Shown here: one piece after another, positions 1 through 64,000 of the stretch
How the letters are laid out: the number at the start of each line of letters is the position of its first letter
Numbering within the stretch: the first letter of the stretch is position 1
Notes under the pieces: model-generated
Told to the model about the DNA's origin: nothing
The model's database searches: none
Seen by the model: the letters and a program-made list of their open reading frames with translations, nothing else
Made by a program: the position numbers and the translations under genes
Assembly (NCBI GenBank): GCA_030433255.1
Contig: JAUIMI010000001.1
Location: 149,378-213,377 of the forward strand
Reading direction: 5' to 3'
Length of the DNA: 64,000 bases
Origin: a bacterium
GTDB taxonomy: Bacteria; Patescibacteriota; Minisyncoccia; Phycocordibacterales; UBA1006

Positions 1-1
1 G

Positions 2-637
2 TCATTTTTAGTAACAAGTTTTGGAACCTTAACCATGGCGGCATATGGTGTTGGAGGGAATGTATTGATGACGGTTATTATTCCTGCTTTAGGTATCTCT
101 ATTGCTATTGGAATTCTGGTAGGTCAAAATATTGGGGCAGGAAATAAAGAACGTGCTGTTGAAATTGCACGTATCGGATCCTTGATTGCTTTTGGAATAC
201 TTACACTATGTGGTATTCTATCTTTCGTTTTTGCGCGATCTTTAGCTACATTTTTCGTTCCTGATGATACTCAGGTTATAACAGAAGCTGCTCGATTTAT
301 TCGTATCATGTCATTAAGTTTTGGATTTATTGGAATTCAAATGGCGTATAATGGTGTTCTTCGAGCTTCAGGAAATATGATAGCTCCTATGATGATGACT
401 TTAATTTCTCAGTGGGTAATTCAATTTCCTCTAGCATATATACTATCTAAACACACCTCTCTTGAATTTACTGGTATTTGGTATGCATTTCCGATAAGTA
501 ATGTCATCATGTTTGTTATTGCGTATATTTGGTTTAAAAATACTTCATGGCAGGAAAAGAAACTCACAGAGAATGAAGAAGAGATAATTGAAGCGAGTGA
601 AGAAATTTTAATTACTGAAGGTATTAGAAATAAATAG
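2..637 (+). CDS. MATE-family efflux transporter, C-terminal part (cut by window edge)
   Basis: The frame is open to position 2, so this is the 3' part of a gene that starts outside the window; the ATG at 35 is internal. About 210 residues are visible, with several hydrophobic helices and the pattern of the second half of MATE (NorM/DinF-type) transporters: GQNIGAGNKERA near the start of the visible part, then LRASGNM and a GIWYAFPISN-like segment. MATE proteins export drugs or metabolites in exchange for Na+ or H+ at the cytoplasmic membrane. The C-terminus is a short acidic cytoplasmic tail. Family assignment is by pattern recognition; the substrate cannot be told. Confidence 0.8.
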   Translation, partial: SFLVTSFGTLTMAAYGVGGNVLMTVIIPALGISIAIGILVGQNIGAGNKERAVEIARIGSLIAFGILTLCGILSFVFARSLATFFVPDDTQVITEAARFIRIMSLSFGFIGIQMAYNGVLRASGNMIAPMMMTLISQWVIQFPLAYILSKHTSLEFTGIWYAFPISNVIMFVIAYIWFKNTSWQEKKLTENEEEIIEASEEILITEGIRNK

Positions 638-660
638 TTTTTACGATACCTACTTTGAGC

Positions 661-694
661 TAGCTCAAGACGGGTTCGAATCCTGTTCTGGGAG
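661..694 (+). other. tRNA 3'-half remnant (T-arm plus acceptor strand)
   Basis: A perfect T-arm shape is present: 5-bp stem 670-674 with 82-86 around the loop TTCGAAT. It is followed by seven acceptor-like bases (87-93) and a discriminator-like G. No matching 5' acceptor strand, D-arm or anticodon arm lies upstream, and no CCA is encoded. Such 3' fragments are typically left by integration or excision at a tRNA gene. It sits between the MATE gene and the RiPP-like cluster. Confidence 0.45.
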
Positions 695-698
695 TATC

Positions 699-731
699 AA
701 GAAAAAGTACTATATTATAGTACTTTTTCTT
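699..731. terminator. Bidirectional hairpin terminator
   Basis: A nearly perfect inverted repeat with an A-run on the left arm and a T-run on the right arm lies downstream of the MATE gene and the tRNA remnant. Confidence 0.7.
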
Positions 732-835
732 ATAACCTAAGTTAGATGTTCGAAAAATATTGATTTAGAATTTTTATGTGGTAATATTTAATTTATTAGA
801 TAATAGTGTCTAATATAATTTAAAATTTGATAAAA

Positions 836-937
836 ATGAAAAAAACAATTTTTTTTTCAGTAAAGGTTTTAGCGCCTAAAACCGCAGCTCCTAAGAGTGG
901 GAATTGTGGTGGAAATGCTTGTAAGTGTGGACATTAA
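836..937 (+). CDS. Candidate RiPP precursor peptide, 33 aa, Cys-rich C-terminus
   Basis: A short ORF starts at ATG 836 and encodes a basic/hydrophobic N-terminal half (MKKTIFFSVKVLAPKTAAPK) followed by a small Gly/Cys/Asn-rich tail, SGNCGGNACKCGH, with three cysteines. A TATAAT box lies at about 813-818 and a strong terminator follows at 971-1000, so it forms its own small transcription unit. The RRE-YcaO gene lies 0.9 kb downstream and a zinc protease gene lies between them. A leader plus a Cys-rich core is what a YcaO cyclodehydratase would act on, turning Cys into thiazoline. The substrate role is inference from context. The alternative is a small metal-binding peptide that is not modified. 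Confidence 0.55.
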   Translation: MKKTIFFSVKVLAPKTAAPKSGNCGGNACKCGH

Positions 938-952
938 GATTTAGATATATTC

Positions 953-966
953 TTAATGCGCATTAA
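953..966. promoter_or_regulatory. 14-bp perfect palindrome
   Basis: The sequence TTAATGCGCATTAA lies between the peptide stop and its terminator. It could be a protein-binding site or the base of an extended 3' hairpin; which cannot be told. Confidence 0.35.
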
Positions 967-970
967 AACA

Positions 971-1000
971 ACCAGTCTTCTAGGAAGACTGGTCTTTTTT
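971..1000 (+). terminator. Terminator of the small peptide gene
   Basis: A 10-bp perfect stem (971-980 with 984-993) with a 3-nt loop is followed by a T-run. The left arm contains the stop codon of the convergent protease gene. Confidence 0.8.
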
Positions 1001-1852
1001 CCATAATAAATATATTTCCTTGGGGTTTTTTTGAAATAAGTCTATAAGATTTATTTTTTTATTTTCAATAATTTCTTCAATCATCCAGTAACCAATAGAG
1101 TAGCCATACCATTTTGGTAATTTTTCTGTCCCGAAGAAATATGAAATATAAAAATCAACATTTGAATCATCTATAAATAAATTTAATACTTTTTTCTCAT
1201 TTAACTTGCAGAGTTCATTTAATGCATAATTTTTATCTAATGCTTTAGACCAAGGTGCTATTTCACCACCCACCAAGAATTCTCTAAATTTTTCTGCGAG
1301 ACCTTCATTTACAAAACCATCAAGGATTGAATTCCATTCAAAAACAGATGTATATACGAGATGTGCATATTCGTGAGGGATTGTTTCTTTGAGAGATTTT
1401 TCCCACTCATTATTTTTTGTGTCAATGAATAAATAAAGAATGTTTCCTTCAACAGGAAATGCATTTACTCCTTTTAGGTCGAGGCTAGCTTCTTCGTTGC
1501 AGAAGGGTATTACGTAAACAATTATATCTCCTGAAATTGGAAGTGAATCAAAAGATTTTTTAAAGATACTTTCATTTATTTCAATGATTTTTTGTAAATC
1601 TTTTTTTGTAAATGGATGAAGGTTTGATGCGGTTTTGGATTTACCAAAAATTTTTCGCCTCAGGTCTGATTTTAATTTATTCTTATCTTTGTATTCACCT
1701 AAAGAGAAATAAGAAGTATTTTTTATTTGATCAAAAATTTCTTCGAGTGACTTATCTATATTTTCCTGAGGAGTAACGTCTGTATATAGATATTTTATTT
1801 TAGTATCAATTGACAGTTCTTGTTTATATTGTTTTTTTAATATATTATTCAT
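980..1852 (-). CDS. Zinc metalloprotease (DUF2268-like gluzincin fold)
   Basis: This 290-aa protein has HEYAH (HExxH, two zinc-binding His and the catalytic Glu) and, about 20 residues later, NEGLAEKF, whose Glu fits the third zinc ligand of gluzincins; the spacing resembles DUF2268-type predicted proteases. There is no signal peptide or membrane segment, so it is probably cytoplasmic. It is divergent from the RRE-YcaO gene with only 28 bp between the starts, and convergent with the Cys-rich peptide gene. In this setting it is a candidate leader peptidase for the peptide; that role is inference. The N-terminal 120 residues are Lys-rich and unrecognised. Confidence 0.7.
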   Translation of the reverse strand: MNNILKKQYKQELSIDTKIKYLYTDVTPQENIDKSLEEIFDQIKNTSYFSLGEYKDKNKLKSDLRRKIFGKSKTASNLHPFTKKDLQKIIEINESIFKKSFDSLPISGDIIVYVIPFCNEEASLDLKGVNAFPVEGNILYLFIDTKNNEWEKSLKETIPHEYAHLVYTSVFEWNSILDGFVNEGLAEKFREFLVGGEIAPWSKALDKNYALNELCKLNEKKVLNLFIDDSNVDFYISYFFGTEKLPKWYGYSIGYWMIEEIIENKKINLIDLFQKNPKEIYLLWKKDQSS

Positions 1853-1880
1853 AGTAAATTAAAAACTTAAAATTTATAGT

Positions 1881-3352
1881 ATGGAAGAAGAAAAATATTT
1901 TCCTAAATTCATTGCATCTTGGAAATCTTTTGATTGGGGTGTAAAAATTTATTCTATTACTGATATCATATCACTAGAAGGAGCTGAAGCAAGAACAATG
2001 GAGGTCATTGAGGCGACATGTTCAGGATTAAATAATCTTTTAGGTGTTATAAAAGAATTATCAATAGATTGGAATGCTGAGCAGGTGAGTTATATTTTAG
2101 ATTTATTTATTGAAAAAAAATAATTGTTAACTCTAGAGAAATCAATAAATATTTAAAAAATACATCTAAAAAAATTGAAATTGTTTTTCCTAATTCAGAA
2201 ACAAAATCAAAGTTAAAACTTCCTTATGAGATTATCTACGGAAGATGCGATCAGGGTATATGGTCTTGTGGTAAGGATCAGGATATTTCTATTGCTAGAA
2301 AAAAACTTATCTCTGAAATTATTGAGTGGAATGTTTGGTCAAATATTCAGTATGTTGAATACAAAAAACCGTCTGATATTAACTATTTGCATCCATCTTG
2401 TATCGTTACGTATGGTAATAATCAGTACAGTAGAGATAATTTTCCATTCAAAAAATTCTCTAAGGATTCTGTCTATGGTTGGATAAAAGCTATAAGTCTT
2501 GTAAATAATAGAGAAATTTATATTTTAGCTGATCATGTTTTATTTCCTTATAACGGAGATTATACCAATAGCACATCGTCTGGATCTGCAGCTCATTCAA
2601 TTAAAAATAATTTAATTGATCATTCTATTTATGAATTGATAGAAAGAGATGCTTTTATGATTTTTTGGCTAAATAGACTTTGTTTACCTAATATTAGAAT
2701 AAATACTATTCCGAATGATCTTAAAAAAAGGGTTAATAATATTACTACCTTAGGTTACGATGTCTCAATAAAAAGTATAGGCTTAGATATACATCCTGTA
2801 ATTTTTGTTGCCGTTCGCGATTCTAGCGGTGTATATATGACGTCTGGTATTGCTTCTGGATCTAATCCTTTTCAGGTGCTTGATTCTGCGTTGTCAGAGG
2901 TTGAAGTTGCCTTATTGCACGTTCTTAATTTAGAAAAAAAGAAAACCTCTTTATTGGTACCAGAGAATGTTATATCTTTGATTGATCACGAGAGTTTACA
3001 TCAACAACCTAGTTTTAAAGCAGAAACTGATTTCTTGTTTAGGGAGTTTGATATAATAAACTTTTCTGATTTTGTAAATCTTTTTTTTGGGAAGAATATT
3101 TTAATAAAACTAGAGAATCTTGGATTTGATATTTTAGAAGTCGATGCAAGTGATTGGGAAATAGATATTTTATTACCTGAATTTAGATATGTTTCAAGAT
3201 GTATTGTTCCTGGGCTCGTACCTTTGAGTTATGGTTTTGGAAATGAGCCCTTGGGTATGGATAGGGTTTATAATGTTCCCAAAAGAATGAATTTAAAAAG
3301 GTTCGATTTGGTTGAAGGTGAATTAAATTTATTTCCTCATCCTTTTAATTAA
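1881..3352 (+). CDS. RRE-YcaO cyclodehydratase-like protein, interrupted by a -1 frameshift at an A8 run
   Basis: Two frames join into about 490 aa. The first 80 codons (1881-2120) resemble a PqqD-like RiPP recognition element: a beta segment, then helices ending in NAEQVSYILDLFIEKK. They stop at TAA 2121. The -1 frame is open from 2114 but has no ATG, GTG or TTG before 2387, yet it already encodes the first YcaO ATP-binding motif (SCGKDQDISIARKKLISEII, about 2258-2320). The second motif is in the longer ORF (GSAAHSIKNN then ELIERDAF). Slippage on A AAA AAA at 2114-2120 would give ...FIEKK-IIVNS..., completing the last RRE strand. YcaO enzymes activate amide backbones with ATP to make azolines or thioamides. 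No PxPxP C-terminus is seen. A TAAAAT box ends 7 nt before the ATG. Confidence 0.7.
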
Positions 3353-3370
3353 ATAATTTTAACTAAATAA

Positions 3371-3402
3371 AAGAATCAGTTTCTAAAGACTGGTTCTTTT
3401 TT
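3371..3402 (+). terminator. Terminator of the YcaO gene
   Basis: A 10-bp stem with two G-T pairs is followed by a T-run just after the YcaO stop codon. Confidence 0.75.
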
Positions 3403-3450
3403 ATTTAATCATCTCTTTCCAAACTTCATCTAATCAGTGGAACAAATGAA

Positions 3451-3480
3451 AATACCATTATTTATAATGGTATTTTTTTA
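3451..3480. terminator. Hairpin terminator before the DoxX-like gene
   Basis: A 10-bp stem of AATACCATTA and its complement with a 4-nt loop and a T7 run separates the YcaO unit from the DoxX-like unit. Confidence 0.7.
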
Positions 3481-3515
3481 TTCAAATCCTAAGCTTAATT
3501 TGATATAATTAAACC

Positions 3516-4490
3516 ATGATAAAGCAACTTAAATTTGTATTACTAGGCTTATTCGCAGCTATTCCATCTTTTGCATTAGCACACGTAAAATGGTTTGTAG
3601 ACACTGAATCGGTGCTTATAAAATATGCAGGAACTACAAGTACTTTTTTCAATTGGAATAGTACTGAGGTTTTAATATGGTCATGTATTACCTTATTCGT
3701 AGTATTGATATTTGCATTTATTGATAAAAAAATAGGTGAACCTAAAAAAATACTTGCCTATGGGTATAAAAATGAAAACAAGATAAATAGTGTTGCTCGA
3801 ATTATTTTCGGTATGTATTTGATTTCTATTACAGTATTATGGGGGTTAATTATTTCTCCTGATTTAATGGTCTCTAATACGTTCACTACTATTCTTCAAT
3901 ATATACAAGGGTTACTTGGTTTAATGTTTGTGTTTAATATTAAGACCCGTTTAGCGTCAGTAGGTACAATACTGTTATTCGTAATAGTAGCATTACAATC
4001 TTCTGTATTATTTACCTTAGAAAATCTTATGGTTCTTGCCCTTGCTTTCTATTTTTTGGTAAATTATTCACCTAAAGATTCTTGGATTTTTTCTAAATTT
4101 TACAAACATGGTGTTGAGATTGTTCGCATTGCAACTGGTATTACCTTAATATCTCTTGCGTTTACTGAAAAGTTTCTGCACCCTGGTTTGAGTCTTGAAT
4201 TTTTAAATATTCATAACTGGAATTTTATGCAATTAATTTTTCCTGCTTTTACAAATGAGCTATTTGTTTTAAGTGTTGGTTTTGCAGAAATGATTTTTGG
4301 AATTTTATTTATTATGGGGTACTTAACACGTATGACAACTATTCTTATTGCGGTCTTTTTTGCAATTTCTGTTACTGCAATGTTGCATGGTTTTGGGTTA
4401 TGGGAAGTTGAAGACCTTGTCGTGTATTCAGCAGCTATTTTGTTTATCTTCTTTGGTCACGGTAGAACAAAATTCTTTCATTTTAGCTAA
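3516..4490 (+). CDS. DoxX/DoxD-like integral membrane protein with signal peptide
   Basis: The 324-aa protein has an N-terminal signal sequence ending in SFALA, then HVKWF, so the mature protein would begin with His. Seven or more further hydrophobic helices follow, grouped in two four-helix blocks as in tandem DoxX-type proteins, with FTEKFLHPGL and GFAEMIFGILFIMGY as typical segments. DoxX-family proteins sit in the membrane and are linked to quinone or thiol redox chemistry. They often occur beside metallophore or Cys-rich peptide loci, which fits its place after the YcaO unit. An exposed N-terminal His could bind metal (inference). TATAAT at 3504-3509 ends 6 nt before the ATG. Six bases separate it from the next gene. 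Confidence 0.7.
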   Translation: MIKQLKFVLLGLFAAIPSFALAHVKWFVDTESVLIKYAGTTSTFFNWNSTEVLIWSCITLFVVLIFAFIDKKIGEPKKILAYGYKNENKINSVARIIFGMYLISITVLWGLIISPDLMVSNTFTTILQYIQGLLGLMFVFNIKTRLASVGTILLFVIVALQSSVLFTLENLMVLALAFYFLVNYSPKDSWIFSKFYKHGVEIVRIATGITLISLAFTEKFLHPGLSLEFLNIHNWNFMQLIFPAFTNELFVLSVGFAEMIFGILFIMGYLTRMTTILIAVFFAISVTAMLHGFGLWEVEDLVVYSAAILFIFFGHGRTKFFHFS

Positions 4491-4496
4491 TACTCT

Positions 4497-4889
4497 ATGA
4501 AGTTATCTAAAGAAATAATACAGACTATACTTGATGCAGAATCAAAGGCATTAGCGACATCAGGAGATACTATTAACGTTGTTCCGGTTTCTACTGTGCG
4601 AATTGTTAATAATGATATTATTTTGGTTGATTATTTTATGGGTAAAACTCTCGATAATCTCCAAAAAAATCAACATGTTTCATTGGTGTGTTGGAGTGGT
4701 TTCCATGGGTATCAAATAAAAGCAACAGTAGAATACAAACAAAATGGAAATGTATTTAACACAACTAAAAAATGGGTACAAGAAACCTACAATAATAACA
4801 ACAAGGTAAAGGGTATCCTTGTTCTTACACCAACTAGAGTCTTTGATATTTCTCCAAATAAAGACCAGGCTGGAAAAGAGGTTGTGTAA
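4497..4889 (+). CDS. Pyridoxamine 5'-phosphate oxidase-like FMN split-barrel protein
   Basis: A 130-aa protein with the beta-barrel pattern of the PNPOx-like flavin family: DTINVVPVSTVRIVNNDIIL, then GKTLDNLQKNQHVSLVCWSG and a C-terminal strand. It lies 6 bp after the DoxX-like gene, so the two are probably co-transcribed. Family members bind FMN or F420 and act in redox reactions. In azoline RiPP pathways a flavin enzyme can oxidise azolines to azoles, normally a nitroreductase-type enzyme, so a role of this protein in that step is speculative. Confidence 0.65.
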   Translation: MKLSKEIIQTILDAESKALATSGDTINVVPVSTVRIVNNDIILVDYFMGKTLDNLQKNQHVSLVCWSGFHGYQIKATVEYKQNGNVFNTTKKWVQETYNNNNKVKGILVLTPTRVFDISPNKDQAGKEVV

Positions 4890-4927
4890 TATATATTTTA
4901 TTTCTATTTTTTGGTAAAATAGTTTAT

Positions 4928-5056
4928 ATGAATGATAGGCAAACAGAACTATTAATTGATACCTTACGTGATATTAATAGAACACTAGAAAAAGGATTAG
5001 AAAAGATTGATCGTTCACTAGATCAATTGAAAGATGAAGTACGAGACAATGACTAA
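4928..5056 (+). CDS. Small coiled-coil protein, 42 aa
   Basis: The ORF MNDRQTELLIDTLRDINRTL... is charged and strongly helical with heptad-like Leu/Ile spacing, and ends in KDEVRDND. TAAAAT at 4915-4920 ends 7 nt before its ATG. Its last 8 bases overlap the start of the pilin gene, which suggests translational coupling. Function not recognised. Confidence 0.6.
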   Translation: MNDRQTELLIDTLRDINRTLEKGLEKIDRSLDQLKDEVRDND

Positions 5057-5603
5057 TTCTTTGAATAAAAAAGGTTTTACCTTGATTGAACTCCTTGTTG
5101 TTATTGCGATTATTGGAATTTTAGCAACAATTGTTCTTTCGTCTTTAGGGCGAGCACGAGATAAGGCGCAACGTGCAAATGCGCTCGTCGAGTTAGATTC
5201 TCTTCGTGATGCAATTTTTCTTTTAGAGTTAGACACTAATGTGATGATTGGAGGTCTTCCGCTTGGAACTTGTAATGCCAACGATGAATATAGTTTTGCA
5301 CCAACAACACCAGAGTGTGGTGGAGGACTTATTTGTAACACAGCTCGTCTATATCCGTCAGGGTCAACGTATACCTATCCTTCAAGTTGGGCTGGTCCAT
5401 ATGTTTCAGAAGAGGCATTAATCGACCCATGGGGTAATTATTATTTATTTGATTATGATATTCACTGTGGTACATCAGGAAATGTTATTCCTTCCTCAAA
5501 GTGTCAGGGAAATGTTGGTGATGTCGTTGGAGTTACCACAGGGGGTCCAGACGGTGATTTCTTTACTTATAGCGATAACGAAGTTGCAGTAATTTGTCCT
5601 TAA
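5049..5603 (+). CDS. Type IV pilin-like protein (prepilin)
   Basis: The start MTNSLNKKGFTLIELL was chosen over the upstream in-frame ATG 5034 because it overlaps the preceding small ORF by 8 bases. The N-terminus has the class III signal: basic residues, cleavage before Phe in KKGFTLIELL, Glu at mature position 5 and a hydrophobic helix (VVIAIIGILATIVLSSL). The 150-residue globular part has four or more Cys that may form disulfides. Pilins are processed by a prepilin peptidase and assembled in the membrane. No assembly genes are nearby, so it is either a minor or an orphan pilin. Confidence 0.85.
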   Translation: MTNSLNKKGFTLIELLVVIAIIGILATIVLSSLGRARDKAQRANALVELDSLRDAIFLLELDTNVMIGGLPLGTCNANDEYSFAPTTPECGGGLICNTARLYPSGSTYTYPSSWAGPYVSEEALIDPWGNYYLFDYDIHCGTSGNVIPSSKCQGNVGDVVGVTTGGPDGDFFTYSDNEVAVICP

Positions 5604-5604
5604 T

Positions 5605-5628
5605 AAAAAACAGCACATGCTGTTTTTT
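5605..5628. terminator. Bidirectional terminator between convergent pilin and ABC exporter genes
   Basis: AAAAAACAG paired with CTGTTTTTT; it serves both convergent genes. Confidence 0.8.
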
Positions 5629-7360
5629 ATTGTTGTTGGTTCCAAAGAGAGTAATACAATTCTTTTCTACTTAATAATTCACTATGATTTCCTGATTCTT
5701 CAATCGAACCTTTTCGTAATACGTAAACAGTATCTACATGCTCTATGGTTGATAATCTATGAGCAACAATAATCATTATAAGATTAGGTTGATGTTTCTT
5801 GATTGTTTTAATGGTGTTTGTTATTTCTTTTTCGGTAAGCGAATCTAAGCTTGATGTAGCCTCATCAAAAATTAATAAATCTGGTTTTCGTAATAATGCA
5901 CGTGCGATAGCAATACGTTGACGTTCTCCTCCAGATAGTTTTATTCCATTTTCTCCAAGCATGGTATCAAGACCCTTATCCGTTCTTTCTATTATTGAAA
6001 ATGCTTGGGCATCTTCTAGTGCCTTGATACATTCTTCATCGCTTGCGTCAGGTTTTACAAAAAGTAAATTCTCACGAATGCTCCCGGCAAACACTTGGCT
6101 ATCCTGGGGAACATATCCGACGCGGTTTCTCAGTGTATTTAGATCAATGTTTCTAGATGGTGTTTCGTTGTATGTTATCAAACCTGAACTTTCTTTGTAT
6201 AACCCTAGTAACAATTTAAGGAAGGTAGATTTACCTGAACCACTTGGTCCAACAAGAGCTATCGTCTCTCCTGATTGAATAGAAAGAGAAATATCTGATA
6301 ATGATTTCGTTTGTGTCTGATAGTTGAAAGATACATTTTTGAATGAAATAGTTTCTAGTTCTTTTATAGGAATAAGGTTTTCTGAAATTACTGTTGCATT
6401 GTTTTGTTTTAGAATATTTTCTAATTCATTTACACTTGCTTTTGTTTCTTGGTAACTTTGTACAAGGCTTGCAAATTGTCCAAGTGGACCAAACACAAAG
6501 AATCCATAAAACCAGAGTGTTAAAAATTGACCCAAACTAATAAGGTTTTGAAAAATAAGAACCATTGAAACAAACACAATTAAGGTACTTATTGCATTTA
6601 CAAGAGTTCCTTGAATAAAGCTAAGTTTTCTGAGAATGATTACCTTTTTTAATTCAAGTTCTAGTATCTCTTGATTTACCGTATTTAATCGTTTAATCTC
6701 TTGGTCTTCTAGCCCAAGAGATTTCACTAAGCCAACATTTTGTAATGTTTCAGTTGTGGACGCGGCAAGGTCAGCACTTCGTTTTACTATTAATGTCTGT
6801 GCGTTCTTGATTGATTTTCCGGTGAAATAAATAATACTCCCGACAAGAGGAACTGATAATAAAAAGACTAATCCAATCCACCAATGTACAGAAAATGCAT
6901 ATATGATAACAAACAACATTCCGATAATTGAAAAGAATCCAATATTCACCATATCTCCAATAAGTTTTTTGGCGTGATCACGTGCTTTTTGGAGTTTTTG
7001 TAAAATACTTCCTGATTGTTCATCTTCGAATACTGAAAAAGGAAGAGAAAAAACATGCGTCACTGCATCATTGTACATTCCGGTACCTACTTTTTCAGAA
7101 ACAACATTCATATAGTAATCTTGAAATGCTTTTCCTGTTCGTGAGATCAATGCAACTCCAATGTAGAGTAGGAGTAGCAATCCCACCCCAGTAATAAATT
7201 CAGATTGTGTGAATGTTTCGTATTGTGATGCATAGTTATCAATAACAAGTCTAAATACTTGAGGGTTCATCAAAGAAAATATTTGATTGATTGCTGCGAA
7301 CAAAAGTCCTAACCCAAGGGTTGTTTGGTATTTTTTAATATATGTTAAAAGTGTATTCAT
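5627..7360 (-). CDS. ABC exporter, fused membrane and ATPase domains
   Basis: This 577-aa half-transporter has a six-helix membrane domain (about residues 1-310) followed by a complete ATPase domain: Walker A GPSGSGKST, Q-loop YVPQDS, signature LSGGERQR, Walker B LLIFDEATSSLD and H-loop IVAHRL. The layout is that of MsbA/LmrA-type lipid, drug or peptide exporters, which work as dimers in the cytoplasmic membrane. A TATAAT box lies 7 nt upstream of the ATG. The intact ATPase motifs contrast with the degenerate relative at 23-25 kb. The substrate is unknown. Confidence 0.9.
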   Translation of the reverse strand: MNTLLTYIKKYQTTLGLGLLFAAINQIFSLMNPQVFRLVIDNYASQYETFTQSEFITGVGLLLLLYIGVALISRTGKAFQDYYMNVVSEKVGTGMYNDAVTHVFSLPFSVFEDEQSGSILQKLQKARDHAKKLIGDMVNIGFFSIIGMLFVIIYAFSVHWWIGLVFLLSVPLVGSIIYFTGKSIKNAQTLIVKRSADLAASTTETLQNVGLVKSLGLEDQEIKRLNTVNQEILELELKKVIILRKLSFIQGTLVNAISTLIVFVSMVLIFQNLISLGQFLTLWFYGFFVFGPLGQFASLVQSYQETKASVNELENILKQNNATVISENLIPIKELETISFKNVSFNYQTQTKSLSDISLSIQSGETIALVGPSGSGKSTFLKLLLGLYKESSGLITYNETPSRNIDLNTLRNRVGYVPQDSQVFAGSIRENLLFVKPDASDEECIKALEDAQAFSIIERTDKGLDTMLGENGIKLSGGERQRIAIARALLRKPDLLIFDEATSSLDSLTEKEITNTIKTIKKHQPNLIMIIVAHRLSTIEHVDTVYVLRKGSIEESGNHSELLSRKELYYSLWNQQQ

Positions 7361-7421
7361 GCATTCTATTATACATAGATATTTTTATAGGTCTTTTGTT
7401 GTAATCTGATATAGTTATCAC

Positions 7422-8105
7422 ATGAACAACCAGCAATCATGGAACCAAGAATATCAAAAACCACAGCTTGTAACTCAGTCACATAAACCACAAAAAGATT
7501 TCCTGCGGTTTATAAAATGGATAAAAAATAATAAACATATAGATTTATATTCTGAGATTACAGTTTTAGATTTAGGTTGCGGTGTTGGCCGTAATAGTTT
7601 TTACATGGCTGATACTTATGGTGCGCAAGTATATGCGTATGATTTTTCGTCCGATGCAATCAATAAAGCCAACCACATTCATAAGCATGAATTAGTAACC
7701 TTTGAGGAACGAAATATTGCCCAATCTTTCCCATTAGAAAATAATTCAGTTGATATTATTCTTGATGTCACAGCGTCAAACGCGTTAAATGAAAAAGAAC
7801 GAAATCTCTATTTAAAAGAATGTGCACGTGTGTTAAAACCACAGGGATATATGTATGTACGAACACTTGCGCGTGAAGGGGATAAAAATGCACAAAAAAT
7901 GATTAAAGAATTTCCAGGTGGAGAGTATGATACCTACACGCACCCACAACTAGGAGTTACTGAAAGGGTTTTTTCAGGTCCAGATTTCAAAGAATTATAT
8001 AATCAGTATCTAGAAGTTATTCGTATGGAGCGAAAAACAGGATACCAAAGATGGGGAAGTCAATCATATAAACGAAACTATTGGAATGTTTATATTAAAA
8101 AATAA
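7422..8105 (+). CDS. SAM-dependent class I methyltransferase
   Basis: The 227-aa protein has motif I VLDLGCGVGRNSF near residue 50, an acidic strand end YAYDFSSDA that should hold the SAM ribose, and a motif IV-like VDIILDVTASN followed by a KPQGYMYV strand, as in methyltransferase domain 11/25 proteins. The C-terminal part is basic and aromatic. The substrate is not deducible. It is divergent from the ABC exporter with 61 bp between starts. TATAGT at 7410-7415 ends 6 nt before the ATG. Confidence 0.85.
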   Translation: MNNQQSWNQEYQKPQLVTQSHKPQKDFLRFIKWIKNNKHIDLYSEITVLDLGCGVGRNSFYMADTYGAQVYAYDFSSDAINKANHIHKHELVTFEERNIAQSFPLENNSVDIILDVTASNALNEKERNLYLKECARVLKPQGYMYVRTLAREGDKNAQKMIKEFPGGEYDTYTHPQLGVTERVFSGPDFKELYNQYLEVIRMERKTGYQRWGSQSYKRNYWNVYIKK

Positions 8106-8130
8106 AAAAACACTAATATAGTGTTTTTTT
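8104..8130. terminator. Bidirectional terminator (methyltransferase / pyk)
   Basis: AAAAAAACACT is paired with AGTGTTTTTTT between convergent genes. Confidence 0.8.
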
Positions 8131-9547
8131 ATTTTGCTTCAATAACAAATACGGTATTCGTTGAGCCAATTTCACCGAATGGTGTTCCTGCCGTGACTAC
8201 AATTTTTTCTCCGGGTAGCGCCCATTTGTTTTTCTTTACAAGTTTTTGAATGTTACCACTTACTTCGGTAATACTTCCAGACATGGTATCTAATACTGGT
8301 TTACACCCATAGAGAAGTTGTAATTGATTAAAAACTTGTTGGTGTGGGGTAATCGCAATTACTCCATGATGTGGTCTAAATCGTGCAACCATGTGTGCAG
8401 TACCACCAGATTCTGTTAAACAAATAATAAGTCGGGCTCGAATATTATTTGCTATACGTACTGCTGATACTGACATGGTGTCAACAACATCTCGAGATTC
8501 ATCTAAATAATGTAAATCAACATTTTTGCATGCATGTTCAGTACGATTTGCTATAGCAGTCATCGTGGTAATTGATTCAACAGGGAATTCACCTACAGCT
8601 GATTCACCAGAAAGCATAATAGCATCTGTTCCATCAAGAATAGCATTCGCAACATCGGAAACCTCTGCACGTGTTGGTACCGGTGATTTCTCCATAGAAT
8701 CAAGCATTTGTGTTGCGGTGATAACTGGTTTACCTAATTCATTACATTTTTTAATAATCATTTTTTGGATAAGAGGAACTTTCTCTACACCAACCTCAAC
8801 AGCCATATCACCTCGTGCTACCATTGCTCCATCAGCAATTTTCAAAATCTCATCAATATTTTGGATGGCAGGATTTGTTTCAATTTTTGCTATTATTTTT
8901 GCACGGCTACCATTTTTATCTAATATTTTTCTTAAATCTTTAATGTCTTGTGCAGTTTGTACAAATGATAGGGCAATAAAATCTACATCATGTTGGATTC
9001 CAAATACAACATCTTTTTTGTCTTTTGTGGTGAGTGATGAAATGGAGAGCTCACTGTCAGGAAGATTAACCCCTTTATTGGATGAAAGTGGACCACCAAC
9101 AACGACAATACAGTGAATATCATTTCCTGTGATTTTTGTAACTCGTAGTTCTTTTTTTCCATCATCTATTTTAATACGTGAATTAACTGAAATTTCATGA
9201 GGAAGTTTTTTATAATTTATATAAGCTTGTTTTTCATTACCAACACATTTTTTAGTAGTAAGAATAAACATTGATCCTTTTTTTAAAAAAGTCCCTTCTT
9301 CTACAACACCAACACGTATCTTTGGACCTGAAAGGTCTTGTAGTATTGCGACTGATTTTTTTGCTGATTTTTCTGCACTTCGTACAAGAGTTAATGTATC
9401 TGCATGGTCTTGATGTGTTCCATGACTAAAATTCATTCGGATAACATTTAATCCTTCTTGAATCATTTTTGTGAGTACTTTTTTATTACGAGATGCTGGT
9501 CCTATAGTTGCGACTATTTTAGTTTTCTTTTGTTGAATTGATTGCAT
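8129..9547 (-). CDS. pyk: Pyruvate kinase
   Basis: The enzyme transfers phosphate from phosphoenolpyruvate to ADP in the last step of glycolysis. The 472-aa sequence begins with TKIVATIGPASRN and RMNFSHG (ADP/K+ site), has a small B-domain near residues 70-165, the catalytic KIET segment, ARGDMAVE (Mg2+ and substrate binding) and ITATQMLDSM. The C-terminal regulatory domain is complete. Length and motifs are normal. It is the only glycolytic gene in view. A TAAAAT box ends 7 nt before the ATG. Confidence 0.95.
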   Translation of the reverse strand: MQSIQQKKTKIVATIGPASRNKKVLTKMIQEGLNVIRMNFSHGTHQDHADTLTLVRSAEKSAKKSVAILQDLSGPKIRVGVVEEGTFLKKGSMFILTTKKCVGNEKQAYINYKKLPHEISVNSRIKIDDGKKELRVTKITGNDIHCIVVVGGPLSSNKGVNLPDSELSISSLTTKDKKDVVFGIQHDVDFIALSFVQTAQDIKDLRKILDKNGSRAKIIAKIETNPAIQNIDEILKIADGAMVARGDMAVEVGVEKVPLIQKMIIKKCNELGKPVITATQMLDSMEKSPVPTRAEVSDVANAILDGTDAIMLSGESAVGEFPVESITTMTAIANRTEHACKNVDLHYLDESRDVVDTMSVSAVRIANNIRARLIICLTESGGTAHMVARFRPHHGVIAITPHQQVFNQLQLLYGCKPVLDTMSGSITEVSGNIQKLVKKNKWALPGEKIVVTAGTPFGEIGSTNTVFVIEAK

Positions 9548-9557
9548 ACAGTATATT

Positions 9558-10223
9558 TTACCATTGAATTGGTTTTTTATTATGTTTTTGTAAATATTTG
9601 TTTGTTTGAGAAAAATGTCTATTTCCGAAAAAACCAGAGTGTGCAGAAAAAGGAGAAGGGTGTGCAGATTCTAAAACTAAATGTTTTGTTCTGTCTATGA
9701 TTCTACCTTTTTGTTTTGCATAATTTCCCCAAAGGAGAAAAACCACATGTTCTTTTCTATCAGAAACACTTTGAATAACATAATCTGTGAATTCTTCCCA
9801 GCCTTTACCTGCGTGACTGGCTGGTTTATTTTGTTCTACGGTAAGTACAGAATTCAACAAGAGAACTCCTTGCTGTGCCCATGATTCTAGATTTCCTCTT
9901 TTATTATCTTTCGTTATATGTAGATCATTTTTAATTTCTTTATAAATATTCTTTAATGAAGGTGGTAGAGTAATAGTATCAGGAACAGAAAAACATAACC
10001 CATGTGCTTGTCCTTTATTGTGGTATGGGTCTTGCCCAATAATTACTACCGAAACGTTCTCAAAAGGAGTTGTGTTAAAGGCATTAAATATTTTTTTAGG
10101 CTGTGGGTAAATTGTTTTTGTTCTATACTCACTTTTAATAAAAGTTGTTAATTTTTTGAATGCATCATGTGTAAGATAATCTTGTAAAACCTGTTTCCAA
10201 CTTGGTTCTATTTGTACTCTCAT
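9558..10223 (-). CDS. ung: Uracil-DNA glycosylase, family 1
   Basis: This enzyme removes uracil from DNA and starts base excision repair. In 221 aa it shows GQDPYH (catalytic Asp, water-activating loop), the uracil-binding Asn in LLLNSVLTV, and the HPSPFSAH DNA-intercalation loop. It lies 10 bp upstream of pyk on the same strand, so the two may be co-transcribed although unrelated in function. TATGAT ends 6 nt before the ATG. Confidence 0.95.
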   Translation of the reverse strand: MRVQIEPSWKQVLQDYLTHDAFKKLTTFIKSEYRTKTIYPQPKKIFNAFNTTPFENVSVVIIGQDPYHNKGQAHGLCFSVPDTITLPPSLKNIYKEIKNDLHITKDNKRGNLESWAQQGVLLLNSVLTVEQNKPASHAGKGWEEFTDYVIQSVSDRKEHVVFLLWGNYAKQKGRIIDRTKHLVLESAHPSPFSAHSGFFGNRHFSQTNKYLQKHNKKPIQW

Positions 10224-10312
10224 ATTTTTATCATACCACAGAAAAAACCTTATTTTATAAGGTCTTTAGAAAGAACTGTGTTATAATATCTATATAATTT
10301 TTACTCAAACTT

Positions 10313-12364
10313 ATGGCAAAAAAAGACGACAAAAAGACGACAAAAAAAGCATATTCAGCAGCAGATATTTCAGTTCTTGAAGGCTTAGAACCGGTACGTA
10401 AACGACCTGGGATGTATATTGGATCCACAGGTCCAGATGGATTACATCATCTTATTCGTGAAATCTTTGATAACTCTCGTGACGAAGCGATGGGTGGTTT
10501 TTGTAATCACATAGAGATTGCACTATTACCTGATAATATGGTTCGTGTTGTTGATAATGGACGAGGTATTCCTGTCGACAAACACCCAAAAACAAAGCAG
10601 TCAGCACTAGAAGTTATTATGACTACACTCCACGCTGGAGGTAAATTTGATAATGAATCTTATAAGTTCTCAGGAGGTCTTCATGGGGTTGGTGCATCGG
10701 TGGTAAATGCTCTTTCAACGTATACTCGCGCCGAAGTGTACCGAGACGGAAATAAATATATTCAAGAGTATGCAATCGGTAAACCAAAAGCTAATGTTAA
10801 AAAAGTAGGGAAAACAGACCACAATGGGACAATTATTATGTTTCAACCTGATGAAACTATTTTTTCTGAAGTGGTATTTAATTGGGATAGAATTGTAAAA
10901 CACTACCAACAGCAAGCATATCTTGTAAAAAACCTCCGGGTTTCATTAATTGATGCTCGAGAATATACAGGAACAATTGATTTAGATACTGTGTATTTAG
11001 AAGATTTAAATATGCAAGTTCCTTCAAAAAGTTTTTATTTTGAAGGAGGTATTGTTTCAATGGTTCGTTACCTCAACGCACATCAAAAGTCAGTACATAA
11101 TAATATTTTTCATATTGAAAAAGAATCTGAAGATGGAATTCAAGTAGAGGTAGCACTGCAATACGTTGATGATATTTCCCCTCGTATTGTTCCATTTGCA
11201 AACAACATTTCAACACCAGGTGGTGGAATGCATGTAACTGGATTTAAATCAGGGCTTACACGATTATTAAACACCTATAATAAAAAAAATAAAATACTTT
11301 CTGAAAAAGATGGAACGCTCACAGGAGATGATGTACTCGAAGGTATTACGGCTGTTGTTTCAGTAAAAATGAAAGAAATTCAGTTTGAAGGGCAGACAAA
11401 AGATAAACTTGGTTCTCCTGAGGCGCGTGGAGCAGTTGAATCAATATTCTCTGATGCTTTTGGAGAGTTTCTTGAGGAGAACCCTGATGATGCAAAATCA
11501 ATTCTTCGTAAAGCAGCGTTAGCACTAAAAGCTCGTAAAGCAGCAAAGGCAGCAAAAGATTCTATTTTACGAAAAGGTGCATTGGAAGGATTTACACTTC
11601 CAGGTAAATTAACTGATTGCCAAACAAAAAATGCAGATGAAGCTGAGATTTTTATTGTAGAGGGAGATTCAGCGGGAGGTACTGCAAAGCAGGGGCGTGA
11701 TAGACGGACACAAGCTGTCCTGCCGTTACGCGGTAAACCATTAAACGTAGAACGTGTGCGTCTTGACCGCATGTTGGGTAACAACGAAATTAAGTCAATG
11801 GTCATTGCTTTTGGTGCATCTATTGGTGAAACATTCGATATTGAAAAAATTCGTTATAAAAAAATTGTTATTGCGACAGATGCGGATGTTGACGGTGCTC
11901 ATATTCGAATCTTACTTATGACATTTTTCTTCCGATACTTCCGTGAAATGATTGATGAAGGTTATCTGTATGTTGCGCAACCACCACTCTATAAAATCAA
12001 AAAAGGAAAATCTTTACATTATGCTTACTATGATGATGAGCGCGATGCTATTTTGAAAGATTTAGGTGTAGAGGTTGAAGAATCTGATTCTGATGATGAA
12101 GAAGAGACAGATGGAAATGAAGAAATCACTACAAAGAAAAAATCAGGAAGAGTTCATATTCAACGGTACAAGGGACTTGGAGAAATGAACGCAGAAGAGT
12201 TATGGGAAACAACCATGAACCCTGAAACACGGACATTAAAACAAGTAACCGTTGATGATGCTATGGAAGCTGATGCTATATTTGATACCCTGATGGGATC
12301 AGATGTTGCTCCACGTAAGGCATTTATTCAAAACAATGCCAAATTAGCTGAAATTGATATTTAG
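10313..12364 (+). CDS. gyrB: DNA gyrase / topoisomerase IV subunit B
   Basis: The 683-aa ATPase subunit of a type II topoisomerase. It has the GHKL site (KRPGMYIGST, EIFDNSRDEA, VVDNGRGIP, GGLHGVGASVVNALS), the transducer domain, the TOPRIM motifs EGDSAGG and DADVDGAHIR, and the tail RYKGLGEMNAEELW. An acidic insert near residues 585-610 (EESDSDDEEETDGNEE) is unusual. The N-terminus has a short Lys-rich extension. gyrA is not in the window. A gyrB call is favoured over parE, but motifs alone do not exclude parE. Confidence 0.93.
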   Translation: MAKKDDKKTTKKAYSAADISVLEGLEPVRKRPGMYIGSTGPDGLHHLIREIFDNSRDEAMGGFCNHIEIALLPDNMVRVVDNGRGIPVDKHPKTKQSALEVIMTTLHAGGKFDNESYKFSGGLHGVGASVVNALSTYTRAEVYRDGNKYIQEYAIGKPKANVKKVGKTDHNGTIIMFQPDETIFSEVVFNWDRIVKHYQQQAYLVKNLRVSLIDAREYTGTIDLDTVYLEDLNMQVPSKSFYFEGGIVSMVRYLNAHQKSVHNNIFHIEKESEDGIQVEVALQYVDDISPRIVPFANNISTPGGGMHVTGFKSGLTRLLNTYNKKNKILSEKDGTLTGDDVLEGITAVVSVKMKEIQFEGQTKDKLGSPEARGAVESIFSDAFGEFLEENPDDAKSILRKAALALKARKAAKAAKDSILRKGALEGFTLPGKLTDCQTKNADEAEIFIVEGDSAGGTAKQGRDRRTQAVLPLRGKPLNVERVRLDRMLGNNEIKSMVIAFGASIGETFDIEKIRYKKIVIATDADVDGAHIRILLMTFFFRYFREMIDEGYLYVAQPPLYKIKKGKSLHYAYYDDERDAILKDLGVEVEESDSDDEEETDGNEEITTKKKSGRVHIQRYKGLGEMNAEELWETTMNPETRTLKQVTVDDAMEADAIFDTLMGSDVAPRKAFIQNNAKLAEIDI

Positions 12365-12368
12365 GTCT

Positions 12369-12394
12369 AAAAACACTCATGATTGAGTGTTTTT
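12369..12394 (+). terminator. gyrB terminator
   Basis: AAAAACACTCA paired with TGAGTGTTTTT directly after the gyrB stop. Confidence 0.8.
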
Positions 12395-12452
12395 AATTTG
12401 AATATTTATTTATATGTGATTAAATTAAGTAAAATTATTAAATATATATACT

Positions 12453-12710
12453 ATGATTGATAGTCAATTTATGGATTCATTTATACAAAAAATTCAATTC
12501 TTTAGAGAGAAGAAAATTGAATGCATCTCATTTCTTAAGCAAAAAGTTGATGAAATCTTCTCAACTAAATTAAGTGATTCCTTTAAAAAAATAAAATGGA
12601 ATCAGTGTGTTGTACAAGTATTAAATACTCTTGCAGAATTAGCATTTGGAAATCGTATTTTAGAAGACGAAGTGGTACATATGACAAAAGAATTAATAAT
12701 GCCAATCTAG
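12453..12710 (+). CDS. Hypothetical protein, 85 aa
   Basis: A charged helical protein (FIQKIQFFREKKIECISFLK...) without signal peptide or recognised motif. It is isolated between two terminators. Coding potential is supported by position and by Lys/Glu/Ile-rich composition matching the neighbours. Confidence 0.5.
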   Translation: MIDSQFMDSFIQKIQFFREKKIECISFLKQKVDEIFSTKLSDSFKKIKWNQCVVQVLNTLAELAFGNRILEDEVVHMTKELIMPI

Positions 12711-12716
12711 TAAACT

Positions 12717-12742
12717 AAAAACCCTGCATGTGCTGGGTTTTT
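12717..12742. terminator. Bidirectional terminator between two small genes
   Basis: An AAAACCC...GGGTTTT hairpin with T-run lies between convergent small genes. Confidence 0.65.
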
Positions 12743-12927
12743 TATAAACTTTTTTTAGCAAGTGCTGAAAGTTCTGCAATGTTTTTACGTTTTTGATTAC
12801 GTAATTTTGTCCAGATTTTTTTATCGTCTTTTTTTGTTGCTTCTGGAAGATAATGTTCTTCAATACGCCAGAGAGATTTTTGTTCTTGGACAAGTTGATT
12901 AATAATATTAAAATCGTGATTGTTCAT
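12742..12927 (-). CDS. Hypothetical protein, 61 aa
   Basis: A basic small protein (MNNHDFNIINQLVQEQKSLW...) with Lys/Arg-rich KKIWTKLRNQKRKNIAELSA. No recognised domain. A TATAAT box lies about 11 nt upstream on the minus strand and a terminator follows. Function unknown; it could be nucleic-acid binding by charge. Confidence 0.5.
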   Translation of the reverse strand: MNNHDFNIINQLVQEQKSLWRIEEHYLPEATKKDDKKIWTKLRNQKRKNIAELSALAKKSL

Positions 12928-12990
12928 AATTTGTATTTATTATATTTATAATATACATGCAGTATATCATTTTTTTGGTAGAGTAGAGCT

Positions 12991-13467
12991 ATGTTAAAAT
13001 ATATAAAAAATAGATTGTGTCGAAATTTTTGTCCTAAGAAAAAACCAAGAGAGATTGTAATTGTGTATCCATTTAACACTAATACGCAGGAGTTATTTTT
13101 AATACAAGAACATATTCATCATTATAAAAAATCTTTCTGGAAATTTGTGAGTGGTGGAATCGATAAATCAGGTAAAAGTAATAGAGAGCATGCTATTGAA
13201 GAATTAGCAGAAGAAGTAGCAATGCAATCAAATAATGTATATCATATATATTCTGCACCAAAGATTTTTGGGAATCGTGGAACTCATTTTTATGTTGCAG
13301 AAAATCCAACAATATTAGAAACTGCACCTGAAAATCCAGATAGTGATATTATTGTTGATACAAAATGGGTACATCAAACTGAATTTCAACGTATGTTAGA
13401 TGATAGGGAATTGTTATGGGATGAAGCAACAATGTGTGCATTGCAGGTTTTTAACACCTATAAATAA
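12991..13467 (+). CDS. NUDIX hydrolase
   Basis: A 158-aa protein with the NUDIX fold: KFVSGGIDKSGKSN is followed by EHAIEELAEEVA, which matches the GX5EX7REUXEEXGU box only loosely (extra residues and a missing terminal Gly). NUDIX enzymes hydrolyse nucleoside diphosphate derivatives using Mg2+. The N-terminus is short and basic with two Cys. The TAGAGT box ends 6 nt before the ATG. The substrate is unknown, and the imperfect box lowers certainty about activity. Confidence 0.7.
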   Translation: MLKYIKNRLCRNFCPKKKPREIVIVYPFNTNTQELFLIQEHIHHYKKSFWKFVSGGIDKSGKSNREHAIEELAEEVAMQSNNVYHIYSAPKIFGNRGTHFYVAENPTILETAPENPDSDIIVDTKWVHQTEFQRMLDDRELLWDEATMCALQVFNTYK

Positions 13468-13493
13468 AAAATTCGACATATGTCGAATTTTTT
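13466..13493. terminator. Bidirectional terminator
   Basis: AAAAATTCGACA paired with TGTCGAATTTTT between the NUDIX gene and the convergent small basic gene. Confidence 0.8.
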
Positions 13494-13629
13494 ATTTACC
13501 TGCGTAGTGTCGAGAGTTTCGACGTGTTTTTGCTACTTCAAGCATTTCTTTTTTAATTGCTAATCGTTTTGCTGTTTTGTGAGACTTTGTAGTTTTCATG
13601 TTTCCCACAGAATTTAATCGTTTTCCCAT
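13492..13629 (-). CDS. Small basic protein, 45 aa
   Basis: The minus-strand ORF MGKRLNSVGNMKTTKSHKTA... ends RRNSRHYAGK. About a third of the residues are Lys or Arg, which suggests RNA or ribosome association (inference). TATACT lies 8 nt upstream of the ATG and a terminator overlaps the stop. Not assigned to any known ribosomal protein. Confidence 0.55.
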   Translation of the reverse strand: MGKRLNSVGNMKTTKSHKTAKRLAIKKEMLEVAKTRRNSRHYAGK

Positions 13630-13728
13630 ATGTGACTAGTATACATATATTATTATTTTTGGAAATTAATAATTATTGTAATTATTTTTGTATATGTTTT
13701 AATTAATAAAACTATAAAAAATTAAAAT

Positions 13729-14136
13729 ATGGATATTACTGAAAATACTTTTCAAGAGTTTAAGGAACTTGTGGCTCAAGAAAATAATGAAAAGATGAAT
13801 ATCATTATTGATATGCTTGAGGATTATAACTTAGGTTTATGTCATTATTTCAAAGATAGAGAAATAACACGACACCTTATGTTACTTTTTGATATTAGGA
13901 TGACATTGTTAGATGTAAATAAAAAATTAAAAAATGAAAATTTTTTTAATAAACAAATAGCAATGGATCTTAATACATTGGCAAGAAATACATGGTATTT
14001 CAAAAAAGAAAATGGAGAAATTCTTACTGGTCAAGATTTAGCTGATGCAAATGCTATTTATATGCCAGATGCGAAAGAACCTGAAGACCTAAAGAGTCTT
14101 GTTGAACTAGTTAAATTTTTGACACTAGGTATGTAA
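13729..14136 (+). CDS. Hypothetical protein, 135 aa
   Basis: A helical acidic protein (FQEFKELVAQENNEKMNIII...) without recognised domain, signal peptide or membrane segment. It lies 19 bp upstream of the nucleotidyltransferase-like gene, probably in the same transcript, so the pair may form a two-protein unit of the nucleotidyltransferase/helical-partner type. That pairing is a guess from layout only. Confidence 0.5.
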   Translation: MDITENTFQEFKELVAQENNEKMNIIIDMLEDYNLGLCHYFKDREITRHLMLLFDIRMTLLDVNKKLKNENFFNKQIAMDLNTLARNTWYFKKENGEILTGQDLADANAIYMPDAKEPEDLKSLVELVKFLTLGM

Positions 14137-14155
14137 TAATATAAAAAATTAAATT

Positions 14156-14935
14156 ATGAAAATATTACCTTTTAATGAACTTGGGAAAATTGATAGAAAA
14201 GATATTTTTGATTCTAAAAAGATGGTTAAAAAATTTTTAGAAAATCATCCAAAAGTCGCTTTTGCTTGTTTCTACGGTGGGGTCATTACTCCAGAGTTCG
14301 ATGAGTATTCTGATATTGATGTATTTGTTATTTATCAAGATATCAAATTTATTCACAATTTAGAATCAGCTTACCTTGCAAACCAGTTTGGAAAAACAGA
14401 AATTGAATGGAATTTAATTCCATATACATTATTGCAAGATGGAATTGCAAAAGAGCAAAATTATTTAAATACTTTAATGTTGAATAACCAGTATATAACT
14501 GGATATCAAGAAATTTTAATAAACGCAAAATGCAATAGTGACCCACTACTGCAGTTTCTTTTAAGAAAATTAACTAAAGCATTAGAGTTTTATGTTAAAG
14601 GTTCTAAAGATGTAAAAGAGTTATCAAAAATAATGAGATCTGTTGAACATATTCCACGAAAGATTTTGAATTATACAGGTAGATCAAAAGATAAGTTACT
14701 TCAAAAGTATTGTGATTCTATTGAATCTTACACATCAATTAATCAACCTTATTTAAAACTCATTAATGCAATTTCTCTTTATAAAAAAGAATCAAGAAAA
14801 ATTACATCAGAAAAAGAATATCAATCATTACTCATGCAGATTCGTTGGTATATAATACCTTATATTCAGTGGTTACATGATGTATATCTTTTAGAGCAAG
14901 AAAAACACAATTTAGAGAAGATACGTGTGAAATAA
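14156..14935 (+). CDS. Nucleotidyltransferase-fold protein (pol-beta superfamily)
   Basis: The 259-aa protein has CFYGGVITPEFDEYSDIDVF near residues 39-58, which fits the G-G/S...DxD active-site signature of pol-beta-type nucleotidyltransferases (minimal NTases, aminoglycoside adenylyltransferases). A further acidic residue in TEIEWNLI could be the third carboxylate. The rest is helical. Such proteins transfer nucleotides to proteins, RNA or small molecules. The target is unknown; the neighbouring 135-aa gene may be a partner. Confidence 0.65.
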   Translation: MKILPFNELGKIDRKDIFDSKKMVKKFLENHPKVAFACFYGGVITPEFDEYSDIDVFVIYQDIKFIHNLESAYLANQFGKTEIEWNLIPYTLLQDGIAKEQNYLNTLMLNNQYITGYQEILINAKCNSDPLLQFLLRKLTKALEFYVKGSKDVKELSKIMRSVEHIPRKILNYTGRSKDKLLQKYCDSIESYTSINQPYLKLINAISLYKKESRKITSEKEYQSLLMQIRWYIIPYIQWLHDVYLLEQEKHNLEKIRVK

Positions 14936-14961
14936 ATGTGCTTTAAAATAATTTATTAAAT

Positions 14962-14989
14962 AAAGACCTGATTATTTCAGGTCTTTTTT
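14962..14989. terminator. Bidirectional terminator (nucleotidyltransferase / thrS)
   Basis: AAAGACCTGA paired with TCAGGTCTTT and T-runs, between convergent genes. Confidence 0.8.
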
Positions 14990-16726
14990 AATATTTTCAA
15001 TGAATTCTTGAATGGTAATCCCTTTTTGTTGATTATCTTTTGATTCAATGGTTACGGTTTCTGAATTCATTTCTTCGTCTCCAATAATAATCCAGTATGG
15101 CAGTTTTTCAGTTTTTGCACGACGAACTTTTTTACCAAATCCGTCATGGTCATCACTCCAAATTTCAACGCGTGCCCCAATAGATTTTAATTCATCATAC
15201 AGCGATTGCGCATATTCTGTATGGATGTCTGATTTAACAGGAATAATTGCTATCTGTGTTGGTGCAAGCCATAATGGGAAGTATCCTGCAAAGTGTTCAA
15301 TAGCAAGTGACATAAATCGCTCTAATGAACCAGCAATAGCTCGATGAATCATTACAGGTGTTTGCTTATTTCCTTCATTATCAGTATAAGTTAACTCAAA
15401 ACGAGCTGGTTGAACAAAATCAAGTTGAGCTGTCCCAAGCTGCCATTCTCTCCCGAGGGCATCCCGGAATTGGAAATCTAGTTTAGGTCCATAGAATGCT
15501 GCTTCTCCTTCAATACGTTTATAGTTTAAGTTATTTTCTTTCGCAATATTTTCAAGAATTGATTCTGCGGTATCCCATAGTGCATCATCTCCGATATATT
15601 TATCGAGGTTTTGTGTATCACGAACTGATAGGGAAACCCAATAATCACCTTCATTAAACATATTCATTGCAGTATAAAATTCTTTGATAATAGATACAAT
15701 GTTGTTTACTTCTGTTTGAATTTGATCTGGCGTACAGAAAATGTGCCCATCGTCTTGAGTGATAGAACGAACACGTGATAGACCCATAAGTTCACCGGCC
15801 TGTTCATCACGGTATACCATTGTTGTTTCTGCAAAGCGTAATGGTAGGTCACGATACGAACGAGGTTCTGCGTCAAAGATTTGTGTATGGTGTGGGCAGT
15901 TCATCGGCTTCATCACAAACTCTGCGTCTGACTTACCGGTTACGTGGAATAAATCATCTTTATATTTTTCCCAGTGTCCTGATGTTTTGTAGAGGTCTGA
16001 TTTGGTGATATGAGGAATACACACTTGTTCATATCCATACTGTTCTTGGATTGAGCTAATTTTTTCTACAACAAGATTTCTAATTTTTGTACCCTTTGGG
16101 GTAAAGAGAGGGAGTCCTGGTCCTACTTTTTCTGAAAAGGTAAAAAGACCTAATTCTTTACCAATTTTTCTATGGTCTCGTTTTTTTGCTTCTTCTTGAT
16201 TATGAATATATGCATCCAGTTCTTCTTTGGTATTAAAAGCAATTCCGTATACACGTGTAAGCATTTTATTTTTTTCATCTCCACGCCAATACGCTCCTGC
16301 AACACGATCAAGTTTAAATGCATTCATGTCAATTTCTTCTTTGAAATTTTCAACATGTCCACCTCGACATAAATCAGTGAAATCTCCTGAGGTATAGAGT
16401 GTGATATCTTCACCACGAGATTCGATTTCATTAATGAGTTCTTGTTTATACTCGTTTCCAGCAAAGAATTCTCGGGCCTCAGCTGGAGTAACTTTTTTTG
16501 CCTCAAAAGTTGTCCATGAATTTGCAATTTTTTTCATGGTTTTTTGAATATTTTTTAGATCTTTATCTGAAATAGGATGAGTAAAATCCATATCATAATA
16601 AAATCCATTTTCAACAGCAGGTCCGAGGGTTATTTTTGTATCAGGGTATAGCTTAAGTACAGCTGCAGCTAATAGGTGAGCAAGTGAATGTCGTTTTTTT
16701 TCTAAATTGTTCATAGTGTTATACAT
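14972..16726 (-). CDS. thrS: Threonyl-tRNA synthetase lacking the N-terminal TGS domain
   Basis: The 584-aa class II synthetase charges tRNA-Thr. It starts directly with the editing/SAD region (HSLAHLLAAAV, zinc-type HxxxH), then motif 1, VCIPHITKSDLYKTSGHW, motif 2 (YRDEQAGELMGLSRVRSITQ), motif 3 near RAIAGSLERF, and the anticodon-binding domain. The usual E. coli-type enzyme has about 640 residues with a TGS domain of about 60 residues at the N-terminus, absent here. The initiator could be MYNTM or the internal MNNLEKK, five residues on. A T-box leader precedes it, so charged tRNA-Thr level should control expression. Confidence 0.95.
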   Translation of the reverse strand: MYNTMNNLEKKRHSLAHLLAAAVLKLYPDTKITLGPAVENGFYYDMDFTHPISDKDLKNIQKTMKKIANSWTTFEAKKVTPAEAREFFAGNEYKQELINEIESRGEDITLYTSGDFTDLCRGGHVENFKEEIDMNAFKLDRVAGAYWRGDEKNKMLTRVYGIAFNTKEELDAYIHNQEEAKKRDHRKIGKELGLFTFSEKVGPGLPLFTPKGTKIRNLVVEKISSIQEQYGYEQVCIPHITKSDLYKTSGHWEKYKDDLFHVTGKSDAEFVMKPMNCPHHTQIFDAEPRSYRDLPLRFAETTMVYRDEQAGELMGLSRVRSITQDDGHIFCTPDQIQTEVNNIVSIIKEFYTAMNMFNEGDYWVSLSVRDTQNLDKYIGDDALWDTAESILENIAKENNLNYKRIEGEAAFYGPKLDFQFRDALGREWQLGTAQLDFVQPARFELTYTDNEGNKQTPVMIHRAIAGSLERFMSLAIEHFAGYFPLWLAPTQIAIIPVKSDIHTEYAQSLYDELKSIGARVEIWSDDHDGFGKKVRRAKTEKLPYWIIIGDEEMNSETVTIESKDNQQKGITIQEFIENIKKDLK

Positions 16727-16746
16727 AATTTCTCAATAATTTGCTA

Positions 16747-16975
16747 AACAAAAAAATCGCCTAGCAAGTATGCAAAAAGCATCTTGCTAGGACGATTACA
16801 TAACCGCGGTTCCACCTAGCTTCTGATTATATATAACCAGCACTTGAGAATCCAGATTAGGTTCTTTTTGTGAACTTGAAATTATTTCAATTATGGTTGG
16901 TAGCCATAACAATCTCTGATATCTATAGAATATCATATTACGTGAAGCTATCAATAATGTAAGTATGGTATGATA
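16747..16975 (-). promoter_or_regulatory. T-box riboswitch (tRNA-Thr sensing) upstream of thrS
   Basis: On the minus strand the conserved T-box core AGGTGGAACCGCGG lies at 16817-16804, followed by an intrinsic terminator (CCTAGCAAG...CTTGCTAGG plus T7, about 16790-16750). Upstream is a stem I-like region with an AGAGA bulge motif, and a TATGG...CCATA hairpin containing ACC, a Thr codon that would be the specifier. Uncharged tRNA-Thr would stabilise the antiterminator and let thrS be read. Core and terminator are seen directly; the specifier assignment is by inspection and less certain. Confidence 0.9.
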
Positions 16976-16983
16976 CACGTATT

Positions 16984-17367
16984 ATGAAAAATTATGAATC
17001 AGGATTTAATCTACCTGGAATTATTAAAAGTTTTAAAAATTCAGCTCGTGGTTTTCAGGTCTTATTAAAAAATGAATATAACTTGTATATTCAGATTGGT
17101 TTTGGTTTCTTAGCTACTGTTGCTGGTTTTATTTTTAATCTTTCTTTTGATGAATGGGCAATACAAACAGCAGTTATTGGCTTAGTTATTTTTTCAGAGC
17201 TAGTAAATACTGCTATTGAGAAAACAATGGATTTGGTTCAACCAGAATATGATGAGCGTGTCCGAGATATTAAAGATTTAGCTTCAGGTTCTGTCCTGTT
17301 TATGGTACTTATTTCAATTGCAACTGGTTTGTTTATTTATCTTCCTAAAATTTTTATTTTATTGTAA
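16984..17367 (+). CDS. dgkA: Diacylglycerol/undecaprenol kinase family membrane protein
   Basis: The 127-aa protein has three membrane helices and the family motif ELVNTAIEKTMD (catalytic Glu and Asn) near residues 73-84. DgkA-type kinases phosphorylate diacylglycerol or, in many Gram-positive-like lineages, undecaprenol, recycling the lipid carrier for cell-wall synthesis. Which lipid is used here cannot be told. It is divergent from the thrS T-box; the two promoters share the short intergenic region. Confidence 0.85.
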   Translation: MKNYESGFNLPGIIKSFKNSARGFQVLLKNEYNLYIQIGFGFLATVAGFIFNLSFDEWAIQTAVIGLVIFSELVNTAIEKTMDLVQPEYDERVRDIKDLASGSVLFMVLISIATGLFIYLPKIFILL

Positions 17368-17396
17368 AAAACACCGATATAATATCGGTGTTTTTT
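17366..17396. terminator. Bidirectional terminator
   Basis: AAAAACACCGATAT paired with its complement and a T6 run, between convergent genes. Confidence 0.8.
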
Positions 17397-17595
17397 AAAT
17401 AGCTTGATTTTCTTGTGCTATTGAATCAATGGTATTGATATTTCCTGTTACTTTTTTAATTTCAAATTGAGGTACATTTTTTGAAGAATTTTCCATTTCT
17501 TGGAGAGTATATACTTTTTCTGTATTAACCCATATCCCGTTGAGAATAGCTATTGTTGCTACGGCCAAGAGTCGTATAAAAGAGAGCGCAGTCAT
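17395..17595 (-). CDS. Hypothetical single-pass membrane or secreted protein, 66 aa
   Basis: One N-terminal hydrophobic helix (FIRLLAVATIAILNGIWV) is followed by a polar tail. No recognised domain. It ends at a terminator shared with the dgkA-like gene. It lies just downstream of dnaE on the same strand (82 bp gap). Confidence 0.5.
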   Translation of the reverse strand: MTALSFIRLLAVATIAILNGIWVNTEKVYTLQEMENSSKNVPQFEIKKVTGNINTIDSIAQENQAI

Positions 17596-17676
17596 ATATA
17601 AATAATTTATGGTTACTAATGAATAAATACTATTATTAAGTACATTTATTATACTATATTTTTTTAGAAAAATATA

Positions 17677-20600
17677 TTATTTTTCTAATTTTTTAATACC
17701 ATTAATGATTATGGTTTTTTGATTATCACGATCAGAAGCGGTAACTTGAGCGGCAATTATAGTGTCTGGCATTATAATGTCTTTATTTGATTCATATGTT
17801 TTTGGGAAAACAACACCTTCTATAGTTCCAGTAAAATCACTGAGAGTTATAAATGCCATTTTTTGTCCTTTCTTTGTTGTTATCTCCTTTACCTGTTCAA
17901 TAATTCCACCAATAACTGTTTTTTGACTATCTTTTATTTCATCCTCAAGAATCATATTGATGTTGGATTTTGATTTTTCAAAACGACTTCGGAATGACTC
18001 AAGAGGGTGACCTGAAACATAGACGCCAAGAATTTCTTTTTCCATTGCTAATTTATCTTCATGAGACATCGGCTCTGTTTCTTTGAGCGTTATGTGAGAA
18101 GTATTATCTCCAAATAGGGAACCTTGGTCAGCATGCATTGATTTTTGCCCTTTGTTATAAGCCAGTAGCTCTTCTAGGTTGTAGAGTAATTGCCCTCGTT
18201 CTCCAAACGAATCAAGTGCTCCTGCCATAATGAGTGCTTCAAGTGATTTTTTATTAAAGTTTTTATGGCGAATACGATTGAGTAAACCTTCTAAGGATTC
18301 AAATTTACCAGCTCGCTTTCGCTCTTCAATAATTGCATCTGCAATTGATTCACCGAAATTTTTAATGGTATAAAAACCAAAACGAATTGCTTTATTTTCT
18401 GGATCTTCAGGGTTGTCGACAACCGTAAAGCCTCCAAAACATTCATTAATATCAGGAGGAAATACCTTAATATTCATATTCTCACATTCATGAATAATTG
18501 CCGCAATTTTATCAGTATCCCCTGATTCAGCGGTAAGCATGGCGGTCATATACTCCACAGAATAATTAGCTTTCATGTATGCTGTTTCGTAGGTAATTCT
18601 TCCATAACTTGCAGCGTGAGATTTATTAAATGCATAGGCTGCGAAAACTTCAATTTGTCGCCACATTTCTTTTGCAGCTTTTTTATCCATACCTCGTTCT
18701 ATACATCCACCAACAAGTTTTTCTTTTTGTTCGGCCATCATTTCAGGAATCTTTTTTCCAATCGCCTTTCGTAATTTATCAGCCATCCCCCAATCGTATC
18801 CAGCTAAATCTACGGCAATCTGCATCACGTCCTCTTGATACACCATAATTCCATAGGTAGGTTCAAGAATTTCTTTCATTCGTGGATCAAGATATTCAAC
18901 TAATTCTGGATTGCGTTTACGTTCAATATAATCAGGGATGAATTCTAATGGTCCAGGTCGATATAATGCAATCATAGCTGAGATTTCATAGATATTTGAG
19001 GGTTTCAATTCCATGATATATTTCGTCATTCCAGATGAAGCCATTTGGAATACACCCATTGTAGAACCACGAGCAAGTAACTCATATGTCTTTGGGTCGT
19101 CAAGATTAACCGTATTCAAATCTATATCAATACCTCTAATTTCTTTAACAAGCTGTACTGCGTTAGCAAGAATTGTTAAGTTTCTAATTCCCAAAAGATC
19201 AAATTTTGGCATATTTACAACACCATCTCGATCTCCTGTATACATGTCATACTGGGTAATAATTTTCCCACCTTTCGGATCCATTTGGACTGGGCAAAAA
19301 TCATCGACGCGGGTAGGGGAGATAACCACTCCCGCAGCATGAACAGAAATATGACGAGCACAACCTTCTATTTTTTGTGCTAAATCAATAATTCTTTTTG
19401 TATCAGCATCTTGGTTGTATAAATCTTTCAGTTCTTGTTCCTCTTTTAAAGCTCTTTTTATGGTCATTGGAAATCCTTGAGCTCCCATTGGGATTAATTT
19501 TGCAATCACATCTCCTTTTTCGTATGGGTAATCAAGAGCACGCGCAACATCACGTACTGAACCACGAGCTGCCATCGTACCAAAAGTTCCAATTTGGGCC
19601 ACTGCCTTATTCCCATATTTTTCACGTGCGTAATCAATTAATTTATCACGATAAATATCAGAAATATCCAAGTCGACATCCGGAATACCTTTTCGTCCGG
19701 GATTCATAAATCGTTCAAACGGTAATCCCATTTCCAATGGATCTACTTTGGTAACAAAGTTTAAATACGATACCAATGACCCAGCTGCAGAACCTCGAGT
19801 GTTTGTATAAATACCCATATCTTTCGCAGCTTGCACAAGATCCGCCATGATTAAGAAGTATGAAGAATATCCTTTTGATTGAATAATACCAAGTTCATAT
19901 TCAATTCTTTCTTCGACTTCCGGTGTACGTTCCATACCTCGTTTGCTAATCCCTTCATACGTTACTTCTCTTAAATAGTCATCATAATTTTTACCTTCTG
20001 GTATATCAATATCAGGAAAGTACCAAGAATCAATATCGATTTCTAAATCACAACGGTTTGCTATATTCACAGTATTTTCAATAGCTTCTGGGTAGTCTTT
20101 GAATTTTTCTAACATTTCTTCTGTGGAAGCAAAATGAAAATCTCCACGCATAAAACCGGAACCAATTTTATTTCCTGTTGTAGAAACACCTAATAGGGTA
20201 TCAAACGCCTCGCGATCATCAGGGTTAATATAGTGGTTGTTGTTTGTAGCAACGAGAGGAGCTCCTGTTTCTTGTGATAATTGAGCAATATCTTTATTTA
20301 TTGTTTCAAGACCATCTATATGATCATTAAACATAATCTCTAGGTAATAATTTTCTTTACCAAAAATGCTTTGATACTCTTGTACTATTTCTTTTGCCTT
20401 ATTAAATTGTTTTGTAATAATTGCTTGACCGACTTCACCAAAAATAGGCCCTGACATACAAATAAGACCTTCGGAATGTTCACGTAACAATTCTTTATCC
20501 ATTCGTGGTCGATAATAAAAACCTTTTATGTATGATTGGGTGACCAATTTCATTAAATTTTTATACCCAGTTAGATTGTAGGCAAGAAGTGTGAATGGAT

Positions 20601-20862
20601 ATCGTTTGTTATCAATACCATGGTCTTTTTGTTCCATGGTTCTAAATGCCATGTATGCATCAACACCAATAATGGGTTTAATATCGTTTTTAAGACACTG
20701 TTTATAAAATTCAATACATCCATACATTGATCCGTAATCTGTTATGGCTAAGGCATTCATTTTATCCTCTTTTGCTTTAGCTATCATATCTGGAATTTTT
20801 GATAACCCTTGGAGGAGTGAGTAGTGTGAATGGTTATGTAAATGTATAAATTTTTGAGACAT
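17677..20862 (-). CDS. dnaE: DNA polymerase III subunit alpha
   Basis: The replicative polymerase catalytic subunit, 1061 aa. An N-terminal PHP domain starts with HLHNHSHYSLLQG, the palm carries PDVDLDISD (catalytic aspartates), then the beta-binding and helix-hairpin-helix region follows and an OB-fold near the C-terminus (QKTVIGGIIEQVKEI...). It is about 100 residues shorter than the E. coli protein, mainly by lacking the tau-binding C-terminal domain. TATACT at 20869-20874 ends 6 nt before the ATG. No other polymerase subunit is nearby. Confidence 0.95.
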   Translation of the reverse strand: MSQKFIHLHNHSHYSLLQGLSKIPDMIAKAKEDKMNALAITDYGSMYGCIEFYKQCLKNDIKPIIGVDAYMAFRTMEQKDHGIDNKRYPFTLLAYNLTGYKNLMKLVTQSYIKGFYYRPRMDKELLREHSEGLICMSGPIFGEVGQAIITKQFNKAKEIVQEYQSIFGKENYYLEIMFNDHIDGLETINKDIAQLSQETGAPLVATNNNHYINPDDREAFDTLLGVSTTGNKIGSGFMRGDFHFASTEEMLEKFKDYPEAIENTVNIANRCDLEIDIDSWYFPDIDIPEGKNYDDYLREVTYEGISKRGMERTPEVEERIEYELGIIQSKGYSSYFLIMADLVQAAKDMGIYTNTRGSAAGSLVSYLNFVTKVDPLEMGLPFERFMNPGRKGIPDVDLDISDIYRDKLIDYAREKYGNKAVAQIGTFGTMAARGSVRDVARALDYPYEKGDVIAKLIPMGAQGFPMTIKRALKEEQELKDLYNQDADTKRIIDLAQKIEGCARHISVHAAGVVISPTRVDDFCPVQMDPKGGKIITQYDMYTGDRDGVVNMPKFDLLGIRNLTILANAVQLVKEIRGIDIDLNTVNLDDPKTYELLARGSTMGVFQMASSGMTKYIMELKPSNIYEISAMIALYRPGPLEFIPDYIERKRNPELVEYLDPRMKEILEPTYGIMVYQEDVMQIAVDLAGYDWGMADKLRKAIGKKIPEMMAEQKEKLVGGCIERGMDKKAAKEMWRQIEVFAAYAFNKSHAASYGRITYETAYMKANYSVEYMTAMLTAESGDTDKIAAIIHECENMNIKVFPPDINECFGGFTVVDNPEDPENKAIRFGFYTIKNFGESIADAIIEERKRAGKFESLEGLLNRIRHKNFNKKSLEALIMAGALDSFGERGQLLYNLEELLAYNKGQKSMHADQGSLFGDNTSHITLKETEPMSHEDKLAMEKEILGVYVSGHPLESFRSRFEKSKSNINMILEDEIKDSQKTVIGGIIEQVKEITTKKGQKMAFITLSDFTGTIEGVVFPKTYESNKDIIMPDTIIAAQVTASDRDNQKTIIINGIKKLEK

Positions 20863-20980
20863 ATTAAGAGTATATCAGAGATTGTGTAATTCATTTATAT
20901 TTTATTTTTTTATGTATATAATAGATAGCAATTATTCTATTTTTATTTTTTGATAGAATATTTTAAATTTATTTATTATT

Positions 20981-21553
20981 ATGAAGAAAAAAGGTTTTAC
21001 ATTAGTAGAGTTACTTGTTGTTGTTTCAGTAATTGGGGTATTAACAACAGTTGTTCTTTCATCATTGAATGATGCTCGAGATAAGGCAAAAGAAAAGGCT
21101 ATTTTAGCTGAAGTTCGAAGTGTGTACCAAGAGGGTGAAATTTATTATTCAGGTTCTTTCGAATATGCACCTGGAATTAAATCAATTTCAAATTGCCCTA
21201 CCTCTGAAGATGCATCATGGGGATTCTTAGGTACAGAAAAAGGACTTGCACTTATTAATTCAATTAAAGAGAAGGCAGGTGCAACAAATCCTTATGACGC
21301 AACTTGTGCAATTTCTCCAGAAAGTTGGGTAGTATCAGTTAATGTTTATGACGCAGGTGTTCTTGCTTCATCAACATTGGTAAATACTGCTTATGCACAA
21401 TCAATTGAAGGATATATTTGTTTTGATAATGGGCGACGTGTGCAAACATCAAATAATACTATTCAGCTTGATAGTAATGGCGATGCGCGACAAGACCCTG
21501 TTGGACCAGGAATTGAAGTCGTTTCAGCTAACGTGTTTGCGTGTCAACAATAA
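20981..21553 (+). CDS. Type IV pilin-like protein
   Basis: The 190-aa prepilin has the signal MKKKGFTLVELLVVVSVIGV with Glu at mature position 5, a hydrophobic helix, and LSSLNDARDKAKEKA after it. The globular domain contains two pairs of Cys. It lies immediately upstream of the structured RNA and the reverse transcriptase but appears to be an independent unit. It is one of three scattered pilin genes in the window; no assembly machinery is seen. Confidence 0.85.
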   Translation: MKKKGFTLVELLVVVSVIGVLTTVVLSSLNDARDKAKEKAILAEVRSVYQEGEIYYSGSFEYAPGIKSISNCPTSEDASWGFLGTEKGLALINSIKEKAGATNPYDATCAISPESWVVSVNVYDAGVLASSTLVNTAYAQSIEGYICFDNGRRVQTSNNTIQLDSNGDARQDPVGPGIEVVSANVFACQQ

Positions 21554-21561
21554 TACTCTTA

Positions 21562-21587
21562 ACATTAGAATTTTAGTATTCTAATGT
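21562..21587 (+). terminator. 10-bp hairpin after the pilin gene
   Basis: ACATTAGAAT paired with ATTCTAATGT and a 6-nt loop. No T-run follows, so termination is uncertain. Its right arm overlaps the left arm of the long-range helix closing the RT-associated RNA, so the two pairings compete. Confidence 0.5.
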
Positions 21588-21887
21588 AACAATCTATATA
21601 TTCACTTCTTTGCTCTTATGCAAAGTTATCAATAGTTATTGATATGCTATAAAAAATATGTCTGATAACATAATTAACATATGAAATAATTTAAATCGCC
21701 TTGATGAACCGGGTGTCATACCTTTTATCATGGGGTCCCGATCGGGAGATCCCATGACTCCAGTACAACACCGTAGTGGCTCTCTTAACGAAAAATTCCT
21801 TCAATTACGAAGAAAAAGTGTCTTATTAGGACATTCTATCTACACTATATACCTCGTATATAGTGTGTGATATATGGATTGTTACAT
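21584..21887 (+). ncRNA. Structured RNA upstream of the reverse transcriptase, closed by a 17-bp terminal helix
   Basis: Positions 21584-21600 pair with 21871-21887 over 17 bp with a single G-U, enclosing about 270 nt without a convincing ORF. Inside are a CTTTGC/GCAAAG stem (21608-21625), a TATCAA/TTGATA hairpin (21627-21644), a strong hairpin at 21728-21757 (TCATGGG/CCCATGA plus inner TCCC/GGGA) and an 11-bp perfect hairpin at 21842-21866. The middle is richer in G+C than its surroundings. The RT start codon lies 15 nt after the closing helix. This resembles the a1/a2-closed msr-msd RNA of retrons in architecture, but the RT does not show retron-specific motifs. It could be template, substrate or guide RNA of the RT (inference). 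Confidence 0.65.
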
Positions 21888-21902
21888 TATAATACTATTA
21901 TT

Positions 21903-23138
21903 ATGAATACGTACGAACACATAATTGAACTTGATAATATACGAGAAGCATACCTCGAAGTGGTTCAAAAACTCGAAGAATCAAACCGTACGTATCGCTA
22001 CCGTGCCATAGATGGCTATACTCTGAGTGATTATGATTTTATTTCTGAGCAACTTATTCAAGATATTCAAACAGAGATAATACAAGAAAAAAAGATCACT
22101 CCTGCATTAGAAATGCATATTCCAAAAAGAAACAAACCAGGAACTCGGCCCGTGTACATTCATACAATAAAAGAGAGGGTTAAAGCACAAGCAATCTATC
22201 GTGTTATTGCTCCTATTTTTGATGATTATTTTTCCCCATATCTTTTTTCATATAGAACATCTCACCCTCATTATAAGGCTATTAGAACGATTGTTCGTAA
22301 GTATAAAAGAGACCTTTCTGGATATATGATAATTGGTGATATATCAAGTTATTCTGATATTATTAATCCAGATATTTTAAAACAACAAATTAAGAAAATA
22401 GGTTTTGAGCAAAAGGTAAACTCACTACTTGATTTATACGTTGACGCACAACTGATTGAAAAAGGAGTCATCTCGTCATCTCCTCATGGTATTATTACGG
22501 GTTTGCCAATTACCGTAATGTTTAATAATTTATATTTAGATTATTTTGATAAACAAATTGGCGGGCAGGTAGCATTGTATCGTCGGGTAGGTGATGATTT
22601 TATTGCATTTGATACATACGAAAACTTACAGAGTATTCATAAAAAAATGGTTGCGTTACTAGTTAATGTTAAAATTCAACCAGAATATCAAAAAATATCT
22701 CTTCAAAAAACATCAGAACCATTTACTTTTTTAGGGTATCTTTTTTGTAATGGTGTAATTTCTATCCCCCATCAATCAATTAAAAATATTCAAATACACA
22801 TTCGAAAATCTCTAGCATTTTATCAGTTTAATACTCAACAAGAAAAAATCACATTATTTAAAAAAAATCTTTTTCAGGGAACATCATTAAAACATTATTT
22901 TATACAAATTATTCGACAGTATAATCATGTGAATGATGTTGAGCAAATTAAATTCCTTTCTCAGTATTTTTACAAAAGAGTAGTCATTTATTTCTTTGGT
23001 TCTTACTCTCCTCGTAATCATCGAAAAACCAAAAAACTTCTTAAAGATAAAAAGATTAATACTCCTTCATTAATGAAGTATTATATTGCATTTCATACTG
23101 GAGCATACAAAGGTAAATACTTAAAGTACATAAAATAA
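21903..23138 (+). CDS. Stand-alone reverse transcriptase, group II-like/unclassified
   Basis: The start MNTYEHIIEL at 21903 is preferred to GTG 21867, which lies inside the RNA. The 411-aa protein shows RT motifs in order: KPGTRPVYIHTIKERV (fingers), SPYLFSYR, the first catalytic Asp in IIGDISSYSDI (about residue 146), HGIITGLPITVMFNNLYL replacing the usual GxPQG segment, YRRVGDDFIAF with the Asp pair at about 231-232, and FTFLGY. Catalytic residues are intact. There is no maturase zinc/HNH domain, no retron VTG segment and no DGR-type accessory gene. It leads an operon: the next gene starts 2 bp after the stop. Confidence 0.9.
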   Translation: MNTYEHIIELDNIREAYLEVVQKLEESNRTYRYRAIDGYTLSDYDFISEQLIQDIQTEIIQEKKITPALEMHIPKRNKPGTRPVYIHTIKERVKAQAIYRVIAPIFDDYFSPYLFSYRTSHPHYKAIRTIVRKYKRDLSGYMIIGDISSYSDIINPDILKQQIKKIGFEQKVNSLLDLYVDAQLIEKGVISSSPHGIITGLPITVMFNNLYLDYFDKQIGGQVALYRRVGDDFIAFDTYENLQSIHKKMVALLVNVKIQPEYQKISLQKTSEPFTFLGYLFCNGVISIPHQSIKNIQIHIRKSLAFYQFNTQQEKITLFKKNLFQGTSLKHYFIQIIRQYNHVNDVEQIKFLSQYFYKRVVIYFFGSYSPRNHRKTKKLLKDKKINTPSLMKYYIAFHTGAYKGKYLKYIK

Positions 23139-23140
23139 CC

Positions 23141-24799
23141 ATGAATACTATTAAACAACAAATAAATTTATTTAAAAAACGAAGTCAGATTCGTACCGAA
23201 ATGCACCCAATTACCTTTGATAGACATGCTCGAAATTATATAAAAAAACTCATCAGAACATATAAAAAAAATATTCTATCTCTTTTTGGGATTGTATTGT
23301 TGATTAGTGTAATTGAGATAGTTATCCCGCTTGTTGTTAACGTTTTTTTAGAAAGATTTGGTTTTAACTTACAGTTACAAAATCTTTACATTATTCTCTC
23401 TATTCTTGTACTTATTCTTATTTTGTATATTACTGCTAATTATTTTGCTATTGGTATACAAAAAAGAATTAGTTTAGATATTATTAATCAAATACGAGAA
23501 GATTGGTTAAAGATATATTTAACAAAAAATCCGGTACGTTTTAATAATAGAGATAAGGGGAGTATTTACGTGAAAATAAGCTATCACCTTTCTTTACTGC
23601 AAATGGGTCTTAACAACTCACTTTTTAATTTTTTTCAATGGGGGTTATTTATGAGTGGTCTTTTGGTTGTTACTGCTGTCTTAGATACTCGTTTGTTTGT
23701 TATTTCTCTTTTTTTTATTCCACTTAATCTTATTGTTCTTTTTATTAGCTATGTATTATCTGCACATTATTTAGCCAAAGATCAAACTCTTTACTCTAAA
23801 TTACTTCGATATATTTCTGATACCTTTAATAATTTTCAGCTTATAAAAGCATTAAAAAAAGAGAATGAATTTCTTAAGAATGTTAAGCATATTGTTGAGT
23901 TAGATAATTATTTCCGAATAAAAAGAGAAATTGTATTAAACTTGGGTAATAAAATTATTTTTGTAGTAGTAACCTTACTTTCTGCAGCTATGTATTTAAT
24001 ATATTTATACTTTCCTTTTATTTCATTAGATACAACTGTTGCTTCGGTAATCCAGGTACTTATTTTTGCATTACATTTAAAACTTATTTATCTTAGTTTA
24101 CGTATTGGGTTATTTTATTTCCCGCTAAAGTTGGGTTTATATTTATGTGTCCCTCATGCGATAAATAAAAAGTCTAAAAAAATATCCAATATTTCTTCTT
24201 TAAAATTTCATGCAAAAAAGGTGCGACTTCACAATCAAGGAGAGTATTTTAAAAATCTCTCATTTCAGTTTGAAAATAGTAAAAGCTACCTATTTCATGA
24301 TGGATCTCATACCTCTAATAATCTTGAATATCTTTTTCCAGGCATGGCACCAAAATCAATAGGAAGAAATTGGGTTGTTACTGTTAATGATAAACGCCTA
24401 ACTTATAATCAATGGAACAAGTCTGATAAATCTATCTATATGATTAATCCAAGTATAGAGAGTGAAGTAAGTCTTTATGAATTTTTTAATAATACGTTTG
24501 ATATTGAGGTGTTAAAAGATTTTTCTATTTTTGATTTTATTTTTGAGAAGAAAAGGTTTCTTGGGGAAATATTAACTTCTGAACGTACAAGTTTTACTGA
24601 TGTATGCTTATTACAAATTGCATACTGTTTGATTCACCAACCTGAAATAATTATTATTGATGCAAGTGTAGTTGATATTAATTATCCAAAAATCAGACAA
24701 GCTCTTGATATTTTAAACTCACAATCAAGAGGTATTATTATTTCCTTTAGTTATCTAGAAAAACCTCCGCAAAATTATGATGTCATTTATACAATTTAG
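23141..24799 (+). CDS. ABC-exporter-like membrane protein with a degenerate ATPase domain
   Basis: The 552-aa protein has about five to six membrane helices in residues 40-330, laid out like an ABC exporter half. The C-terminal region keeps the size and strand order of an ATPase domain but not its motifs: no GxxGxGKS/T Walker A (SYLFHDGSHTSNN stands there), the signature is replaced by LTSERTSFTDV, and the Walker B strand PEIIIIDASVVD lacks the catalytic Glu. It should therefore not hydrolyse ATP. It is translated in the RT operon, 2 bp after the RT and overlapping the next gene by 23 bp. A scaffold, pore or sensor role in the membrane is plausible (inference). Confidence 0.75.
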   Translation: MNTIKQQINLFKKRSQIRTEMHPITFDRHARNYIKKLIRTYKKNILSLFGIVLLISVIEIVIPLVVNVFLERFGFNLQLQNLYIILSILVLILILYITANYFAIGIQKRISLDIINQIREDWLKIYLTKNPVRFNNRDKGSIYVKISYHLSLLQMGLNNSLFNFFQWGLFMSGLLVVTAVLDTRLFVISLFFIPLNLIVLFISYVLSAHYLAKDQTLYSKLLRYISDTFNNFQLIKALKKENEFLKNVKHIVELDNYFRIKREIVLNLGNKIIFVVVTLLSAAMYLIYLYFPFISLDTTVASVIQVLIFALHLKLIYLSLRIGLFYFPLKLGLYLCVPHAINKKSKKISNISSLKFHAKKVRLHNQGEYFKNLSFQFENSKSYLFHDGSHTSNNLEYLFPGMAPKSIGRNWVVTVNDKRLTYNQWNKSDKSIYMINPSIESEVSLYEFFNNTFDIEVLKDFSIFDFIFEKKRFLGEILTSERTSFTDVCLLQIAYCLIHQPEIIIIDASVVDINYPKIRQALDILNSQSRGIIISFSYLEKPPQNYDVIYTI

Positions 24800-26258
24800 T
24801 AAAAATAAAATTAATAAAAGAAAAAAAATACTCAAAAAGGTTTTTGTGTGGTTTTTTGTCGTCATATCTTTTCTATTTTTTATATCACTATTATTAAGTG
24901 ATTCTTTTTTGGAAGAATATCCTCATAGCGCTAAGACAGAAGAACACTTTTCGTATGATTTTTTTGGAGATATATATTTTAATGACATGGATGGTTTTGA
25001 TGCATATTCTCAGTTAACGTATGATGTCATAAATTCTGCTTCTGATTCAATACATATGGCAATGTATTCTATTAGTGATCAAAATATTGTTCAGCTATTG
25101 AATAAGAAAAAACAAGCTGGTGTAGATGTGCAAATCATTATTCCCAAGAGTAAGGGGGTTCAACATGAATATACCTTTGGGCTTACTGATTTAGAACCTA
25201 TTGAAGTAGGTAGTATTTCTTCTCAGAATGAATCAACAGATAGTGGTATGAATGGGGAACTAATGCATCATAAATTCATACTTGTAGATGCCGATACGGA
25301 TAATAGACAGCTTTTATTTGGAAGTTCAAACCTAACATATCTTCAGCAAAAATTTGATTCAAGTTTTCAATTATATACTCGAGATGCTTTTATGATTCAC
25401 TCTTTTTTCGAAGAATTTAAACTTCTTAAGAGGGATATTAATGGTCTCAAGAAAATTCGATCAGGAGTATTCCAACCCTTTACCTCTAAAGGAATATATT
25501 CAAATGGTTTTATGGAAACTTGGTTTGGGCCTGGTTTTCAAAAAAATTCAATAAAAGAAAGAATTTTAAAAGATATTGAAGAAGCAAAGCATTCTATTGA
25601 TATTATTGGTTGGCGTATTAATGATATTGATATCTTGAACGCACTTGTTCGAAGTACCAAAAGAGGGGTGGGGGTGAGAATTCTTGTTGATGATTATTAT
25701 ATGTGGGATGAGTTGTCTGTCTCTCAAAGAACAATAAACAGTAACGTAATACAGGTAGCGAGTGATTCTTATATGCATGTCATAAAAGACAACATTATTA
25801 ATTTTAACGAAGAAAATATATCTGATAATTTTAATCCTTTTTTGCACCATCACGTCATTATTATTGATGATACAAATCTTATCGCTGGAAGTAATAATTG
25901 GACACAAGGAGGTTTTTTCTACAACGATGAATCTATTATCGTAACCAATATTGATGCCCTAGTAACTGAATATCGGGAAGAATTTGATTATTTATATAAT
26001 CTTTTAGTAGCGGATACTTTCAATTTTAATTTAGACAATAATAAATTAGAGATTCTTAATTCTGAATACTCTGATACTAGCTCTTTGGTTGTGTATATTG
26101 AAAAAAGTAAACCTCATTGGGAAGGAGAAATTTGCTATCAGACTTTTATTAATCAAAATATAGAAATAATTATTCCAGATATTTGTATTACTGATACTAC
26201 CCGATTTTTTATCACCGAGGGTGATACTCTTAAAGCAAGTGCATATATCTATGAATAA
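24777..26258 (+). CDS. Membrane-anchored phospholipase D-fold protein with two HKD regions
   Basis: The 493-aa protein has a hydrophobic anchor near residues 20-42 and two PLD repeats. The first has MHHKFILVDAD followed by LFGSSNLT, a complete HxKx4D motif. The second reads LHHHVIIIDDTNLIAGSNNW, where the Lys is replaced by His. PLD enzymes cleave phosphodiesters in lipids or nucleic acids, or act as cardiolipin synthases. The anchor suggests action at the outer face of the membrane. It overlaps the preceding gene by 23 bp and rnhB by 8 bp, so the operon is tight. Whether it acts on DNA or lipid is unknown. Confidence 0.85.
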   Translation: MMSFIQFSKNKINKRKKILKKVFVWFFVVISFLFFISLLLSDSFLEEYPHSAKTEEHFSYDFFGDIYFNDMDGFDAYSQLTYDVINSASDSIHMAMYSISDQNIVQLLNKKKQAGVDVQIIIPKSKGVQHEYTFGLTDLEPIEVGSISSQNESTDSGMNGELMHHKFILVDADTDNRQLLFGSSNLTYLQQKFDSSFQLYTRDAFMIHSFFEEFKLLKRDINGLKKIRSGVFQPFTSKGIYSNGFMETWFGPGFQKNSIKERILKDIEEAKHSIDIIGWRINDIDILNALVRSTKRGVGVRILVDDYYMWDELSVSQRTINSNVIQVASDSYMHVIKDNIINFNEENISDNFNPFLHHHVIIIDDTNLIAGSNNWTQGGFFYNDESIIVTNIDALVTEYREEFDYLYNLLVADTFNFNLDNNKLEILNSEYSDTSSLVVYIEKSKPHWEGEICYQTFINQNIEIIIPDICITDTTRFFITEGDTLKASAYIYE

Positions 26259-26847
26259 AAAATACACACATATTGTTGGGATTGATGAGGTAGGTCGAGG
26301 TCCAATAGCTGGGCCAGTATCGGTGTGTGCTTTTTATATTCCTTGCCAAAACAACACAAAGGTTTTACTTGCGCTTGATGGTATTACAGATTCTAAAAAA
26401 CTGAGTGAAAAAAAACGGGAGCAATATTTTGATATCATTAAAGAGCTTTCCAAAAAAGGTGAATGTGGATATGCTATTGCACATGTTTCTGCAAAAAGTA
26501 TTGATACAAAGGGGATTATTACCGCACTTACTTCTGCATTACAAACTGCATTACAAAAAATAAATTTAAACCCTCAGACAACATTTATTTATTTGGATGG
26601 TGGTTTATATGCGCCAGAAAATTATGATCAGGAAACAGTTATAAAAGGAGATAGTAACATTCTACATATTAGTGCTGCTTCTGTTATTGCAAAGGTGCTT
26701 CGTGATAAAAAAATGATTAATTACGCAGAGAAATATCCTCATTATGGATTTGAACAACATAAGGGGTATGGAACAAAAAAACATAAGGATGCTATAGATA
26801 CATATGGGGTAACCAAGATTCATAGGAAGACGTGGATAAAAAATTGA
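26251..26847 (+). CDS. rnhB: Ribonuclease HII
   Basis: This enzyme cleaves the RNA strand of RNA-DNA hybrids and single ribonucleotides in DNA. The start MNKKYTHIVGIDEVGRG is chosen because GIDEVGRGPIAGPV holds the first catalytic Asp-Glu; later Asp residues lie in YLDGGLYAPE and the AASVIAKVLRDK region. At 198 aa the length is normal. The first 8 bases overlap the PLD gene, placing a housekeeping RNase H at the end of the RT operon, where it could process RT products or simply be read through. Confidence 0.93.
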   Translation: MNKKYTHIVGIDEVGRGPIAGPVSVCAFYIPCQNNTKVLLALDGITDSKKLSEKKREQYFDIIKELSKKGECGYAIAHVSAKSIDTKGIITALTSALQTALQKINLNPQTTFIYLDGGLYAPENYDQETVIKGDSNILHISAASVIAKVLRDKKMINYAEKYPHYGFEQHKGYGTKKHKDAIDTYGVTKIHRKTWIKN

Positions 26848-26900
26848 CAAATATTATTAATTAATGTATTTTTAATTTAGAAACCTTAATAAAATGAATC

Positions 26901-27608
26901 ATGAGTGTATTCAATAATATGTTTCCTTCTGATTTTGAAGATAATTCATATGTATATGCTTCTTTTATAAAAGAAAATCAGGGTATTCCCAAAATCTCTT
27001 TTATAAAAAAAATGCATGAATTACGACCTATCGGAGGAACATTAAGATTACAAAATGAACAATGGTTTGATGTGGAAATTTATCTTAAAGCATTAGGTTT
27101 TTTACTAGAATCATTATGTGATAATAATAATTTTCTTTATTCAAAAGAACAACAGGAAGAAATACTTGTTAATGAGCGTAATCGGGATAGTGAACGTGGC
27201 GAATATGCCCCTTACTTTCGAGTTGCGGTGTTTAATTTTTTAAAAAAAACAGGAACCTACCCCTTACATATGACATACATTGGTCATGTTCAAGGTAGAG
27301 ACAAGAGCCTAACAAAGCATTTGTTTTATATTCAAGAGTGTCTCACTTTTATGAACAATGAGCGTGTTTATCTTCTGTCTTCTTCACGTGAGTATTATCA
27401 GTTTAGAAAAATATTCACAGATACCTATAGTGTAGGTATGTTCGATTTACCTTATTCAGTTAATCATATTTATAAGGGGAAATTTCAGGCATATTACATC
27501 CTACTTAAGAAACTTATTATTTTTTACAATCAAAAAAAATCCTCTAAAAATAAAGAAGAGGCAAAAAATTTCATTAAGTTCCTTAATGAAACTCAAGAAA
27601 CTCGTTAA
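26901..27608 (+). CDS. Hypothetical protein, 235 aa
   Basis: A soluble, mixed-charge protein (SVFNNMFPSDFEDNSYVYAS...) with many aromatic residues and no signal peptide or recognised domain. It follows rnhB by 53 bp on the same strand and ends in a terminator at 27601-27630, so it could be the last gene of the RT operon transcript. Function unknown. Confidence 0.55.
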   Translation: MSVFNNMFPSDFEDNSYVYASFIKENQGIPKISFIKKMHELRPIGGTLRLQNEQWFDVEIYLKALGFLLESLCDNNNFLYSKEQQEEILVNERNRDSERGEYAPYFRVAVFNFLKKTGTYPLHMTYIGHVQGRDKSLTKHLFYIQECLTFMNNERVYLLSSSREYYQFRKIFTDTYSVGMFDLPYSVNHIYKGKFQAYYILLKKLIIFYNQKKSSKNKEEAKNFIKFLNETQETR

Positions 27609-27630
27609 TTGTTTAAATTAACGAGTTTTA
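27601..27630 (+). terminator. Terminator at the end of the RT operon region
   Basis: CTCGTTAATT paired with AATTAACGAG, followed by TTTTAT. The stem includes the stop codon of the 235-aa gene. Confidence 0.75.
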
Positions 27631-27632
27631 TA

Positions 27633-27660
27633 TTGACAATATATATATTTATGATATTAT
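27633..27660 (+). promoter_or_regulatory. Consensus-like promoter plus a tandem 11-mer in the leader
   Basis: TTGACA (27633-27638) and TATTAT (27655-27660) are separated by 16 bp. The transcribed leader then holds the 11-mer GTCAAGACATA twice (27671 and 27684, period 13). Confidence 0.6.
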
Positions 27661-27715
27661 ATATCATGAAGTCAAGACATAGGGTCAAGACATAACTTTT
27701 AAATTCTTTATACAA

Positions 27716-28395
27716 ATGAATACTCATTTACCAAACTTTTTCAGTGCAGGGCTCTTTGTTCAAAATATGAATGTACTTACGGTACTTCATAAAAAGTACT
27801 CGGTAACTAAGTTACCTGGAGGAACTTTTAATGGCGATTTACGAAATTGGGAAGTCCGAGGTGAAGGTGGTGCTTTTTATAACCCTTTTCAAAAAAAGAT
27901 GTTAAAAAGAAGCTTATAAATACGATACAAAAATCGTACAGTAAGGAAACCTACCTAAATCACAAAAATAATTTCTTGGCTCTTGTAGATTATGTTGTAA
28001 ATAATATGACAACACCACAAGAAATTCACTTAGTTGTTGAAATGATTGAAGAGACAGGAATTATTCCTGTAGAATTAGATCTTGCATTAGAGCAAGAAAT
28101 AACCGAATCTTTCAGTCAATATTTTTTTACGATTGGAACAGCGTATACATACAATAAAGATCGTAATTCAATTATTGAAATTAAAGATTTTTCTTGTGAT
28201 ATACCAGAGAATGATAGAGATTTCTTCTGTAGAGACATGGATATAGATAAAATAGAAATTTTAGATATTCTTGATGTTTCTAGGGGTTATTCTGAAGATG
28301 GTAAGACTGCAAAAAGAGAAATTAATACTGCTCATAAGCATAAGAATGCAATTAATGGGTTTATTATGAATGCTCAAAAAACACAAACCATGTAA
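27716..28395 (+). CDS. NUDIX-like protein split by a -1 frameshift at A AAA AAG
   Basis: The first frame (27716-27919) gives VLTVLHKKYSVTKLPGGTFN, a NUDIX-type strand and Gly pair. The second frame, open from 27883, has no start codon before TTG 27976 and carries EMIEETGIIP, the EExG half of a NUDIX box. The overlap contains CAA AAA AAG at 27890-27898, the dnaX-type slippery heptamer. A -1 slip joins them into about 226 aa with the two halves of the motif in order but with a long insert between. The join is inferred from domain logic. The alternatives are a pseudogene or a one-base assembly error. Confidence 0.55.
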
Positions 28396-28400
28396 ATTTA

Positions 28401-28436
28401 AACTCACTATTTTTAAAGAAATAGTGAGTTTTTTCT
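28401..28436 (+). terminator. Terminator of the split NUDIX-like gene
   Basis: AACTCACTATTT paired with AAATAGTGAGTT and followed by T6. Confidence 0.8.
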
Positions 28437-28473
28437 TGCCAAAAGTACTTCTATACGTATACTAGAAAACATT

Positions 28474-28668
28474 ATGGTAATTCGAATGAGACATACACGA
28501 GCGCATACTAAAAATCGACGCTCGCATCACGCACTAAAAACTGCCAAAAATACAATTACTGCTGAAGGGCAACGACATCGAGTTGATATGGAAACAGGAA
28601 TGTATAGAGGGAGACAAGTTATTGACGTGTCAAAAAAGGCAATTAAAAAAGCAAAAAAACAAGCCTAA
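28474..28668 (+). CDS. rpmF: 50S ribosomal protein L32
   Basis: A 64-aa basic protein; HTRAHTKNRRSHHALKTA matches the conserved N-terminal region of L32 (KxRxxxRRxHxxL). The usual zinc-binding Cys residues of some L32 forms are absent. It precedes nusB, separated by a hairpin. It may start at ATG 28474 or at the internal Met (28486). Confidence 0.85.
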   Translation: MVIRMRHTRAHTKNRRSHHALKTAKNTITAEGQRHRVDMETGMYRGRQVIDVSKKAIKKAKKQA

Positions 28669-28680
28669 TACAATGATTAA

Positions 28681-28717
28681 AAAAGAACGTATATATTTTG
28701 TATATAGTTCTTTTTTC
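28681..28717 (+). terminator. rpmF terminator
   Basis: An AAAAGAAC...GTTCTTTT stem with an AT-rich inner part and a T6 run. Confidence 0.65.
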
Positions 28718-28734
28718 GTTATACTGTATCTACT

Positions 28735-29673
28735 ATGGCAAACAGAACATTGCACCGATCAATTCTTTTACAAACGCTCTACGAATGGGACATACAGGGT
28801 TTGAATAATGAACGTATACAAAACTATCTTGAATATGTTGTTTATTCTTTTAATAACCTCTCAGAGCAAGATATTTCTGAGTTATTGGGCCTAGCTCAAA
28901 ACATTGGAAAAAAACAAGTAGTTATTGATGAAATTATAGAAAAGGCCGCCCCTGATTGGCCTCTTGCTAAAATTTCTATTACTGACAGAAACGTACTTCG
29001 TATTGGGCTATACGAATTACTTTTTGGGGATCACCAAGTGGTACCACCTAAGGTGGCTATTAATGAAGCCGTTGAGTTGGCTAAGCGTTTCGGAGGGTCC
29101 AAATCTAATAAATTTGTTAATGGTATATTAGGTGCTGTGTATCGAGAAATTGGTGAACCTGGAAAAGATCAAGTCACCAAAACAAAAATGCCAGAGGTGC
29201 CGTTTGAAGAAATGCCTATTGATAAAAAGGGTTCAGCTGTTGTATATAGTATTGATGAACATGGTGTTATAAGAATTGGTATGGTTCATGATATTTTTGG
29301 TTATTGGACCCTCTCAAAGGGTGGAATTGAAGAAGGTGAAACCACTGAAGAGGGAACAATACGCGAAGTAAAGGAAGAAACTGATTGGGATATATCTATT
29401 GTCTCGTTACTTGGAGAAAATGAATATATTGCATATCATCCAGAGCGTGGACCAGTTCGAAAACAAGTTCAATACTTTCTCGGTAAATCTGATTACACAC
29501 AACCAACATTAGAAGTTGGTTCAGGTGGACTGGATGATGTGCGTTGGTTTGAGCTTGGTGAAATTTCTGATTTAAATATTTATGAAGATGTTTCTCAGAT
29601 GCTTATTAAATCTATTGAAATAATAACAGGAAATAATGATACAAAAGATGATTCCTTGCAAGAAGATGAATAA
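28735..29673 (+). CDS. nusB: NusB - NUDIX hydrolase fusion
   Basis: The N-terminal 140 residues are NusB (LHRSILLQTLYEWDIQG, ITDRNVLRIGLYELLFG, AINEAVELAKRFGG, KFVNGILGAVYREIG), the all-helical factor that joins NusE/S10 in transcription antitermination on rRNA. Residues 165-300 are a NUDIX domain with the full box GGIEEGETTEEGTIREVKEE followed by TDW. Most bacterial NusB proteins are single-domain and about 140 aa. The linker is acidic and shows no stop or frameshift, so this is one protein. The NUDIX substrate is unknown. The stop overlaps a possible start of the RNase III gene. Confidence 0.85.
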   Translation: MANRTLHRSILLQTLYEWDIQGLNNERIQNYLEYVVYSFNNLSEQDISELLGLAQNIGKKQVVIDEIIEKAAPDWPLAKISITDRNVLRIGLYELLFGDHQVVPPKVAINEAVELAKRFGGSKSNKFVNGILGAVYREIGEPGKDQVTKTKMPEVPFEEMPIDKKGSAVVYSIDEHGVIRIGMVHDIFGYWTLSKGGIEEGETTEEGTIREVKEETDWDISIVSLLGENEYIAYHPERGPVRKQVQYFLGKSDYTQPTLEVGSGGLDDVRWFELGEISDLNIYEDVSQMLIKSIEIITGNNDTKDDSLQEDE

Positions 29674-29803
29674 ATGTAAAAAAATACCTCTTTTATTATT
29701 ATCTTTTATTATTATCTTTATATTATTTTTATTCCAACAGGATTTTTTGGGCAACCAACAGTCTCTTGAACCTGATCAGAATTTAGGTGAAATTACTAAT
29801 ACT

Positions 29804-30502
29804 ATGAATAAATACATATCATTTGAAAAAAAATTACATATATCTTTTTCTGATAAGAATTTGTTGCAACAAGCCTTTATTCATCGCTCATATATAAACG
29901 AACATAAGGGGACACAATTAAAACATAATGAACGTTTAGAGTTTCTTGGTGATGCGGTTTTGGAATTAGTCGTTACCGATTTTCTTTTTACAAAATATAC
30001 TTCAGTTCCCGAGGGAAGATTAACCGCATATCGATCCGCTCTCGTTCGTACCGAGAGTATTTCCGCAGCAGCACGAAAGATGGGCATGAATGACTTACTC
30101 ATGTTATCAAAAGGTGAATCTCAAGACCAAGGTAAGGCACGTGATTATATTCTTGCGAATACCTTTGAGGCTTTTGTTGGTGCTGTGTATATAGATCTAG
30201 GATATGAGGCTGCAAAAAATATTATTGCAGAGACACTCTTTCCCAATATAGAGTCTATTATTGCAGATGGGACCTGGCGTGATGCTAAATCATTTGTACA
30301 AGAAAAAGCTCAAGAAGTATATAGCGAAACTCCAAGCTATGAACTTGTTTCTGCTGTAGGTCCTGATCACGATAAGCATTTTATTATGGCAATTTATTTT
30401 GGAGATAAAAAAATTGCTGAAGGGTCTGGAAACAGTAAACAAAAAGCTCAACAAGATGCAGCGCAAAATGCAATTACCCAAGAGGGTTGGGAAGATTATT
30501 AA
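29804..30502 (+). CDS. rnc: Ribonuclease III
   Basis: The dsRNA endonuclease that matures rRNA and some mRNAs. The catalytic domain has ERLEFLGDAVLELVV (signature with catalytic Glu and Asp) and EAFVGAVYIDLGY; the C-terminal dsRNA-binding domain ends in GSGNSKQKAQQDAAQNAI. From MNKYISFEKKL at 29804 it is 232 aa, the normal length. The frame continues upstream to ATG 29667, overlapping the nusB stop, and would add a hydrophobic helix (IPLLLLSFIIIFILFLF) that would anchor the enzyme to the membrane; I prefer the shorter start. Confidence 0.9.
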   Translation: MNKYISFEKKLHISFSDKNLLQQAFIHRSYINEHKGTQLKHNERLEFLGDAVLELVVTDFLFTKYTSVPEGRLTAYRSALVRTESISAAARKMGMNDLLMLSKGESQDQGKARDYILANTFEAFVGAVYIDLGYEAAKNIIAETLFPNIESIIADGTWRDAKSFVQEKAQEVYSETPSYELVSAVGPDHDKHFIMAIYFGDKKIAEGSGNSKQKAQQDAAQNAITQEGWEDY

Positions 30503-30533
30503 AAAACACCAGAAATTAATTCTGGTGTTTTTT
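30501..30533. terminator. rnc terminator
   Basis: AAAAAACACCAGAA paired with TTCTGGTGTTTTTT. Confidence 0.85.
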
Positions 30534-30662
30534 AATAAATTGTCGTATACGCCACTCTTGAGGTGTGTATTTAGGAATCTTTATTTTATTACTACGGATT
30601 CTCTTTACTAATTTAATAAGTTTCTCGAGTCGTCTTTTCGGATATATATTTCTTGATTTCAT
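30516..30662 (-). CDS. Small basic protein, 48 aa (tentative)
   Basis: The minus-strand ORF MKSRNIYPKRRLEKLIKLVK... ends with PQEWRIRQFIKKHQN and is about 40 percent Lys/Arg. It fills the gap between rnc and the SMC-like gene, its stop lies in the shared terminator hairpin, and it resembles the other small basic genes here in composition. No promoter at the usual distance was found. Function unknown. Confidence 0.4.
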   Translation of the reverse strand: MKSRNIYPKRRLEKLIKLVKRIRSNKIKIPKYTPQEWRIRQFIKKHQN

Positions 30663-30740
30663 GGATTTCTTTGTTTTTTAAATTCTATCAACTATTCTTG
30701 CTTAAGACCATATGTGATATAATTATCTCAACAAGAAATT

Positions 30741-33014
30741 ATGCATTTAAAACGCTTAGAATTAAATGGATTTAAATCATTCGCTCATAAGAGTGAATTT
30801 GTTTTTGATGTTCCTATTATCGCTATTGTTGGGCCAAACGGTTCAGGTAAATCAAATGTTGTAGAAGCCATTCGTTTTGTATTAGGTGAGCAATCAGTAA
30901 AATCAATGCGTGGAAAAACAGGTGCTGATTTGATTTTTAAAGGTTCACGTGAGATTCCTAAAATGTCTCGAGCATCAGTATCAATTGTTTTTGATAATAT
31001 TGATAGGGTTTTCCACTTACACCAAGATAATAATAATCGTATTAATGTTGATTTCGATGAAGTAGTTATCACACGGGAGGTCTATTCTGATGGATCTAAT
31101 AAGTATCTTATTAATGGAAATGAGGTACGAATGAAAGATGTTCATGAGCTTATTGCTTCAGTTAATATTGGTGCATCTGGTCACCATATTATTTCTCAAG
31201 GAGAAGCTGATCGTTATTTAAATGCAAACGTTAAAGATAGACGTGAACTTATTGAAGAAGCTCTTGGATTAAAGGTTTATCAATACCGTATTAAGGAATC
31301 TGAACGTAAACTCCAACGAGCAGAAGATAACATGAGAGAATCTGAATTGTTACGACGTGAACTTGCTCCGCACATTCGTTTCTTAAAACGTCAGGTTGAT
31401 AAAATTGAGAAAGCAAAACATTTACGTATCGAGTTAATGAGTCAGTATCAAGTTTATTTTGCCCAGGAAGACTATTTACGGAGGAAGTTGGGAAGTGATT
31501 TAGATATTGAACGAGAGCAGGTTCAAAAAGAATACGCTGAGGTTCAAAGGTTTATTGACAACTACGGCGATTCAAATGAAACAGATGTTTTTCCAGAGGA
31601 GTTAGAAATTAAAAAAGCACAAAATCAGATTAATGAAATTAATCGTAAAATAACTTCAGAACGTCAAGAACTAGGAAGAATTGAAGGAATGATTTCTCTC
31701 CTTGAAAAACAACAGCGTGATGCCCAGAGTAATAATAATACACAGATTGAAACAACTCACCCTGGATTTTCTTTTGAGGTTGTACGTGAGTTTCTCACTG
31801 ATCTTCTTACTCAAATTGATTTAATGGGGGTAAGTACACGTATTACATTTGGAACCATTAAGAAAAGTATAGAAGACTTTATTAAGACTCCTGTTAGTGA
31901 GATACAAACAGAAAGTAGGCAAATTGATAACACAAAAGAAATTTCTGTTTTAGAAAACAGTAAAGTAAGTATTCAAAAAACAATTAGTGAATTTCAACTT
32001 ATTATTGATTCTACTGAAGTTTCTATTAAGCATTGGGAAGAATCTCTTCATGAAAAACGTGCCCAATATCAAGAGTCACAAAAACAATACTATGAATACG
32101 TAGCTAAAAAGAAAGAACTTGATGCTCGTAGGCAAATAATTATGAGTCGTGATGAATCACTTGGTCTTCGAAGTAACGCTCGTAATGAAGAATACACAGA
32201 AGCAAAAGTTCTTTTAGGTGTTGATAGTATTGAATATCAATCTATTGCAGTTGAACACGAATTAGAAATAACTGCTCAAACTCAAGAGCAATTACGAAGA
32301 GAGATTGAACGAATTAAAATTCGACTTGAAGATATAGGAGGTGGATCTGGAGTTGAATTAATTAAAGAATACGAAGAAACAATGGAACGAGATCAGTTCT
32401 TGGAAAAAGAAATTACTGACATCTCAACATCCATTGAGTCATTGCAATCAATTATTTCTGAATTAAAGGAATCACTCAATGCTCAATTTGATATTGGTGT
32501 ACAAAAAATTAATAATGAGTTTGACAGATTTTTCAAACTCATGTTTGGAGGAGGTAAGGCCCAATTAAATCCAGCTGAGATCAAAAAACGAAAAAAGAAA
32601 TCCAACCAAGAAGATCAATTAAATATTATCGATGAATTAGAGGAAGAAGAATCTACTGAATATGGAATTGATATTAATGTTCAGTTACCACGTAAAAAGG
32701 TTTCTGATTTAGATATGCTTTCTGGAGGGGAACGGTCGCTTACCTCAATTGCTTTACTATTTGCACTTTCACAGGTAAATCCCCCTCCATTTTTGGTGCT
32801 TGATGAAACTGATGCTGCGTTGGATGAAGCTAACTCACAGCGTTATGGTGACATGGTGGAATCACTTTCTAAATACTCACAACTTGTTGTGGTTACGCAT
32901 AACAGGGAAACAATGAGTCGAGCACAGACCTTATTTGGAGTTACGCTCGGGCGGAATGATGCATCAACCACACTATCATTGCGACTTGAAGATGCCAAAA
33001 AATATGCAAAATAA
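30741..33014 (+). CDS. smc: Short SMC-like chromosome partition protein
   Basis: SMC proteins are ATP-driven DNA-organising machines. Here the N-terminal head (MHLKRLELNGFKSFA, Walker A GPNGSGKSNVVEAI) and C-terminal head (signature LSGGERSLTSIALLFAL, Walker B FLVLDETDAALDEAN) are complete. The total length is 757 aa instead of about 1,150-1,200. The middle (about residues 170-590) is coiled coil, and I see no typical Gly-rich hinge domain; a GGGSGVELI stretch lies near residue 540. Either the hinge is reduced or the arms are very short. No scpA or scpB is nearby. Confidence 0.85.
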   Translation: MHLKRLELNGFKSFAHKSEFVFDVPIIAIVGPNGSGKSNVVEAIRFVLGEQSVKSMRGKTGADLIFKGSREIPKMSRASVSIVFDNIDRVFHLHQDNNNRINVDFDEVVITREVYSDGSNKYLINGNEVRMKDVHELIASVNIGASGHHIISQGEADRYLNANVKDRRELIEEALGLKVYQYRIKESERKLQRAEDNMRESELLRRELAPHIRFLKRQVDKIEKAKHLRIELMSQYQVYFAQEDYLRRKLGSDLDIEREQVQKEYAEVQRFIDNYGDSNETDVFPEELEIKKAQNQINEINRKITSERQELGRIEGMISLLEKQQRDAQSNNNTQIETTHPGFSFEVVREFLTDLLTQIDLMGVSTRITFGTIKKSIEDFIKTPVSEIQTESRQIDNTKEISVLENSKVSIQKTISEFQLIIDSTEVSIKHWEESLHEKRAQYQESQKQYYEYVAKKKELDARRQIIMSRDESLGLRSNARNEEYTEAKVLLGVDSIEYQSIAVEHELEITAQTQEQLRREIERIKIRLEDIGGGSGVELIKEYEETMERDQFLEKEITDISTSIESLQSIISELKESLNAQFDIGVQKINNEFDRFFKLMFGGGKAQLNPAEIKKRKKKSNQEDQLNIIDELEEEESTEYGIDINVQLPRKKVSDLDMLSGGERSLTSIALLFALSQVNPPPFLVLDETDAALDEANSQRYGDMVESLSKYSQLVVVTHNRETMSRAQTLFGVTLGRNDASTTLSLRLEDAKKYAK

Positions 33015-33041
33015 AAAACAGAATTTATATTCTGTTTTTTA
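33013..33041. terminator. Bidirectional terminator (SMC / pilin)
   Basis: AAAAAACAGAAT paired with ATTCTGTTTTTT between convergent genes. Confidence 0.8.
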
Positions 33042-33584
33042 TTTATCGTAAGTTCGGCAATGATACTTTTCTCCGGTTGATCCATCTTCCCAAAAGAAGA
33101 ACTGATTATGGGTTGTTTCATACATTGCGTAGGAAATTAGATACCCTTGTTCATTTGGAAAAGGTGAAATATTACAAGCACTTTGATAGTAGGGGCTAAT
33201 ATTCATACCTTTACTGTAGTAATAAATTGATTGACAATCATCAAATAGAGAAAGTCCTGAAATATAAGGAAGGAGATCATTATAAAAATCTTGGTTGTAG
33301 TAACCACTCACACTTGCATCTTGAGCACATACTCCGATCCAATCAGCACCATGACGACTATCTGGATAGTGCCCATTATCTGTATAAAACAATTCAAATC
33401 CATTTCTAAATTCTCTGATTACTGCTGCTGTTCGTGCATCCTCTGCTTTAACTCGAGCTTCACCAAGTGATGATAAAATAACAGTGGCTAAAATTCCAAT
33501 AATAGAAATCACCACCAATAATTCTATAAGTGTAAATCCTTTTTTCGTACTTTTTCTATTATACAAAAAAACACTATTTCCCAT
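33039..33584 (-). CDS. Type IV pilin-like protein
   Basis: A 181-aa prepilin with a longer basic leader (MGNSVFLYNRKSTKKG), then FTLIELLVVISIIGILATVI and LGEARVKAEDARTA. The globular part is rich in Tyr and Cys (DDCQSIYYYSKGM). The start codon lies inside the terminator of the upstream carboxypeptidase gene, so an internal start near KKGFTLIEL cannot be excluded. Third pilin-like gene of the window. Confidence 0.8.
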   Translation of the reverse strand: MGNSVFLYNRKSTKKGFTLIELLVVISIIGILATVILSSLGEARVKAEDARTAAVIREFRNGFELFYTDNGHYPDSRHGADWIGVCAQDASVSGYYNQDFYNDLLPYISGLSLFDDCQSIYYYSKGMNISPYYQSACNISPFPNEQGYLISYAMYETTHNQFFFWEDGSTGEKYHCRTYDK

Positions 33585-33595
33585 AGTGTTTTTTA
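33565..33595 (-). terminator. Terminator of the carboxypeptidase gene
   Basis: ACACTAT/ATAGTGT stem with T-run on the minus strand; it overlaps the pilin start. Confidence 0.7.
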
Positions 33596-34588
33596 TAAAT
33601 ACGCAACATATCTTTTTAAATATTCAAGGATATTACGTGTATCTTGTTCGCGAGTATTCGACTGTAATATTACAACTGCAATATTTTTGATTTGATCGTT
33701 TGCAAGTTTAATTTGATAATAACCAATACTTGTTTGACGTGCAGCATTAGTGTATCCAGTTTTACCTCCGCGAAATTCTGGAAAACTTGATGCTTTATTG
33801 ATGTTTCTCCATATGTAATCTCCATTTTCTTTAAATGAGAGTCGAGAAATATCAATAATTTGTGGGTAGTCTCTTCGTACAGCACGCATCATGGTAAATA
33901 GATCTCGGGCCGTAGAATGGTTTTCTTTTGATAATCCTGTTGGGTCACTAAAGCCAGTGTTATTCATGCCTAATTCTACAGCCGTCAACCTCATGGTGGT
34001 TACAAAAGAGTCTCGGTTTCGTTGACGTGCAATAATTTCACCGGCATCATTCGATGAAACAAGAAGAAGGGGGTAGAGAAGTTCTCTTATTGTCATTTGA
34101 TCTCCTATTTTAAAACGAGCACGATTTCCTTCAACCTGTAGCTTGTCTTTAGTGATCTCAGCAAGCTCATTAGGCTCCATGGTCTGAGCAGCTGTGTATG
34201 CTGTCATATATTTTGTAATTGAGGCAATTGGATATTGAGTATGCGGTTTTCTTTCAAAAATAACTTCTCCGGTATCAAGGTCGCCAACTAAAAAACTTCG
34301 TGCATGAATACTCCCAAGTCTATCAAGCTGTTGTAGTATATATTTATTTTCTTCTTCCTCTTCCTCTGGTTCAGAATCAAAAGCAAATAAATTTTGTATT
34401 CCTGATAGCTGTGATGTACGAGATTGAGATTTCTGATTAATAAGCTGGTCTTGGTTATTAGTATAAAAAGCAATAGTTGCATTTTTATTTAACCCAAAAG
34501 TAATAGAGAAAATAGAAAAAGACCCAACAAGTAGGCATAACGCTAGGGCTAGATTAACATATTGAGATTTTTCTTTTAAGATTTTCAT
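33593..34588 (-). CDS. D-alanyl-D-alanine carboxypeptidase (PBP5-type, peptidase S11)
   Basis: A 331-aa exported serine peptidase that trims the pentapeptide of peptidoglycan. It has an N-terminal membrane anchor (LALCLLVGSFSIFSITFGL), then the three active-site motifs: SxxK in ASITKYMTAY, SxN in VSSNDAGEII and KTG in GGKTGYTNAAR. A stretch of glutamates lies near residue 75. The C-terminal anchoring helix of E. coli PBP5 is missing, so the N-terminal helix probably holds it at the membrane. It implies a peptidoglycan wall. Confidence 0.9.
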   Translation of the reverse strand: MKILKEKSQYVNLALALCLLVGSFSIFSITFGLNKNATIAFYTNNQDQLINQKSQSRTSQLSGIQNLFAFDSEPEEEEEENKYILQQLDRLGSIHARSFLVGDLDTGEVIFERKPHTQYPIASITKYMTAYTAAQTMEPNELAEITKDKLQVEGNRARFKIGDQMTIRELLYPLLLVSSNDAGEIIARQRNRDSFVTTMRLTAVELGMNNTGFSDPTGLSKENHSTARDLFTMMRAVRRDYPQIIDISRLSFKENGDYIWRNINKASSFPEFRGGKTGYTNAARQTSIGYYQIKLANDQIKNIAVVILQSNTREQDTRNILEYLKRYVAYL

Positions 34589-34619
34589 AAATATATTTTA
34601 ACAATAGAAATATAATTTG

Positions 34620-36593
34620 TCAATTATTATCTCGTTGTTTTGTATGCTGACGTTGTGATTTTTTTCTATTTTTTCTGGGTTTTCGCGGGGGTGCCGCTTG
34701 AGACACTCCGCCTACAACAAGTACATAATCAATTAATCGTTTTTCAAGATTAATATTCTTAATTTTTAGTTGAATGCGATCTCCGATTTTGAATGTTTTT
34801 TTGGTTTTTTTACCGATAATAACACCTGATTGTTCTCTATATTCCCACATATCATCCCCTAAATCAAACAACCGTATCATTCCTTCTGAGCGTGATTCTT
34901 CTTCTGCTACAAATACTCCAAATTTTCCAGCTCCTGTAACAATTCCATCAAAAATTTGTTCAGGGTTTTGTTTTTTCATATATTCAACTTGTTTAAGTTT
35001 AATTGAATTTCTCTCGGCAGTAACTGCTCGTTGTTCTTGGTTTGAACTATGGTCACACATCTTTTCAAACCATTCTTGGTCATATTCAGAATTGGTATTC
35101 TGTAGCTTATGGAATAGCAGTCTGTGTGCTAATACGTCAGGATAGCGACGGATAGGTGAAGTGAAATGACTATAATATTTAAAGGCTAGTCCAAAGTGCC
35201 CAATATTATTGGTTGTGTAAATAGCTTTTTGCATTGATCGTACAATGACTGTTTGTAGTGTATCGTATTCAGGTTTACCTTCCGCTTCTTTTATAATATT
35301 TTGTAAATCTTTTACTGGGATTATTCCATCTACAAGCTTTGTATGGTAATTAAGAAGCTTGAGAAATTCTTGCAATTTTTCCATTCTATCAATTTCAGGT
35401 TTATCATGAACACGATAGATAAAAAAGTCTGCATCTTCCATGTATTCTGCAACCTTACTATTTGCAAGTAGCATAAATTCTTCGATGAGTTTATTGGTAT
35501 CAATACGTTCTTTTACTTTTACGCTAATAGGAGAACCCTCTTCATCGAGTATAAATTTTACTTCATGCGTTTCAAAATTAAGCGCGCCAGCTTGGTTTCG
35601 TTTTTCTTCGTATATTTTTGCTAATCTATTAAATTCAAGTAGCTCTTCTGCGTAGAGTCCAGACTTTGCATCTAAAATATCTTGAGCTTCTTCGTAGGTA
35701 TACCGTTTATTTGAGTTAATGATTGTTCTACCAAACCATTCATTTACCACATTTCCTGTTGTTGGCTCAATTTCAAAAACCGTTGAGAATGCTAGTTTCT
35801 CTTCGTTTTGATTTAATGAACATAATCCGTTTGATAACACTTCAGGAAGCATCGGAATAGTTCGATCAACCAGATATACCGAGGTTGTTCTTTTTTGGGC
35901 TTCACGATCAAGTGCAGACCCTGGTTGTACATAATGTGCAACATCAGCAATATGTATTCCAATTTCATAATTACCATTTTCTCGTTTTTGGAAAGAAAGT
36001 GCATCATCAAAATCCTTGGCGTCAGCTGGGTCTATGGTAAATGTTAAAACATCTCTCATGTCTCTCCGGTTTGTTCGTTCATTTTCAGTGATACCACGTT
36101 TTTCTAATTCATCTGCTTCATCTTCGACTTCTTTTGGAAACGAGTAGTCAAAACCTTGTTCAAGTGCAATTCCTCTCATGTAGGCATCATTTGAATCAGG
36201 TTCTCCTAAATGCTTTTCTACTTTTCCTATAAGCCTTGGTTCGTACTCAGCAATAGTGATAAATACTTTTTCTCCAACCTTTGGGTTGTCGGCGTATGTA
36301 TTTGGAACAAGGATTTCAGGTATCTTAAAATTATCTGGGGTAACAATATAATGTTCTCCTTTTTTCTGTATTATTCCAACGAATCCAGATTGTGCTCGAG
36401 AGATTATTTCAGTAATTTCTCCTTCCTGTTTCTTTTCATCTGTTATTGTTACTCGTACGATATCTCTATGGAGAGCTGATTTATGAAGGTGTTTTGGTAC
36501 CTCGATAACATCTCCTGTCTCTTTATTTTTTATATAAGCAATTCCATTTTTTCCAAGAGAGTATACTCCTTCAAAATCTTTTGTTGTGTTCAT
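34620..36593 (-). CDS. rnr: Ribonuclease R (RNB-family 3'-5' exoribonuclease)
   Basis: The 657-aa exoribonuclease has N-terminal cold-shock-like OB folds, the RNB catalytic motif DPADAKDFDDALS with its metal-binding aspartates, GIHIADVAHYV, HFTSPIRRYPDVLAHRLL, and a C-terminal S1 domain followed by a basic tail (PPRKPRKNRKKSQRQ) that may contact RNA or ribosomes. Together with SmpB/tmRNA it could degrade faulty mRNAs, as in E. coli. TATACT at 36601-36606 ends 7 nt before the ATG. Confidence 0.93.
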   Translation of the reverse strand: MNTTKDFEGVYSLGKNGIAYIKNKETGDVIEVPKHLHKSALHRDIVRVTITDEKKQEGEITEIISRAQSGFVGIIQKKGEHYIVTPDNFKIPEILVPNTYADNPKVGEKVFITIAEYEPRLIGKVEKHLGEPDSNDAYMRGIALEQGFDYSFPKEVEDEADELEKRGITENERTNRRDMRDVLTFTIDPADAKDFDDALSFQKRENGNYEIGIHIADVAHYVQPGSALDREAQKRTTSVYLVDRTIPMLPEVLSNGLCSLNQNEEKLAFSTVFEIEPTTGNVVNEWFGRTIINSNKRYTYEEAQDILDAKSGLYAEELLEFNRLAKIYEEKRNQAGALNFETHEVKFILDEEGSPISVKVKERIDTNKLIEEFMLLANSKVAEYMEDADFFIYRVHDKPEIDRMEKLQEFLKLLNYHTKLVDGIIPVKDLQNIIKEAEGKPEYDTLQTVIVRSMQKAIYTTNNIGHFGLAFKYYSHFTSPIRRYPDVLAHRLLFHKLQNTNSEYDQEWFEKMCDHSSNQEQRAVTAERNSIKLKQVEYMKKQNPEQIFDGIVTGAGKFGVFVAEEESRSEGMIRLFDLGDDMWEYREQSGVIIGKKTKKTFKIGDRIQLKIKNINLEKRLIDYVLVVGGVSQAAPPRKPRKNRKKSQRQHTKQRDNN

Positions 36594-36683
36594 GGTATAG
36601 AGTATAACATGTATCTCTTAATCTTTATGAATAGCGCTTATAATACTTGCGTAATAATAAATTTTTGATAGTATCTCACCTAT

Positions 36684-37157
36684 ATGTTAATGCTAAGATT
36701 ACAACGAATTGGTCGACGAAATGAACCACACTACAAGATTGTAGTAATTGAAAAAACAAAAGGTCCAAAATCTCAAAAATATATTGATATTGTTGGATCA
36801 TACAATCCTAAGATGGGAGTTGTTACTGTTGATGAAGCAAAGGTAAAAACCCATCTTTCAAATGGAGTACAACCATCTGATACTGTATTTAATATGTTGA
36901 TTGAAAAAGGTTTAGTAGAAGGGCGTAAAAAAAATGTTCTTCCTAAAAAATTTCCAGTTATTGATGAAGAAAAAATAGCTCGAGAAAAAGAAGAAGCTGA
37001 AGCTAAAGCGGCAAAAGAAGCCGAAGAAAAAGCAGCCGCTGAAGCAGAATCTACCGAAGAAACATCAGAAGAAGCTGTTGAAGAATCAAGCGAAGAACCT
37101 ACCGCTGAAGTTGAAGAAGCATCAGAAGAAACCAAAGAAGAAAAAACAGAAGAATAA
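36684..37157 (+). CDS. rpsP: 30S ribosomal protein S16 with an acidic Ala/Glu-rich C-terminal extension
   Basis: The first 85 residues are S16 (LRLQRIGRRNEPHYKIVVIE, DIVGSYNPK, GVQPSDTVFNMLIEKG). The last 65 are a low-complexity tail of Glu, Ala, Ser and Thr (KEEAEAKAAKEAEEKAAAEA and on). S16 usually has 80-100 residues, so the tail is an add-on that is probably disordered. The preferred start could be the second Met (MLRLQR). Confidence 0.93.
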   Translation: MLMLRLQRIGRRNEPHYKIVVIEKTKGPKSQKYIDIVGSYNPKMGVVTVDEAKVKTHLSNGVQPSDTVFNMLIEKGLVEGRKKNVLPKKFPVIDEEKIAREKEEAEAKAAKEAEEKAAAEAESTEETSEEAVEESSEEPTAEVEEASEETKEEKTEE

Positions 37158-37172
37158 TTCCTTCTGTTTTTT
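37143..37172 (+). terminator. rpsP terminator
   Basis: AAAACAGAAG paired with CTTCTGTTTT, overlapping the end of the rpsP coding region. Confidence 0.7.
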
Positions 37173-37193
37173 ATTTATTCTAAAGATTTGGTG

Positions 37194-37328
37194 TATAATG
37201 TATATACACCTCTGTGCCATCGTCTCCAGTGAGAGCCGATAGCGGCACTCACATAGGATGATAATGGAGCTCGCACCTATCGGCTCTCATTGGAGGTGAT
37301 AAAAAACAGGTTACAACCTGTTTTTTTC
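37194..37328 (+). ncRNA. Candidate small RNA with own promoter and terminator
   Basis: TATAAT at 37194-37199, overlapped by the inverted repeat GTGTATA/TATACAC (37191-37209), precedes a G+C-richer block. Positions 37221-37242 pair with 37277-37298 as a long stem of about 22 bp including G-U pairs, enclosing a 34-nt loop with GAGCTC. A separate terminator (AAAAACAGGTT/AACCTGTTTTT, 37301-37327) ends the unit before the secA promoter (TACACT 37341). A transcript of about 120 nt is predicted. It does not contain the GGAAGCAGC loop of SRP RNA and I do not recognise it. Confidence 0.6.
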
Positions 37329-37353
37329 ATATGCATATGGTACACTCGTTTTT

Positions 37354-39813
37354 ATGAAACTATTAAAAAAAATCTTTGGAGATGAAAATCAAAAAGTATT
37401 AAAACAAGCTCAAAAAATCGTTGAACAAATCAATACACTTGAGTCAAGTATTCAACAATTATCGGATGAAGAACTGAAACATAAAACTGTTGAATTTAAG
37501 AAGCAGCTATCCGAAGGAAAAACATTAGATGATATTTTACCTGAAGCATTTGCAGTTATTCGAGAAACAGCTGTGCGAACCTTAGGGCAACGTCATTACG
37601 ATGTTCAATTAATTGGAGGAATGATGTTGCATTGGGGGTATATTGCAGAAATGAGAACTGGAGAGGGAAAAACGTTAGTTTCAACTCTTCCAACCTATCT
37701 TAATGCGCTAGAAGGAAAAGGTGTTCATGTGGTAACTGTGAATGATTATCTTGCACGACGTGATGCTCAATGGATGGGGCAAGTTTTTGTTTTTCACGGA
37801 CTATCAGTTGGAGTTATCAATGATAAAAATCAATCATTTATGTATGATGCCGGTCACCAAGATGTTGATGAAGAACGTGATGATTTAGGATCATTCCGGG
37901 TATTTTATGAATTTTTGAAGCCGACATCCCGAAAACAAGCATATCAAGCTGATATTACCTATGGAACAAATAATCAATTTGGTTTTGATTACCTTCGTGA
38001 TAATACTACGCAAAATAAAAACATGGTCGTTCAACGAGGGCATCATTATGTAGTTATTGATGAGGTTGATTCAATTCTTATTGATGAAGCACGTGTACCA
38101 TTAATTCTTTCAACGGCCGCAGATAACGCAGAGGGGTTATATGCTGCAATGAACACTATCGCAAAATCAATGAAAAAGGGGATAGACTATGAAGTTGACG
38201 ATAAGCTTCGTGCTGTCTCAATTACCGATGAAGGGATAAGTAAGGCTGAAAAAGCATTAAAGATTAAGAATATTTACACCCAAGAAAATATTAAACTAGT
38301 ACATCATTTAGAAACATCACTTCGTGCACAAGCGGTATTTCAACGTGATAAAGATTACGTAGTTCAAAATAACGAAGTTATTATTGTTGACCAGTTTACT
38401 GGACGCTTACAAGAAGGACGACGATACTCGGATGGATTGCACCAAGCTCTCGAAGCCAAAGAACGGGTACCGATTCAGTCTGAATCAAAAACAATGGCTT
38501 CTATTACCTACCAAAATTACTTTAAATTCTATACCAAGATTTCTGGAATGACAGGTACTGGGAAATCTTCAGAGGAAGAATTTCAAAAAGTATACGGTTT
38601 AGATGTTATTGTTATTCCAACTCATAGACCAATTCAACGTATTGATCAAACGGATTTAATTTATCAAACCGAAGAAGCAAAGTTTAAAGCCATTGCAAAA
38701 AAGGTAAAAGAAAAACAAGATAAAGGGCAACCAGTACTTATTGGTACTGTATCTGTTGAAAAAAATGAATTGCTTTCCGCATACCTTAAAAAAGAAGGGG
38801 TAAAACATCAGGCATTGAATGCGAAAAATCACGAAAGTGAAGGTGAGATTATTGCTCAAGCTGGGGTCCCTGGTTCTGTGGTTATTGCGACCAATATGGC
38901 AGGACGTGGAGTAGACATTAAACTTGGAGGAAATCCATGTACCAAAGAAGAAGAACAAGCAGTGAAAGACCTTGGTGGATTGTTTGTATTGGGTACAGAA
39001 CGACATGATGCACGGCGTATTGATGATCAATTACGTGGACGTGCTGGTCGTCAGGGAGATGCTGGGGAAACACAATTCTATGTTTCTCTTGAAGACCCAA
39101 TTATGAAAATATTTGGAGGTGATCGTATTAAAAATATTGTTGGGACACTTGGACTCAAAGATGATGAGGCTATTCAAAACAAAATGATTTCTCGTCAATT
39201 AGAAGGAGCTCAAGAAAAAGTAGAAGGATTCCATTTTGATGGAAGAAAGGCGATCTTAGATTATGATAATGTTTTGTCATACCAACGAGACACGGTCTAT
39301 AAACGTCGACAAAAAATCCTTTTTGGTGATGTTGATGTTCTTGCTGAAATTGAACATAATATTCTTTCTGTAAACGATGAATTTACCGAAAAAATTAAAG
39401 CTAAAAAAGAAGAGCTTACAAAAGAGCAGTATAATCAAATTTTGACACAGATTTCTCTGTACGTGACTGATATGTTGTGGATGCAACACTTACAGGTTAT
39501 GGATTATACACGTCAATCAGTAAACCTACGTTCATACGGTCAACGTGACCCATTGGTTGAATATAAGAAAGAAGGATTACGTCTCTATCAAGAAATGGGC
39601 GATACCTTTACTCACAAAGTTGCTGAACTTATGGCGCATGTAGAAGTTCAACAAAAATCTGCACACGCAGACACCACACAAGCTGAAGCTAATGAAAATA
39701 CACCTGTTATTGAATCTGATACCATTGAGGTAGTAAAAAAAGGTGAAGTTCGTCGTGTGAAAAAAAAGAAACTACAGACGTATCTTGATGCTGGATGGAA
39801 ACAAAGAAAATAA
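37354..39813 (+). CDS. secA: Protein translocase ATPase SecA
   Basis: The motor of the general secretion pathway. The 819 aa include Walker A MRTGEGKTLVS, VTVNDYLARRDA, the DEAD-like VIDEVDSILIDEAR, ATNMAGRGVDIKLGG, and QLRGRAGRQGD. The C-terminal zinc-binding tail (CxCxSG...) is absent; the protein ends in a basic KKKKLQTYLDAGWKQRK, as in several lineages without SecB. TACACT at 37341-37346 ends 7 nt before the ATG. Confidence 0.97.
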   Translation: MKLLKKIFGDENQKVLKQAQKIVEQINTLESSIQQLSDEELKHKTVEFKKQLSEGKTLDDILPEAFAVIRETAVRTLGQRHYDVQLIGGMMLHWGYIAEMRTGEGKTLVSTLPTYLNALEGKGVHVVTVNDYLARRDAQWMGQVFVFHGLSVGVINDKNQSFMYDAGHQDVDEERDDLGSFRVFYEFLKPTSRKQAYQADITYGTNNQFGFDYLRDNTTQNKNMVVQRGHHYVVIDEVDSILIDEARVPLILSTAADNAEGLYAAMNTIAKSMKKGIDYEVDDKLRAVSITDEGISKAEKALKIKNIYTQENIKLVHHLETSLRAQAVFQRDKDYVVQNNEVIIVDQFTGRLQEGRRYSDGLHQALEAKERVPIQSESKTMASITYQNYFKFYTKISGMTGTGKSSEEEFQKVYGLDVIVIPTHRPIQRIDQTDLIYQTEEAKFKAIAKKVKEKQDKGQPVLIGTVSVEKNELLSAYLKKEGVKHQALNAKNHESEGEIIAQAGVPGSVVIATNMAGRGVDIKLGGNPCTKEEEQAVKDLGGLFVLGTERHDARRIDDQLRGRAGRQGDAGETQFYVSLEDPIMKIFGGDRIKNIVGTLGLKDDEAIQNKMISRQLEGAQEKVEGFHFDGRKAILDYDNVLSYQRDTVYKRRQKILFGDVDVLAEIEHNILSVNDEFTEKIKAKKEELTKEQYNQILTQISLYVTDMLWMQHLQVMDYTRQSVNLRSYGQRDPLVEYKKEGLRLYQEMGDTFTHKVAELMAHVEVQQKSAHADTTQAEANENTPVIESDTIEVVKKGEVRRVKKKKLQTYLDAGWKQRK

Positions 39814-39836
39814 AAAACACCAACATGGTGTTTTTT
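39812..39836. terminator. Bidirectional terminator (secA / DoxX-like)
   Basis: AAAAAACACCA paired with TGGTGTTTTTT. Confidence 0.8.
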
Positions 39837-39841
39837 ATTTT

Positions 39842-40219
39842 TTAACATTTACATTTTCCGTTTTCGCATTTTTTACAATCTCCTTTCAAGAGAATATAAA
39901 TCCCTAATACCATTACTACAATAGGAAGTGCTGGTGACCCACCAAATAGTGTTAGGTGGTAAAATACAGCCCCTGCCATGATTGCGATACCGATCACTGC
40001 AGAAATCTTTCGTGTTGATTTACAAAAGATTCCAATACCTGCAAATAATTGCCCTAATCCAACTGTAATCCGTCCAAATTGTTCTCCAAAACCAAACATG
40101 TCAATTTGTTCAAACATAGCAACTGCTGGTGCAGCACCTGTTAATTTTCCAAATGCTCCAACAAAAAGAAGAGCCGCCGAAAAAAGAATATGTGGTAAAT
40201 ATGTTAATATTTTTTTCAT
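39842..40219 (-). CDS. DoxX-family membrane protein with Cys-rich tail
   Basis: The 125-aa protein has four hydrophobic helices with the DoxX pattern (FSAALLFVGAFGKLTGA, FGRITVGLGQLFAGIGIF) and ends with DCKKCENGKCKC, four Cys in eleven residues, a likely metal or thiol-redox tail. DoxX proteins are small membrane redox-related proteins. It parallels the DoxX-like gene next to the Cys-rich peptide near 1-4 kb. It is on its own, convergent with secA. Confidence 0.75.
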   Translation of the reverse strand: MKKILTYLPHILFSAALLFVGAFGKLTGAAPAVAMFEQIDMFGFGEQFGRITVGLGQLFAGIGIFCKSTRKISAVIGIAIMAGAVFYHLTLFGGSPALPIVVMVLGIYILLKGDCKKCENGKCKC

Positions 40220-40269
40220 GATTATTGTATGATTAATAATAATATCAAGATTATATCATTTATATCTAA

Positions 40270-40521
40270 CTATAAGCTAGTTTTTCTATGCGGACATCCA
40301 GCGAAACAACACGGACGTCGTTTTCCTTTTTGTATATCTTCTATCGTACGTTGAATCCTTCGTTCTCTCGTTTCCTGTTTTTTTGCAGAAGTAATCCAAC
40401 AAAGGAATTCATTTCTTCCTAAGAGAGTTAAATTATTCCATAACTCTCTATCGTGTTTTTGAGTTATTAATTTCTGTACATCCAAAGGTGTTTTGTGAAC
40501 TACTCCGTCTAATAATTTCAT
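40270..40521 (-). CDS. YdeI/OmpD-associated family-like protein
   Basis: From ATG 40521 (an upstream GTG at 40596 is possible) the 83-aa protein shows LWNNLTLLGRNEFLCWITSA then KKQETRERRIQRTIEDI, the C-terminal helical pattern of the YdeI/OmpD-associated family. The tail GKRRPCCFAGCPHRKTSL has three Cys and a His. Function unclear; members are linked to stress or bacteriocin resistance. Confidence 0.6.
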   Translation of the reverse strand: MKLLDGVVHKTPLDVQKLITQKHDRELWNNLTLLGRNEFLCWITSAKKQETRERRIQRTIEDIQKGKRRPCCFAGCPHRKTSL

Positions 40522-40806
40522 ATGTATTACATTGTATCTTATTGATGGATAAGAAAAAACTCTCATGTATATTGAGAGTTTTTGTTGTGGGCACACATGT
40601 CTGTGTATCGAACCAAGTAAAAGGGTATCTTGTAAGGTTTTGAGGTTATTATAATTCTCATGAATATATACAAAAAGTTTTTGAATAACAAAGAATCTTA
40701 ATAATTTAATAGCATATGTAGGGTACAGAATAATATATGACTTTACTTAATTTTGAGAATAGTAATAATGAAATTAAACAAAAAACAATTTTAAATAAAA
40801 TAAATT

Positions 40807-42648
40807 ATGTGTGGAATTATTGGATACATTGGTACCAAACCAGCTTTGAAAAAAGTCATGATAGGTCTAAAAAGACTTGAGCCAAGAGGATATGATTCTT
40901 TTGGTCTTGCTGTTATGAATAATTCAGAAATAACGGTATATAAAAAGGTCAACTTAGAAAAAGGTTTAAATGAATTTAAAGAGAATCTTCCTAATGATAT
41001 TATTGGTTCAATTGGTATTGGTCATACACGTTGGGCGACTCATGGAGGTGTACATAATAAAAATGCACACCCTCACACCAGTTATGATGGCTGTATTTCT
41101 ATTGTTCATAACGGAATGATAGAAAACTACAAAGAGCTTATACAAAAATATCAACTTGATTCTTTTCTCGTCAGCGAAACTGACAGCGAAATAATAGCTC
41201 ATATGATTGCACTATTTGTTAATCAAGAGCAACTATCATTCAAGAAAGCCTTTGAAAAAACTGTAGGAGAAATCACTGGATCTTTTGGTTTAGTGGCTAT
41301 ATCTACCGCTGAGCCTGATAAAATTATGTGTGCGAAACTTGGCAGTGATTTATACATTGGCAAGGCAAACAATGGTTATTTTGTCGCATCGGCAAAATCC
41401 GCTTATCATGGTGCTGCCGGTAAGGGTTTTGCTTTGGAAGACAGAGAGATTTGTATGATTACAGAATCACAGGCAGAGGTTTGGAATTTTGATGGAAAAA
41501 AACAAATCCCTAAACTCGAAAAAACAGAAAGTGATTATGAGGATGCGGATAAAGATGGCTATCCTCATGTTATGTTGAAAGAGATCTATGAAGCACCTGA
41601 GGTGTTGCGGAATTCCTTACGTGGCAGACTTTATACAGATTTTAGCGGACTCTTACAAGTAAAACTTGGAGGTATGGAGCCTTTTTTGAAAAAGGTAAAG
41701 ACCATTGATGAGATTATTGTTGTTGCCTGCGGGACAGCCTATAACGCTGGATTATTTGCAAAGGTGATGTTTGAAAAGTATGCCAATATTCCAGTATCGG
41801 TATATACCGCAACAGAGTTTGTTGATAATGATTACATCACTAAAAAAAGTTCGACAGTCCTTGCAATCTCTCAGTCAGGAACAACAAAAGACACTATTGA
41901 TGCTATCAAAAAAGCGAAACGATTAGGTCTTAATACTCTTGGTATTGTTAATGCAGTCGGTTCAGAGATAGCTCGTATTACTGATGCAGGAGTCCATAAC
42001 CATGCCGGACTTGAGTATGCAGTTGCTTCGACAAAAGCATTAACTTCTCAATTAGCGATTATTGGTTTGATGACAGTTTTCTTAGGAGAAAGACGTTCCT
42101 TAAGGTTGGAGGATAAACAAAATATCTTACAAGAGCTTTCTCAGTTACCTCAAGTAATTGAGAAACAACTGGAAGATCCTTTGTACAATCCAAAAAAAGT
42201 AGCGCAAACATCTGCTAAATTTGATAGTGGCGCTATTATAGGAAGTAATATACATTCATGGCTTTCTCTCGAGGCTGCGTTAAAAGTCAGAGAAATCAGC
42301 TATGCCCATTTTATGGGATATCCTGCCTCTGAACTCAAACACGGTAATATTGCCTTGGTTGATCAAAACTATCTTATCCTTGCTGTTGGTATTAATGATA
42401 CTAGCTTGGCAAAGGTAAAGAATAATACCAGGCAGGTCGTTGCACGAGATGGTAATATTATTTGGGTAGGTCATACACCTCTTGATGAAGAAGGAGATAG
42501 TATTCTCTATCCTTATGATAATATCCGTATTTTTGAGCCTCTGCTTGCAAATATTCAGCTGCAGCGTTTTGCATATTACTTTGCAGATGCGAAGGGAAGG
42601 CCTATTGATAGACCTCGAAACCTAGCAAAAACAGTTACCGTTGAGTGA
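40807..42648 (+). CDS. glmS: Glutamine-fructose-6-phosphate aminotransferase (isomerising)
   Basis: Makes glucosamine-6-phosphate, the first step to UDP-GlcNAc for peptidoglycan. The 613-aa protein starts with MCGIIGYIG, so Cys2 is the glutaminase nucleophile, then GHTRWATHGG; two SIS sugar-isomerase domains follow (AISQSGTTKDTIDA, ASTKALTSQ), and the end is RPRNLAKTVTVE. Full length, all key residues seen. The 210-bp upstream gap has no clear ORF and no ribozyme-like element that I recognise. Confidence 0.97.
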   Translation: MCGIIGYIGTKPALKKVMIGLKRLEPRGYDSFGLAVMNNSEITVYKKVNLEKGLNEFKENLPNDIIGSIGIGHTRWATHGGVHNKNAHPHTSYDGCISIVHNGMIENYKELIQKYQLDSFLVSETDSEIIAHMIALFVNQEQLSFKKAFEKTVGEITGSFGLVAISTAEPDKIMCAKLGSDLYIGKANNGYFVASAKSAYHGAAGKGFALEDREICMITESQAEVWNFDGKKQIPKLEKTESDYEDADKDGYPHVMLKEIYEAPEVLRNSLRGRLYTDFSGLLQVKLGGMEPFLKKVKTIDEIIVVACGTAYNAGLFAKVMFEKYANIPVSVYTATEFVDNDYITKKSSTVLAISQSGTTKDTIDAIKKAKRLGLNTLGIVNAVGSEIARITDAGVHNHAGLEYAVASTKALTSQLAIIGLMTVFLGERRSLRLEDKQNILQELSQLPQVIEKQLEDPLYNPKKVAQTSAKFDSGAIIGSNIHSWLSLEAALKVREISYAHFMGYPASELKHGNIALVDQNYLILAVGINDTSLAKVKNNTRQVVARDGNIIWVGHTPLDEEGDSILYPYDNIRIFEPLLANIQLQRFAYYFADAKGRPIDRPRNLAKTVTVE

Positions 42649-42660
42649 TAATTGAATAAA

Positions 42661-42690
42661 CAAAACCCATTCATGAGAATGGGTTTTTTA
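42661..42690 (+). terminator. glmS terminator
   Basis: AAAACCCATTC paired with GAATGGGTTTT and a T-run. Confidence 0.8.
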
Positions 42691-42779
42691 TATGGGTTTA
42701 TGACTTTGCTTGATAATATGACAGAAATTGTGAATAATTTTTTTGATAATAAAAATTCTTACTATATAATAATTTTAGT

Positions 42780-43094
42780 ATGAACATTCAAAAAGAGAAA
42801 GAAAAGTTAAAAAATTTTTTAGACGGTAGAAGTTTGAACTTTACAGTAACTCATTATAGTGATGGTGAATGGGTCGCTGAATGTAATGAAATCCCAGCTA
42901 TAATTACTGGAGGTATGTCAGGTGATATAACAAAGATTGATTATATGATGCGAGAGGCAATACTAACAGCAGCTAATATTGATATTGAACTTTCTGAGCA
43001 GCTCTTGAGTTTTAAAAATATTGGTTCTGCTGGTTTTCTGGTAAATATACTTGGATCACAAGATAAGAAAAAGGCAGAATATGCCCTTGCATAA
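42780..43094 (+). CDS. hicB: HicB-like antitoxin
   Basis: The 104-aa protein has the degraded RNase H-like HicB pattern LNFTVTHYSDGEWVAECNEI then PAIITGG and a helical C-terminus. It precedes the HicA-like gene and overlaps it by 14 bp. HicB neutralises HicA and represses the operon. The usual ribbon-helix-helix or HTH C-terminal domain is not evident. Confidence 0.7.
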   Translation: MNIQKEKEKLKNFLDGRSLNFTVTHYSDGEWVAECNEIPAIITGGMSGDITKIDYMMREAILTAANIDIELSEQLLSFKNIGSAGFLVNILGSQDKKKAEYALA

Positions 43095-43401
43095 TTATAG
43101 AGAAGTTAAGATTAAACACGGTAAAAAATTAGATCAGATGAGAAATTTTGATCAGAAAAAATGGATGAAAATATGTTCTGGTTTGGGTCTACATGTTGTG
43201 CCTGCTAAAGGTAAGGGTTCTCATTGTGCAGTTTATAAAGATGATAAGTGTGAACCTAAAGACAGATCTTGTTTAGTTTTAACAATTCCTAAAAATACCT
43301 ATAGACAGTTGCAAAGAGATTTGACTAAAAAACTAATTTCCTATGGAAAAAATAATGAAAAATTCACTGAAGAACATTTTTGGGAAGTTGCTGGCATTTA
43401 A
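43081..43401 (+). CDS. hicA: HicA-like mRNA interferase toxin
   Basis: Starting at ATG 43081 inside the end of hicB, the 106-aa protein contains WMKICSGLGLHVVPAKGKGS then HCAVYKD, matching the HicA dsRNA-binding fold with the catalytic His in GSH. It then has LTIPKNTYRQLQRDLTKKL. HicA proteins cut mRNAs and stop growth when free of antitoxin. It is longer than typical HicA (60-80 aa) because of N- and C-terminal extensions. Confidence 0.7.
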   Translation: MPLHNYREVKIKHGKKLDQMRNFDQKKWMKICSGLGLHVVPAKGKGSHCAVYKDDKCEPKDRSCLVLTIPKNTYRQLQRDLTKKLISYGKNNEKFTEEHFWEVAGI

Positions 43402-43428
43402 AAAACAAGATAATTATCTTGTTTTTTA
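43400..43428 (+). terminator. hicBA terminator
   Basis: AAAAAACAAGAT paired with ATCTTGTTTTTT. Confidence 0.8.
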
Positions 43429-43613
43429 TTGTGTGGACTTGTCGAGTAATTTAACGAACCGTTTAAAAACATACCTTTCAGAGTTTTGGTTGTTTTATAA
43501 AAGGTCACCGTACTTGTTAAGTAGTCTTTAGAAGTAAGTATTCACGTCATTTATTTAACACATGTTACTTATAGAACTAATTAATTAAAATATATAATGC
43601 TATAATTATAATG

Positions 43614-45485
43614 ATGAGATATAAACAGTTTGAAATTAAAAATTTTAAAGGAATAAAAGAAATAACTTTTCCTTTAGATAAAACAGAAGAAGGTAAAATA
43701 TTCACTCTTGTTGGGTTAAATGAGAGTGGTAAGACTACAATACTTGAAGCAATTAGCTTGTTGAATGAAGATATTGAAGATTCTGACAAGCACAAACTTA
43801 TTCCTAAAAGTGAAAGTAGTAGTTTTTCTGATGAAATATCAATCAAGGCAACCTTAGAACTCGAAGATTCTGACAAAAAAAAGTTTGAAAAGTTAGTTAA
43901 TGAACAAGACTTAGTTCTTGTTAAAGGTATCGAAAAAATAACTGTTACTAAAATATTTACTTATAAATTAGCTAAACATGAAAATACTGAATTAGAAATA
44001 GAATCAGATGTGATTATTGCTAAGAAAAGAAGGGGAACTAAAGAGTACGCCTTGACTGAGGATGTTAAAAGAAAAATCTTAGAGGATTTATTTAAAACAA
44101 ATGCACCTCGAGTTGTGTTCTATCAAAATTTTCTATCAGATTTTCCTAATAAGATATATTTAAGTCCCAGTTTAAATGAGGGTAAAATGCAACCTTCATA
44201 TCGAAAAGTTCTTAAGGATATTTTGCGCGCATCAGGGGAATCAGCTTCGATTAAGGAACTGATTACAGATAGGATAATGGAGATTGATAGAGATGTTAAT
44301 GGAGATGAAATAGATTCATTGAAAACTTCTCTTGATGCTACAATGGGTCGAATGAGTCAAAAAATAACTGAAGAAGTTTTTAGTTATTGGGAAAAAATTC
44401 TAACTAAGGAAGGAGATAACTCTTCACCTACAAGACCTAAAAAAGAAATTGTTATAACATATGGAATTGAACAAAATAGATATATACAAAAAGCTCCTCA
44501 ACAGTTAATTAGCCCTGTTCCTTATCTTGAAATCAAGGTAAAAGAAGGGGCTGAGAAATACAATATTAGCGAAAGGAGTTTAGGCTTTAGATGGTTTTTC
44601 TCTTTTTTCTTATTCATTTTATTTAGAAAAGAAAGAGTAGAAGATACAGGGGAAACATTATTTTTGATTGATGAACCAGCTTCTAATTTACATTCAACTG
44701 CTCAGGTTCAAATCCTAGAAACTTTCAAAAAAATTACAGATAGTAATAAAATTATCTATACGACCCATAGTCATCATTTAATTAATCCTTACTGGCTAGA
44801 AACTAGTTTTATTGTGAGAAATAAAGCCTTAGATTATGAGAATGAATTTGATTTTGGTACGTCAATGACTGATATTGAATTAGTTCCTTATCCTGTGTTT
44901 GTTGTAAATAACTCAAATCAAGCAACTTACTTCCAACCAATTTTGGACAGCCTAGATTATCAACCTTCAAAGTTGGAAAATTGCCCAGAAATAATAGTTG
45001 TAGAAGGAAAAAATGATTACTATACTTTAAAATATATAAATGAAGTTATTTTTAATTCTAAATATACTTTAAATTTTTATCCAGGGACTGGAGCTGGTAA
45101 AAACAGTCATGTGATTAAATTATACTTAGCGTGGGGAAAAAAATGTATTGTTCTTGAAGACGGTGATAGTGCTGGTATAGATGGAAAACAAAAGTACATT
45201 GATGAGATAGGAGTAGCTATTGAAGATAATGTTTTTACTCTGGCAGATATCTCGCAAACTTGGTTAAACGGAACAACCGAAAGTGTTTTTTCCTCAGAAC
45301 CAGAAAAAATGAAAATCATTAATTTATATTATCCTGATCAAAAGGTTTTTTCTAAAAAAATGTTTAATATTTCAATACAAAATTTATTAATGTCTTCCAA
45401 GAAGATTGATCTAAATAAAAAAACAATTACAAATTTTGAAAAAATATTCAATTTTTTAGGTGAAAAATTTAAAGATGAAGAGTAA
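43614..45485 (+). CDS. OLD-family ATPase with TOPRIM nuclease domain
   Basis: The 623-aa protein has an SMC/RecF-like ATPase: Walker A GLNESGKTTILEAI near residue 35, and LFLIDEPASNLHSTAQVQIL as Walker B near 350. The C-terminal TOPRIM nuclease shows IIVVEGKNDYYTL (catalytic Glu) and VLEDGDSAGIDG. OLD proteins are anti-phage or lysogeny-exclusion nucleases; class 2 forms (GajA) work with a UvrD-like helicase, which is absent here, so this is a stand-alone form. I chose the second ATG because TATAAT at 43601-43606 lies 7 nt before it. Confidence 0.88.
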   Translation: MRYKQFEIKNFKGIKEITFPLDKTEEGKIFTLVGLNESGKTTILEAISLLNEDIEDSDKHKLIPKSESSSFSDEISIKATLELEDSDKKKFEKLVNEQDLVLVKGIEKITVTKIFTYKLAKHENTELEIESDVIIAKKRRGTKEYALTEDVKRKILEDLFKTNAPRVVFYQNFLSDFPNKIYLSPSLNEGKMQPSYRKVLKDILRASGESASIKELITDRIMEIDRDVNGDEIDSLKTSLDATMGRMSQKITEEVFSYWEKILTKEGDNSSPTRPKKEIVITYGIEQNRYIQKAPQQLISPVPYLEIKVKEGAEKYNISERSLGFRWFFSFFLFILFRKERVEDTGETLFLIDEPASNLHSTAQVQILETFKKITDSNKIIYTTHSHHLINPYWLETSFIVRNKALDYENEFDFGTSMTDIELVPYPVFVVNNSNQATYFQPILDSLDYQPSKLENCPEIIVVEGKNDYYTLKYINEVIFNSKYTLNFYPGTGAGKNSHVIKLYLAWGKKCIVLEDGDSAGIDGKQKYIDEIGVAIEDNVFTLADISQTWLNGTTESVFSSEPEKMKIINLYYPDQKVFSKKMFNISIQNLLMSSKKIDLNKKTITNFEKIFNFLGEKFKDEE

Positions 45486-45589
45486 GTTTTGATACTAAAT
45501 TCATGAGGAAATACAAACTAAAAGTATAATTATTGTGCTTTCCTATCACCTGATAAACTCCTTAAATACAGGTAAAATACAGGTAAATT

Positions 45590-45617
45590 AAAAACACCAT
45601 TAAATAGGTGTTTTTTG
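45590..45617. terminator. Terminator hairpin
   Basis: AAAACACCAT paired with its complement around TAAA, with T6; it lies between the convergent OLD gene and the zinc-ribbon gene. A tandem ATACAGGTAAA repeat lies just before it. Confidence 0.7.
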
Positions 45618-45619
45618 TA

Positions 45620-46279
45620 TTATAGAAATTCTCCTTTCAATCCAATATAATCATCAGTATTAAAATGAATAACTTGCCTTCCTGCGTCATAGAAAGGTGC
45701 TTCGACTTTTATAGTTGAGCTGTTTTTTAAATTATTAATAAAACTAGAGGATTTATTAATAAAGATAATCTCAGAGCTACCGTCGGCAGAGCCAGAGATT
45801 GAATATGTTACAGGGTCGCCATCATCAAATCGTACCTTGATGGTTTCGTCATAAGTTTGAAATTGTCCTTTTGTTGTTCCAATAAGAACTTCTTCACCGT
45901 CGCCCTCATTAAGATTTCTGACGATCAGTTGAAATTGTGAACCTCCATTGTATGGAAAATCAAACTCTAATTCATTCGTAGAAAATAGTTTTGCAAAACT
46001 TTGAGGCTTATCTGTAAATTCATCTAATACTGTTGAGTATTTCCACTCAGGAATACCGTTATTTGTCTCTAATTGGCTCGTAGAGAGGTTTGTTTCTGTA
46101 TCGCTCGACGATGATGACATCATGACAAATAAGAACGGTAAACCTATAAAAATTAAGAGTATAGTTTTTATTGGATTACGAACAATCCATGATCTTTGGT
46201 CTGCTGTACACTGCGAACATCGCTTCGCTTTCTTTGGAATATCTACTTGGCATTCCTTACATTTTTTAATTTCTGACAT
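45620..46279 (-). CDS. Zinc-ribbon membrane protein, 219 aa
   Basis: An N-terminal zinc ribbon with two CxxC knuckles (KKCKECQ and RCSQCTA) is followed by one membrane helix (TILLIFIGLPFLFVMM) and a 150-residue beta-rich domain outside or inside the cell (EWKYSTVLDEFTDKPQSFAK...). It resembles zinc-ribbon proteins with an invasion-associated-type domain found on mobile elements. Part of the accessory block between glmS and ssrA. Function unknown. Confidence 0.6.
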   Translation of the reverse strand: MSEIKKCKECQVDIPKKAKRCSQCTADQRSWIVRNPIKTILLIFIGLPFLFVMMSSSSSDTETNLSTSQLETNNGIPEWKYSTVLDEFTDKPQSFAKLFSTNELEFDFPYNGGSQFQLIVRNLNEGDGEEVLIGTTKGQFQTYDETIKVRFDDGDPVTYSISGSADGSSEIIFINKSSSFINNLKNSSTIKVEAPFYDAGRQVIHFNTDDYIGLKGEFL

Positions 46280-46599
46280 TTTTAATATTGATTATTTGAT
46301 AAGTAACAATCTGTTAATGGCAGACAAAAAGCCCACCACCAGATAGAACTATTGCTAGTTCTCACATACAAGTTTCCAAGATGTGGCACGTAAAGAACAA
46401 CCCTGATGATGGGGTTTTTATTCTTTACGTGACTTTATGGTCATATTTGAGACATACCTTATATATAGCCTATGCATAACATATACATGAGATATAAGGG
46501 TTAGCCCACTAGATTGTTAATTTAATTTTAAATCATTCTATAAAAATAAGAAAGAGGTGAGGGCTTGTAAATTATTATACACCAGTGTATAATTTTAAC
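46280..46599. other. Non-coding stretch with a long hairpin and the MerR promoter
   Basis: No supported ORF. It contains the hairpin CACGTAAAGAA...TTCTTTACGTG (46388-46432), whose loop holds a second AACCC/GGGTT hairpin with a T-run, and the regulator promoter at its right end. Confidence 0.55.
46565..46593 (+). promoter_or_regulatory. MerR-type operator-promoter
   Basis: TTGTAA (46565-46570) and TATAAT (46588-46593) are spaced 17 bp. The perfect inverted repeat ATTATACAC-CA-GTGTATAAT (46574-46593) covers the spacer and the -10 box. Transcription would begin at or next to the ATG at 46600. Confidence 0.75.
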
Positions 46600-47412
46600 A
46601 TGAACAAAGAACTTACGCACGAGATGTACGCTTACCATAGCGATGGCTTTATAAAAGCACTTAATGAATATATGTTTTCTAAAAATGAAAGCGTTACAAG
46701 TTTAAAAGGTCACCTTAGGGATAGGCAGTTTAGAATTTCCAATGCTCATGTTTCTTACAGAAATATAAACCATTGGGAAGAGGTAGGTTTGCTATCAGAA
46801 TTTATTAGAAATGAGGAAAAGGGCTGGAGACGTTTTACTTTATTAGATCTAATTTGGATTAAGGTGATTGAGCACTTTAGAAGTTTTGGGGTAGGTCTTG
46901 AGGAAATTAAAAAGATTAAAGAATCTTTTGAGTGGGATAAAAAAGCCGAAACCTATCCATTTTTTGAATTTGCCATAGTTCAATCTATTTTCTCAAAAGA
47001 TGATCACTTTTTTTATCTTACCTTAAATGGTGAGGCTGGTTTAATAAAAGAATCAACACTACAAACTGCAAAAACTTTTCATGGAGCAAGTACAATGCTG
47101 ACAGTTTCCTTAAAGCATGTTTTATCAGAAGTTATTAAAAAAGATATACCTATACCTACTTCTTTGCATTATGTTTCAGAACCTGAAATGGCAATAATTT
47201 ATGCAATGAGGGCTGGGGATTATAGTGAAATTAATTTAAAAAATAAACTTGGAAAACCTCATATTTTAAAAACTAAAAAGAAAATTAAAGGGGATCAGTC
47301 AAAGAAATTAATTCAAGAGGTAAGATCAAGAGGTTCATACGGAGAAATACTTACGAGAATAGAAAAAGGTTACGGTCAAGTTACCGAACTCATAGAAAAA
47401 ACAAAGTTATAG
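46600..47412 (+). CDS. MerR-like transcriptional regulator
   Basis: Starting at ATG 46600 the 270-aa protein has, near residues 45-105, the MerR winged-helix pattern SYRNINHWEEVGLLSEF, then GWRRFTLLDLIWIKVI and FGVGLEEIKKI. The C-terminal half is a larger effector or dimerisation region without recognised motifs. It probably controls its own promoter and perhaps the recombinase gene 240 bp downstream, acting as the element's switch (inference). Confidence 0.75.
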   Translation: MNKELTHEMYAYHSDGFIKALNEYMFSKNESVTSLKGHLRDRQFRISNAHVSYRNINHWEEVGLLSEFIRNEEKGWRRFTLLDLIWIKVIEHFRSFGVGLEEIKKIKESFEWDKKAETYPFFEFAIVQSIFSKDDHFFYLTLNGEAGLIKESTLQTAKTFHGASTMLTVSLKHVLSEVIKKDIPIPTSLHYVSEPEMAIIYAMRAGDYSEINLKNKLGKPHILKTKKKIKGDQSKKLIQEVRSRGSYGEILTRIEKGYGQVTELIEKTKL

Positions 47413-47464
47413 AAGTAATTTTTGCTATCAACGAAAAGGTTGGGGCATTATTAATTAAACTTTA

Positions 47465-47477
47465 GATAACGGTTATC
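47465..47477. promoter_or_regulatory. Inverted repeat upstream of the recombinase
   Basis: GATAAC-G-GTTATC, with a related TTGATAACGAT at about 47514; a possible operator between the regulator and recombinase genes. Confidence 0.35.
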
Positions 47478-47543
47478 AAAGATCTTGAGACCCTATCGCA
47501 ATTTCTATGAAAATTGATAACGATACAAAAATACCGTTCTGTT

Positions 47544-47645
47544 ATGAACGATGATGTGACAAGTGATGAGGTAATTGAAAAAAGAATTTCCTTTATCACA
47601 AATATTTGTACTGCTGTAGTGCAAAAAGAATTGGAGCAAAAATAA
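47544..47645 (+). CDS. Small ORF, 33 aa, just before the recombinase
   Basis: MNDDVTSDEVIEKRISFITN... ends 4 bp before the recombinase ATG, suggesting coupled translation. An acidic N-terminus and a helical C-terminus; it could be a directionality factor or a leader peptide (speculative). Confidence 0.4.
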   Translation: MNDDVTSDEVIEKRISFITNICTAVVQKELEQK

Positions 47646-47649
47646 AACT

Positions 47650-49236
47650 ATGAATCAAGACAAGCAACAAAAAAATCAAAAGGCAATAATTTATTGTCGT
47701 GTTTCCTCGAAAGGGCAAGCGAGCGATGGTAACGGGTTAACGAGCCAGCAAAAAAGATGCCAAAACTATGCAGATAGAGAAGGTTATGATGTTAAAAAAG
47801 TTTTCCCTGATAGCGTTTCGGGCGGTGGTGATTTCATGAAAAGACCTGCAATGAAAGAGCTTTTAAAATACTTAGATAGCAATGCACACCATAATTTTGT
47901 TGTTATTTTTGATGATTTAAAGAGGTTTGCTCGTGATACTGAATTTCATTTTAAGCTGAGAAGTGCCTTACGGATTCGTGGGGTTATTCCTAAATGTCTT
48001 AATTATAATTTTGATGAAAGCCCTGAGGGGATCTTTACCGAAACTATTTTTGCCGCCCAAGGGCAATTAGAGCGTGAACAGAATAGAAGGCAGGTAATAC
48101 AAAAGCAACAGGCTCGACTAGAAGCAGGGTACTGGGCATTTGGTGCCAAAAAGGGTTACAAGCAAGTTCATTTTCAAGAGCATGGAAAATTATCTGTTCC
48201 AAAAGAACCTGAGGCTTCTCTTATAAAAGAAGCATTGGAAGGTTTTGCTTCTGGTAAATTTCCTCAAAAGGCTGATGCTTGCAGGTTCCTAGTTAAAGAA
48301 GGTTTTTGGGGTGGTAAGAATCCAGATAAATATATAGATAAATTTTCTCACATGTTGAGGGATGTGTTTTACGCTGGGTATGTTGAATACCCTAAGCGCG
48401 ATATAGCAAGAAGAATGGGTAAACACGAAGGATTGATTTCATTGGAAACCTTTAATATAAATCAAAAAATACTTGCGAATAAAAAAAGAAACTTTAAAAA
48501 ACGACAAGTTATGTCGCCAGAGTTTCCATTAAGGGGTCTTGTGTGCTGTGCTGAGTGTGACGGACATATTTCTGCATCGCCCTCAGCAGGGAATGGTGGT
48601 AAATACCAGTATTATTTTTGCCAAGGAAAGAATGAGAATTGTCCTGTTCACAGAGAATCAATTCAAAAAGAAAAGATAGAATCAGAATTCCATACTTACT
48701 TTAAAAAAATACAACTAGAAGATGGTGCTGATATTTTGGTTAAAGAAATATTTGAAAAAGTATGGGAAAGTGAAATTAAAAAGTTTTCTGAAAAAGGCAA
48801 CACTTTAAAAAAACGAATTATCGAAATAGACAAAGAGCTCCCATTGATTACTCAAAAGATTATAAAAGTTAAATCAGATCTCGTAGTAGAGCAATATGAA
48901 AGTGTGATTGAGGAATTAATGAAAGAAAGAAAGGGGCTAGAGTCATTCTTACAAGATAGTAATGCAGATACTGATATTCCTTACCGAACCGCCTTGGATA
49001 AATCTTTAGAATTATTCAAAAACCCTTATAAAATATGGAGTAATGCAGATTTAGCCGAACAACATAGATTATTCTTTTTTGTTTTTGATGGAAAAATTCC
49101 TTACAGCAAAAAAGACGGTTACCGAACCGCCTCTGAGCCTTATGCTATAAGTCTTTTTCGAGAATTTGCTACTGCAAACCCCCAACAAGTGGAGATGGGC
49201 GGAATCGAACCGCCGTGTAAAAAGGAAATCCTTTAA
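47650..49236 (+). CDS. Large serine recombinase/integrase adjacent to ssrA
   Basis: The 528-aa protein has the resolvase catalytic domain (IIYCRVSSKGQASDGNGLT with the nucleophilic Ser; FDDLKRFARD), the recombinase DNA-binding domain, a zinc-ribbon (LVCCAECDGHISAS ... YYFCQGKNENC) and a coiled coil. Large serine integrases insert and excise mobile elements at attP/attB sites. Its last codons (MGGIEPPCKKEIL) are encoded by the opposite strand of the tmRNA tRNA-like end, so the reading frame runs into the target gene: the element's end is here. Confidence 0.92.
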   Translation: MNQDKQQKNQKAIIYCRVSSKGQASDGNGLTSQQKRCQNYADREGYDVKKVFPDSVSGGGDFMKRPAMKELLKYLDSNAHHNFVVIFDDLKRFARDTEFHFKLRSALRIRGVIPKCLNYNFDESPEGIFTETIFAAQGQLEREQNRRQVIQKQQARLEAGYWAFGAKKGYKQVHFQEHGKLSVPKEPEASLIKEALEGFASGKFPQKADACRFLVKEGFWGGKNPDKYIDKFSHMLRDVFYAGYVEYPKRDIARRMGKHEGLISLETFNINQKILANKKRNFKKRQVMSPEFPLRGLVCCAECDGHISASPSAGNGGKYQYYFCQGKNENCPVHRESIQKEKIESEFHTYFKKIQLEDGADILVKEIFEKVWESEIKKFSEKGNTLKKRIIEIDKELPLITQKIIKVKSDLVVEQYESVIEELMKERKGLESFLQDSNADTDIPYRTALDKSLELFKNPYKIWSNADLAEQHRLFFFVFDGKIPYSKKDGYRTASEPYAISLFREFATANPQQVEMGGIEPPCKKEIL

Positions 49237-49569
49237 CGTCTACATATATAGTCTATCTTAATTTATTTAGAGAAATTATCTAAAAGATAAACAAAAGCGA
49301 TAATTTCTCGATTCTTCTGTATTTCAAAAATAATAGGAGAAGGCTATTATTTTCTAGTCCAATGGTTATGATACATCGCTATGTCATTCAGACACTGATA
49401 TAGGATGCATTCGCTGCGAAGTTTTTTACGCAAGTGCGAAAATGTTCACATTATACTGTGAAGCAATTGATTTTTCTCCATTTAAGAAGTTGATGTGTTT
49501 TACCAGTTCACATCAAACTGGATATGCAATTAAAGAATAACGATCTTTCTAGCGAAGCCTGTCATCCCC
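49190..49569 (-). ncRNA. ssrA: Transfer-messenger RNA (tmRNA)
   Basis: The minus-strand 5' end GGGGATG (49569-49563) pairs with CATCTCC (49197-49191) as the acceptor stem, with one G-U. The T-arm GGCGG-TTCGATT-CCGCC lies just inside the 3' end; CCA is not encoded. The 380-nt length is typical. A tag reading frame on the minus strand (about 49470-49430) reads ASQYNVNIFALA then TAA, the hydrophobic ALA end being the usual degradation signal. With SmpB, coded next to it, tmRNA frees stalled ribosomes. The resume codon is inferred. Confidence 0.85.
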
Positions 49570-49670
49570 TGAAACTTCCCCTGCGGGAAGTTTCAGCCCG
49601 CTCCGAAGGATTGCCGATTTCGAGTGTATGCAAAAGATAGGCAAAGGGGAGTTAGTTATTATGATACTAA

Positions 49671-49702
49671 AATTAAAAAACCATACAATGGTTTAATTTT
49701 TT
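49671..49702. terminator. smpB terminator
   Basis: An AAATTAAAAAACCAT...ATGGTTTAATTT-type hairpin lies downstream of smpB on the minus strand, before ssrA. Confidence 0.65.
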
Positions 49703-49738
49703 ATTATTACCTATGTTCAAAATAAATTCTTTCTCTTT

Positions 49739-50185
49739 TTAATAATAATTCTTCATTGCTCGCTGTGCATCGCGTTTCGCAGTTTTGTCTTTTAGATCGT
49801 TTCGTTTGTCGTGTTTCTTTTTACCACGAGCTATAGCAATTTCTATTTTTATTAACTGTCCTTTTTCATAGATACGTAATGGCACAATAGTGAGCCCTTG
49901 CCTCTTTTGAGACTCTTTAATTTTTTTGATTTGTTGCTTTGAAAGCAATAATTTTCGTTTTTGGTATGGGTCAGTTCCTTCATATATTTTTTGGTTAGGT
50001 TGAAACAGCGGCAGGTAACAATTAACCAACCATATTTCATTATCAGCAGTGATATATGATTCTTTTAGTGAACCGTGTTTTTGGCGTAGTGTTTTTACCT
50101 CCCATCCTGCAAGTTTTATTCCTGCCTCGAATGTTTCCAGTATTTCATAACCTTGTTTTACTGTTTTATGTACAAGTAAATTCAT
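49739..50185 (-). CDS. smpB: SsrA-binding protein SmpB
   Basis: The 148-aa tmRNA partner carries tmRNA to stalled ribosomes. It shows YEILETFEAGIKLAGWEVKT, LRQKHGSLKESYI, LYEKGQLIKIEIAIARGKKK and a basic C-terminal tail (KRDAQRAMKNYY) that enters the mRNA channel. It lies 170 bp upstream of ssrA on the same strand. TATACT ends 6 nt before the ATG. Confidence 0.96.
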   Translation of the reverse strand: MNLLVHKTVKQGYEILETFEAGIKLAGWEVKTLRQKHGSLKESYITADNEIWLVNCYLPLFQPNQKIYEGTDPYQKRKLLLSKQQIKKIKESQKRQGLTIVPLRIYEKGQLIKIEIAIARGKKKHDKRNDLKDKTAKRDAQRAMKNYY

Positions 50186-50229
50186 ACATACAGTATAAAG
50201 AAATTTAGTAATAATAAAATGGTTTTAGA

Positions 50230-50257
50230 TTGCCACTTTTTCATTGCACGTTATAAT
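50230..50257 (+). promoter_or_regulatory. ftsH promoter
   Basis: TTGCCA (50230-50235) and TATAAT (50252-50257) are spaced 16 bp; the -10 box ends 7 nt before the chosen ATG 50265, so the mRNA should be leaderless. Confidence 0.65.
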
Positions 50258-50264
50258 CGACAGT

Positions 50265-52199
50265 ATGAAACTTAATTTACAACCAACAGGAAAAAAGAAA
50301 GGAGGAAAAAAGAAAAATAATAATACTCCTTCAATAAGCACTCAAATTTTAACATCATTGTTACTCTTTGCTGTATTGAGCCTAGTTATTGATTCATTCT
50401 GGTCACCGGAAGAAAATAATCGTATTTCATTATCAGAAACCGCTACGCTTGTTTCTGAAGGGAAGGTTGAAAAAATTCTTGTAAAAGGAGAAAAATTAGA
50501 AATTAACCTTGTACCTGAAACAGAAGGTGCAGAGTCTATTGAAAAAATATCTAAAAAAGAAGAAGGAACGGCATTGTCTGAGACCTTGGTTAATTACGGA
50601 GTTACGACAGAGCAGCTTACTGGACTTACGATTGAAATTGATGAACCATCTGGCTTTGCATATTGGCTGGCTCAATTAGCTCCATTTTTGTTACCGTTAC
50701 TCGGATTAATATTTATTATCTGGTTCTTTATGAGGCAGGTAAAAGGTACCAACGGACAAGCAATGAGTTTTGGAAATTCAAAGGCGCGGATTATCCTACC
50801 AAACAATAAAGATAAACGAGTAACATTCAAAGACGTAGCCGGGAATCGTGAAGCTAAAAAGGAATTAGAAGAAATGGTAGAGTTCCTAAAAAACCCTAAA
50901 AAGTTTATTGATATGGGTGCAAAAATTCCTAAAGGAGTTCTGATGACAGGTGCACCAGGAACAGGGAAAACGATGCTAGCGCGAGCGGTTGCTGGAGAAG
51001 CCAAGGTACCTTTTTTCTACCTTTCAGGTTCTGATTTTGTAGAAATGTTTGTTGGAGTTGGTGCAAGTCGTGTTCGTGATTTATTTAAAATGGCGAAAAA
51101 AATGTCTCCTGCAATAATTTTTATTGATGAAATCGATGCTGTTGGACGTTCACGTGGAGTCGGTATTGGTGGTGGAAACGATGAACGAGAGCAAACCCTC
51201 AATCAAATCTTGGTAGAAATGGATGGTTTTGAACCGAATGAAAAACTCATTGTTATGGCTGCAACTAACCGTAGTGATGTATTAGATTCAGCACTTATGC
51301 GCCCTGGTCGGTTTGATAGACGGGTAACTTTAGATTTACCAGATAGACGTGATAGAAAAAAAATATTGGAAATTCATGCAACAAAAAAACCACTTGCTGA
51401 TGATACGAATCTTCAAACTATTTCAGAGCGAACCGCTGGTTTTTCAGGAGCTGATTTGGAATCATTAATGAATGAAGGGGCTATTATTGCGGCCTTACAT
51501 AACCGCAAACAAATTACCCAAGAAGACCTACTGGAAGCACTCGAAAAGGTAATGATTGGACCTAAGCGGCAATCACATCTTGCAAACGAACACGAAAAGA
51601 AAAAAACTGCGTACCATGAGGCAGGACATGCCATCGTCGCATCTGTTCTTCCTGATGCAGATCCTGTACACAAGGTAACTATTATTCCACGTGCCCGTGC
51701 AGGAGGATTTACTATGAAATTACCTCTTGATGAGCGACGTCTTCCAACTCGAGCTATTTATGAAGATGATATTGCTATGGGGTTAGGCGGGTATGTTGCT
51801 GAAGAGAAAATATTTGGTGATATTTCTACTGGACCATCAAATGACCTTAAGGTAGCAACAGCAACAGCACGTGATATGGTTACTCGATTTGGTATGTCAT
51901 CAAAGATTGGACCTATTGTTGTTGACGGAAAACCAGCACAAACCATGTTTGGTGGACGCGTAGAGGGAAGTAGCCGCAGTGAAAAAATGCTTGAGACTAT
52001 TGATGCAGAAATTTCAGCTATCATTCATCGAGGATTAGAACGAGCTCGAAACGTTCTTGATGAATATAATGATGCATTTGTTGAAATCGCTGAGACTTTA
52101 ATCAAGGTGGAAACTTTAGAGCAAGATCAGTACAATGAAATCATTAAAAAATATGGTATTCCTATAAAAGAACTACCAGAAACAAAAAAAACCTCATAA
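50265..52199 (+). CDS. ftsH: ATP-dependent zinc metalloprotease FtsH
   Basis: A membrane AAA+ protease for quality control of membrane proteins. The 644-aa protein (start at 50265; an upstream TTG overlaps the promoter) has a Lys/Gly-rich N-terminus, two membrane helices flanking an outer domain, Walker [15 protein letters not shown], Walker [13 protein letters not shown], the second region of homology ([10 protein letters not shown]) and the zinc site HEAGHAIV with a later acidic ligand. Complete and normal in length. Confidence 0.97.
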
Positions 52200-52209
52200 G
52201 AGGTTTTTT
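52184..52209 (+). terminator. ftsH terminator
   Basis: AAAAAAACCTC paired with GAGGTTTTTT across the stop codon. Confidence 0.8.
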
Positions 52210-52213
52210 CTTT

Positions 52214-52290
52214 TGGTACGCCCAGAGGGACTCGAACCCCCAACATCTGAGGAATAAGCTCAGCGCTCTAGCCAATTGAGCTATAGGCGC
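52214..52290 (-). tRNA. tRNA with apparent UAU anticodon (Ile), encoded CCA
   Basis: Minus strand: acceptor GCGCCTA pairs with TGGGCGT (one G-T at the end), the discriminator is A and CCA is encoded. The D-arm is GCTCAATTGGCTAGAGC, and the T-arm GGGGG-TTCGAGT-CCCTC. The anticodon stem CTGAG/CTCAG closes the loop CTTATTC, which puts TAT at 34-36. Position 37 is T instead of a purine, which is very unusual, so the Ile identity is provisional. Confidence 0.8.
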
Positions 52291-52355
52291 AAATAACAAC
52301 ATTATATAAATGCGCTTTTTATAGAATAACGAATTACAATAATTATTCAACTTGA

Positions 52356-52460
52356 TTAAAACCCTAAAAACCACTTTAAATATTCAAAGAGTTTTCCAAG
52401 TAACCAAAATGCAAAAATAACTAAAATAATTCGCCAAATAATTCCTAATATCTTTCCCAT
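52356..52460 (-). CDS. Small membrane protein, 34 aa
   Basis: MGKILGIIWRIILVIFAFWL... is one hydrophobic helix with a short charged segment. TATAAT on the minus strand (52472-52467) ends 6 nt before the ATG, the same geometry as larger genes here, which supports it as real. Function unknown. Confidence 0.55.
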   Translation of the reverse strand: MGKILGIIWRIILVIFAFWLLGKLFEYLKWFLGF

Positions 52461-52525
52461 ATATACATTATATCTTTTGATTTTTTATTATCAAAATCAA
52501 AAAACTATGTATACTGTAAACATAT

Positions 52526-53590
52526 ATGACAACACTCATTTTACTTGCCCTTGCTGTTATTGTTGGCTCGGGACTGTTTTCTGGAATTGAAGCCGCATTG
52601 TTTGCGGTTCCACATTCACGCGTGCTCTTATTGCGAGACCAAAAGAAAAAAGGAGCAGAGGCTCTTGCTTCTATTAAAGATAATTTACAAGAAGCTATTA
52701 TTGTTATTGTTATTGGAAATAATATTGTAAATATTGTAGGTTCTATTTTTGTTGGAGTTATTGCATCACAAGTATTTGGCGATACCATGATTGGTATTGT
52801 TTCTGCGGTTATTACTGTTCTCATTATTGTTTTTGGGGAAATTCTTCCAAAAACGATTGGTGAAAATAATGCAGAAAAAATTGGTTTATTTGTAGCTCCT
52901 TTTCTTTTATTTGCTATAAAGATGCTGCGCCCACTGGTTTGGTTACTTACTAAGTTAACGCAGAAATTTACGGTTGCTCGAAAGATTGTCTCAGAAGAAG
53001 AGCTTCATATGCTTTCTGAATTAGGACACCTCGAAGGAAGTATTGAAGAAGATGAACGAGATATTATTCAAAAAGTATTTACCTTGAATGATTTGACTGC
53101 ATACGACATCATGACACCACGAACCGTTATTACCGCATTCCAAAAATATGATGTGATTGATGAAATTAGACAAGATATTTATGATTTGAATAATTCACGA
53201 ATACCAGTATATGATGAATCAATGGATAATATTGTCGGACTTTGTTATCGTAAACACTTATTAATTGCGCTTGCCAAAGATCAAGACAAAAGACCAATTG
53301 AATCATTCATGCAAAATGTACTGTATGTTCACGAAGATATTCGAGTTGATGATTTGCTGCAGTTATTTCTGGAAAGGCGAGAACAAATTGCTATCGTAAA
53401 AGATGAGTTTGAAGGAACCAGCGGTTTGGTGACATTAGAAGATGTTCTTGAACAATTAGTTGGAGAAATTGTCGACGAAGATGATGAGGTTGTTGATACC
53501 AGGGAAGAAGCCAAAAGGGAGGCAGATGAATCTGATCTAATCGTAGAAGATTCTGATGAACGCCCAGAATTAGGTGAAGAAAAAGAATAG
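52526..53590 (+). CDS. CNNM/CorC-type protein (DUF21 membrane domain plus CBS pair)
   Basis: The 354-aa protein has a DUF21/CNNM membrane domain (residues 1-150; LFSGIEAALFAVPHSRV, GNNIVNIVGSIFVG, FGEILPKTIGENNA) and two CBS domains (YDIMTPRTVITAFQ to EQLVGEIVDEDDE). Family members transport or sense Mg2+ or Co2+ (CorC, CNNM). The C-terminal CorC/HlyC domain is missing and replaced by an acidic tail. Probably a membrane ion-homeostasis protein. Confidence 0.85.
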   Translation: MTTLILLALAVIVGSGLFSGIEAALFAVPHSRVLLLRDQKKKGAEALASIKDNLQEAIIVIVIGNNIVNIVGSIFVGVIASQVFGDTMIGIVSAVITVLIIVFGEILPKTIGENNAEKIGLFVAPFLLFAIKMLRPLVWLLTKLTQKFTVARKIVSEEELHMLSELGHLEGSIEEDERDIIQKVFTLNDLTAYDIMTPRTVITAFQKYDVIDEIRQDIYDLNNSRIPVYDESMDNIVGLCYRKHLLIALAKDQDKRPIESFMQNVLYVHEDIRVDDLLQLFLERREQIAIVKDEFEGTSGLVTLEDVLEQLVGEIVDEDDEVVDTREEAKREADESDLIVEDSDERPELGEEKE

Positions 53591-53611
53591 TGTATAACAC
53601 TATTCTTTTTT
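53581..53611. terminator. Bidirectional terminator (CNNM-like / recG)
   Basis: AAAAGAATAGTG paired with CACTATTCTTTT. Confidence 0.75.
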
Positions 53612-53613
53612 AT

Positions 53614-55809
53614 TTACTCAAAATGAATTTTATAATTATCACTATTAATGATGGTTTTTAGTTCAGGGAAGTTTTCGAGTGTTTCATCGTTTTCAATTAT
53701 TTCCCTTGCTTCAGTTCTGGCATATTCAACCATTTTAATATTTTTAATGGCTTCCATCGCAAGATCTGACATACCCCATTGTTTTGCTCCAGCAAGGTCT
53801 CCAGCACCACGCATGGATAAATCAATTTCTGCTAATTCAAAACCATTTTTTGCTTCAACAATTGCGTTCATTCGTTCCATGGTTTTTTCTGTTTTTGCAT
53901 CAGCAAACAAGTAACAATATGCCTGATGGTTTGATCGAATGACACGACCACGTAGTTGATGTAATTGAGCCAACCCAAACCGCTCTGCTCCTTCGATAAT
54001 GATATTAGTCGCATTTGGAACGTTTACCCCAACTTCAACAACAGACGTTGATACAAGAATATCAATTTCATGATTATAGAATCGATTCATGACCTCTTCT
54101 TTTTCAGCTTTTTTCATTCTTGAATGCATAATATCAACTCGATATTCTTTGAATTCAGTTTCCGATAGTCTTTTTGCTTCAGCAGTTACTGATTTGAGCT
54201 GGAGAGATGTTGCCTTGTTTGGGTCTGGTTCGTCTATACGTGGACAAATAACGTAGCATTGTCGACCTTCAGATAGTTGTTGTCTCATCTTTTCATACAC
54301 ATTTTTTCGTGCCTCTGGTACTGGTGGAACAATTTCAGTAATAACTGGTTTTCGTCCTGATGGCATTTGATCAATAACCGATAAATCTAAATCTCCATAA
54401 ATAGTTAAGGCTAAAGTACGAGGAATAGGTGTTGCTGTCATTGATAAATAATGAGGAATACGCGCATCTTTGTGAGTTAAATTCATTCGTTGTTTTGTTC
54501 CAAATCGATGTTGTTCATCAATAATGACTAATGCTAAATCTTGGAATTCAACTTTTTTTTGAATAAGTGCGTGTGTTCCTATTACAATAGGAATTTCTCC
54601 ATTCTTAACCCATTTTAACAATTGATTTCGAGAAATATTTGTCCATGTTTCTCCTGGGGTTTTGGCAGGGAATTTACGGCATCCACCACCCGTCATGAGT
54701 CCAATTTGGATTCCAGTTTTTGCAAAATATTCAACGAAATTTTCAAATAGTTGCGTTGCAAGAACTTCTGTTGGTGCCATGTATGCTACTTGCATTCGGC
54801 CAAAATTGTAGCGTTCCCCTGAGATTTTTTTGGGTTTATTTTGTATTGCGGTATGTGCAGCAACAGCCGCAACGAACGTTTTCCCAGAACCAACATCACC
54901 TTCTAGGAGGCGCGTCATGGGAATATCACTAGTCATGTCATTTATGATAGCCTCAAGCGCTTCTGATTGGGCGCTCGTTGGTGTAAACGGAAACGAATTG
55001 ATAAATTTTTGAGTTGCTGTTTTTTCAATTTCAAGGTTATAGCTATGCATTTGCTTATGCAGTTTTCGTCTTTGTTGATTGCGTAATTGAATATAAAAAA
55101 TTTCTTCAAATGCAAAACGTTTTTTAGCTGCATTTGCGTCAGATTGTTTTTTGGGTGCATGAATCCAAATGAATGCTGTTGCTATAGTTGGCAGGTTGTA
55201 TTTTTTTCTAATATGCACCGGAATGGGGTCTTCAAGGTTTTCCAGAATTCCAGATGACATTATTTTTATAATAGTGTGATATATCCATTTACTCGTGATA
55301 CCGCGTGATTCACGGTAGAGAGGGTAACCAAATTCTGAGGTCTCGTTATGTTCTGTTTTAAAGAGAGAATCATGGGTATCAATAGGAAGTGTTGGGACAA
55401 TTTCAAACTCAGGGTTTACCATCGTTTTTCCTTTCTTTGTTTCAGTAATTTTTCCTGTTAATTTTACCGTTTGACCATCATGTAATTTTTTTGCAATGAA
55501 GGCTTGGTTAAACCAGGTAATACTAATACTATCATTGTTAATATCAACGAGTTGAGCTGTGGCGGTAGGAACCTTTGTGGTGTAGGTTTTTCCTGTTTTT
55601 GGATTTTTAATTATTCCATAAATTGTTGCCAGAGTATCAACGTGTGCCATTTCAATAGTGGTAATTTCACTCATATGAGAATAACGCGTAGGGAAGTGAT
55701 AGAGTAAATCCCGTACCGTTTCAATCCCGAGTCTTTTGAGTGCCTTTTTTTGTGATTCAATTGTTCGAAAATTACCTATAATAGGAGTTTCGAGCGAAAT
55801 TTGTTTCAT
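53614..55809 (-). CDS. recG: ATP-dependent DNA helicase RecG
   Basis: This helicase remodels stalled forks and R-loops. The 731-aa protein has an N-terminal wedge/OB domain (SHMSEITTIEMAHVDTLAT...), Walker A GDVGSGKTFVA, DEQHRFG (motif II), SMTATPIPRTLALTIYGDLD (motif III), and the helicase C half with STSVVEVGVNVPNA and HQLRGRVIRSN. TATACT ends 7 nt before the ATG. Confidence 0.96.
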   Translation of the reverse strand: MKQISLETPIIGNFRTIESQKKALKRLGIETVRDLLYHFPTRYSHMSEITTIEMAHVDTLATIYGIIKNPKTGKTYTTKVPTATAQLVDINNDSISITWFNQAFIAKKLHDGQTVKLTGKITETKKGKTMVNPEFEIVPTLPIDTHDSLFKTEHNETSEFGYPLYRESRGITSKWIYHTIIKIMSSGILENLEDPIPVHIRKKYNLPTIATAFIWIHAPKKQSDANAAKKRFAFEEIFYIQLRNQQRRKLHKQMHSYNLEIEKTATQKFINSFPFTPTSAQSEALEAIINDMTSDIPMTRLLEGDVGSGKTFVAAVAAHTAIQNKPKKISGERYNFGRMQVAYMAPTEVLATQLFENFVEYFAKTGIQIGLMTGGGCRKFPAKTPGETWTNISRNQLLKWVKNGEIPIVIGTHALIQKKVEFQDLALVIIDEQHRFGTKQRMNLTHKDARIPHYLSMTATPIPRTLALTIYGDLDLSVIDQMPSGRKPVITEIVPPVPEARKNVYEKMRQQLSEGRQCYVICPRIDEPDPNKATSLQLKSVTAEAKRLSETEFKEYRVDIMHSRMKKAEKEEVMNRFYNHEIDILVSTSVVEVGVNVPNATNIIIEGAERFGLAQLHQLRGRVIRSNHQAYCYLFADAKTEKTMERMNAIVEAKNGFELAEIDLSMRGAGDLAGAKQWGMSDLAMEAIKNIKMVEYARTEAREIIENDETLENFPELKTIINSDNYKIHFE

Positions 55810-55840
55810 AGTGATAAGTATATCATGTGAAGTAAAACAA

Positions 55841-55868
55841 AAGTCTCAAAACTTTTGTTTTGAGACTT
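55841..55868 (-). terminator. Terminator of the 77-aa gene
   Basis: AAGTCTCAAAAC paired with GTTTTGAGACTT; a T-rich run follows on the minus strand. Confidence 0.65.
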
Positions 55869-56100
55869 AGGGTTCTTTTTTACTATAAAATTTTATAGCT
55901 CTTAATATTCCAAACCAAGAAAGTACATACGATACGATAAATATCATAATCGGATGAGAAAAAAATAGTGTATAAGGGTTTAAAAAAAGACTATCTATAA
56001 CTATTCCTATAGGAATCAGAATAAAAGAAATTAAAAAACCAATAAATAAAGCAGTAACAGAAATTCCAGTGTAAAAACCAGTATATTTAAGACTTTTCAT
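55867..56100 (-). CDS. Hypothetical membrane protein, 77 aa
   Basis: Two hydrophobic helices (GISVTALFIGFLISFILIPI and FFSHPIMIFIVSYVLSWFGI) with short polar ends. No recognised family. It lies between recG and the receiver-like gene on the same strand. Confidence 0.6.
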   Translation of the reverse strand: MKSLKYTGFYTGISVTALFIGFLISFILIPIGIVIDSLFLNPYTLFFSHPIMIFIVSYVLSWFGILRAIKFYSKKEP

Positions 56101-56165
56101 ATTTTAATGTATTTAAGGTTTACTAAAATAATGGTTTATTTTTTTAATTTCGTCAAATAAAAAAA

Positions 56166-56519
56166 CTATACAGGGATAGCTTCTAATATTTTTTCTATAG
56201 AAAGGTGTTCTATGTGTATTTGTTTATTTTTTGGCACAAATTCTAAACTTTTTTCGGTATCATTAATAAGGTAAAAATTTGCAGGTACCTGTTGGTTGAG
56301 TTGTTTGTTTATGTATTTTAACGTCTCTTTCCCTTTATATTCACTACATGAAGTACCAAGTATTACGGTATCAATGGTATGTTTCTCTGTTTTATCGAGA
56401 CCTTCTTGTATTGATGCTCCGTTAAGAATATACCCACCTTGTTTATGGAGAAGGTTACCAATAATCTCGCGTAAGAAATCATCATTTTCAAGAATTAAGA
56501 TTTTTTGTCGATTGTGCAT
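56166..56519 (-). CDS. Receiver-like domain protein lacking the phospho-acceptor
   Basis: The 117-aa protein resembles a response-regulator receiver: KILILENDDFLREIIGNLL supplies the acidic pair, but the strand that should end in the phosphorylated Asp reads TVILGTSCSEY, with Gly in its place. No output domain. TATAAT ends 6 nt before the ATG. Probably a phosphorylation-independent or pseudo-receiver. Confidence 0.65.
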   Translation of the reverse strand: MHNRQKILILENDDFLREIIGNLLHKQGGYILNGASIQEGLDKTEKHTIDTVILGTSCSEYKGKETLKYINKQLNQQVPANFYLINDTEKSLEFVPKNKQIHIEHLSIEKILEAIPV

Positions 56520-56678
56520 GCATATATTATAAACTAATTTTTAGATATGTATCAGTATTATTCATTAAGATAATTATTTTTTTGAAATAAAACGCTCTGT
56601 CGTACGTAATAAAAGATGTCGATAACATAGAGCGCTTGTTGTTATTTGATGTTTAATAAAAATAAGTAAATAAATAAT

Positions 56679-56960
56679 ATGAAAAAACAACTTTTAAATT
56701 TTAAGTATGTAGTAATTCCTTTGGCATTATTTATGGCGGTTGGAGTTTCTTTGGCGAGTGCTGATAGTATAAACAAACAAGAGCGACCAAATCGAGGTCA
56801 CGCCTTCTTCTCAGAACTTACTGATGCTCAAAAAGAAACTCTCCAAGAAATGAGAGAAGATAAAGCAAGTCGCGAAGACATTCATGCTCAACTCGAAGAT
56901 TGGGGAATTGAGTTACCAGAACGAGGAGAGCGGCCAAATAAAATAAATAACATTTCATAG
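56679..56960 (+). CDS. Small exported protein, 93 aa
   Basis: A signal peptide (YVVIPLALFMAVGVSLASAD) is followed by a charged helical mature part, LTDAQKETLQEMREDKASRE, slightly similar to Spy/CpxP-like helical periplasmic proteins by composition. No specific motif. A terminator follows. Confidence 0.6.
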   Translation: MKKQLLNFKYVVIPLALFMAVGVSLASADSINKQERPNRGHAFFSELTDAQKETLQEMREDKASREDIHAQLEDWGIELPERGERPNKINNIS

Positions 56961-56970
56961 TTGTAATAAT

Positions 56971-57000
56971 AGAAAAAGGGGGTAACAACTCCTTTTTTCT
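56971..57000 (+). terminator. Terminator of the exported protein gene
   Basis: AGAAAAAGGGG paired with CTCCTTTTTTCT (one bulge). Confidence 0.65.
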
Positions 57001-57044
57001 ATATGTGGTTTTTTTAAAAAAAAGATGATAGGATGATTCGTATT

Positions 57045-57134
57045 GGAGAGTTGGCTGAGTGGTCGAAAGCGCTTCACTGCTAACGAAGTGAACTGTTACA
57101 GGTTCCAAGGGTTCGAATCCCTTACTCTCCGCCA
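57045..57134 (+). tRNA. tRNA-Ser(GCT)
   Basis: The acceptor GGAGAGT/ACTCTCC, discriminator G and encoded CCA are clear. The long variable arm (GAAC/GTTC) is class II, as in tRNA-Ser. The anticodon loop CTGCTAA gives GCT, reading AGC/AGU. One A-C mismatch closes the anticodon stem. Confidence 0.92.
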
Positions 57135-57138
57135 TTGA

Positions 57139-57178
57139 CAGCTAGCACGATATATGGTTTATCGTGCTAGCTGTTTTT
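57139..57178 (+). terminator. tRNA-Ser terminator
   Basis: A 13-bp stem CAGCTAGCACGAT/ATCGTGCTAGCTG and a T5 run. Confidence 0.8.
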
Positions 57179-57236
57179 AGATAGATAATTGAGTATCTAT
57201 TTTTATATGCTTGAAACATGTATACTTTATATGTAT

Positions 57237-59507
57237 ATGAAAAATAAAGCTATTTTATTCGCTGTTGCACTGATTATTCTTCTTATTATTGGGGGAGTCT
57301 TTTTATTAAATCAAAAAGAAAACAACTTAAACTTTAATAAGGTATCTTTCAGCGAACCAGTTCCTTATCGTATTGATAATAAATGGGGTTTTATTGATCC
57401 TTCGGGAGAAATAACTATTCCTGTGAAATACGACAATGTACATCTCTTTGTCGAAGGATATGCTCCATATCAGCAAGATGGATTATGGGGTGTTTTGAAC
57501 GTAGAAGGAGATGAGGTGATCTCTAGTCAATTTTCACACATGCCAATTCTTTCTTCCATTAATTATTCTTCTGATGGTGTTGAATATCTTTTACTCAGAA
57601 CAGGGTCGGGCGAGCTATCTCTTTTAGATAAAAAAGATGGATCCCTAGAAAAACTCCCTGATTCTGTGGTTGCCTTTTATACTTTTGAAGCTGAGGAATG
57701 TATTGATGTAGCAATTGTTCAATATCAAACAGGAGTAAGAAAGTTTTTTGGTGCAGAAGATTACACACAGGCATTACCTTTGATTGATATTTACGCAAGT
57801 TTTACCTCAGGAGATGGTCTATATGGCCTTATGGATTGTCACGGTAAAATAGTTGTTGAACCACAGTATGATAATGTAACTACTCAATATATAGAAGAAG
57901 TTAGATCTTTCAATATCGTTGGTGTTCATAAAAATGATGATTCTACTGAAACTTTTGAGCGTTTGACTGACGCAGAGAGAATCCCTTCTTCACAGATTTT
58001 AGATGTTAATGGTGTTCGTGTTGAGCAAGGAGGACAAAAACTTGTGAATGAGGCGGGAGACTTGCAATACAGTGTTCCAGATTCAGGTTTTTTCAATTTG
58101 AGCTTTAAAAATCCAAAATATGTATATAGTAGTTATGGTCGAAGCCTACAAGAGGTTGGAATTTTTTCCATCTATACACAAGAAGAGATTGATTTAGGCG
58201 AAGGAAACATCAGGTTATTTGATAAAGATTTTTACGGATATGTAGATGCTTATGGGAACGAGCTTTTTGAAGGCAGCTTTGTTCCACCTGCCGAAAACCA
58301 GAATACTCAAATAACACAAAGCCAGGTTTCTAATACTCAACCACAACCACGCCAGGATACCATTACTAAAAATGATTTATTTGAACAAGGTGCAACCATC
58401 ACTGTCGATAATTTCTATGAAATCTGGGATGAAGTCGAGAGTAATTATGTTATTGGGTGGAAGAAGACACCTTTAGATTTTGTTTGTGATTCGATTCGTT
58501 ATGAAAATTGCACCTATAATGATAGGGGTAATAATGGGCCTAGTTTTTTAATCGGTTCAAGTGAAGATATCATGGAATATGACGGAGGAATTATAACTAT
58601 CGGACACATGGATGTAGAGGCGGGGACACGAGGTTTGGTTGGTTTTTGGGAGGACGACAGTGGGCCACTAAGTCTAAAAGCTTTATATGGAGTTGATAAT
58701 GGCTATAGAATTTTAGATATAAAAAATTCTCGCGAAAAGATTCAATTAGCCATTGTTGGTGGTGGAGGAGACGAGTGTTACCACCACACCACAATACGTG
58801 TGCTTGAATTTGATAAAAGCTTTGATGGTGAATATAAAGTTCTTTTTGAAGAAGAAGCTTCATACCAATGTGGAAGTGGTGAAACCATGGATTATGAAAT
58901 TACAAACAACACATTAACCATTCAGAAATATGTATATAATTGCTCGGAGGGATCATTTTGGGAAAATCAAGAGCAGTGTAATCAGGATAGAAAACAAGGT
59001 TCGTATTTAGAATATCCATTAGGTCTGACAAGTAGGTTAGCCTCTGAGACGGTGAATACCGAAGAAGATATCCTGGAAAAAATCAACAAGCCTTTTGAAC
59101 AGCTGGAAATCAGACATGGTTTTGCTGATCCTAATTACTTTACAGTACCTGAGCCATACAGATTGCTTTATGTTACTGACTTATCAGGCGACTTGAATGC
59201 GGATGCGATCCTCAACTTAGAAACAGAAGAAGTGGTCTTTAGTGATCTTGAGTTATTTGATAAAAATCTTTCTGCCCCATACGAAGAAGACCATGAAATT
59301 GTTGGATTTACAGAGGAAGATGAAGTTATCATGATTTACCACTACGACCATATAAGTGACGGAGATATTTTTGAATCGTCTCATGTTGTAAAATTGAACC
59401 TGCTCACAGAAGAACGAAGTATTCTTGGGGATACAGTTGAAGAAATAGAAAATGCTGAATATAGAAAGATTATTGAAAATTATTTATATGAATCTAGTCT
59501 CCATTAA
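57237..59507 (+). CDS. Membrane-anchored WG-repeat protein
   Basis: From MKNKAILF at 57237 (an upstream GTG-type extension at 57189 is less likely) the 756-aa protein has one N-terminal anchor (AILFAVALIILLIIGGVFLL), then WG/KWG repeats: NKWGFIDPSGEITIPVKYDN, DGLWGVLNVEGDEVISSQF, DGLYGLMDCHGKIVVEPQYD. The second half (from about residue 380) has several Cys and no recognised domain. WG-repeat proteins are beta-rich extracytoplasmic binding proteins. It lies between tRNA-Ser and a recombinase, in an accessory setting. Confidence 0.75.
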   Translation: MKNKAILFAVALIILLIIGGVFLLNQKENNLNFNKVSFSEPVPYRIDNKWGFIDPSGEITIPVKYDNVHLFVEGYAPYQQDGLWGVLNVEGDEVISSQFSHMPILSSINYSSDGVEYLLLRTGSGELSLLDKKDGSLEKLPDSVVAFYTFEAEECIDVAIVQYQTGVRKFFGAEDYTQALPLIDIYASFTSGDGLYGLMDCHGKIVVEPQYDNVTTQYIEEVRSFNIVGVHKNDDSTETFERLTDAERIPSSQILDVNGVRVEQGGQKLVNEAGDLQYSVPDSGFFNLSFKNPKYVYSSYGRSLQEVGIFSIYTQEEIDLGEGNIRLFDKDFYGYVDAYGNELFEGSFVPPAENQNTQITQSQVSNTQPQPRQDTITKNDLFEQGATITVDNFYEIWDEVESNYVIGWKKTPLDFVCDSIRYENCTYNDRGNNGPSFLIGSSEDIMEYDGGIITIGHMDVEAGTRGLVGFWEDDSGPLSLKALYGVDNGYRILDIKNSREKIQLAIVGGGGDECYHHTTIRVLEFDKSFDGEYKVLFEEEASYQCGSGETMDYEITNNTLTIQKYVYNCSEGSFWENQEQCNQDRKQGSYLEYPLGLTSRLASETVNTEEDILEKINKPFEQLEIRHGFADPNYFTVPEPYRLLYVTDLSGDLNADAILNLETEEVVFSDLELFDKNLSAPYEEDHEIVGFTEEDEVIMIYHYDHISDGDIFESSHVVKLNLLTEERSILGDTVEEIENAEYRKIIENYLYESSLH

Positions 59508-59509
59508 AA

Positions 59510-60799
59510 TTAATTTTTCATAAATACTTTTTTCTTCTCCAACACCACTTCACCCCTCAAACACCCTACCAACTCTCTCTGTTCTTCAACAGACCCCTCT
59601 TGTAACAAAAACTTCGCATAATTCTGTATATCAATATCTTCAACAGATACAGGAGTGGTAGTATTGAGTAACATCTTTTGAAACTTTTTGAAACGCTTTA
59701 CCTCATCTTTGATTTTGTCTTTCATGGGGTGTTGTTTGAAGTTGAGAGTATCAATATGATCTTTGAGCTGTTTGATCAATTCTCGCTCTGATATATACCC
59801 ACATTTACAGTGTTTGTCTTTTGCTTTGGTACAACCATAATAAACATGTCGTTTAGGTGGTCCATTCTTTTGTTTCTTCCATTTCTCGGTGGCTGAGATA
59901 CCTGATGAGCAAAGTCCGCATTTCATGATTTTGGTGAACGCAAATTCTTTTGCGTCGCCAGTACGGATAAGTTTTGAATCTTTTACTTGCTCCTGTACTT
60001 GATCAAAGAGTTCTTTGGTGATAATTGGTTCATGTTTCCCTTGATACCAGTTACTAGATTTCTTGGGATATTCAAATGATCCATAGTAAAAGTGATTTTC
60101 AAGAATACGATATATGTTACCAAGCGAGAGATGTTTCTTTCCAGCGGCGGTTCTGAAATTCAAATCAAACTTGAGCCAATGATATATCTTTCTTCCACTC
60201 CATTTCTCGTAGGCCACTTTCTCAAACATTTGCTTGATCACTGGCGCTCGATCAGGATCAATCAAACACTGACATTTTCTGTCTGTTCTCTTTTCCTTGA
60301 GATATCCTGTCGGTGCTGGCCCTGGCCATAATCCCATCTCTACTCTGGTACGTAATCCTCGCTTCACATTAATTCCTCGGTTATCATTTTCAAGTTTTGC
60401 TTGTGAACAGAGAATCATTAACAGAAACTTTTCATTCGGCGAGTTTGAAAATGTCTGGCTGTAGGTACGAATACCGAGTAACTGTTTTTGATCCATAAGA
60501 TCAACAAGTGAACCGAGATCTCCTGCATTACGAGAGAGCCGATCTGGTGCCCAAGTAAGTATGGCATTGAATCGACCTGATGAAATGTCTTCAAGCAATT
60601 CCTTAAAGACAGGCCTATTATTCGAATCCTTTGCTGATTTTGACTCTCTTCGTATATCTACAATATCCAGTTCTTCTTTTTCAGCTATCTGTAGCATTTC
60701 CTTTACTTGAGATTCGATAGACAAGGCTTGTCGTTCGTCGCTTTCAGTTGACTTACGAGCGTAGAGGCAATATTTGAGTTTTGTTTTAGTCTCTTGCAT
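59510..60799 (-). CDS. Large serine recombinase, second copy type
   Basis: The 429-aa protein has YCLYARKSTESDERQALSIE (catalytic Ser) and TWAPDRLSRNAGD in the resolvase domain, a recombinase domain, and a zinc-ribbon MKCGLCSSGISATEKW with CTKAKDKHCKC. It is only distantly similar to the recombinase beside ssrA and about 100 residues shorter. It is convergent with the WG-repeat gene with only 2 bp between stops. It could mobilise the stretch up to the GC-rich repeats at 61.0 and 62.4 kb. Confidence 0.9.
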   Translation of the reverse strand: MQETKTKLKYCLYARKSTESDERQALSIESQVKEMLQIAEKEELDIVDIRRESKSAKDSNNRPVFKELLEDISSGRFNAILTWAPDRLSRNAGDLGSLVDLMDQKQLLGIRTYSQTFSNSPNEKFLLMILCSQAKLENDNRGINVKRGLRTRVEMGLWPGPAPTGYLKEKRTDRKCQCLIDPDRAPVIKQMFEKVAYEKWSGRKIYHWLKFDLNFRTAAGKKHLSLGNIYRILENHFYYGSFEYPKKSSNWYQGKHEPIITKELFDQVQEQVKDSKLIRTGDAKEFAFTKIMKCGLCSSGISATEKWKKQKNGPPKRHVYYGCTKAKDKHCKCGYISERELIKQLKDHIDTLNFKQHPMKDKIKDEVKRFKKFQKMLLNTTTPVSVEDIDIQNYAKFLLQEGSVEEQRELVGCLRGEVVLEKKKVFMKN

Positions 60800-61035
60800 A
60801 TATCCTATTAATGCCAGAGATGATTTGTCTTGCTAAGCTATGCAAAGTAAAGAATATATAGCATATTCGCCATAATATGATTCAAAAAAAGTTACATTAC
60901 ACTGTAACGTAATATGTGCTATCAGTGTCACTTTTGTCACTTTTTACAAAAAATTAGGTGCTCGAGACACCTTCGTTTGATATATTGAAAGTATACGAGA
61001 AAAGTATTACAGAGCTTGACCGTAAAAAGTTCCAG

Positions 61036-61055
61036 CCCGAGACGGCCCGCAGTAA
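61036..61055 (+). repeat. GC-rich repeat, copy 1
   Basis: CCCGAGACGGCCCGCAGTAA, directly before a terminator. A near-identical block occurs at about 62375. Another shared piece, GGTGCT(C/T)GA, lies upstream in both places. Candidate att-site relic. Confidence 0.5.
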
Positions 61056-61090
61056 GAAAAAAGTATCGGTGTGACCCAGATACTTTTTTT
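61056..61090 (+). terminator. Terminator
   Basis: AAAAAGTATC paired with GATACTTTTT and a T7 run. Confidence 0.75.
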
Positions 61091-61115
61091 ATTTGAATTA
61101 AGTTAAAATTAAACC

Positions 61116-61781
61116 ATGGAATTACCAAGAAAAATAATTAAATTAAGAGACATTTTTAATACTGTTTTATATGAGAGTGATATATACGTTTCTGTTGATT
61201 CAAATCCTGATGAGTATGAACAATATAATTTTAAATTCCACCACAATAATTCTGAATATAAAAGGAAAATTAAAATACCTCAAGATGAGGATTTAGAAAA
61301 GGTAGCTTCAAATTATCTGATTACACTTAAATATAAATACAGATATATGAAGACATTACCTTATTCTACATTTTATTCATCACTTGAAGAATGCCAGAAG
61401 AGATGGGGAAAAATAAACCAAGAAGATAGAAAAATTCTATCTAAAGAAATACTTGAACAACACATAGATAAGGTAAAAGAAGGAGAAATAGAACTTGCTA
61501 AAAAAATAGAACAATTAAAAAAACAGAAGCCCAATGACAAAAAAAGTAGTAAATCACAGAAACTTTCTTTTGACAGTAAAGATATATTAATATGGTTAGC
61601 TGTAATTGCTTTCTGGGTCTTCGTTTTTTCTGGTGTAATTTGGCCTGACAAAACAGATTATTCTAACGGAAGAACCTTAGATTGTCGTAAACCAGAAAAT
61701 GCTTACCAATGTGAACTACTAGAGCAAAAAATTTATGAATCCCAAATACAACAATCACCATTTGACCGTCTACCTTATTAA
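61116..61781 (+). CDS. Hypothetical membrane protein, 221 aa
   Basis: A charged N-terminal domain (NTVLYESDIYVSVDSNPDEY...), a Lys/Glu-rich coiled region, and one membrane helix near residue 165 (ILIWLAVIAFWVFVFSGVIW), then a short tail with two Cys. Not recognised. TAAAAT ends 6 nt before the ATG. It is convergent with the split gene downstream; both lie between the GC-rich repeats. Confidence 0.6.
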   Translation: MELPRKIIKLRDIFNTVLYESDIYVSVDSNPDEYEQYNFKFHHNNSEYKRKIKIPQDEDLEKVASNYLITLKYKYRYMKTLPYSTFYSSLEECQKRWGKINQEDRKILSKEILEQHIDKVKEGEIELAKKIEQLKKQKPNDKKSSKSQKLSFDSKDILIWLAVIAFWVFVFSGVIWPDKTDYSNGRTLDCRKPENAYQCELLEQKIYESQIQQSPFDRLPY

Positions 61782-61786
61782 TTAAT

Positions 61787-62273
61787 TTAATTACGTAAAT
61801 ATAAGGTAATTAAGGTGGTAATAAGAGAAACTATAACAGGAGCAAATAAAATTTGAATTAACCACTTTATATTACTATTTTTCTGACACCATAGTTCATT
61901 ATGAAAATATTTTAATTTTAAAATTTGAGAGAAATTTAAATAAGCACATCCAGATCTTATCCTTGAATAAGAACTTCCAATTATATCTCCATATTCATTA
62001 TATTCACCTTCTAATTCCCCATAAAATGTAAAAGTATAATTAAATTTTCTTATTTTATAATTCTTTTTATTTATTTCACCATTAAAATATTCTTCATGAC
62101 GTGTGAACGGTAATTTTTTATAAGAATATTTTTTCAAATCTTTCCCAGCAATCCTGAGGTAGATCTCCTTCTTCCTCAGGTAGTGTAATTGAGGCCTTAT
62201 CATTATTTATACGTATTCTACCAATTGGTGATTTCCCTCTATTGCAATGAAATAAATCGAAGTTGATTTTCAT
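61787..62273 (-). CDS. Hypothetical membrane protein split by a frameshift at an A6 run
   Basis: The minus-strand frame MKINFDLFHCNRGKSPIGRI... starts at 62273, 7 nt after a TATAAT box, and stops after CWERFEKIFL. The second frame carries on with YSYKKLPFTRHEEYF and a C-terminal membrane segment (IKWLIQILFAPVIVSLITTL). The two overlap around an A6 run (plus-strand T6 at 62129-62134). Removing one base there gives one continuous protein of about 160 residues. Pseudogene, slippage or assembly error are all possible. Confidence 0.5.
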
Positions 62274-62374
62274 GTATATTATTATACATGAAAATATCTG
62301 ACCCACATGCATCAGAATTGAAGTAAAAATATTTCTTACAAGACCTTGTGGTGCTTGAAGATGTGAGTACTTAA

Positions 62375-62394
62375 CCCGAGTGGCCCGCAGTAAT
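62375..62394 (+). repeat. GC-rich repeat, copy 2
   Basis: CCCGAGTGGCCCGCAGTAA, again directly followed by a terminator hairpin. Confidence 0.5.
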
Positions 62395-62422
62395 AAAAAC
62401 ATTGATATATATCAATGTTTTT
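62395..62422 (+). terminator. Terminator after repeat copy 2
   Basis: AAAAACATTGATA paired with TATCAATGTTTTT. Confidence 0.75.
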
Positions 62423-62461
62423 ATGTTAAAATGGTGTTGTAATAGATAATTATTTAACGAT

Positions 62462-63631
62462 ATGAATAAAACCCTTAAAACAATTTTACTTTTTATTATC
62501 CTTGTTATTGCTGCGATTGTAGTGGCTGCTGCTATTAAATTTAATGCTTCCCAGGATGATATGTATGCTCATCATTCAAATGAGGTGGTAGAAAAAACAG
62601 ATATAGATGAATATATTTTCACTACAAATACTGGTGATACTGGTGTTTTGATGTATTCGGGAGAAGACAGGGAAAATGCAACACTTTCAATACAAGGAAC
62701 AACCTATCAATTAAAACGATCGCCATCAGCTTCAGGTGCTAAATATACTAATGAAGATGAATCGGTTGTGTATTGGGAACATCAAGGTGAAGCAACCATT
62801 GAAGTTGAAGCAAGCTCTTATACTACAGAACACATTCAATCTGCGGATATTTTGATATTTCATATTGCTCCGTATACTCAAGAGTGTGTTGGTGTTGGGC
62901 CTATGACATGTCTCGTGGTAAACGGGGAATTATTCTATGATTCAATTGAAGATTTTGAATTTGAAGAAGGAACAGAATATGAAATTACGGTTGCACGAAC
63001 TGAGCGAGAGAATGTTCCTGCAGATGCAAGTATCTACCAGTATCGACGTGTTGAGGTTTTAAAGTCAAATAAACAAGGTGATCCAGATGCCAATAAATAT
63101 GATTTAAACGAATCATGTAACGATATGGATCAAGACTGTACTGGTCCAGATGCACTCGATGATGACTCTGATGGTGATTCTATTCCTGTAGAAGTAGAAG
63201 ACGAAACAGTTATTATTAATAATGAAAACCCTCTTGCTGATTCTATATGGGAATGGAAAGAGACTATTATGAATAATGACTCAACTATTACCCCTGAAGA
63301 CAGTTCTCGTTTTATTGCAGAATTTTCTGATGATGGACGTTTTTCATCAACAACTGATTGTAATAATACTTTTGGTTCATATACCGTATCTGATGCTCGT
63401 GAGTTGCAGTTCGGACCTCTTGCTTCAACATTAATGTACTGTGAGGGTTCCCTGGAAGGATCCTATGGATCGGCTCTTGCTGAAGTAACTAGTTATATGA
63501 TTGCTGAAAATGGAAATCTTGTATTAATGCTAAAATATGATTCAGGTTCTATGATTTTTTCTCCTATAGATAATTCTGATACCGAAAAAGCTACCGATTA
63601 TAATTCAAGCAGAAGCAACAAGAGTTACTAG
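62462..63631 (+). CDS. Membrane-anchored META-domain protein
   Basis: The 389-aa protein has an N-terminal membrane helix (ILLFIILVIAAIVVAAAI), a beta-rich middle with paired Cys (ECVGVGPMTC), an Asp-rich stretch (DALDDDSDGDSIPVEVEDE) like Ca2+-binding thrombospondin-type loops, and a C-terminal META/HslJ-like domain (DSIWEWKETIM, CNNTFGSYTV, LQFGPLASTLMYCEG). META domains occur in heat-inducible or secreted bacterial proteins. It is probably on the outer face of the membrane; role unknown. Confidence 0.75.
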   Translation: MNKTLKTILLFIILVIAAIVVAAAIKFNASQDDMYAHHSNEVVEKTDIDEYIFTTNTGDTGVLMYSGEDRENATLSIQGTTYQLKRSPSASGAKYTNEDESVVYWEHQGEATIEVEASSYTTEHIQSADILIFHIAPYTQECVGVGPMTCLVVNGELFYDSIEDFEFEEGTEYEITVARTERENVPADASIYQYRRVEVLKSNKQGDPDANKYDLNESCNDMDQDCTGPDALDDDSDGDSIPVEVEDETVIINNENPLADSIWEWKETIMNNDSTITPEDSSRFIAEFSDDGRFSSTTDCNNTFGSYTVSDARELQFGPLASTLMYCEGSLEGSYGSALAEVTSYMIAENGNLVLMLKYDSGSMIFSPIDNSDTEKATDYNSSRSNKSY

Positions 63632-63644
63632 TTTCGTTTTATAC

Positions 63645-63676
63645 AAAAACAAGTTCATCCACTGAACTTGTTTTTT
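63645..63676. terminator. Bidirectional terminator (META / msrA)
   Basis: AAAAACAAGTTCA paired with TGAACTTGTTTTT. Confidence 0.8.
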
Positions 63677-63681
63677 ACTTT

Positions 63682-64000
63682 CTATGTAAACGTTTCAAAC
63701 CGTTCAAAATGACAGGTATACCCACCAGGATTTTTTTGTAAATAATCTTGATAATAGTTTTCTGCTGGCCAGAATATAGTAAATGGTTCCAGCGTTGTTA
63801 CAACCAGATCATTCCACTTACCTGATTTATTAACAGTTTTAATAAAATGTTCTGCTGTTTGTTTTTCATCTTCATCTTGGTAAAAGATGGCTGATCGATA
63901 CGATAGACCTCTATCATTACCTTGCTGGTTTAACGTTGTGGGATTATGTATTCTAAAAAAATAATCTAATATTTTTTCAAATGATGTCTGTTCTATGTTG
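63682..64000 (-). CDS. msrA: Peptide methionine sulfoxide reductase MsrA, C-terminal part (cut by window edge)
   Basis: About 105 residues of the 3' part are visible on the minus strand: YFFRIHNPTTLNQQGNDRG, LSYRSAIFYQ, then FWPAENYYQDYLQKNPGGYT and CHF near the end, all typical of MsrA, which reduces S-methionine sulfoxide in proteins. The catalytic Cys region lies beyond the window. The gene runs past base 64000. Confidence 0.92.
   Translation of the reverse strand, partial: NIEQTSFEKILDYFFRIHNPTTLNQQGNDRGLSYRSAIFYQDEDEKQTAEHFIKTVNKSGKWNDLVVTTLEPFTIFWPAENYYQDYLQKNPGGYTCHFERFETFT

Follow-up and report, generated by a model that had tools for sequence, protein, structure and literature searches.

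The window, a 64,000-nucleotide stretch of a Patescibacteria genome (G000), contains a structured non-coding RNA (ncRNA) followed by genes for a reverse transcriptase (RT), an ABC-exporter-like protein, a PLD protein, and RNase HII (Table 1; coordinates are window positions). The plus-strand order and the short gaps described in an earlier note on this DNA were confirmed by the coordinates and by Pfam, with the RT matching RVT_1 (1.2e-9), the ABC-like protein ABC_membrane (3.7e-14; ABC_tran unmatched), the PLD protein PLDc_2 twice (3.7e-37), and rnhB RNase_HII (7.4e-40). The view of the locus as one unit, also put forward in that note, holds in part: the RNA, RT, pseudo-ABC, and PLD are shown by comparison of the loci to form one conserved unit travelling together across distant genomes, whereas RNase HII is a housekeeping copy missing from distant cassettes. 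The ncRNA–RT–pseudo-ABC–PLD set constitutes a new accessory cassette, rare in Patescibacteria and documented here by a small number of cases, five RNA lineages and four full cassettes. No described system with the same set was found, in line with the earlier note, in the libraries and papers searched (most subscription-journal papers being outside the search).

Table 1. Features of the cassette and its downstream neighbor in the window
Feature	Position	Strand	Size	Gap to preceding gene (bp)	Remarks
Structured ncRNA	about 21577-21894	+	~318 nt		Closing helix P1: 21577-21596 with 21875-21894
Pseudoknot core	21625-21690	+	66 nt
Pseudoknot (PK) strand	21625-21631	+			GTTATCA; pairs with P4 apical loop TGATAAC, 21663-21669
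P4 outer helix	21635-21639 with 21686-21690	+
P4 inner helix	21643-21646 with 21678-21681	+
P4 internal loop	21682-21685	+		 	UGAA
Hairpin P5	21729-21756	+			Strong, GC-rich; directly 3′ of core; in MFE folds of window, G003, G1093, G720, and L154
RT gene	21903-23138	+	411 aa		RRVGDD family; catalytic D146, D231, D232; S151 at steric-gate site
ABC-exporter-like gene	23141-24799	+	552 aa	+2	Degenerate ATPase domain
PLD gene	24777/24780 (start) to 26258	+	492 aa	-23	Membrane-anchored; double PLD domain
rnhB (RNase HII)	26251-26847	+		-8	Housekeeping neighbor outside cassette

A search among CPR relatives for the four-gene order proposed in the earlier note recovered RT–ABC–PLD, in identical order, in four genomes—those of the window, a congener (G003), a member of another family in the same order (G1093), and a member of another class (G720)—but rnhB is missing at the two distant loci. 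G003 shares 54% (RT), 48% (ABC), 42% (PLD), and 63% (rnhB) identity with the window, and its cassette occupies the same position, between dnaE and the downstream core genes. In G1093, found by a PLD profile, and G720, found by an RT profile (259 bits), the three genes lie on one strand in unrelated surroundings. Every complete locus was found to carry the RNA, ABC, and PLD together with the RT, so that the refuting case named in the earlier note, an RT without these partners, did not arise among the complete loci. Viral contigs scanned with the initial RT, PLD, and ABC alignments yielded distant matches or none; a four-sequence RT alignment led to a fifth locus, L154, in which the RT (38% identity) is situated at the edge of an IMG/VR contig that ends after this gene. 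Phage and plasmid RTs are only distantly related (<30% identity among the matches listed), and the plasmid ones are mostly annotated as group II intron RTs. The window's own RT alone stood out in a class sample of 384 genomes, as did only those of G000 and G720 in a phylum sample of 380, and a search of relatives of G1093 and G720 added no further member. The distribution of the cassette is rare and sporadic, with identical partners at unrelated loci, and no recognized defence islands were seen around the cassettes. A contig 98.4% identical to the window, L032 (JAGQYS010000144.1), is labelled as belonging to a Flavobacteriaceae MAG and is probably a mis-binned Patescibacteria contig.

Within the genus, strong RT, ABC, and PLD matches were found only in G000 and G003, the three genes being unmatched in the other congeners compared, several of whose genomes are incomplete. 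Because of this restriction, and because the dnaE–rnhB junction is empty in G009, the three genes appear to have been gained or lost together. The spacing between dnaE and rnhB without the cassette is 37 bp in G009 and 84 bp in G006. As rnhB, present in a single copy in the window's own genome, adjoins dnaE in such cassette-free congeners, it is the resident gene at a variable spot; a role as cassette component was rejected on these grounds and on its absence from G1093 and G720. The junction itself (window 20862-26251) is an insertion site whose content varies across the genus: G009 and G006 have no insert, G008 has SNase and winged-helix genes, and G012, a genome of the same family, has bPH_2 and TPR genes. 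Type IV pilin-like ORFs were noted beside the RNA in the window (20981-21553) and in G720 (L149 4952-5479), probably by coincidence, and the upstream pilin ORF was dropped as a cassette member because it is absent in G003 and G1093. Past rnhB, the window contains fast-evolving orphan ORFs (26901-28395; 235 and 139 aa), for which congeners have weak counterparts. The PLD gene of G1093 is followed, after 18 bp and in the same orientation, by genes for an intact ABC-2 ATPase and permease (L150 6328-7902, minus strand).

The presence of a structured RNA upstream of the RT, asserted in the earlier note, was borne out by a fold with z = -8.9 that none of 100 dinucleotide shuffles equalled in stability, and the segment probably reaches somewhat further at both ends. 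A stable RNA precedes the RT at all five loci (z = -8.9 in the window, and -10.3, -6.9, -4.1, and -10.3). The co-variation that had been proposed as a check was found as compensatory changes in the closing helix, P4, and the pseudoknot. Between G000 and G003, the 19 pairs of P1 show five double and three single compensations, with none broken. When G000, L032, and G003 were aligned on sequence alone, 13 pairs changed on both sides were counted in the closing helix, P4 with its hairpin, and the pseudoknot, versus 4.6 in shuffles (0 of 500 as high).

More detailed comparison revealed an H-type pseudoknot core of 66-68 nt common to all five lineages, in which a strand of 6-7 nt, located 2-3 nt before P4, is complementary to the P4 apical loop, and the 3′ side of the P4 internal loop is invariably UGAA. 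The sequences of the paired strands differ among lineages—GTTATCA/TGATAAC in the window, GTTATCA/TGATAAT in G003, GCATTA/TAATGC in G1093, GGCATTA/TAATGCC in L154, and ATACCTG/CAGGTAT in G720—with complementarity kept throughout. Paired cells make up 95.9% of the core alignment, and nine pairs show double changes, with a covariation score reached by none of 500 shuffles and far lower values in slid controls; these counts are biased in favor of the structure because boundaries and structure were picked by eye before counting. The argument against chance is that all five lineages fit a single architecture of unvarying length. The fold is shown by comparison to be conserved by compensatory change. 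A covariance model (CM) of the RNA matched only the two cassette genomes among 61, and no Rfam family, including group II introns, matched it; it represents a new pseudoknotted RNA family. A template was looked for inside the RNA and not found, and a search of concatenated RNA segments for a DRT2-like endless ORF gave nothing clear, with nearly all open segments being multiples of three, as by chance. The pattern TTATCAA...TATGAAATAA was found in 36 stretches of the viral contigs, none with a matching RT in the part of the contig covered, and these were taken as chance occurrences.

The ABC-like protein keeps a multi-helix exporter membrane domain, and its ATPase half, called dead in the earlier note, is indeed degenerate in all four complete loci: in a four-way alignment, LSGGQ and the H-loop are absent in every member, the Walker-B Glu is absent in three (G003 has DE), and Walker A is found in G1093 only. 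Since its dN/dS is 0.10 (window versus L032; few substitutions), the degenerate protein appears to be maintained by purifying selection. Its single-sequence fold was left out of the analysis (mean pLDDT 48).

The one full HKD motif ascribed to the PLD protein was recovered in domain 1 of all four proteins (HxKx4D; HHKFILVD in the window), while domain 2 carries HxHx4D in all four (HHHVIIID in the window) and not a second HxKx4D. A single transmembrane helix is predicted at about residues 16-45, after a positive N-terminus, and from this hydrophobic segment and the preceding positive charges an extracytoplasmic location is predicted for the catalytic part. The window and G003 proteins also share a C-terminal extension with a conserved Cys pair. 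Among solved structures, the PLD protein comes closest to MitoPLD, NucT, and Nuc, with PDB matches reaching E 1e-15. With PLD nucleases and lipases such as these and DrmC, the cassette protein has in common PLDc_2 domains and the HKD motif; unlike them, it is a two-domain protein with HxHx4D as second motif in all members, and it is encoded outside a DISARM operon.

An RT tree with a small reference set (24 other RTs from DGR, group II, and other groups, class 2 UG RTs not being among them) unites the five members in a single clade (support 100/100, stem 1.8). The clade is separate from the RTs compared, counter to the earlier note's second refuting case, in which the RT would fall inside a known family with other partners. 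The catalytic Asp residues were confirmed to be intact, as that note had read them, and the RT is shown by comparison to be a distinct family with these aspartates preserved; its dN/dS is 0.19 (window versus L032; few substitutions). The best structural match of its AlphaFold model (mean pLDDT 73, C-terminal part weak) is DRT9 (9vma; E 1.1e-14, TM 0.60), followed by GsI-IIC and G2L4, and by sequence group II intron RTs are nearest among solved structures. The best PADLOC models are generic RT and RT_UG26, the latter being the best-scoring UG model; the RT was not filed as UG26 because a group II intron RT scores equally on that model.

Several known classes were rejected. Group II intron RTs (GsI-IIC, E. 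rectale) and G2L4 are the nearest RTs by sequence and share the RT core, but they carry an aromatic gate and YADD or YIDD, whereas the cassette has no Rfam intron match and no Pfam maturase-domain match, and TIGR04416 gives 106 bits against a cut-off of 300; G2L4, with YIDD against VGDD in all five members, was rejected likewise. The DGR motif (I/V/L)GxxxSQ is absent from RT block 4, which reads TGLPITV, QGIPLVS, TGTPLYA, and QGVPLVA, and a DGR was rejected on this basis; the single match to the motif, FLGYSFSQ in G720, falls outside block 4, and no Avd was found among the annotated neighboring genes. A CRISPR-associated RT was rejected as well, the protein being RT-only, without a Cas1 fusion, and its neighbors dnaE, rnhB, and others.

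Class 2 UG/DRT systems are closer in layout, in that the RT is found with an adjacent conserved structured ncRNA. In DRT2, DRT9, and DRT10, the RT is accompanied by a neighboring ncRNA that serves as template (PMC12039810, PMC12483538, PMC12632851), and DRT10 requires a membrane protein (PMC12632851). DRT10 (UG17 RT, SLATT, and ncRNA) shares with the cassette a small operon of RT, structured ncRNA, and membrane partner, but its partner is SLATT instead of ABC-like and PLD proteins, its 137-nt ncRNA lies upstream of the SLATT gene, and its RT has YVDD (PMC12632851). The UG17 model also gives the cassette RT a lower score than do the generic RT and UG26 models, and DRT10 was set aside for want of the SLATT partner, which accompanies most, though not all, UG17 RTs (PMC8934634). 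DRT2 similarly has an RT of 425 aa with no additional domains, immediately preceded by a pseudoknotted ncRNA of 280 nt (PMC12039810), but it has no partner genes, the cassette RT gives weak Drt2 model matches only, and the repeat ORF is unrecognized in the cassette RNA. DRT9 (UG28), the top fold match, has an ncRNA upstream and sometimes a SLATT membrane protein, but differs in its ~499-aa RT (18% identity), poly-U template, and SLATT partner (PMC12483538).

The best reading, to which we give about an even chance, is that of an ncRNA–RT system resembling class 2 DRTs and coupled to a novel membrane pair through sensing and PLD action. A product of the RT and RNA that is sensed at the membrane is proposed because DRT2, DRT9, and DRT10 use an ncRNA template and DRT10 needs a membrane protein; by the same analogy, we infer a role in antiphage defence or self-destruction and, beyond the RT and RNA belonging together, every step of the following scheme. 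The RT would bind the pseudoknotted RNA and, like the RTs of DRT2, DRT9, and DRT10, polymerize on a template located in this RNA or close to it, and a trigger such as phage infection would release or lengthen the product. The degenerate nucleotide-binding domains of an ABC-like dimer would then sense the product, or the RT–RNA particle, on the cytoplasmic side, and a conformational change in this dimer would license the PLD protein to hydrolyze phospholipid of the membrane or incoming nucleic acid, so that either the infection or the cell itself is brought to a halt.

The active site of the RT bears on what such a product might be. The motif YxDD of the other RTs compared is VGDD in all five members. 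Furthermore, the steric-gate site, the fifth residue after the first catalytic Asp, is S/S/A/A in four members versus F or Y in 59 of 59 other RTs—a comparison set consisting mostly of DGR RTs of the class, with DRT sequences not among them—and S/S/A/A/S in the five members of the tree set, whose 24 other RTs all have F or Y. The block-4 Gln is also lost relative to the 59 RTs, and when the RT is aligned by hmmsearch to solved group II RTs, the gate and VGDD residues fall opposite FF and YADD. In MMLV RT, F155 is the equivalent gate against ribonucleotides, and F155V raises NTP use (PMC8857657). These replacements suggest that the RT may use ribonucleotides; because the steric gate is missing and YxDD has become VGDD, the product may contain them and, given this altered active site, may be partly or wholly RNA instead of the DNA or RNA–DNA hybrid proposed as the signal in the earlier note. 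A stronger version, in which the RT is a ribonucleotide-incorporating (RdRP-like or mixed) polymerase making an RNA or chimeric signal from the ncRNA to which the rest of the cassette responds, draws on the same replacements, on the MMLV precedent, and on a weak Pfam RdRP_1 match around GDD, under the cut-off. However, a single residue is insufficient to make an RNA polymerase, an aromatic residue at D+4 (Y/F150) might replace the gate, and DRT references were outside the gate comparison, so that this version is considered unlikely, albeit with an appreciable chance of being right. More doubtful still is the full combination, in which the RT, devoid of gate and YxDD, would copy its own pseudoknotted RNA into RNA or RNA–DNA chimeras and the dead ABC protein would be a transmembrane receptor switching on an outward-facing PLD.

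Members of the phylum Patescibacteria have an episymbiotic lifestyle. This lifestyle, the predicted outward topology of the PLD protein, and its resemblance to NucT and cardiolipin-hydrolase-type PLDs would fit a cell-surface device unrelated to phage, with the PLD as a NucT-like surface nuclease and the ABC-like protein as its anchor, serving nucleic-acid uptake or attack on neighbors; such a device would leave the RT and the RNA, which are present in every case, without a role, and we consider it very unlikely. The least probable alternative is a retron variant, in which the RT would make msDNA from the RNA and ABC/PLD would be a toxic effector: the RNA lies directly upstream of the RT, is closed by long inverted arms like a1/a2, and is followed by possible effector genes, as in a retron layout, but NAxxH and VTG—the motifs defining retron RTs, although not every retron RT has them (PMC4244168)—are absent in all five RTs, no retron model is among the good PADLOC matches, and DRT9 and group II RTs are structurally nearer, so the cassette was not classed as a retron.

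RT systems with their own ncRNA have recently been the source of several unexpected DNA-writing mechanisms. To these, the DRT-like reading adds an RT clade of its own, a new family of pseudoknotted RNA, and a membrane pair that the libraries and papers searched do not report alongside any RT, in a host group, the ultra-small Patescibacteria, about whose defences little is known. The loss of the gate in every member raises the question of whether an RT can evolve into a natural ribonucleotide polymerase, and a selected, motorless ABC exporter is a possible route for a nucleic-acid signal across the membrane. If the polymerase makes RNA, the cassette would be a new kind of system; otherwise, it would be an RT with ncRNA and effector, already known as a type.

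Two further elements were observed away from the cassette. A borderline Rfam match to LOOT RNA is located at window 46345-46471 on the minus strand (47.3 bits versus a gathering threshold of 46.4). In addition, G000 contains a second RT (C4:52631-53455, minus strand; locus L034), which is DGR-like, with RYADD and 23% identity, and contains stops when the whole match is translated.

What the first reader, a model, noticed from the sequence alone, without database searches (positions are those of the whole stretch)
21584..21887. 17-bp terminal helix encloses 270 nt of nested hairpins right before the RT
The two arms 21584-21600 and 21871-21887 pair along 17 bp with one G-U. Four further stems lie inside, one an 11-bp perfect hairpin and one G+C-rich. 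Chance formation at this exact spot, 15 nt before an RT start codon, is unlikely. The layout is like the a1/a2 helix of retron RNAs.
Basis: seen in the sequence. Interest (0 to 1): 0.85.

Follow-up and report, generated by a model that had tools for sequence, protein, structure and literature searches.

The report
Reverse transcriptase-RNA cassette in Paceibacterota
Some bacteria with very small genomes carry an undescribed four-part cassette: a folded non-coding RNA closed by a very long helix, a reverse transcriptase encoded right after it, and two membrane proteins (a degenerate ABC exporter and a PLD-type enzyme); it looks like a new relative of the bacterial systems that copy a small RNA into DNA, most of which defend against viruses.

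Summary
The helix is real and longer than reported: 28 of 29 positions pair (21574-21602 with 21869-21897), enclosing a 324-nt fold that ends 5 nt before the RT start codon (reported span: z -8.1). Four divergent homologues (RT 32-55% identical) have an equivalent helix before the RT with unrelated arm sequences: over the inner 20 pairs, 93% of cells pair and 19 of 20 pairs change on both sides (0/500 shuffles). So the finder's own refutation test was run and passed. A second conserved element (UGAAAUAAUUUA paired with AGUUAUU) lies about 100 nt from the 5' end in all five. The RNA belongs to a cassette, RNA-RT-ABC-PLD, complete in four loci in three unrelated contexts and absent from sister genomes where dnaE abuts rnhB; the ABC protein occurs only in RT carriers (the same 3 of 397 genomes). 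The RT is not a retron RT (no NAxxH/VTG), DGR (no SQ motif, no TR/VR) or group II intron RT; it forms its own clade, group-II-like in fold and aligning full length with DRT9. Best reading: a class-2-DRT-like ncRNA-RT system with a new effector pair, probably defensive; function untested.

The parts
21574..21897 (+). RT-associated structured non-coding RNA (terminal helix and everything it encloses); exact transcript ends unknown
   Evidence: fold z -8.1 for 21584-21887; same layout upstream of four homologous RTs
21574..21602 (+). 5' arm of terminal helix P1
   Evidence: 28 of 29 positions pair with 21869-21897; covariation in 19 of 20 pairs over 5 loci
21869..21897 (+). 3' arm of terminal helix P1, ending 5 nt before the RT ATG
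21634..21640 (+). 5' strand of conserved helix P4b (AGUUAUU)
   Evidence: sequence-only MAFFT alignment, pairs kept in 97% of cells, one pair seen as U-A, C-G and A-U
21682..21693 (+). most conserved RNA segment, UGAAAUAAUUUA: 3' strand of P4b with a GA(A) internal loop; 97-109 nt from the 5' end of P1 in all five loci; candidate RT-binding element or template
21729..21756 (+). G+C-rich hairpin inside the RNA, in the part that varies in length between loci
   Evidence: region between motif and P1 3' arm is shorter in G402 and G994
21842..21866 (+). 11-bp perfect hairpin, loop CUC
21903..23138 (+). reverse transcriptase, 411 aa; catalytic Asp in DISSYSD and VGDD; distinct clade
   Evidence: RVT_1 E 1e-9; tree support 100/100; AF2 model pLDDT 81; GsI-IIC RT Z 29.5, DRT9 Z 23.7 over 381 residues
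23141..24799 (+). degenerate ABC exporter (552 aa): transmembrane domain plus nucleotide-binding-like domain without Walker A or LSGG
   Evidence: PF00664 E 4e-14; MsbA/HlyB/PCAT1-type fold match from a low-confidence model; motifs; found only in RT carriers
24777..26258 (+). PLD-family protein with N-terminal membrane helix (493 aa): two PLD domains, first HxK intact, second HxH
   Evidence: PLDc_2 E 4e-37; conserved in all four complete cassettes

Best explanation
A self-contained cassette, ncRNA-RT-ABC-PLD. The ncRNA is transcribed with or ahead of the RT; its ends are held together by the long helix P1, and the RT recognises the folded RNA (likely through the conserved P4b element) and uses part of it as template to make a DNA product, as class 2 DRT systems (DRT2, DRT9, DRT10) do. 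The DNA product or the RNA-RT complex controls a membrane effector made of the degenerate ABC exporter and the membrane-anchored PLD protein, most likely to stop phage-infected cells. Shown here: the conserved RNA structure, its fixed link to this RT, the conserved operon, its presence/absence and varied genomic context. Inferred: RNA-RT binding, templated DNA synthesis, the effector role and the defensive purpose.
For: P1 present before all five RTs with unrelated, complementary arms; conserved P4b at a fixed distance from the 5' end. RT keeps the catalytic Asp residues and shows purifying selection between window and L066 (7 synonymous, 5 non-synonymous codon changes over 255 and 981 sites). 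RNA-RT-ABC-PLD order conserved in G000, G003, G402, G994 in three unrelated contexts; dnaE and rnhB adjacent in two same-genus genomes without it; ABC profile hits only the RT carriers among 397 genomes. RT model aligns full length with DRT9. Published analogy: DRT9 and DRT10 have an upstream ncRNA with a large stem-loop decorated by smaller ones, and DRT10 needs a SLATT-domain partner protein (PMC12632851, PMC12483538).
Against: No known defence genes were seen next to it, and the cassette is rare. The most conserved RNA segment is predicted to be largely paired in several homologues, so no single-stranded template can be pointed to. PADLOC UG profiles match other RTs of these genomes almost as well, so UG membership is unproved. 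Only five divergent loci, one cut by a contig end.
Confidence: 0.55

Rival explanations
1. A true retron: the RNA is msr-msd, P1 is a1/a2, the RT makes branched msDNA, and ABC/PLD are the effector.
For: RNA directly upstream of the RT, closed by a long terminal helix.
Against: No NAxxH or VTG motif in any of five RTs; retron RTs are the weakest RT matches in PDB and score low by fold (Z 17).
Confidence: 0.1
2. Only a cis-acting 5' leader: the structure controls RT translation or transcript stability and is not an RT partner.
For: P1's 3' arm ends within 0 to 7 nt of the ATG in four of five loci and could mask the start region.
Against: In G994 the helix ends 56 nt upstream; a conserved distant element (P4b) and 200-320 nt of nested structure are more than a start-codon switch needs; in the nearest known systems the RT-linked upstream RNAs are RT partners.
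Confidence: 0.15
3. An accessory system for DNA handling or export: RT-made DNA is passed to a membrane complex of the ABC-like protein and an outward-facing PLD enzyme, not a phage defence.
For: N-terminal membrane helix with basic residues before it suggests that the PLD domain lies outside the cytoplasm (inference); NCBIfam's best match is the nuclease NucT; full-length ABC exporter fold match.
Against: The ABC protein lacks Walker A in three of four members, so active export is doubtful; no precedent known to me.
Confidence: 0.15
4. P1 is the terminal inverted repeat of a MITE-like insertion, or chance AT-rich pairing.
For: AT-rich arms; inverted-repeat geometry.
Against: Arms are unrelated between loci while pairing and position are kept; 0/200 shuffles in four loci; transposon ends would be conserved in sequence.
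Confidence: 0.02

Closest known systems
DRT10 (UG17) ncRNA-RT-SLATT system (PMC12632851)
   Same: Cis-encoded upstream ncRNA with a large stem-loop carrying smaller ones, one RT, a required partner protein; the UG17 profile is among the best matches (E to 1e-28).
   Different: Partner is SLATT, not ABC plus PLD; its ncRNA is 137 nt, here 197-324 nt; a template with the A-B-A' rule is not established here; no UG17 row was available for the tree.
DRT9 ncRNA-RT system (PMC12483538; PDB 9vma, 9nlv)
   Same: ncRNA immediately upstream of the RT; RT model aligns over 381 residues (Z 23.7); E 4e-16 by sequence profile.
   Different: No uridine-tract template recognised; two-component system without further proteins; about 18% identity.
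DRT2 ncRNA-RT system (PMC11100668; PDB 9c0i)
   Same: ncRNA with stem-loops and a basal stem; RT fold match Z 20.3.
   Different: Separate, strongly supported clade in the tree; no ABC or PLD partner.
Retrons (for example Ec86, Eco7, Ec78)
   Same: RNA upstream of the RT closed by a long helix, like a1/a2; accessory effector genes.
   Different: RT lacks NAxxH/VTG; weak sequence and fold matches.
Diversity-generating retroelements of Patescibacteria
   Same: Same host group; the most frequent weaker RT hits in these genomes.
   Different: No [ILV]GxxxSQ at motif B, VGDD instead of YxDD, no TR/VR repeat; separate clade.
Group II intron IIC RTs (GsI-IIC)
   Same: Best fold match, Z 29.5 over 376 residues.
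   Different: No intron RNA recognised; separate clade; 106 bits against NCBIfam's cut-off of 300.

Membership tests
Retron | RT with NAxxH and VTG motifs | tested here: not met
   absent in all five RTs
Retron | upstream RNA closed by a long terminal (a1/a2-like) helix | tested here: met
   P1
Retron | branched msDNA product | not testable with these tools
   needs RNA/DNA biochemistry
Diversity-generating retroelement | RT motif [ILV]GxxxSQ and a TR/VR repeat pair | tested here: not met
   motif absent at motif B (one G994 pattern match lies elsewhere in the protein); no such repeat pair around the cassettes
Group II intron | intron RNA around the RT | tested here: not met
   no group II intron match in Rfam at gathering score in the window or in a relaxed search of the RNA
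UG26 or another named UG RT group | RT belongs to the named UG clade | tested here: inconclusive
   UG26 is the best specific DRT profile (91-118 bits) but other RTs of the same genomes score 81-86; no reference UG26, UG17 or DRT9 sequences for the tree
Class 2 DRT | cis-encoded structured ncRNA next to the RT | tested here: met
   (structure and linkage; transcription not tested)
Class 2 DRT | ncRNA-templated repetitive cDNA | not testable with these tools
   needs cDNA sequencing; no template identified
Class 2 DRT | anti-phage activity | not testable with these tools
   needs plaque assays
Active ABC exporter | Walker A and LSGG ATPase motifs | tested here: not met
   Walker A only in G402; no signature motif in the nucleotide-binding region of any
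PLD superfamily | HxK(x)4D motif | tested here: met
   first HxK intact in all four, second is HxH; PLDc_2 in all four

The most novel reading that the evidence does not exclude
A new type of RT-ncRNA system, outside the named UG/DRT groups and retrons, whose DNA product acts at the membrane through an ATPase-dead ABC exporter and an outward-facing PLD enzyme, for DNA export, processing or contact with host cells rather than phage defence.
Probability: 0.15. Interest if true: 0.92.

Novelty: new variant of a known kind. Interest (0 to 1): 0.72.

Why it matters
Bacterial RTs paired with small RNAs have yielded de novo genes, DNA homopolymers and telomerase-like repeat synthesis. This adds a distinct RT clade with a strongly structured RNA and two membrane partners that I did not find described with an RT in the papers I could search, in Patescibacteria, for which the paper searches returned nothing relevant. 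The conserved helices P1 and P4b give direct targets for tests.

Tried and rejected
DGR: no TR/VR repeats, wrong RT motifs. Group II intron: no intron RNA. Retron membership: RT motifs missing. UG26 membership: profile not specific. MITE or terminal repeat: arms not conserved in sequence. DRT10-style A-B-A' template: the window's AAAT-AATTT-AAAT fits 9+4, but the stretch is AT-rich, other loci do not keep it and it is predicted paired in several of them, so it is not claimed. The same segment reads start-Lys/Asn-stop in all five loci; not pursued. The pilin gene upstream (20981-21553) is not part of the cassette: absent in G003. rnhB and dnaE are chromosomal neighbours only. A covariance model of the whole RNA was not built (too long for the calibration limit). 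IMG/VR scans with the window RT alone, the three-RT profile and the ABC profile found nothing. Promoter scan no better than chance. Rarity is from samples: 4 carriers in about 1,100 Patescibacteria genomes; the GTDB contig scan needs short exact peptide patterns and would miss divergent members (it did not return G994).

Full report
Observation. The arms 21584-21600 and 21871-21887 pair as described. The span folds at -94.3 kcal/mol, z -8.1, none of 100 shuffles as low. The helix is really 28 pairs over 29 positions, 21574-21602 with 21869-21897, and no shuffled sequence comes near it (0/200).

Homologues. RT searches in about 1,100 Patescibacteria genomes, GTDB contigs and IMG/VR gave a near copy (L066, 98.4% at DNA level) and four divergent members: G003 (same genus, RT 54% identical), G402 (same order, 36%), G994 (same phylum only, 32%) and L076 (an IMG/VR contig, 38%; the RT runs off its end). 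The weaker hits that I inspected were DGR-type RTs. Records behind G003 and G402 are labelled Candidatus Paceibacterota.

RNA. Each of the five RTs is preceded by a structured region closed by a long helix: G003 31 bp, G402 28 of 29, L076 17+10 bp around a 3x3 loop, G994 weaker (about 5+12 bp, 5/200 shuffles as good, and further from the ATG). Arm sequences are unrelated between loci apart from their pairing. Over the inner 20 positions 93% of cells pair, 19 of 20 pairs have changes on both sides, the covariation score is 1.285 against 0.348 in shuffles (0/500), and sliding the partner by one to three bases drops pairing to 32-49%. Caution: the arms were picked as the best helix in each locus, which favours pairing; the shuffles, made with the same picking rule, are the fair control. 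A second helix, P4b, was read from a sequence-only alignment: 97% of cells pair, one pair appears as U-A, C-G and A-U, slides give at most 61%; its covariation is modest (one pair), but it does not depend on picking helices. Its 3' strand, UGAAAUAAUUUA in the window, is the best-conserved stretch and lies 97-109 nt from the 5' end in all five although total lengths run from 197 to 324 nt. In the window's own minimum-free-energy fold P4b competes with a local hairpin and is not formed, so the alternative is inferred from the homologues. No Rfam family matches.

Cassette. Behind the RT lie a 552-578 aa ABC-exporter-like protein and a membrane-anchored PLD protein, in the same order in G000, G003, G402 and G994. 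Flanks differ: dnaE and rnhB in G000 and G003; an FAD-type oxidase-like gene and an ABC-2-like exporter in G402; a valyl-tRNA-synthetase-like gene, a pilin gene and mutS-like and sigma-factor-like genes in G994 (names from reading the translations). In two same-genus genomes lacking the RT, dnaE and rnhB are direct neighbours, so the cassette is gained or lost as a unit. A profile of the ABC protein hits exactly the three RT carriers among 397 genomes of the order. The ABC protein has no Walker A in three of four members and no signature motif in its nucleotide-binding region; the PLD protein has one HxK and one HxH motif and one N-terminal membrane helix.

The RT. All five keep the motif A Asp and VGDD. 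They form one clade (100/100) apart from DGR, group II and Drt2 rows and an RT-Cas1 row; retron, DRT9, DRT10 and UG26 rows were not available for the tree. The model (pLDDT 81) is closest to group IIC intron RT (Z 29.5) and aligns full length with DRT9 (Z 23.7, 381 residues); retron RTs score about 17. PADLOC's UG26 profile is the best specific DRT match but scores other RTs in the same genomes nearly as well, so no UG group is assigned.

Mechanism. By analogy with DRT2, DRT9 and DRT10, in which a cis-encoded structured RNA is bound and copied by the RT (PMC11100668, PMC12483538, PMC12632851), I propose that this RNA is the RT's scaffold and template and that the ABC/PLD pair is the effector. 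Structure, linkage and operon are shown; transcription, RNA binding, templating, effector action and defence are inferred. Ser389, invariant in the four complete RTs, is a candidate protein primer by analogy with DRT10, nothing more.

Verdict. Observation confirmed and strengthened; retron-like architecture right, retron membership not supported; most likely a new variant of RNA-linked RT systems.

Noticed in passing
window 46345-46471 (-): Rfam LOOT RNA match just above the gathering score (47.3 against 46.4 bits).
   Followed up: no
window 49187-49569 (-): tmRNA gene.
   Followed up: no
L002 (G000:C4:52631-53458): A second RT in the same genome, matching like the DGR-type RTs; the alignment to the query runs past stop codons.
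   Followed up: partly
L066:1-4167: Contig JAGQYS010000144.1, labelled Flavobacteriaceae, is 98.4% identical to the window: most likely a misbinned contig. Its ABC gene differs from the window's by indels as well as substitutions.
   Followed up: partly
window 20981-21553, 5062-5167 (+), 33444-33546 (-): Type IV pilin-like gene between dnaE and the RNA (absent in G003); similar N-terminal segments elsewhere in the window. A pilin-like gene also lies beside the G994 cassette, divergently (L073:5030-5479).
   Followed up: partly
L076:499-4716: 1405-aa repetitive surface-type protein with internal repeats next to the RNA, on a contig filed as viral.
   Followed up: no
window 21562-21587: The 5' arm of P1 can alternatively pair with the sequence just upstream (acattagaat/attctaatgt), a possible switch or decoy.
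   Followed up: no
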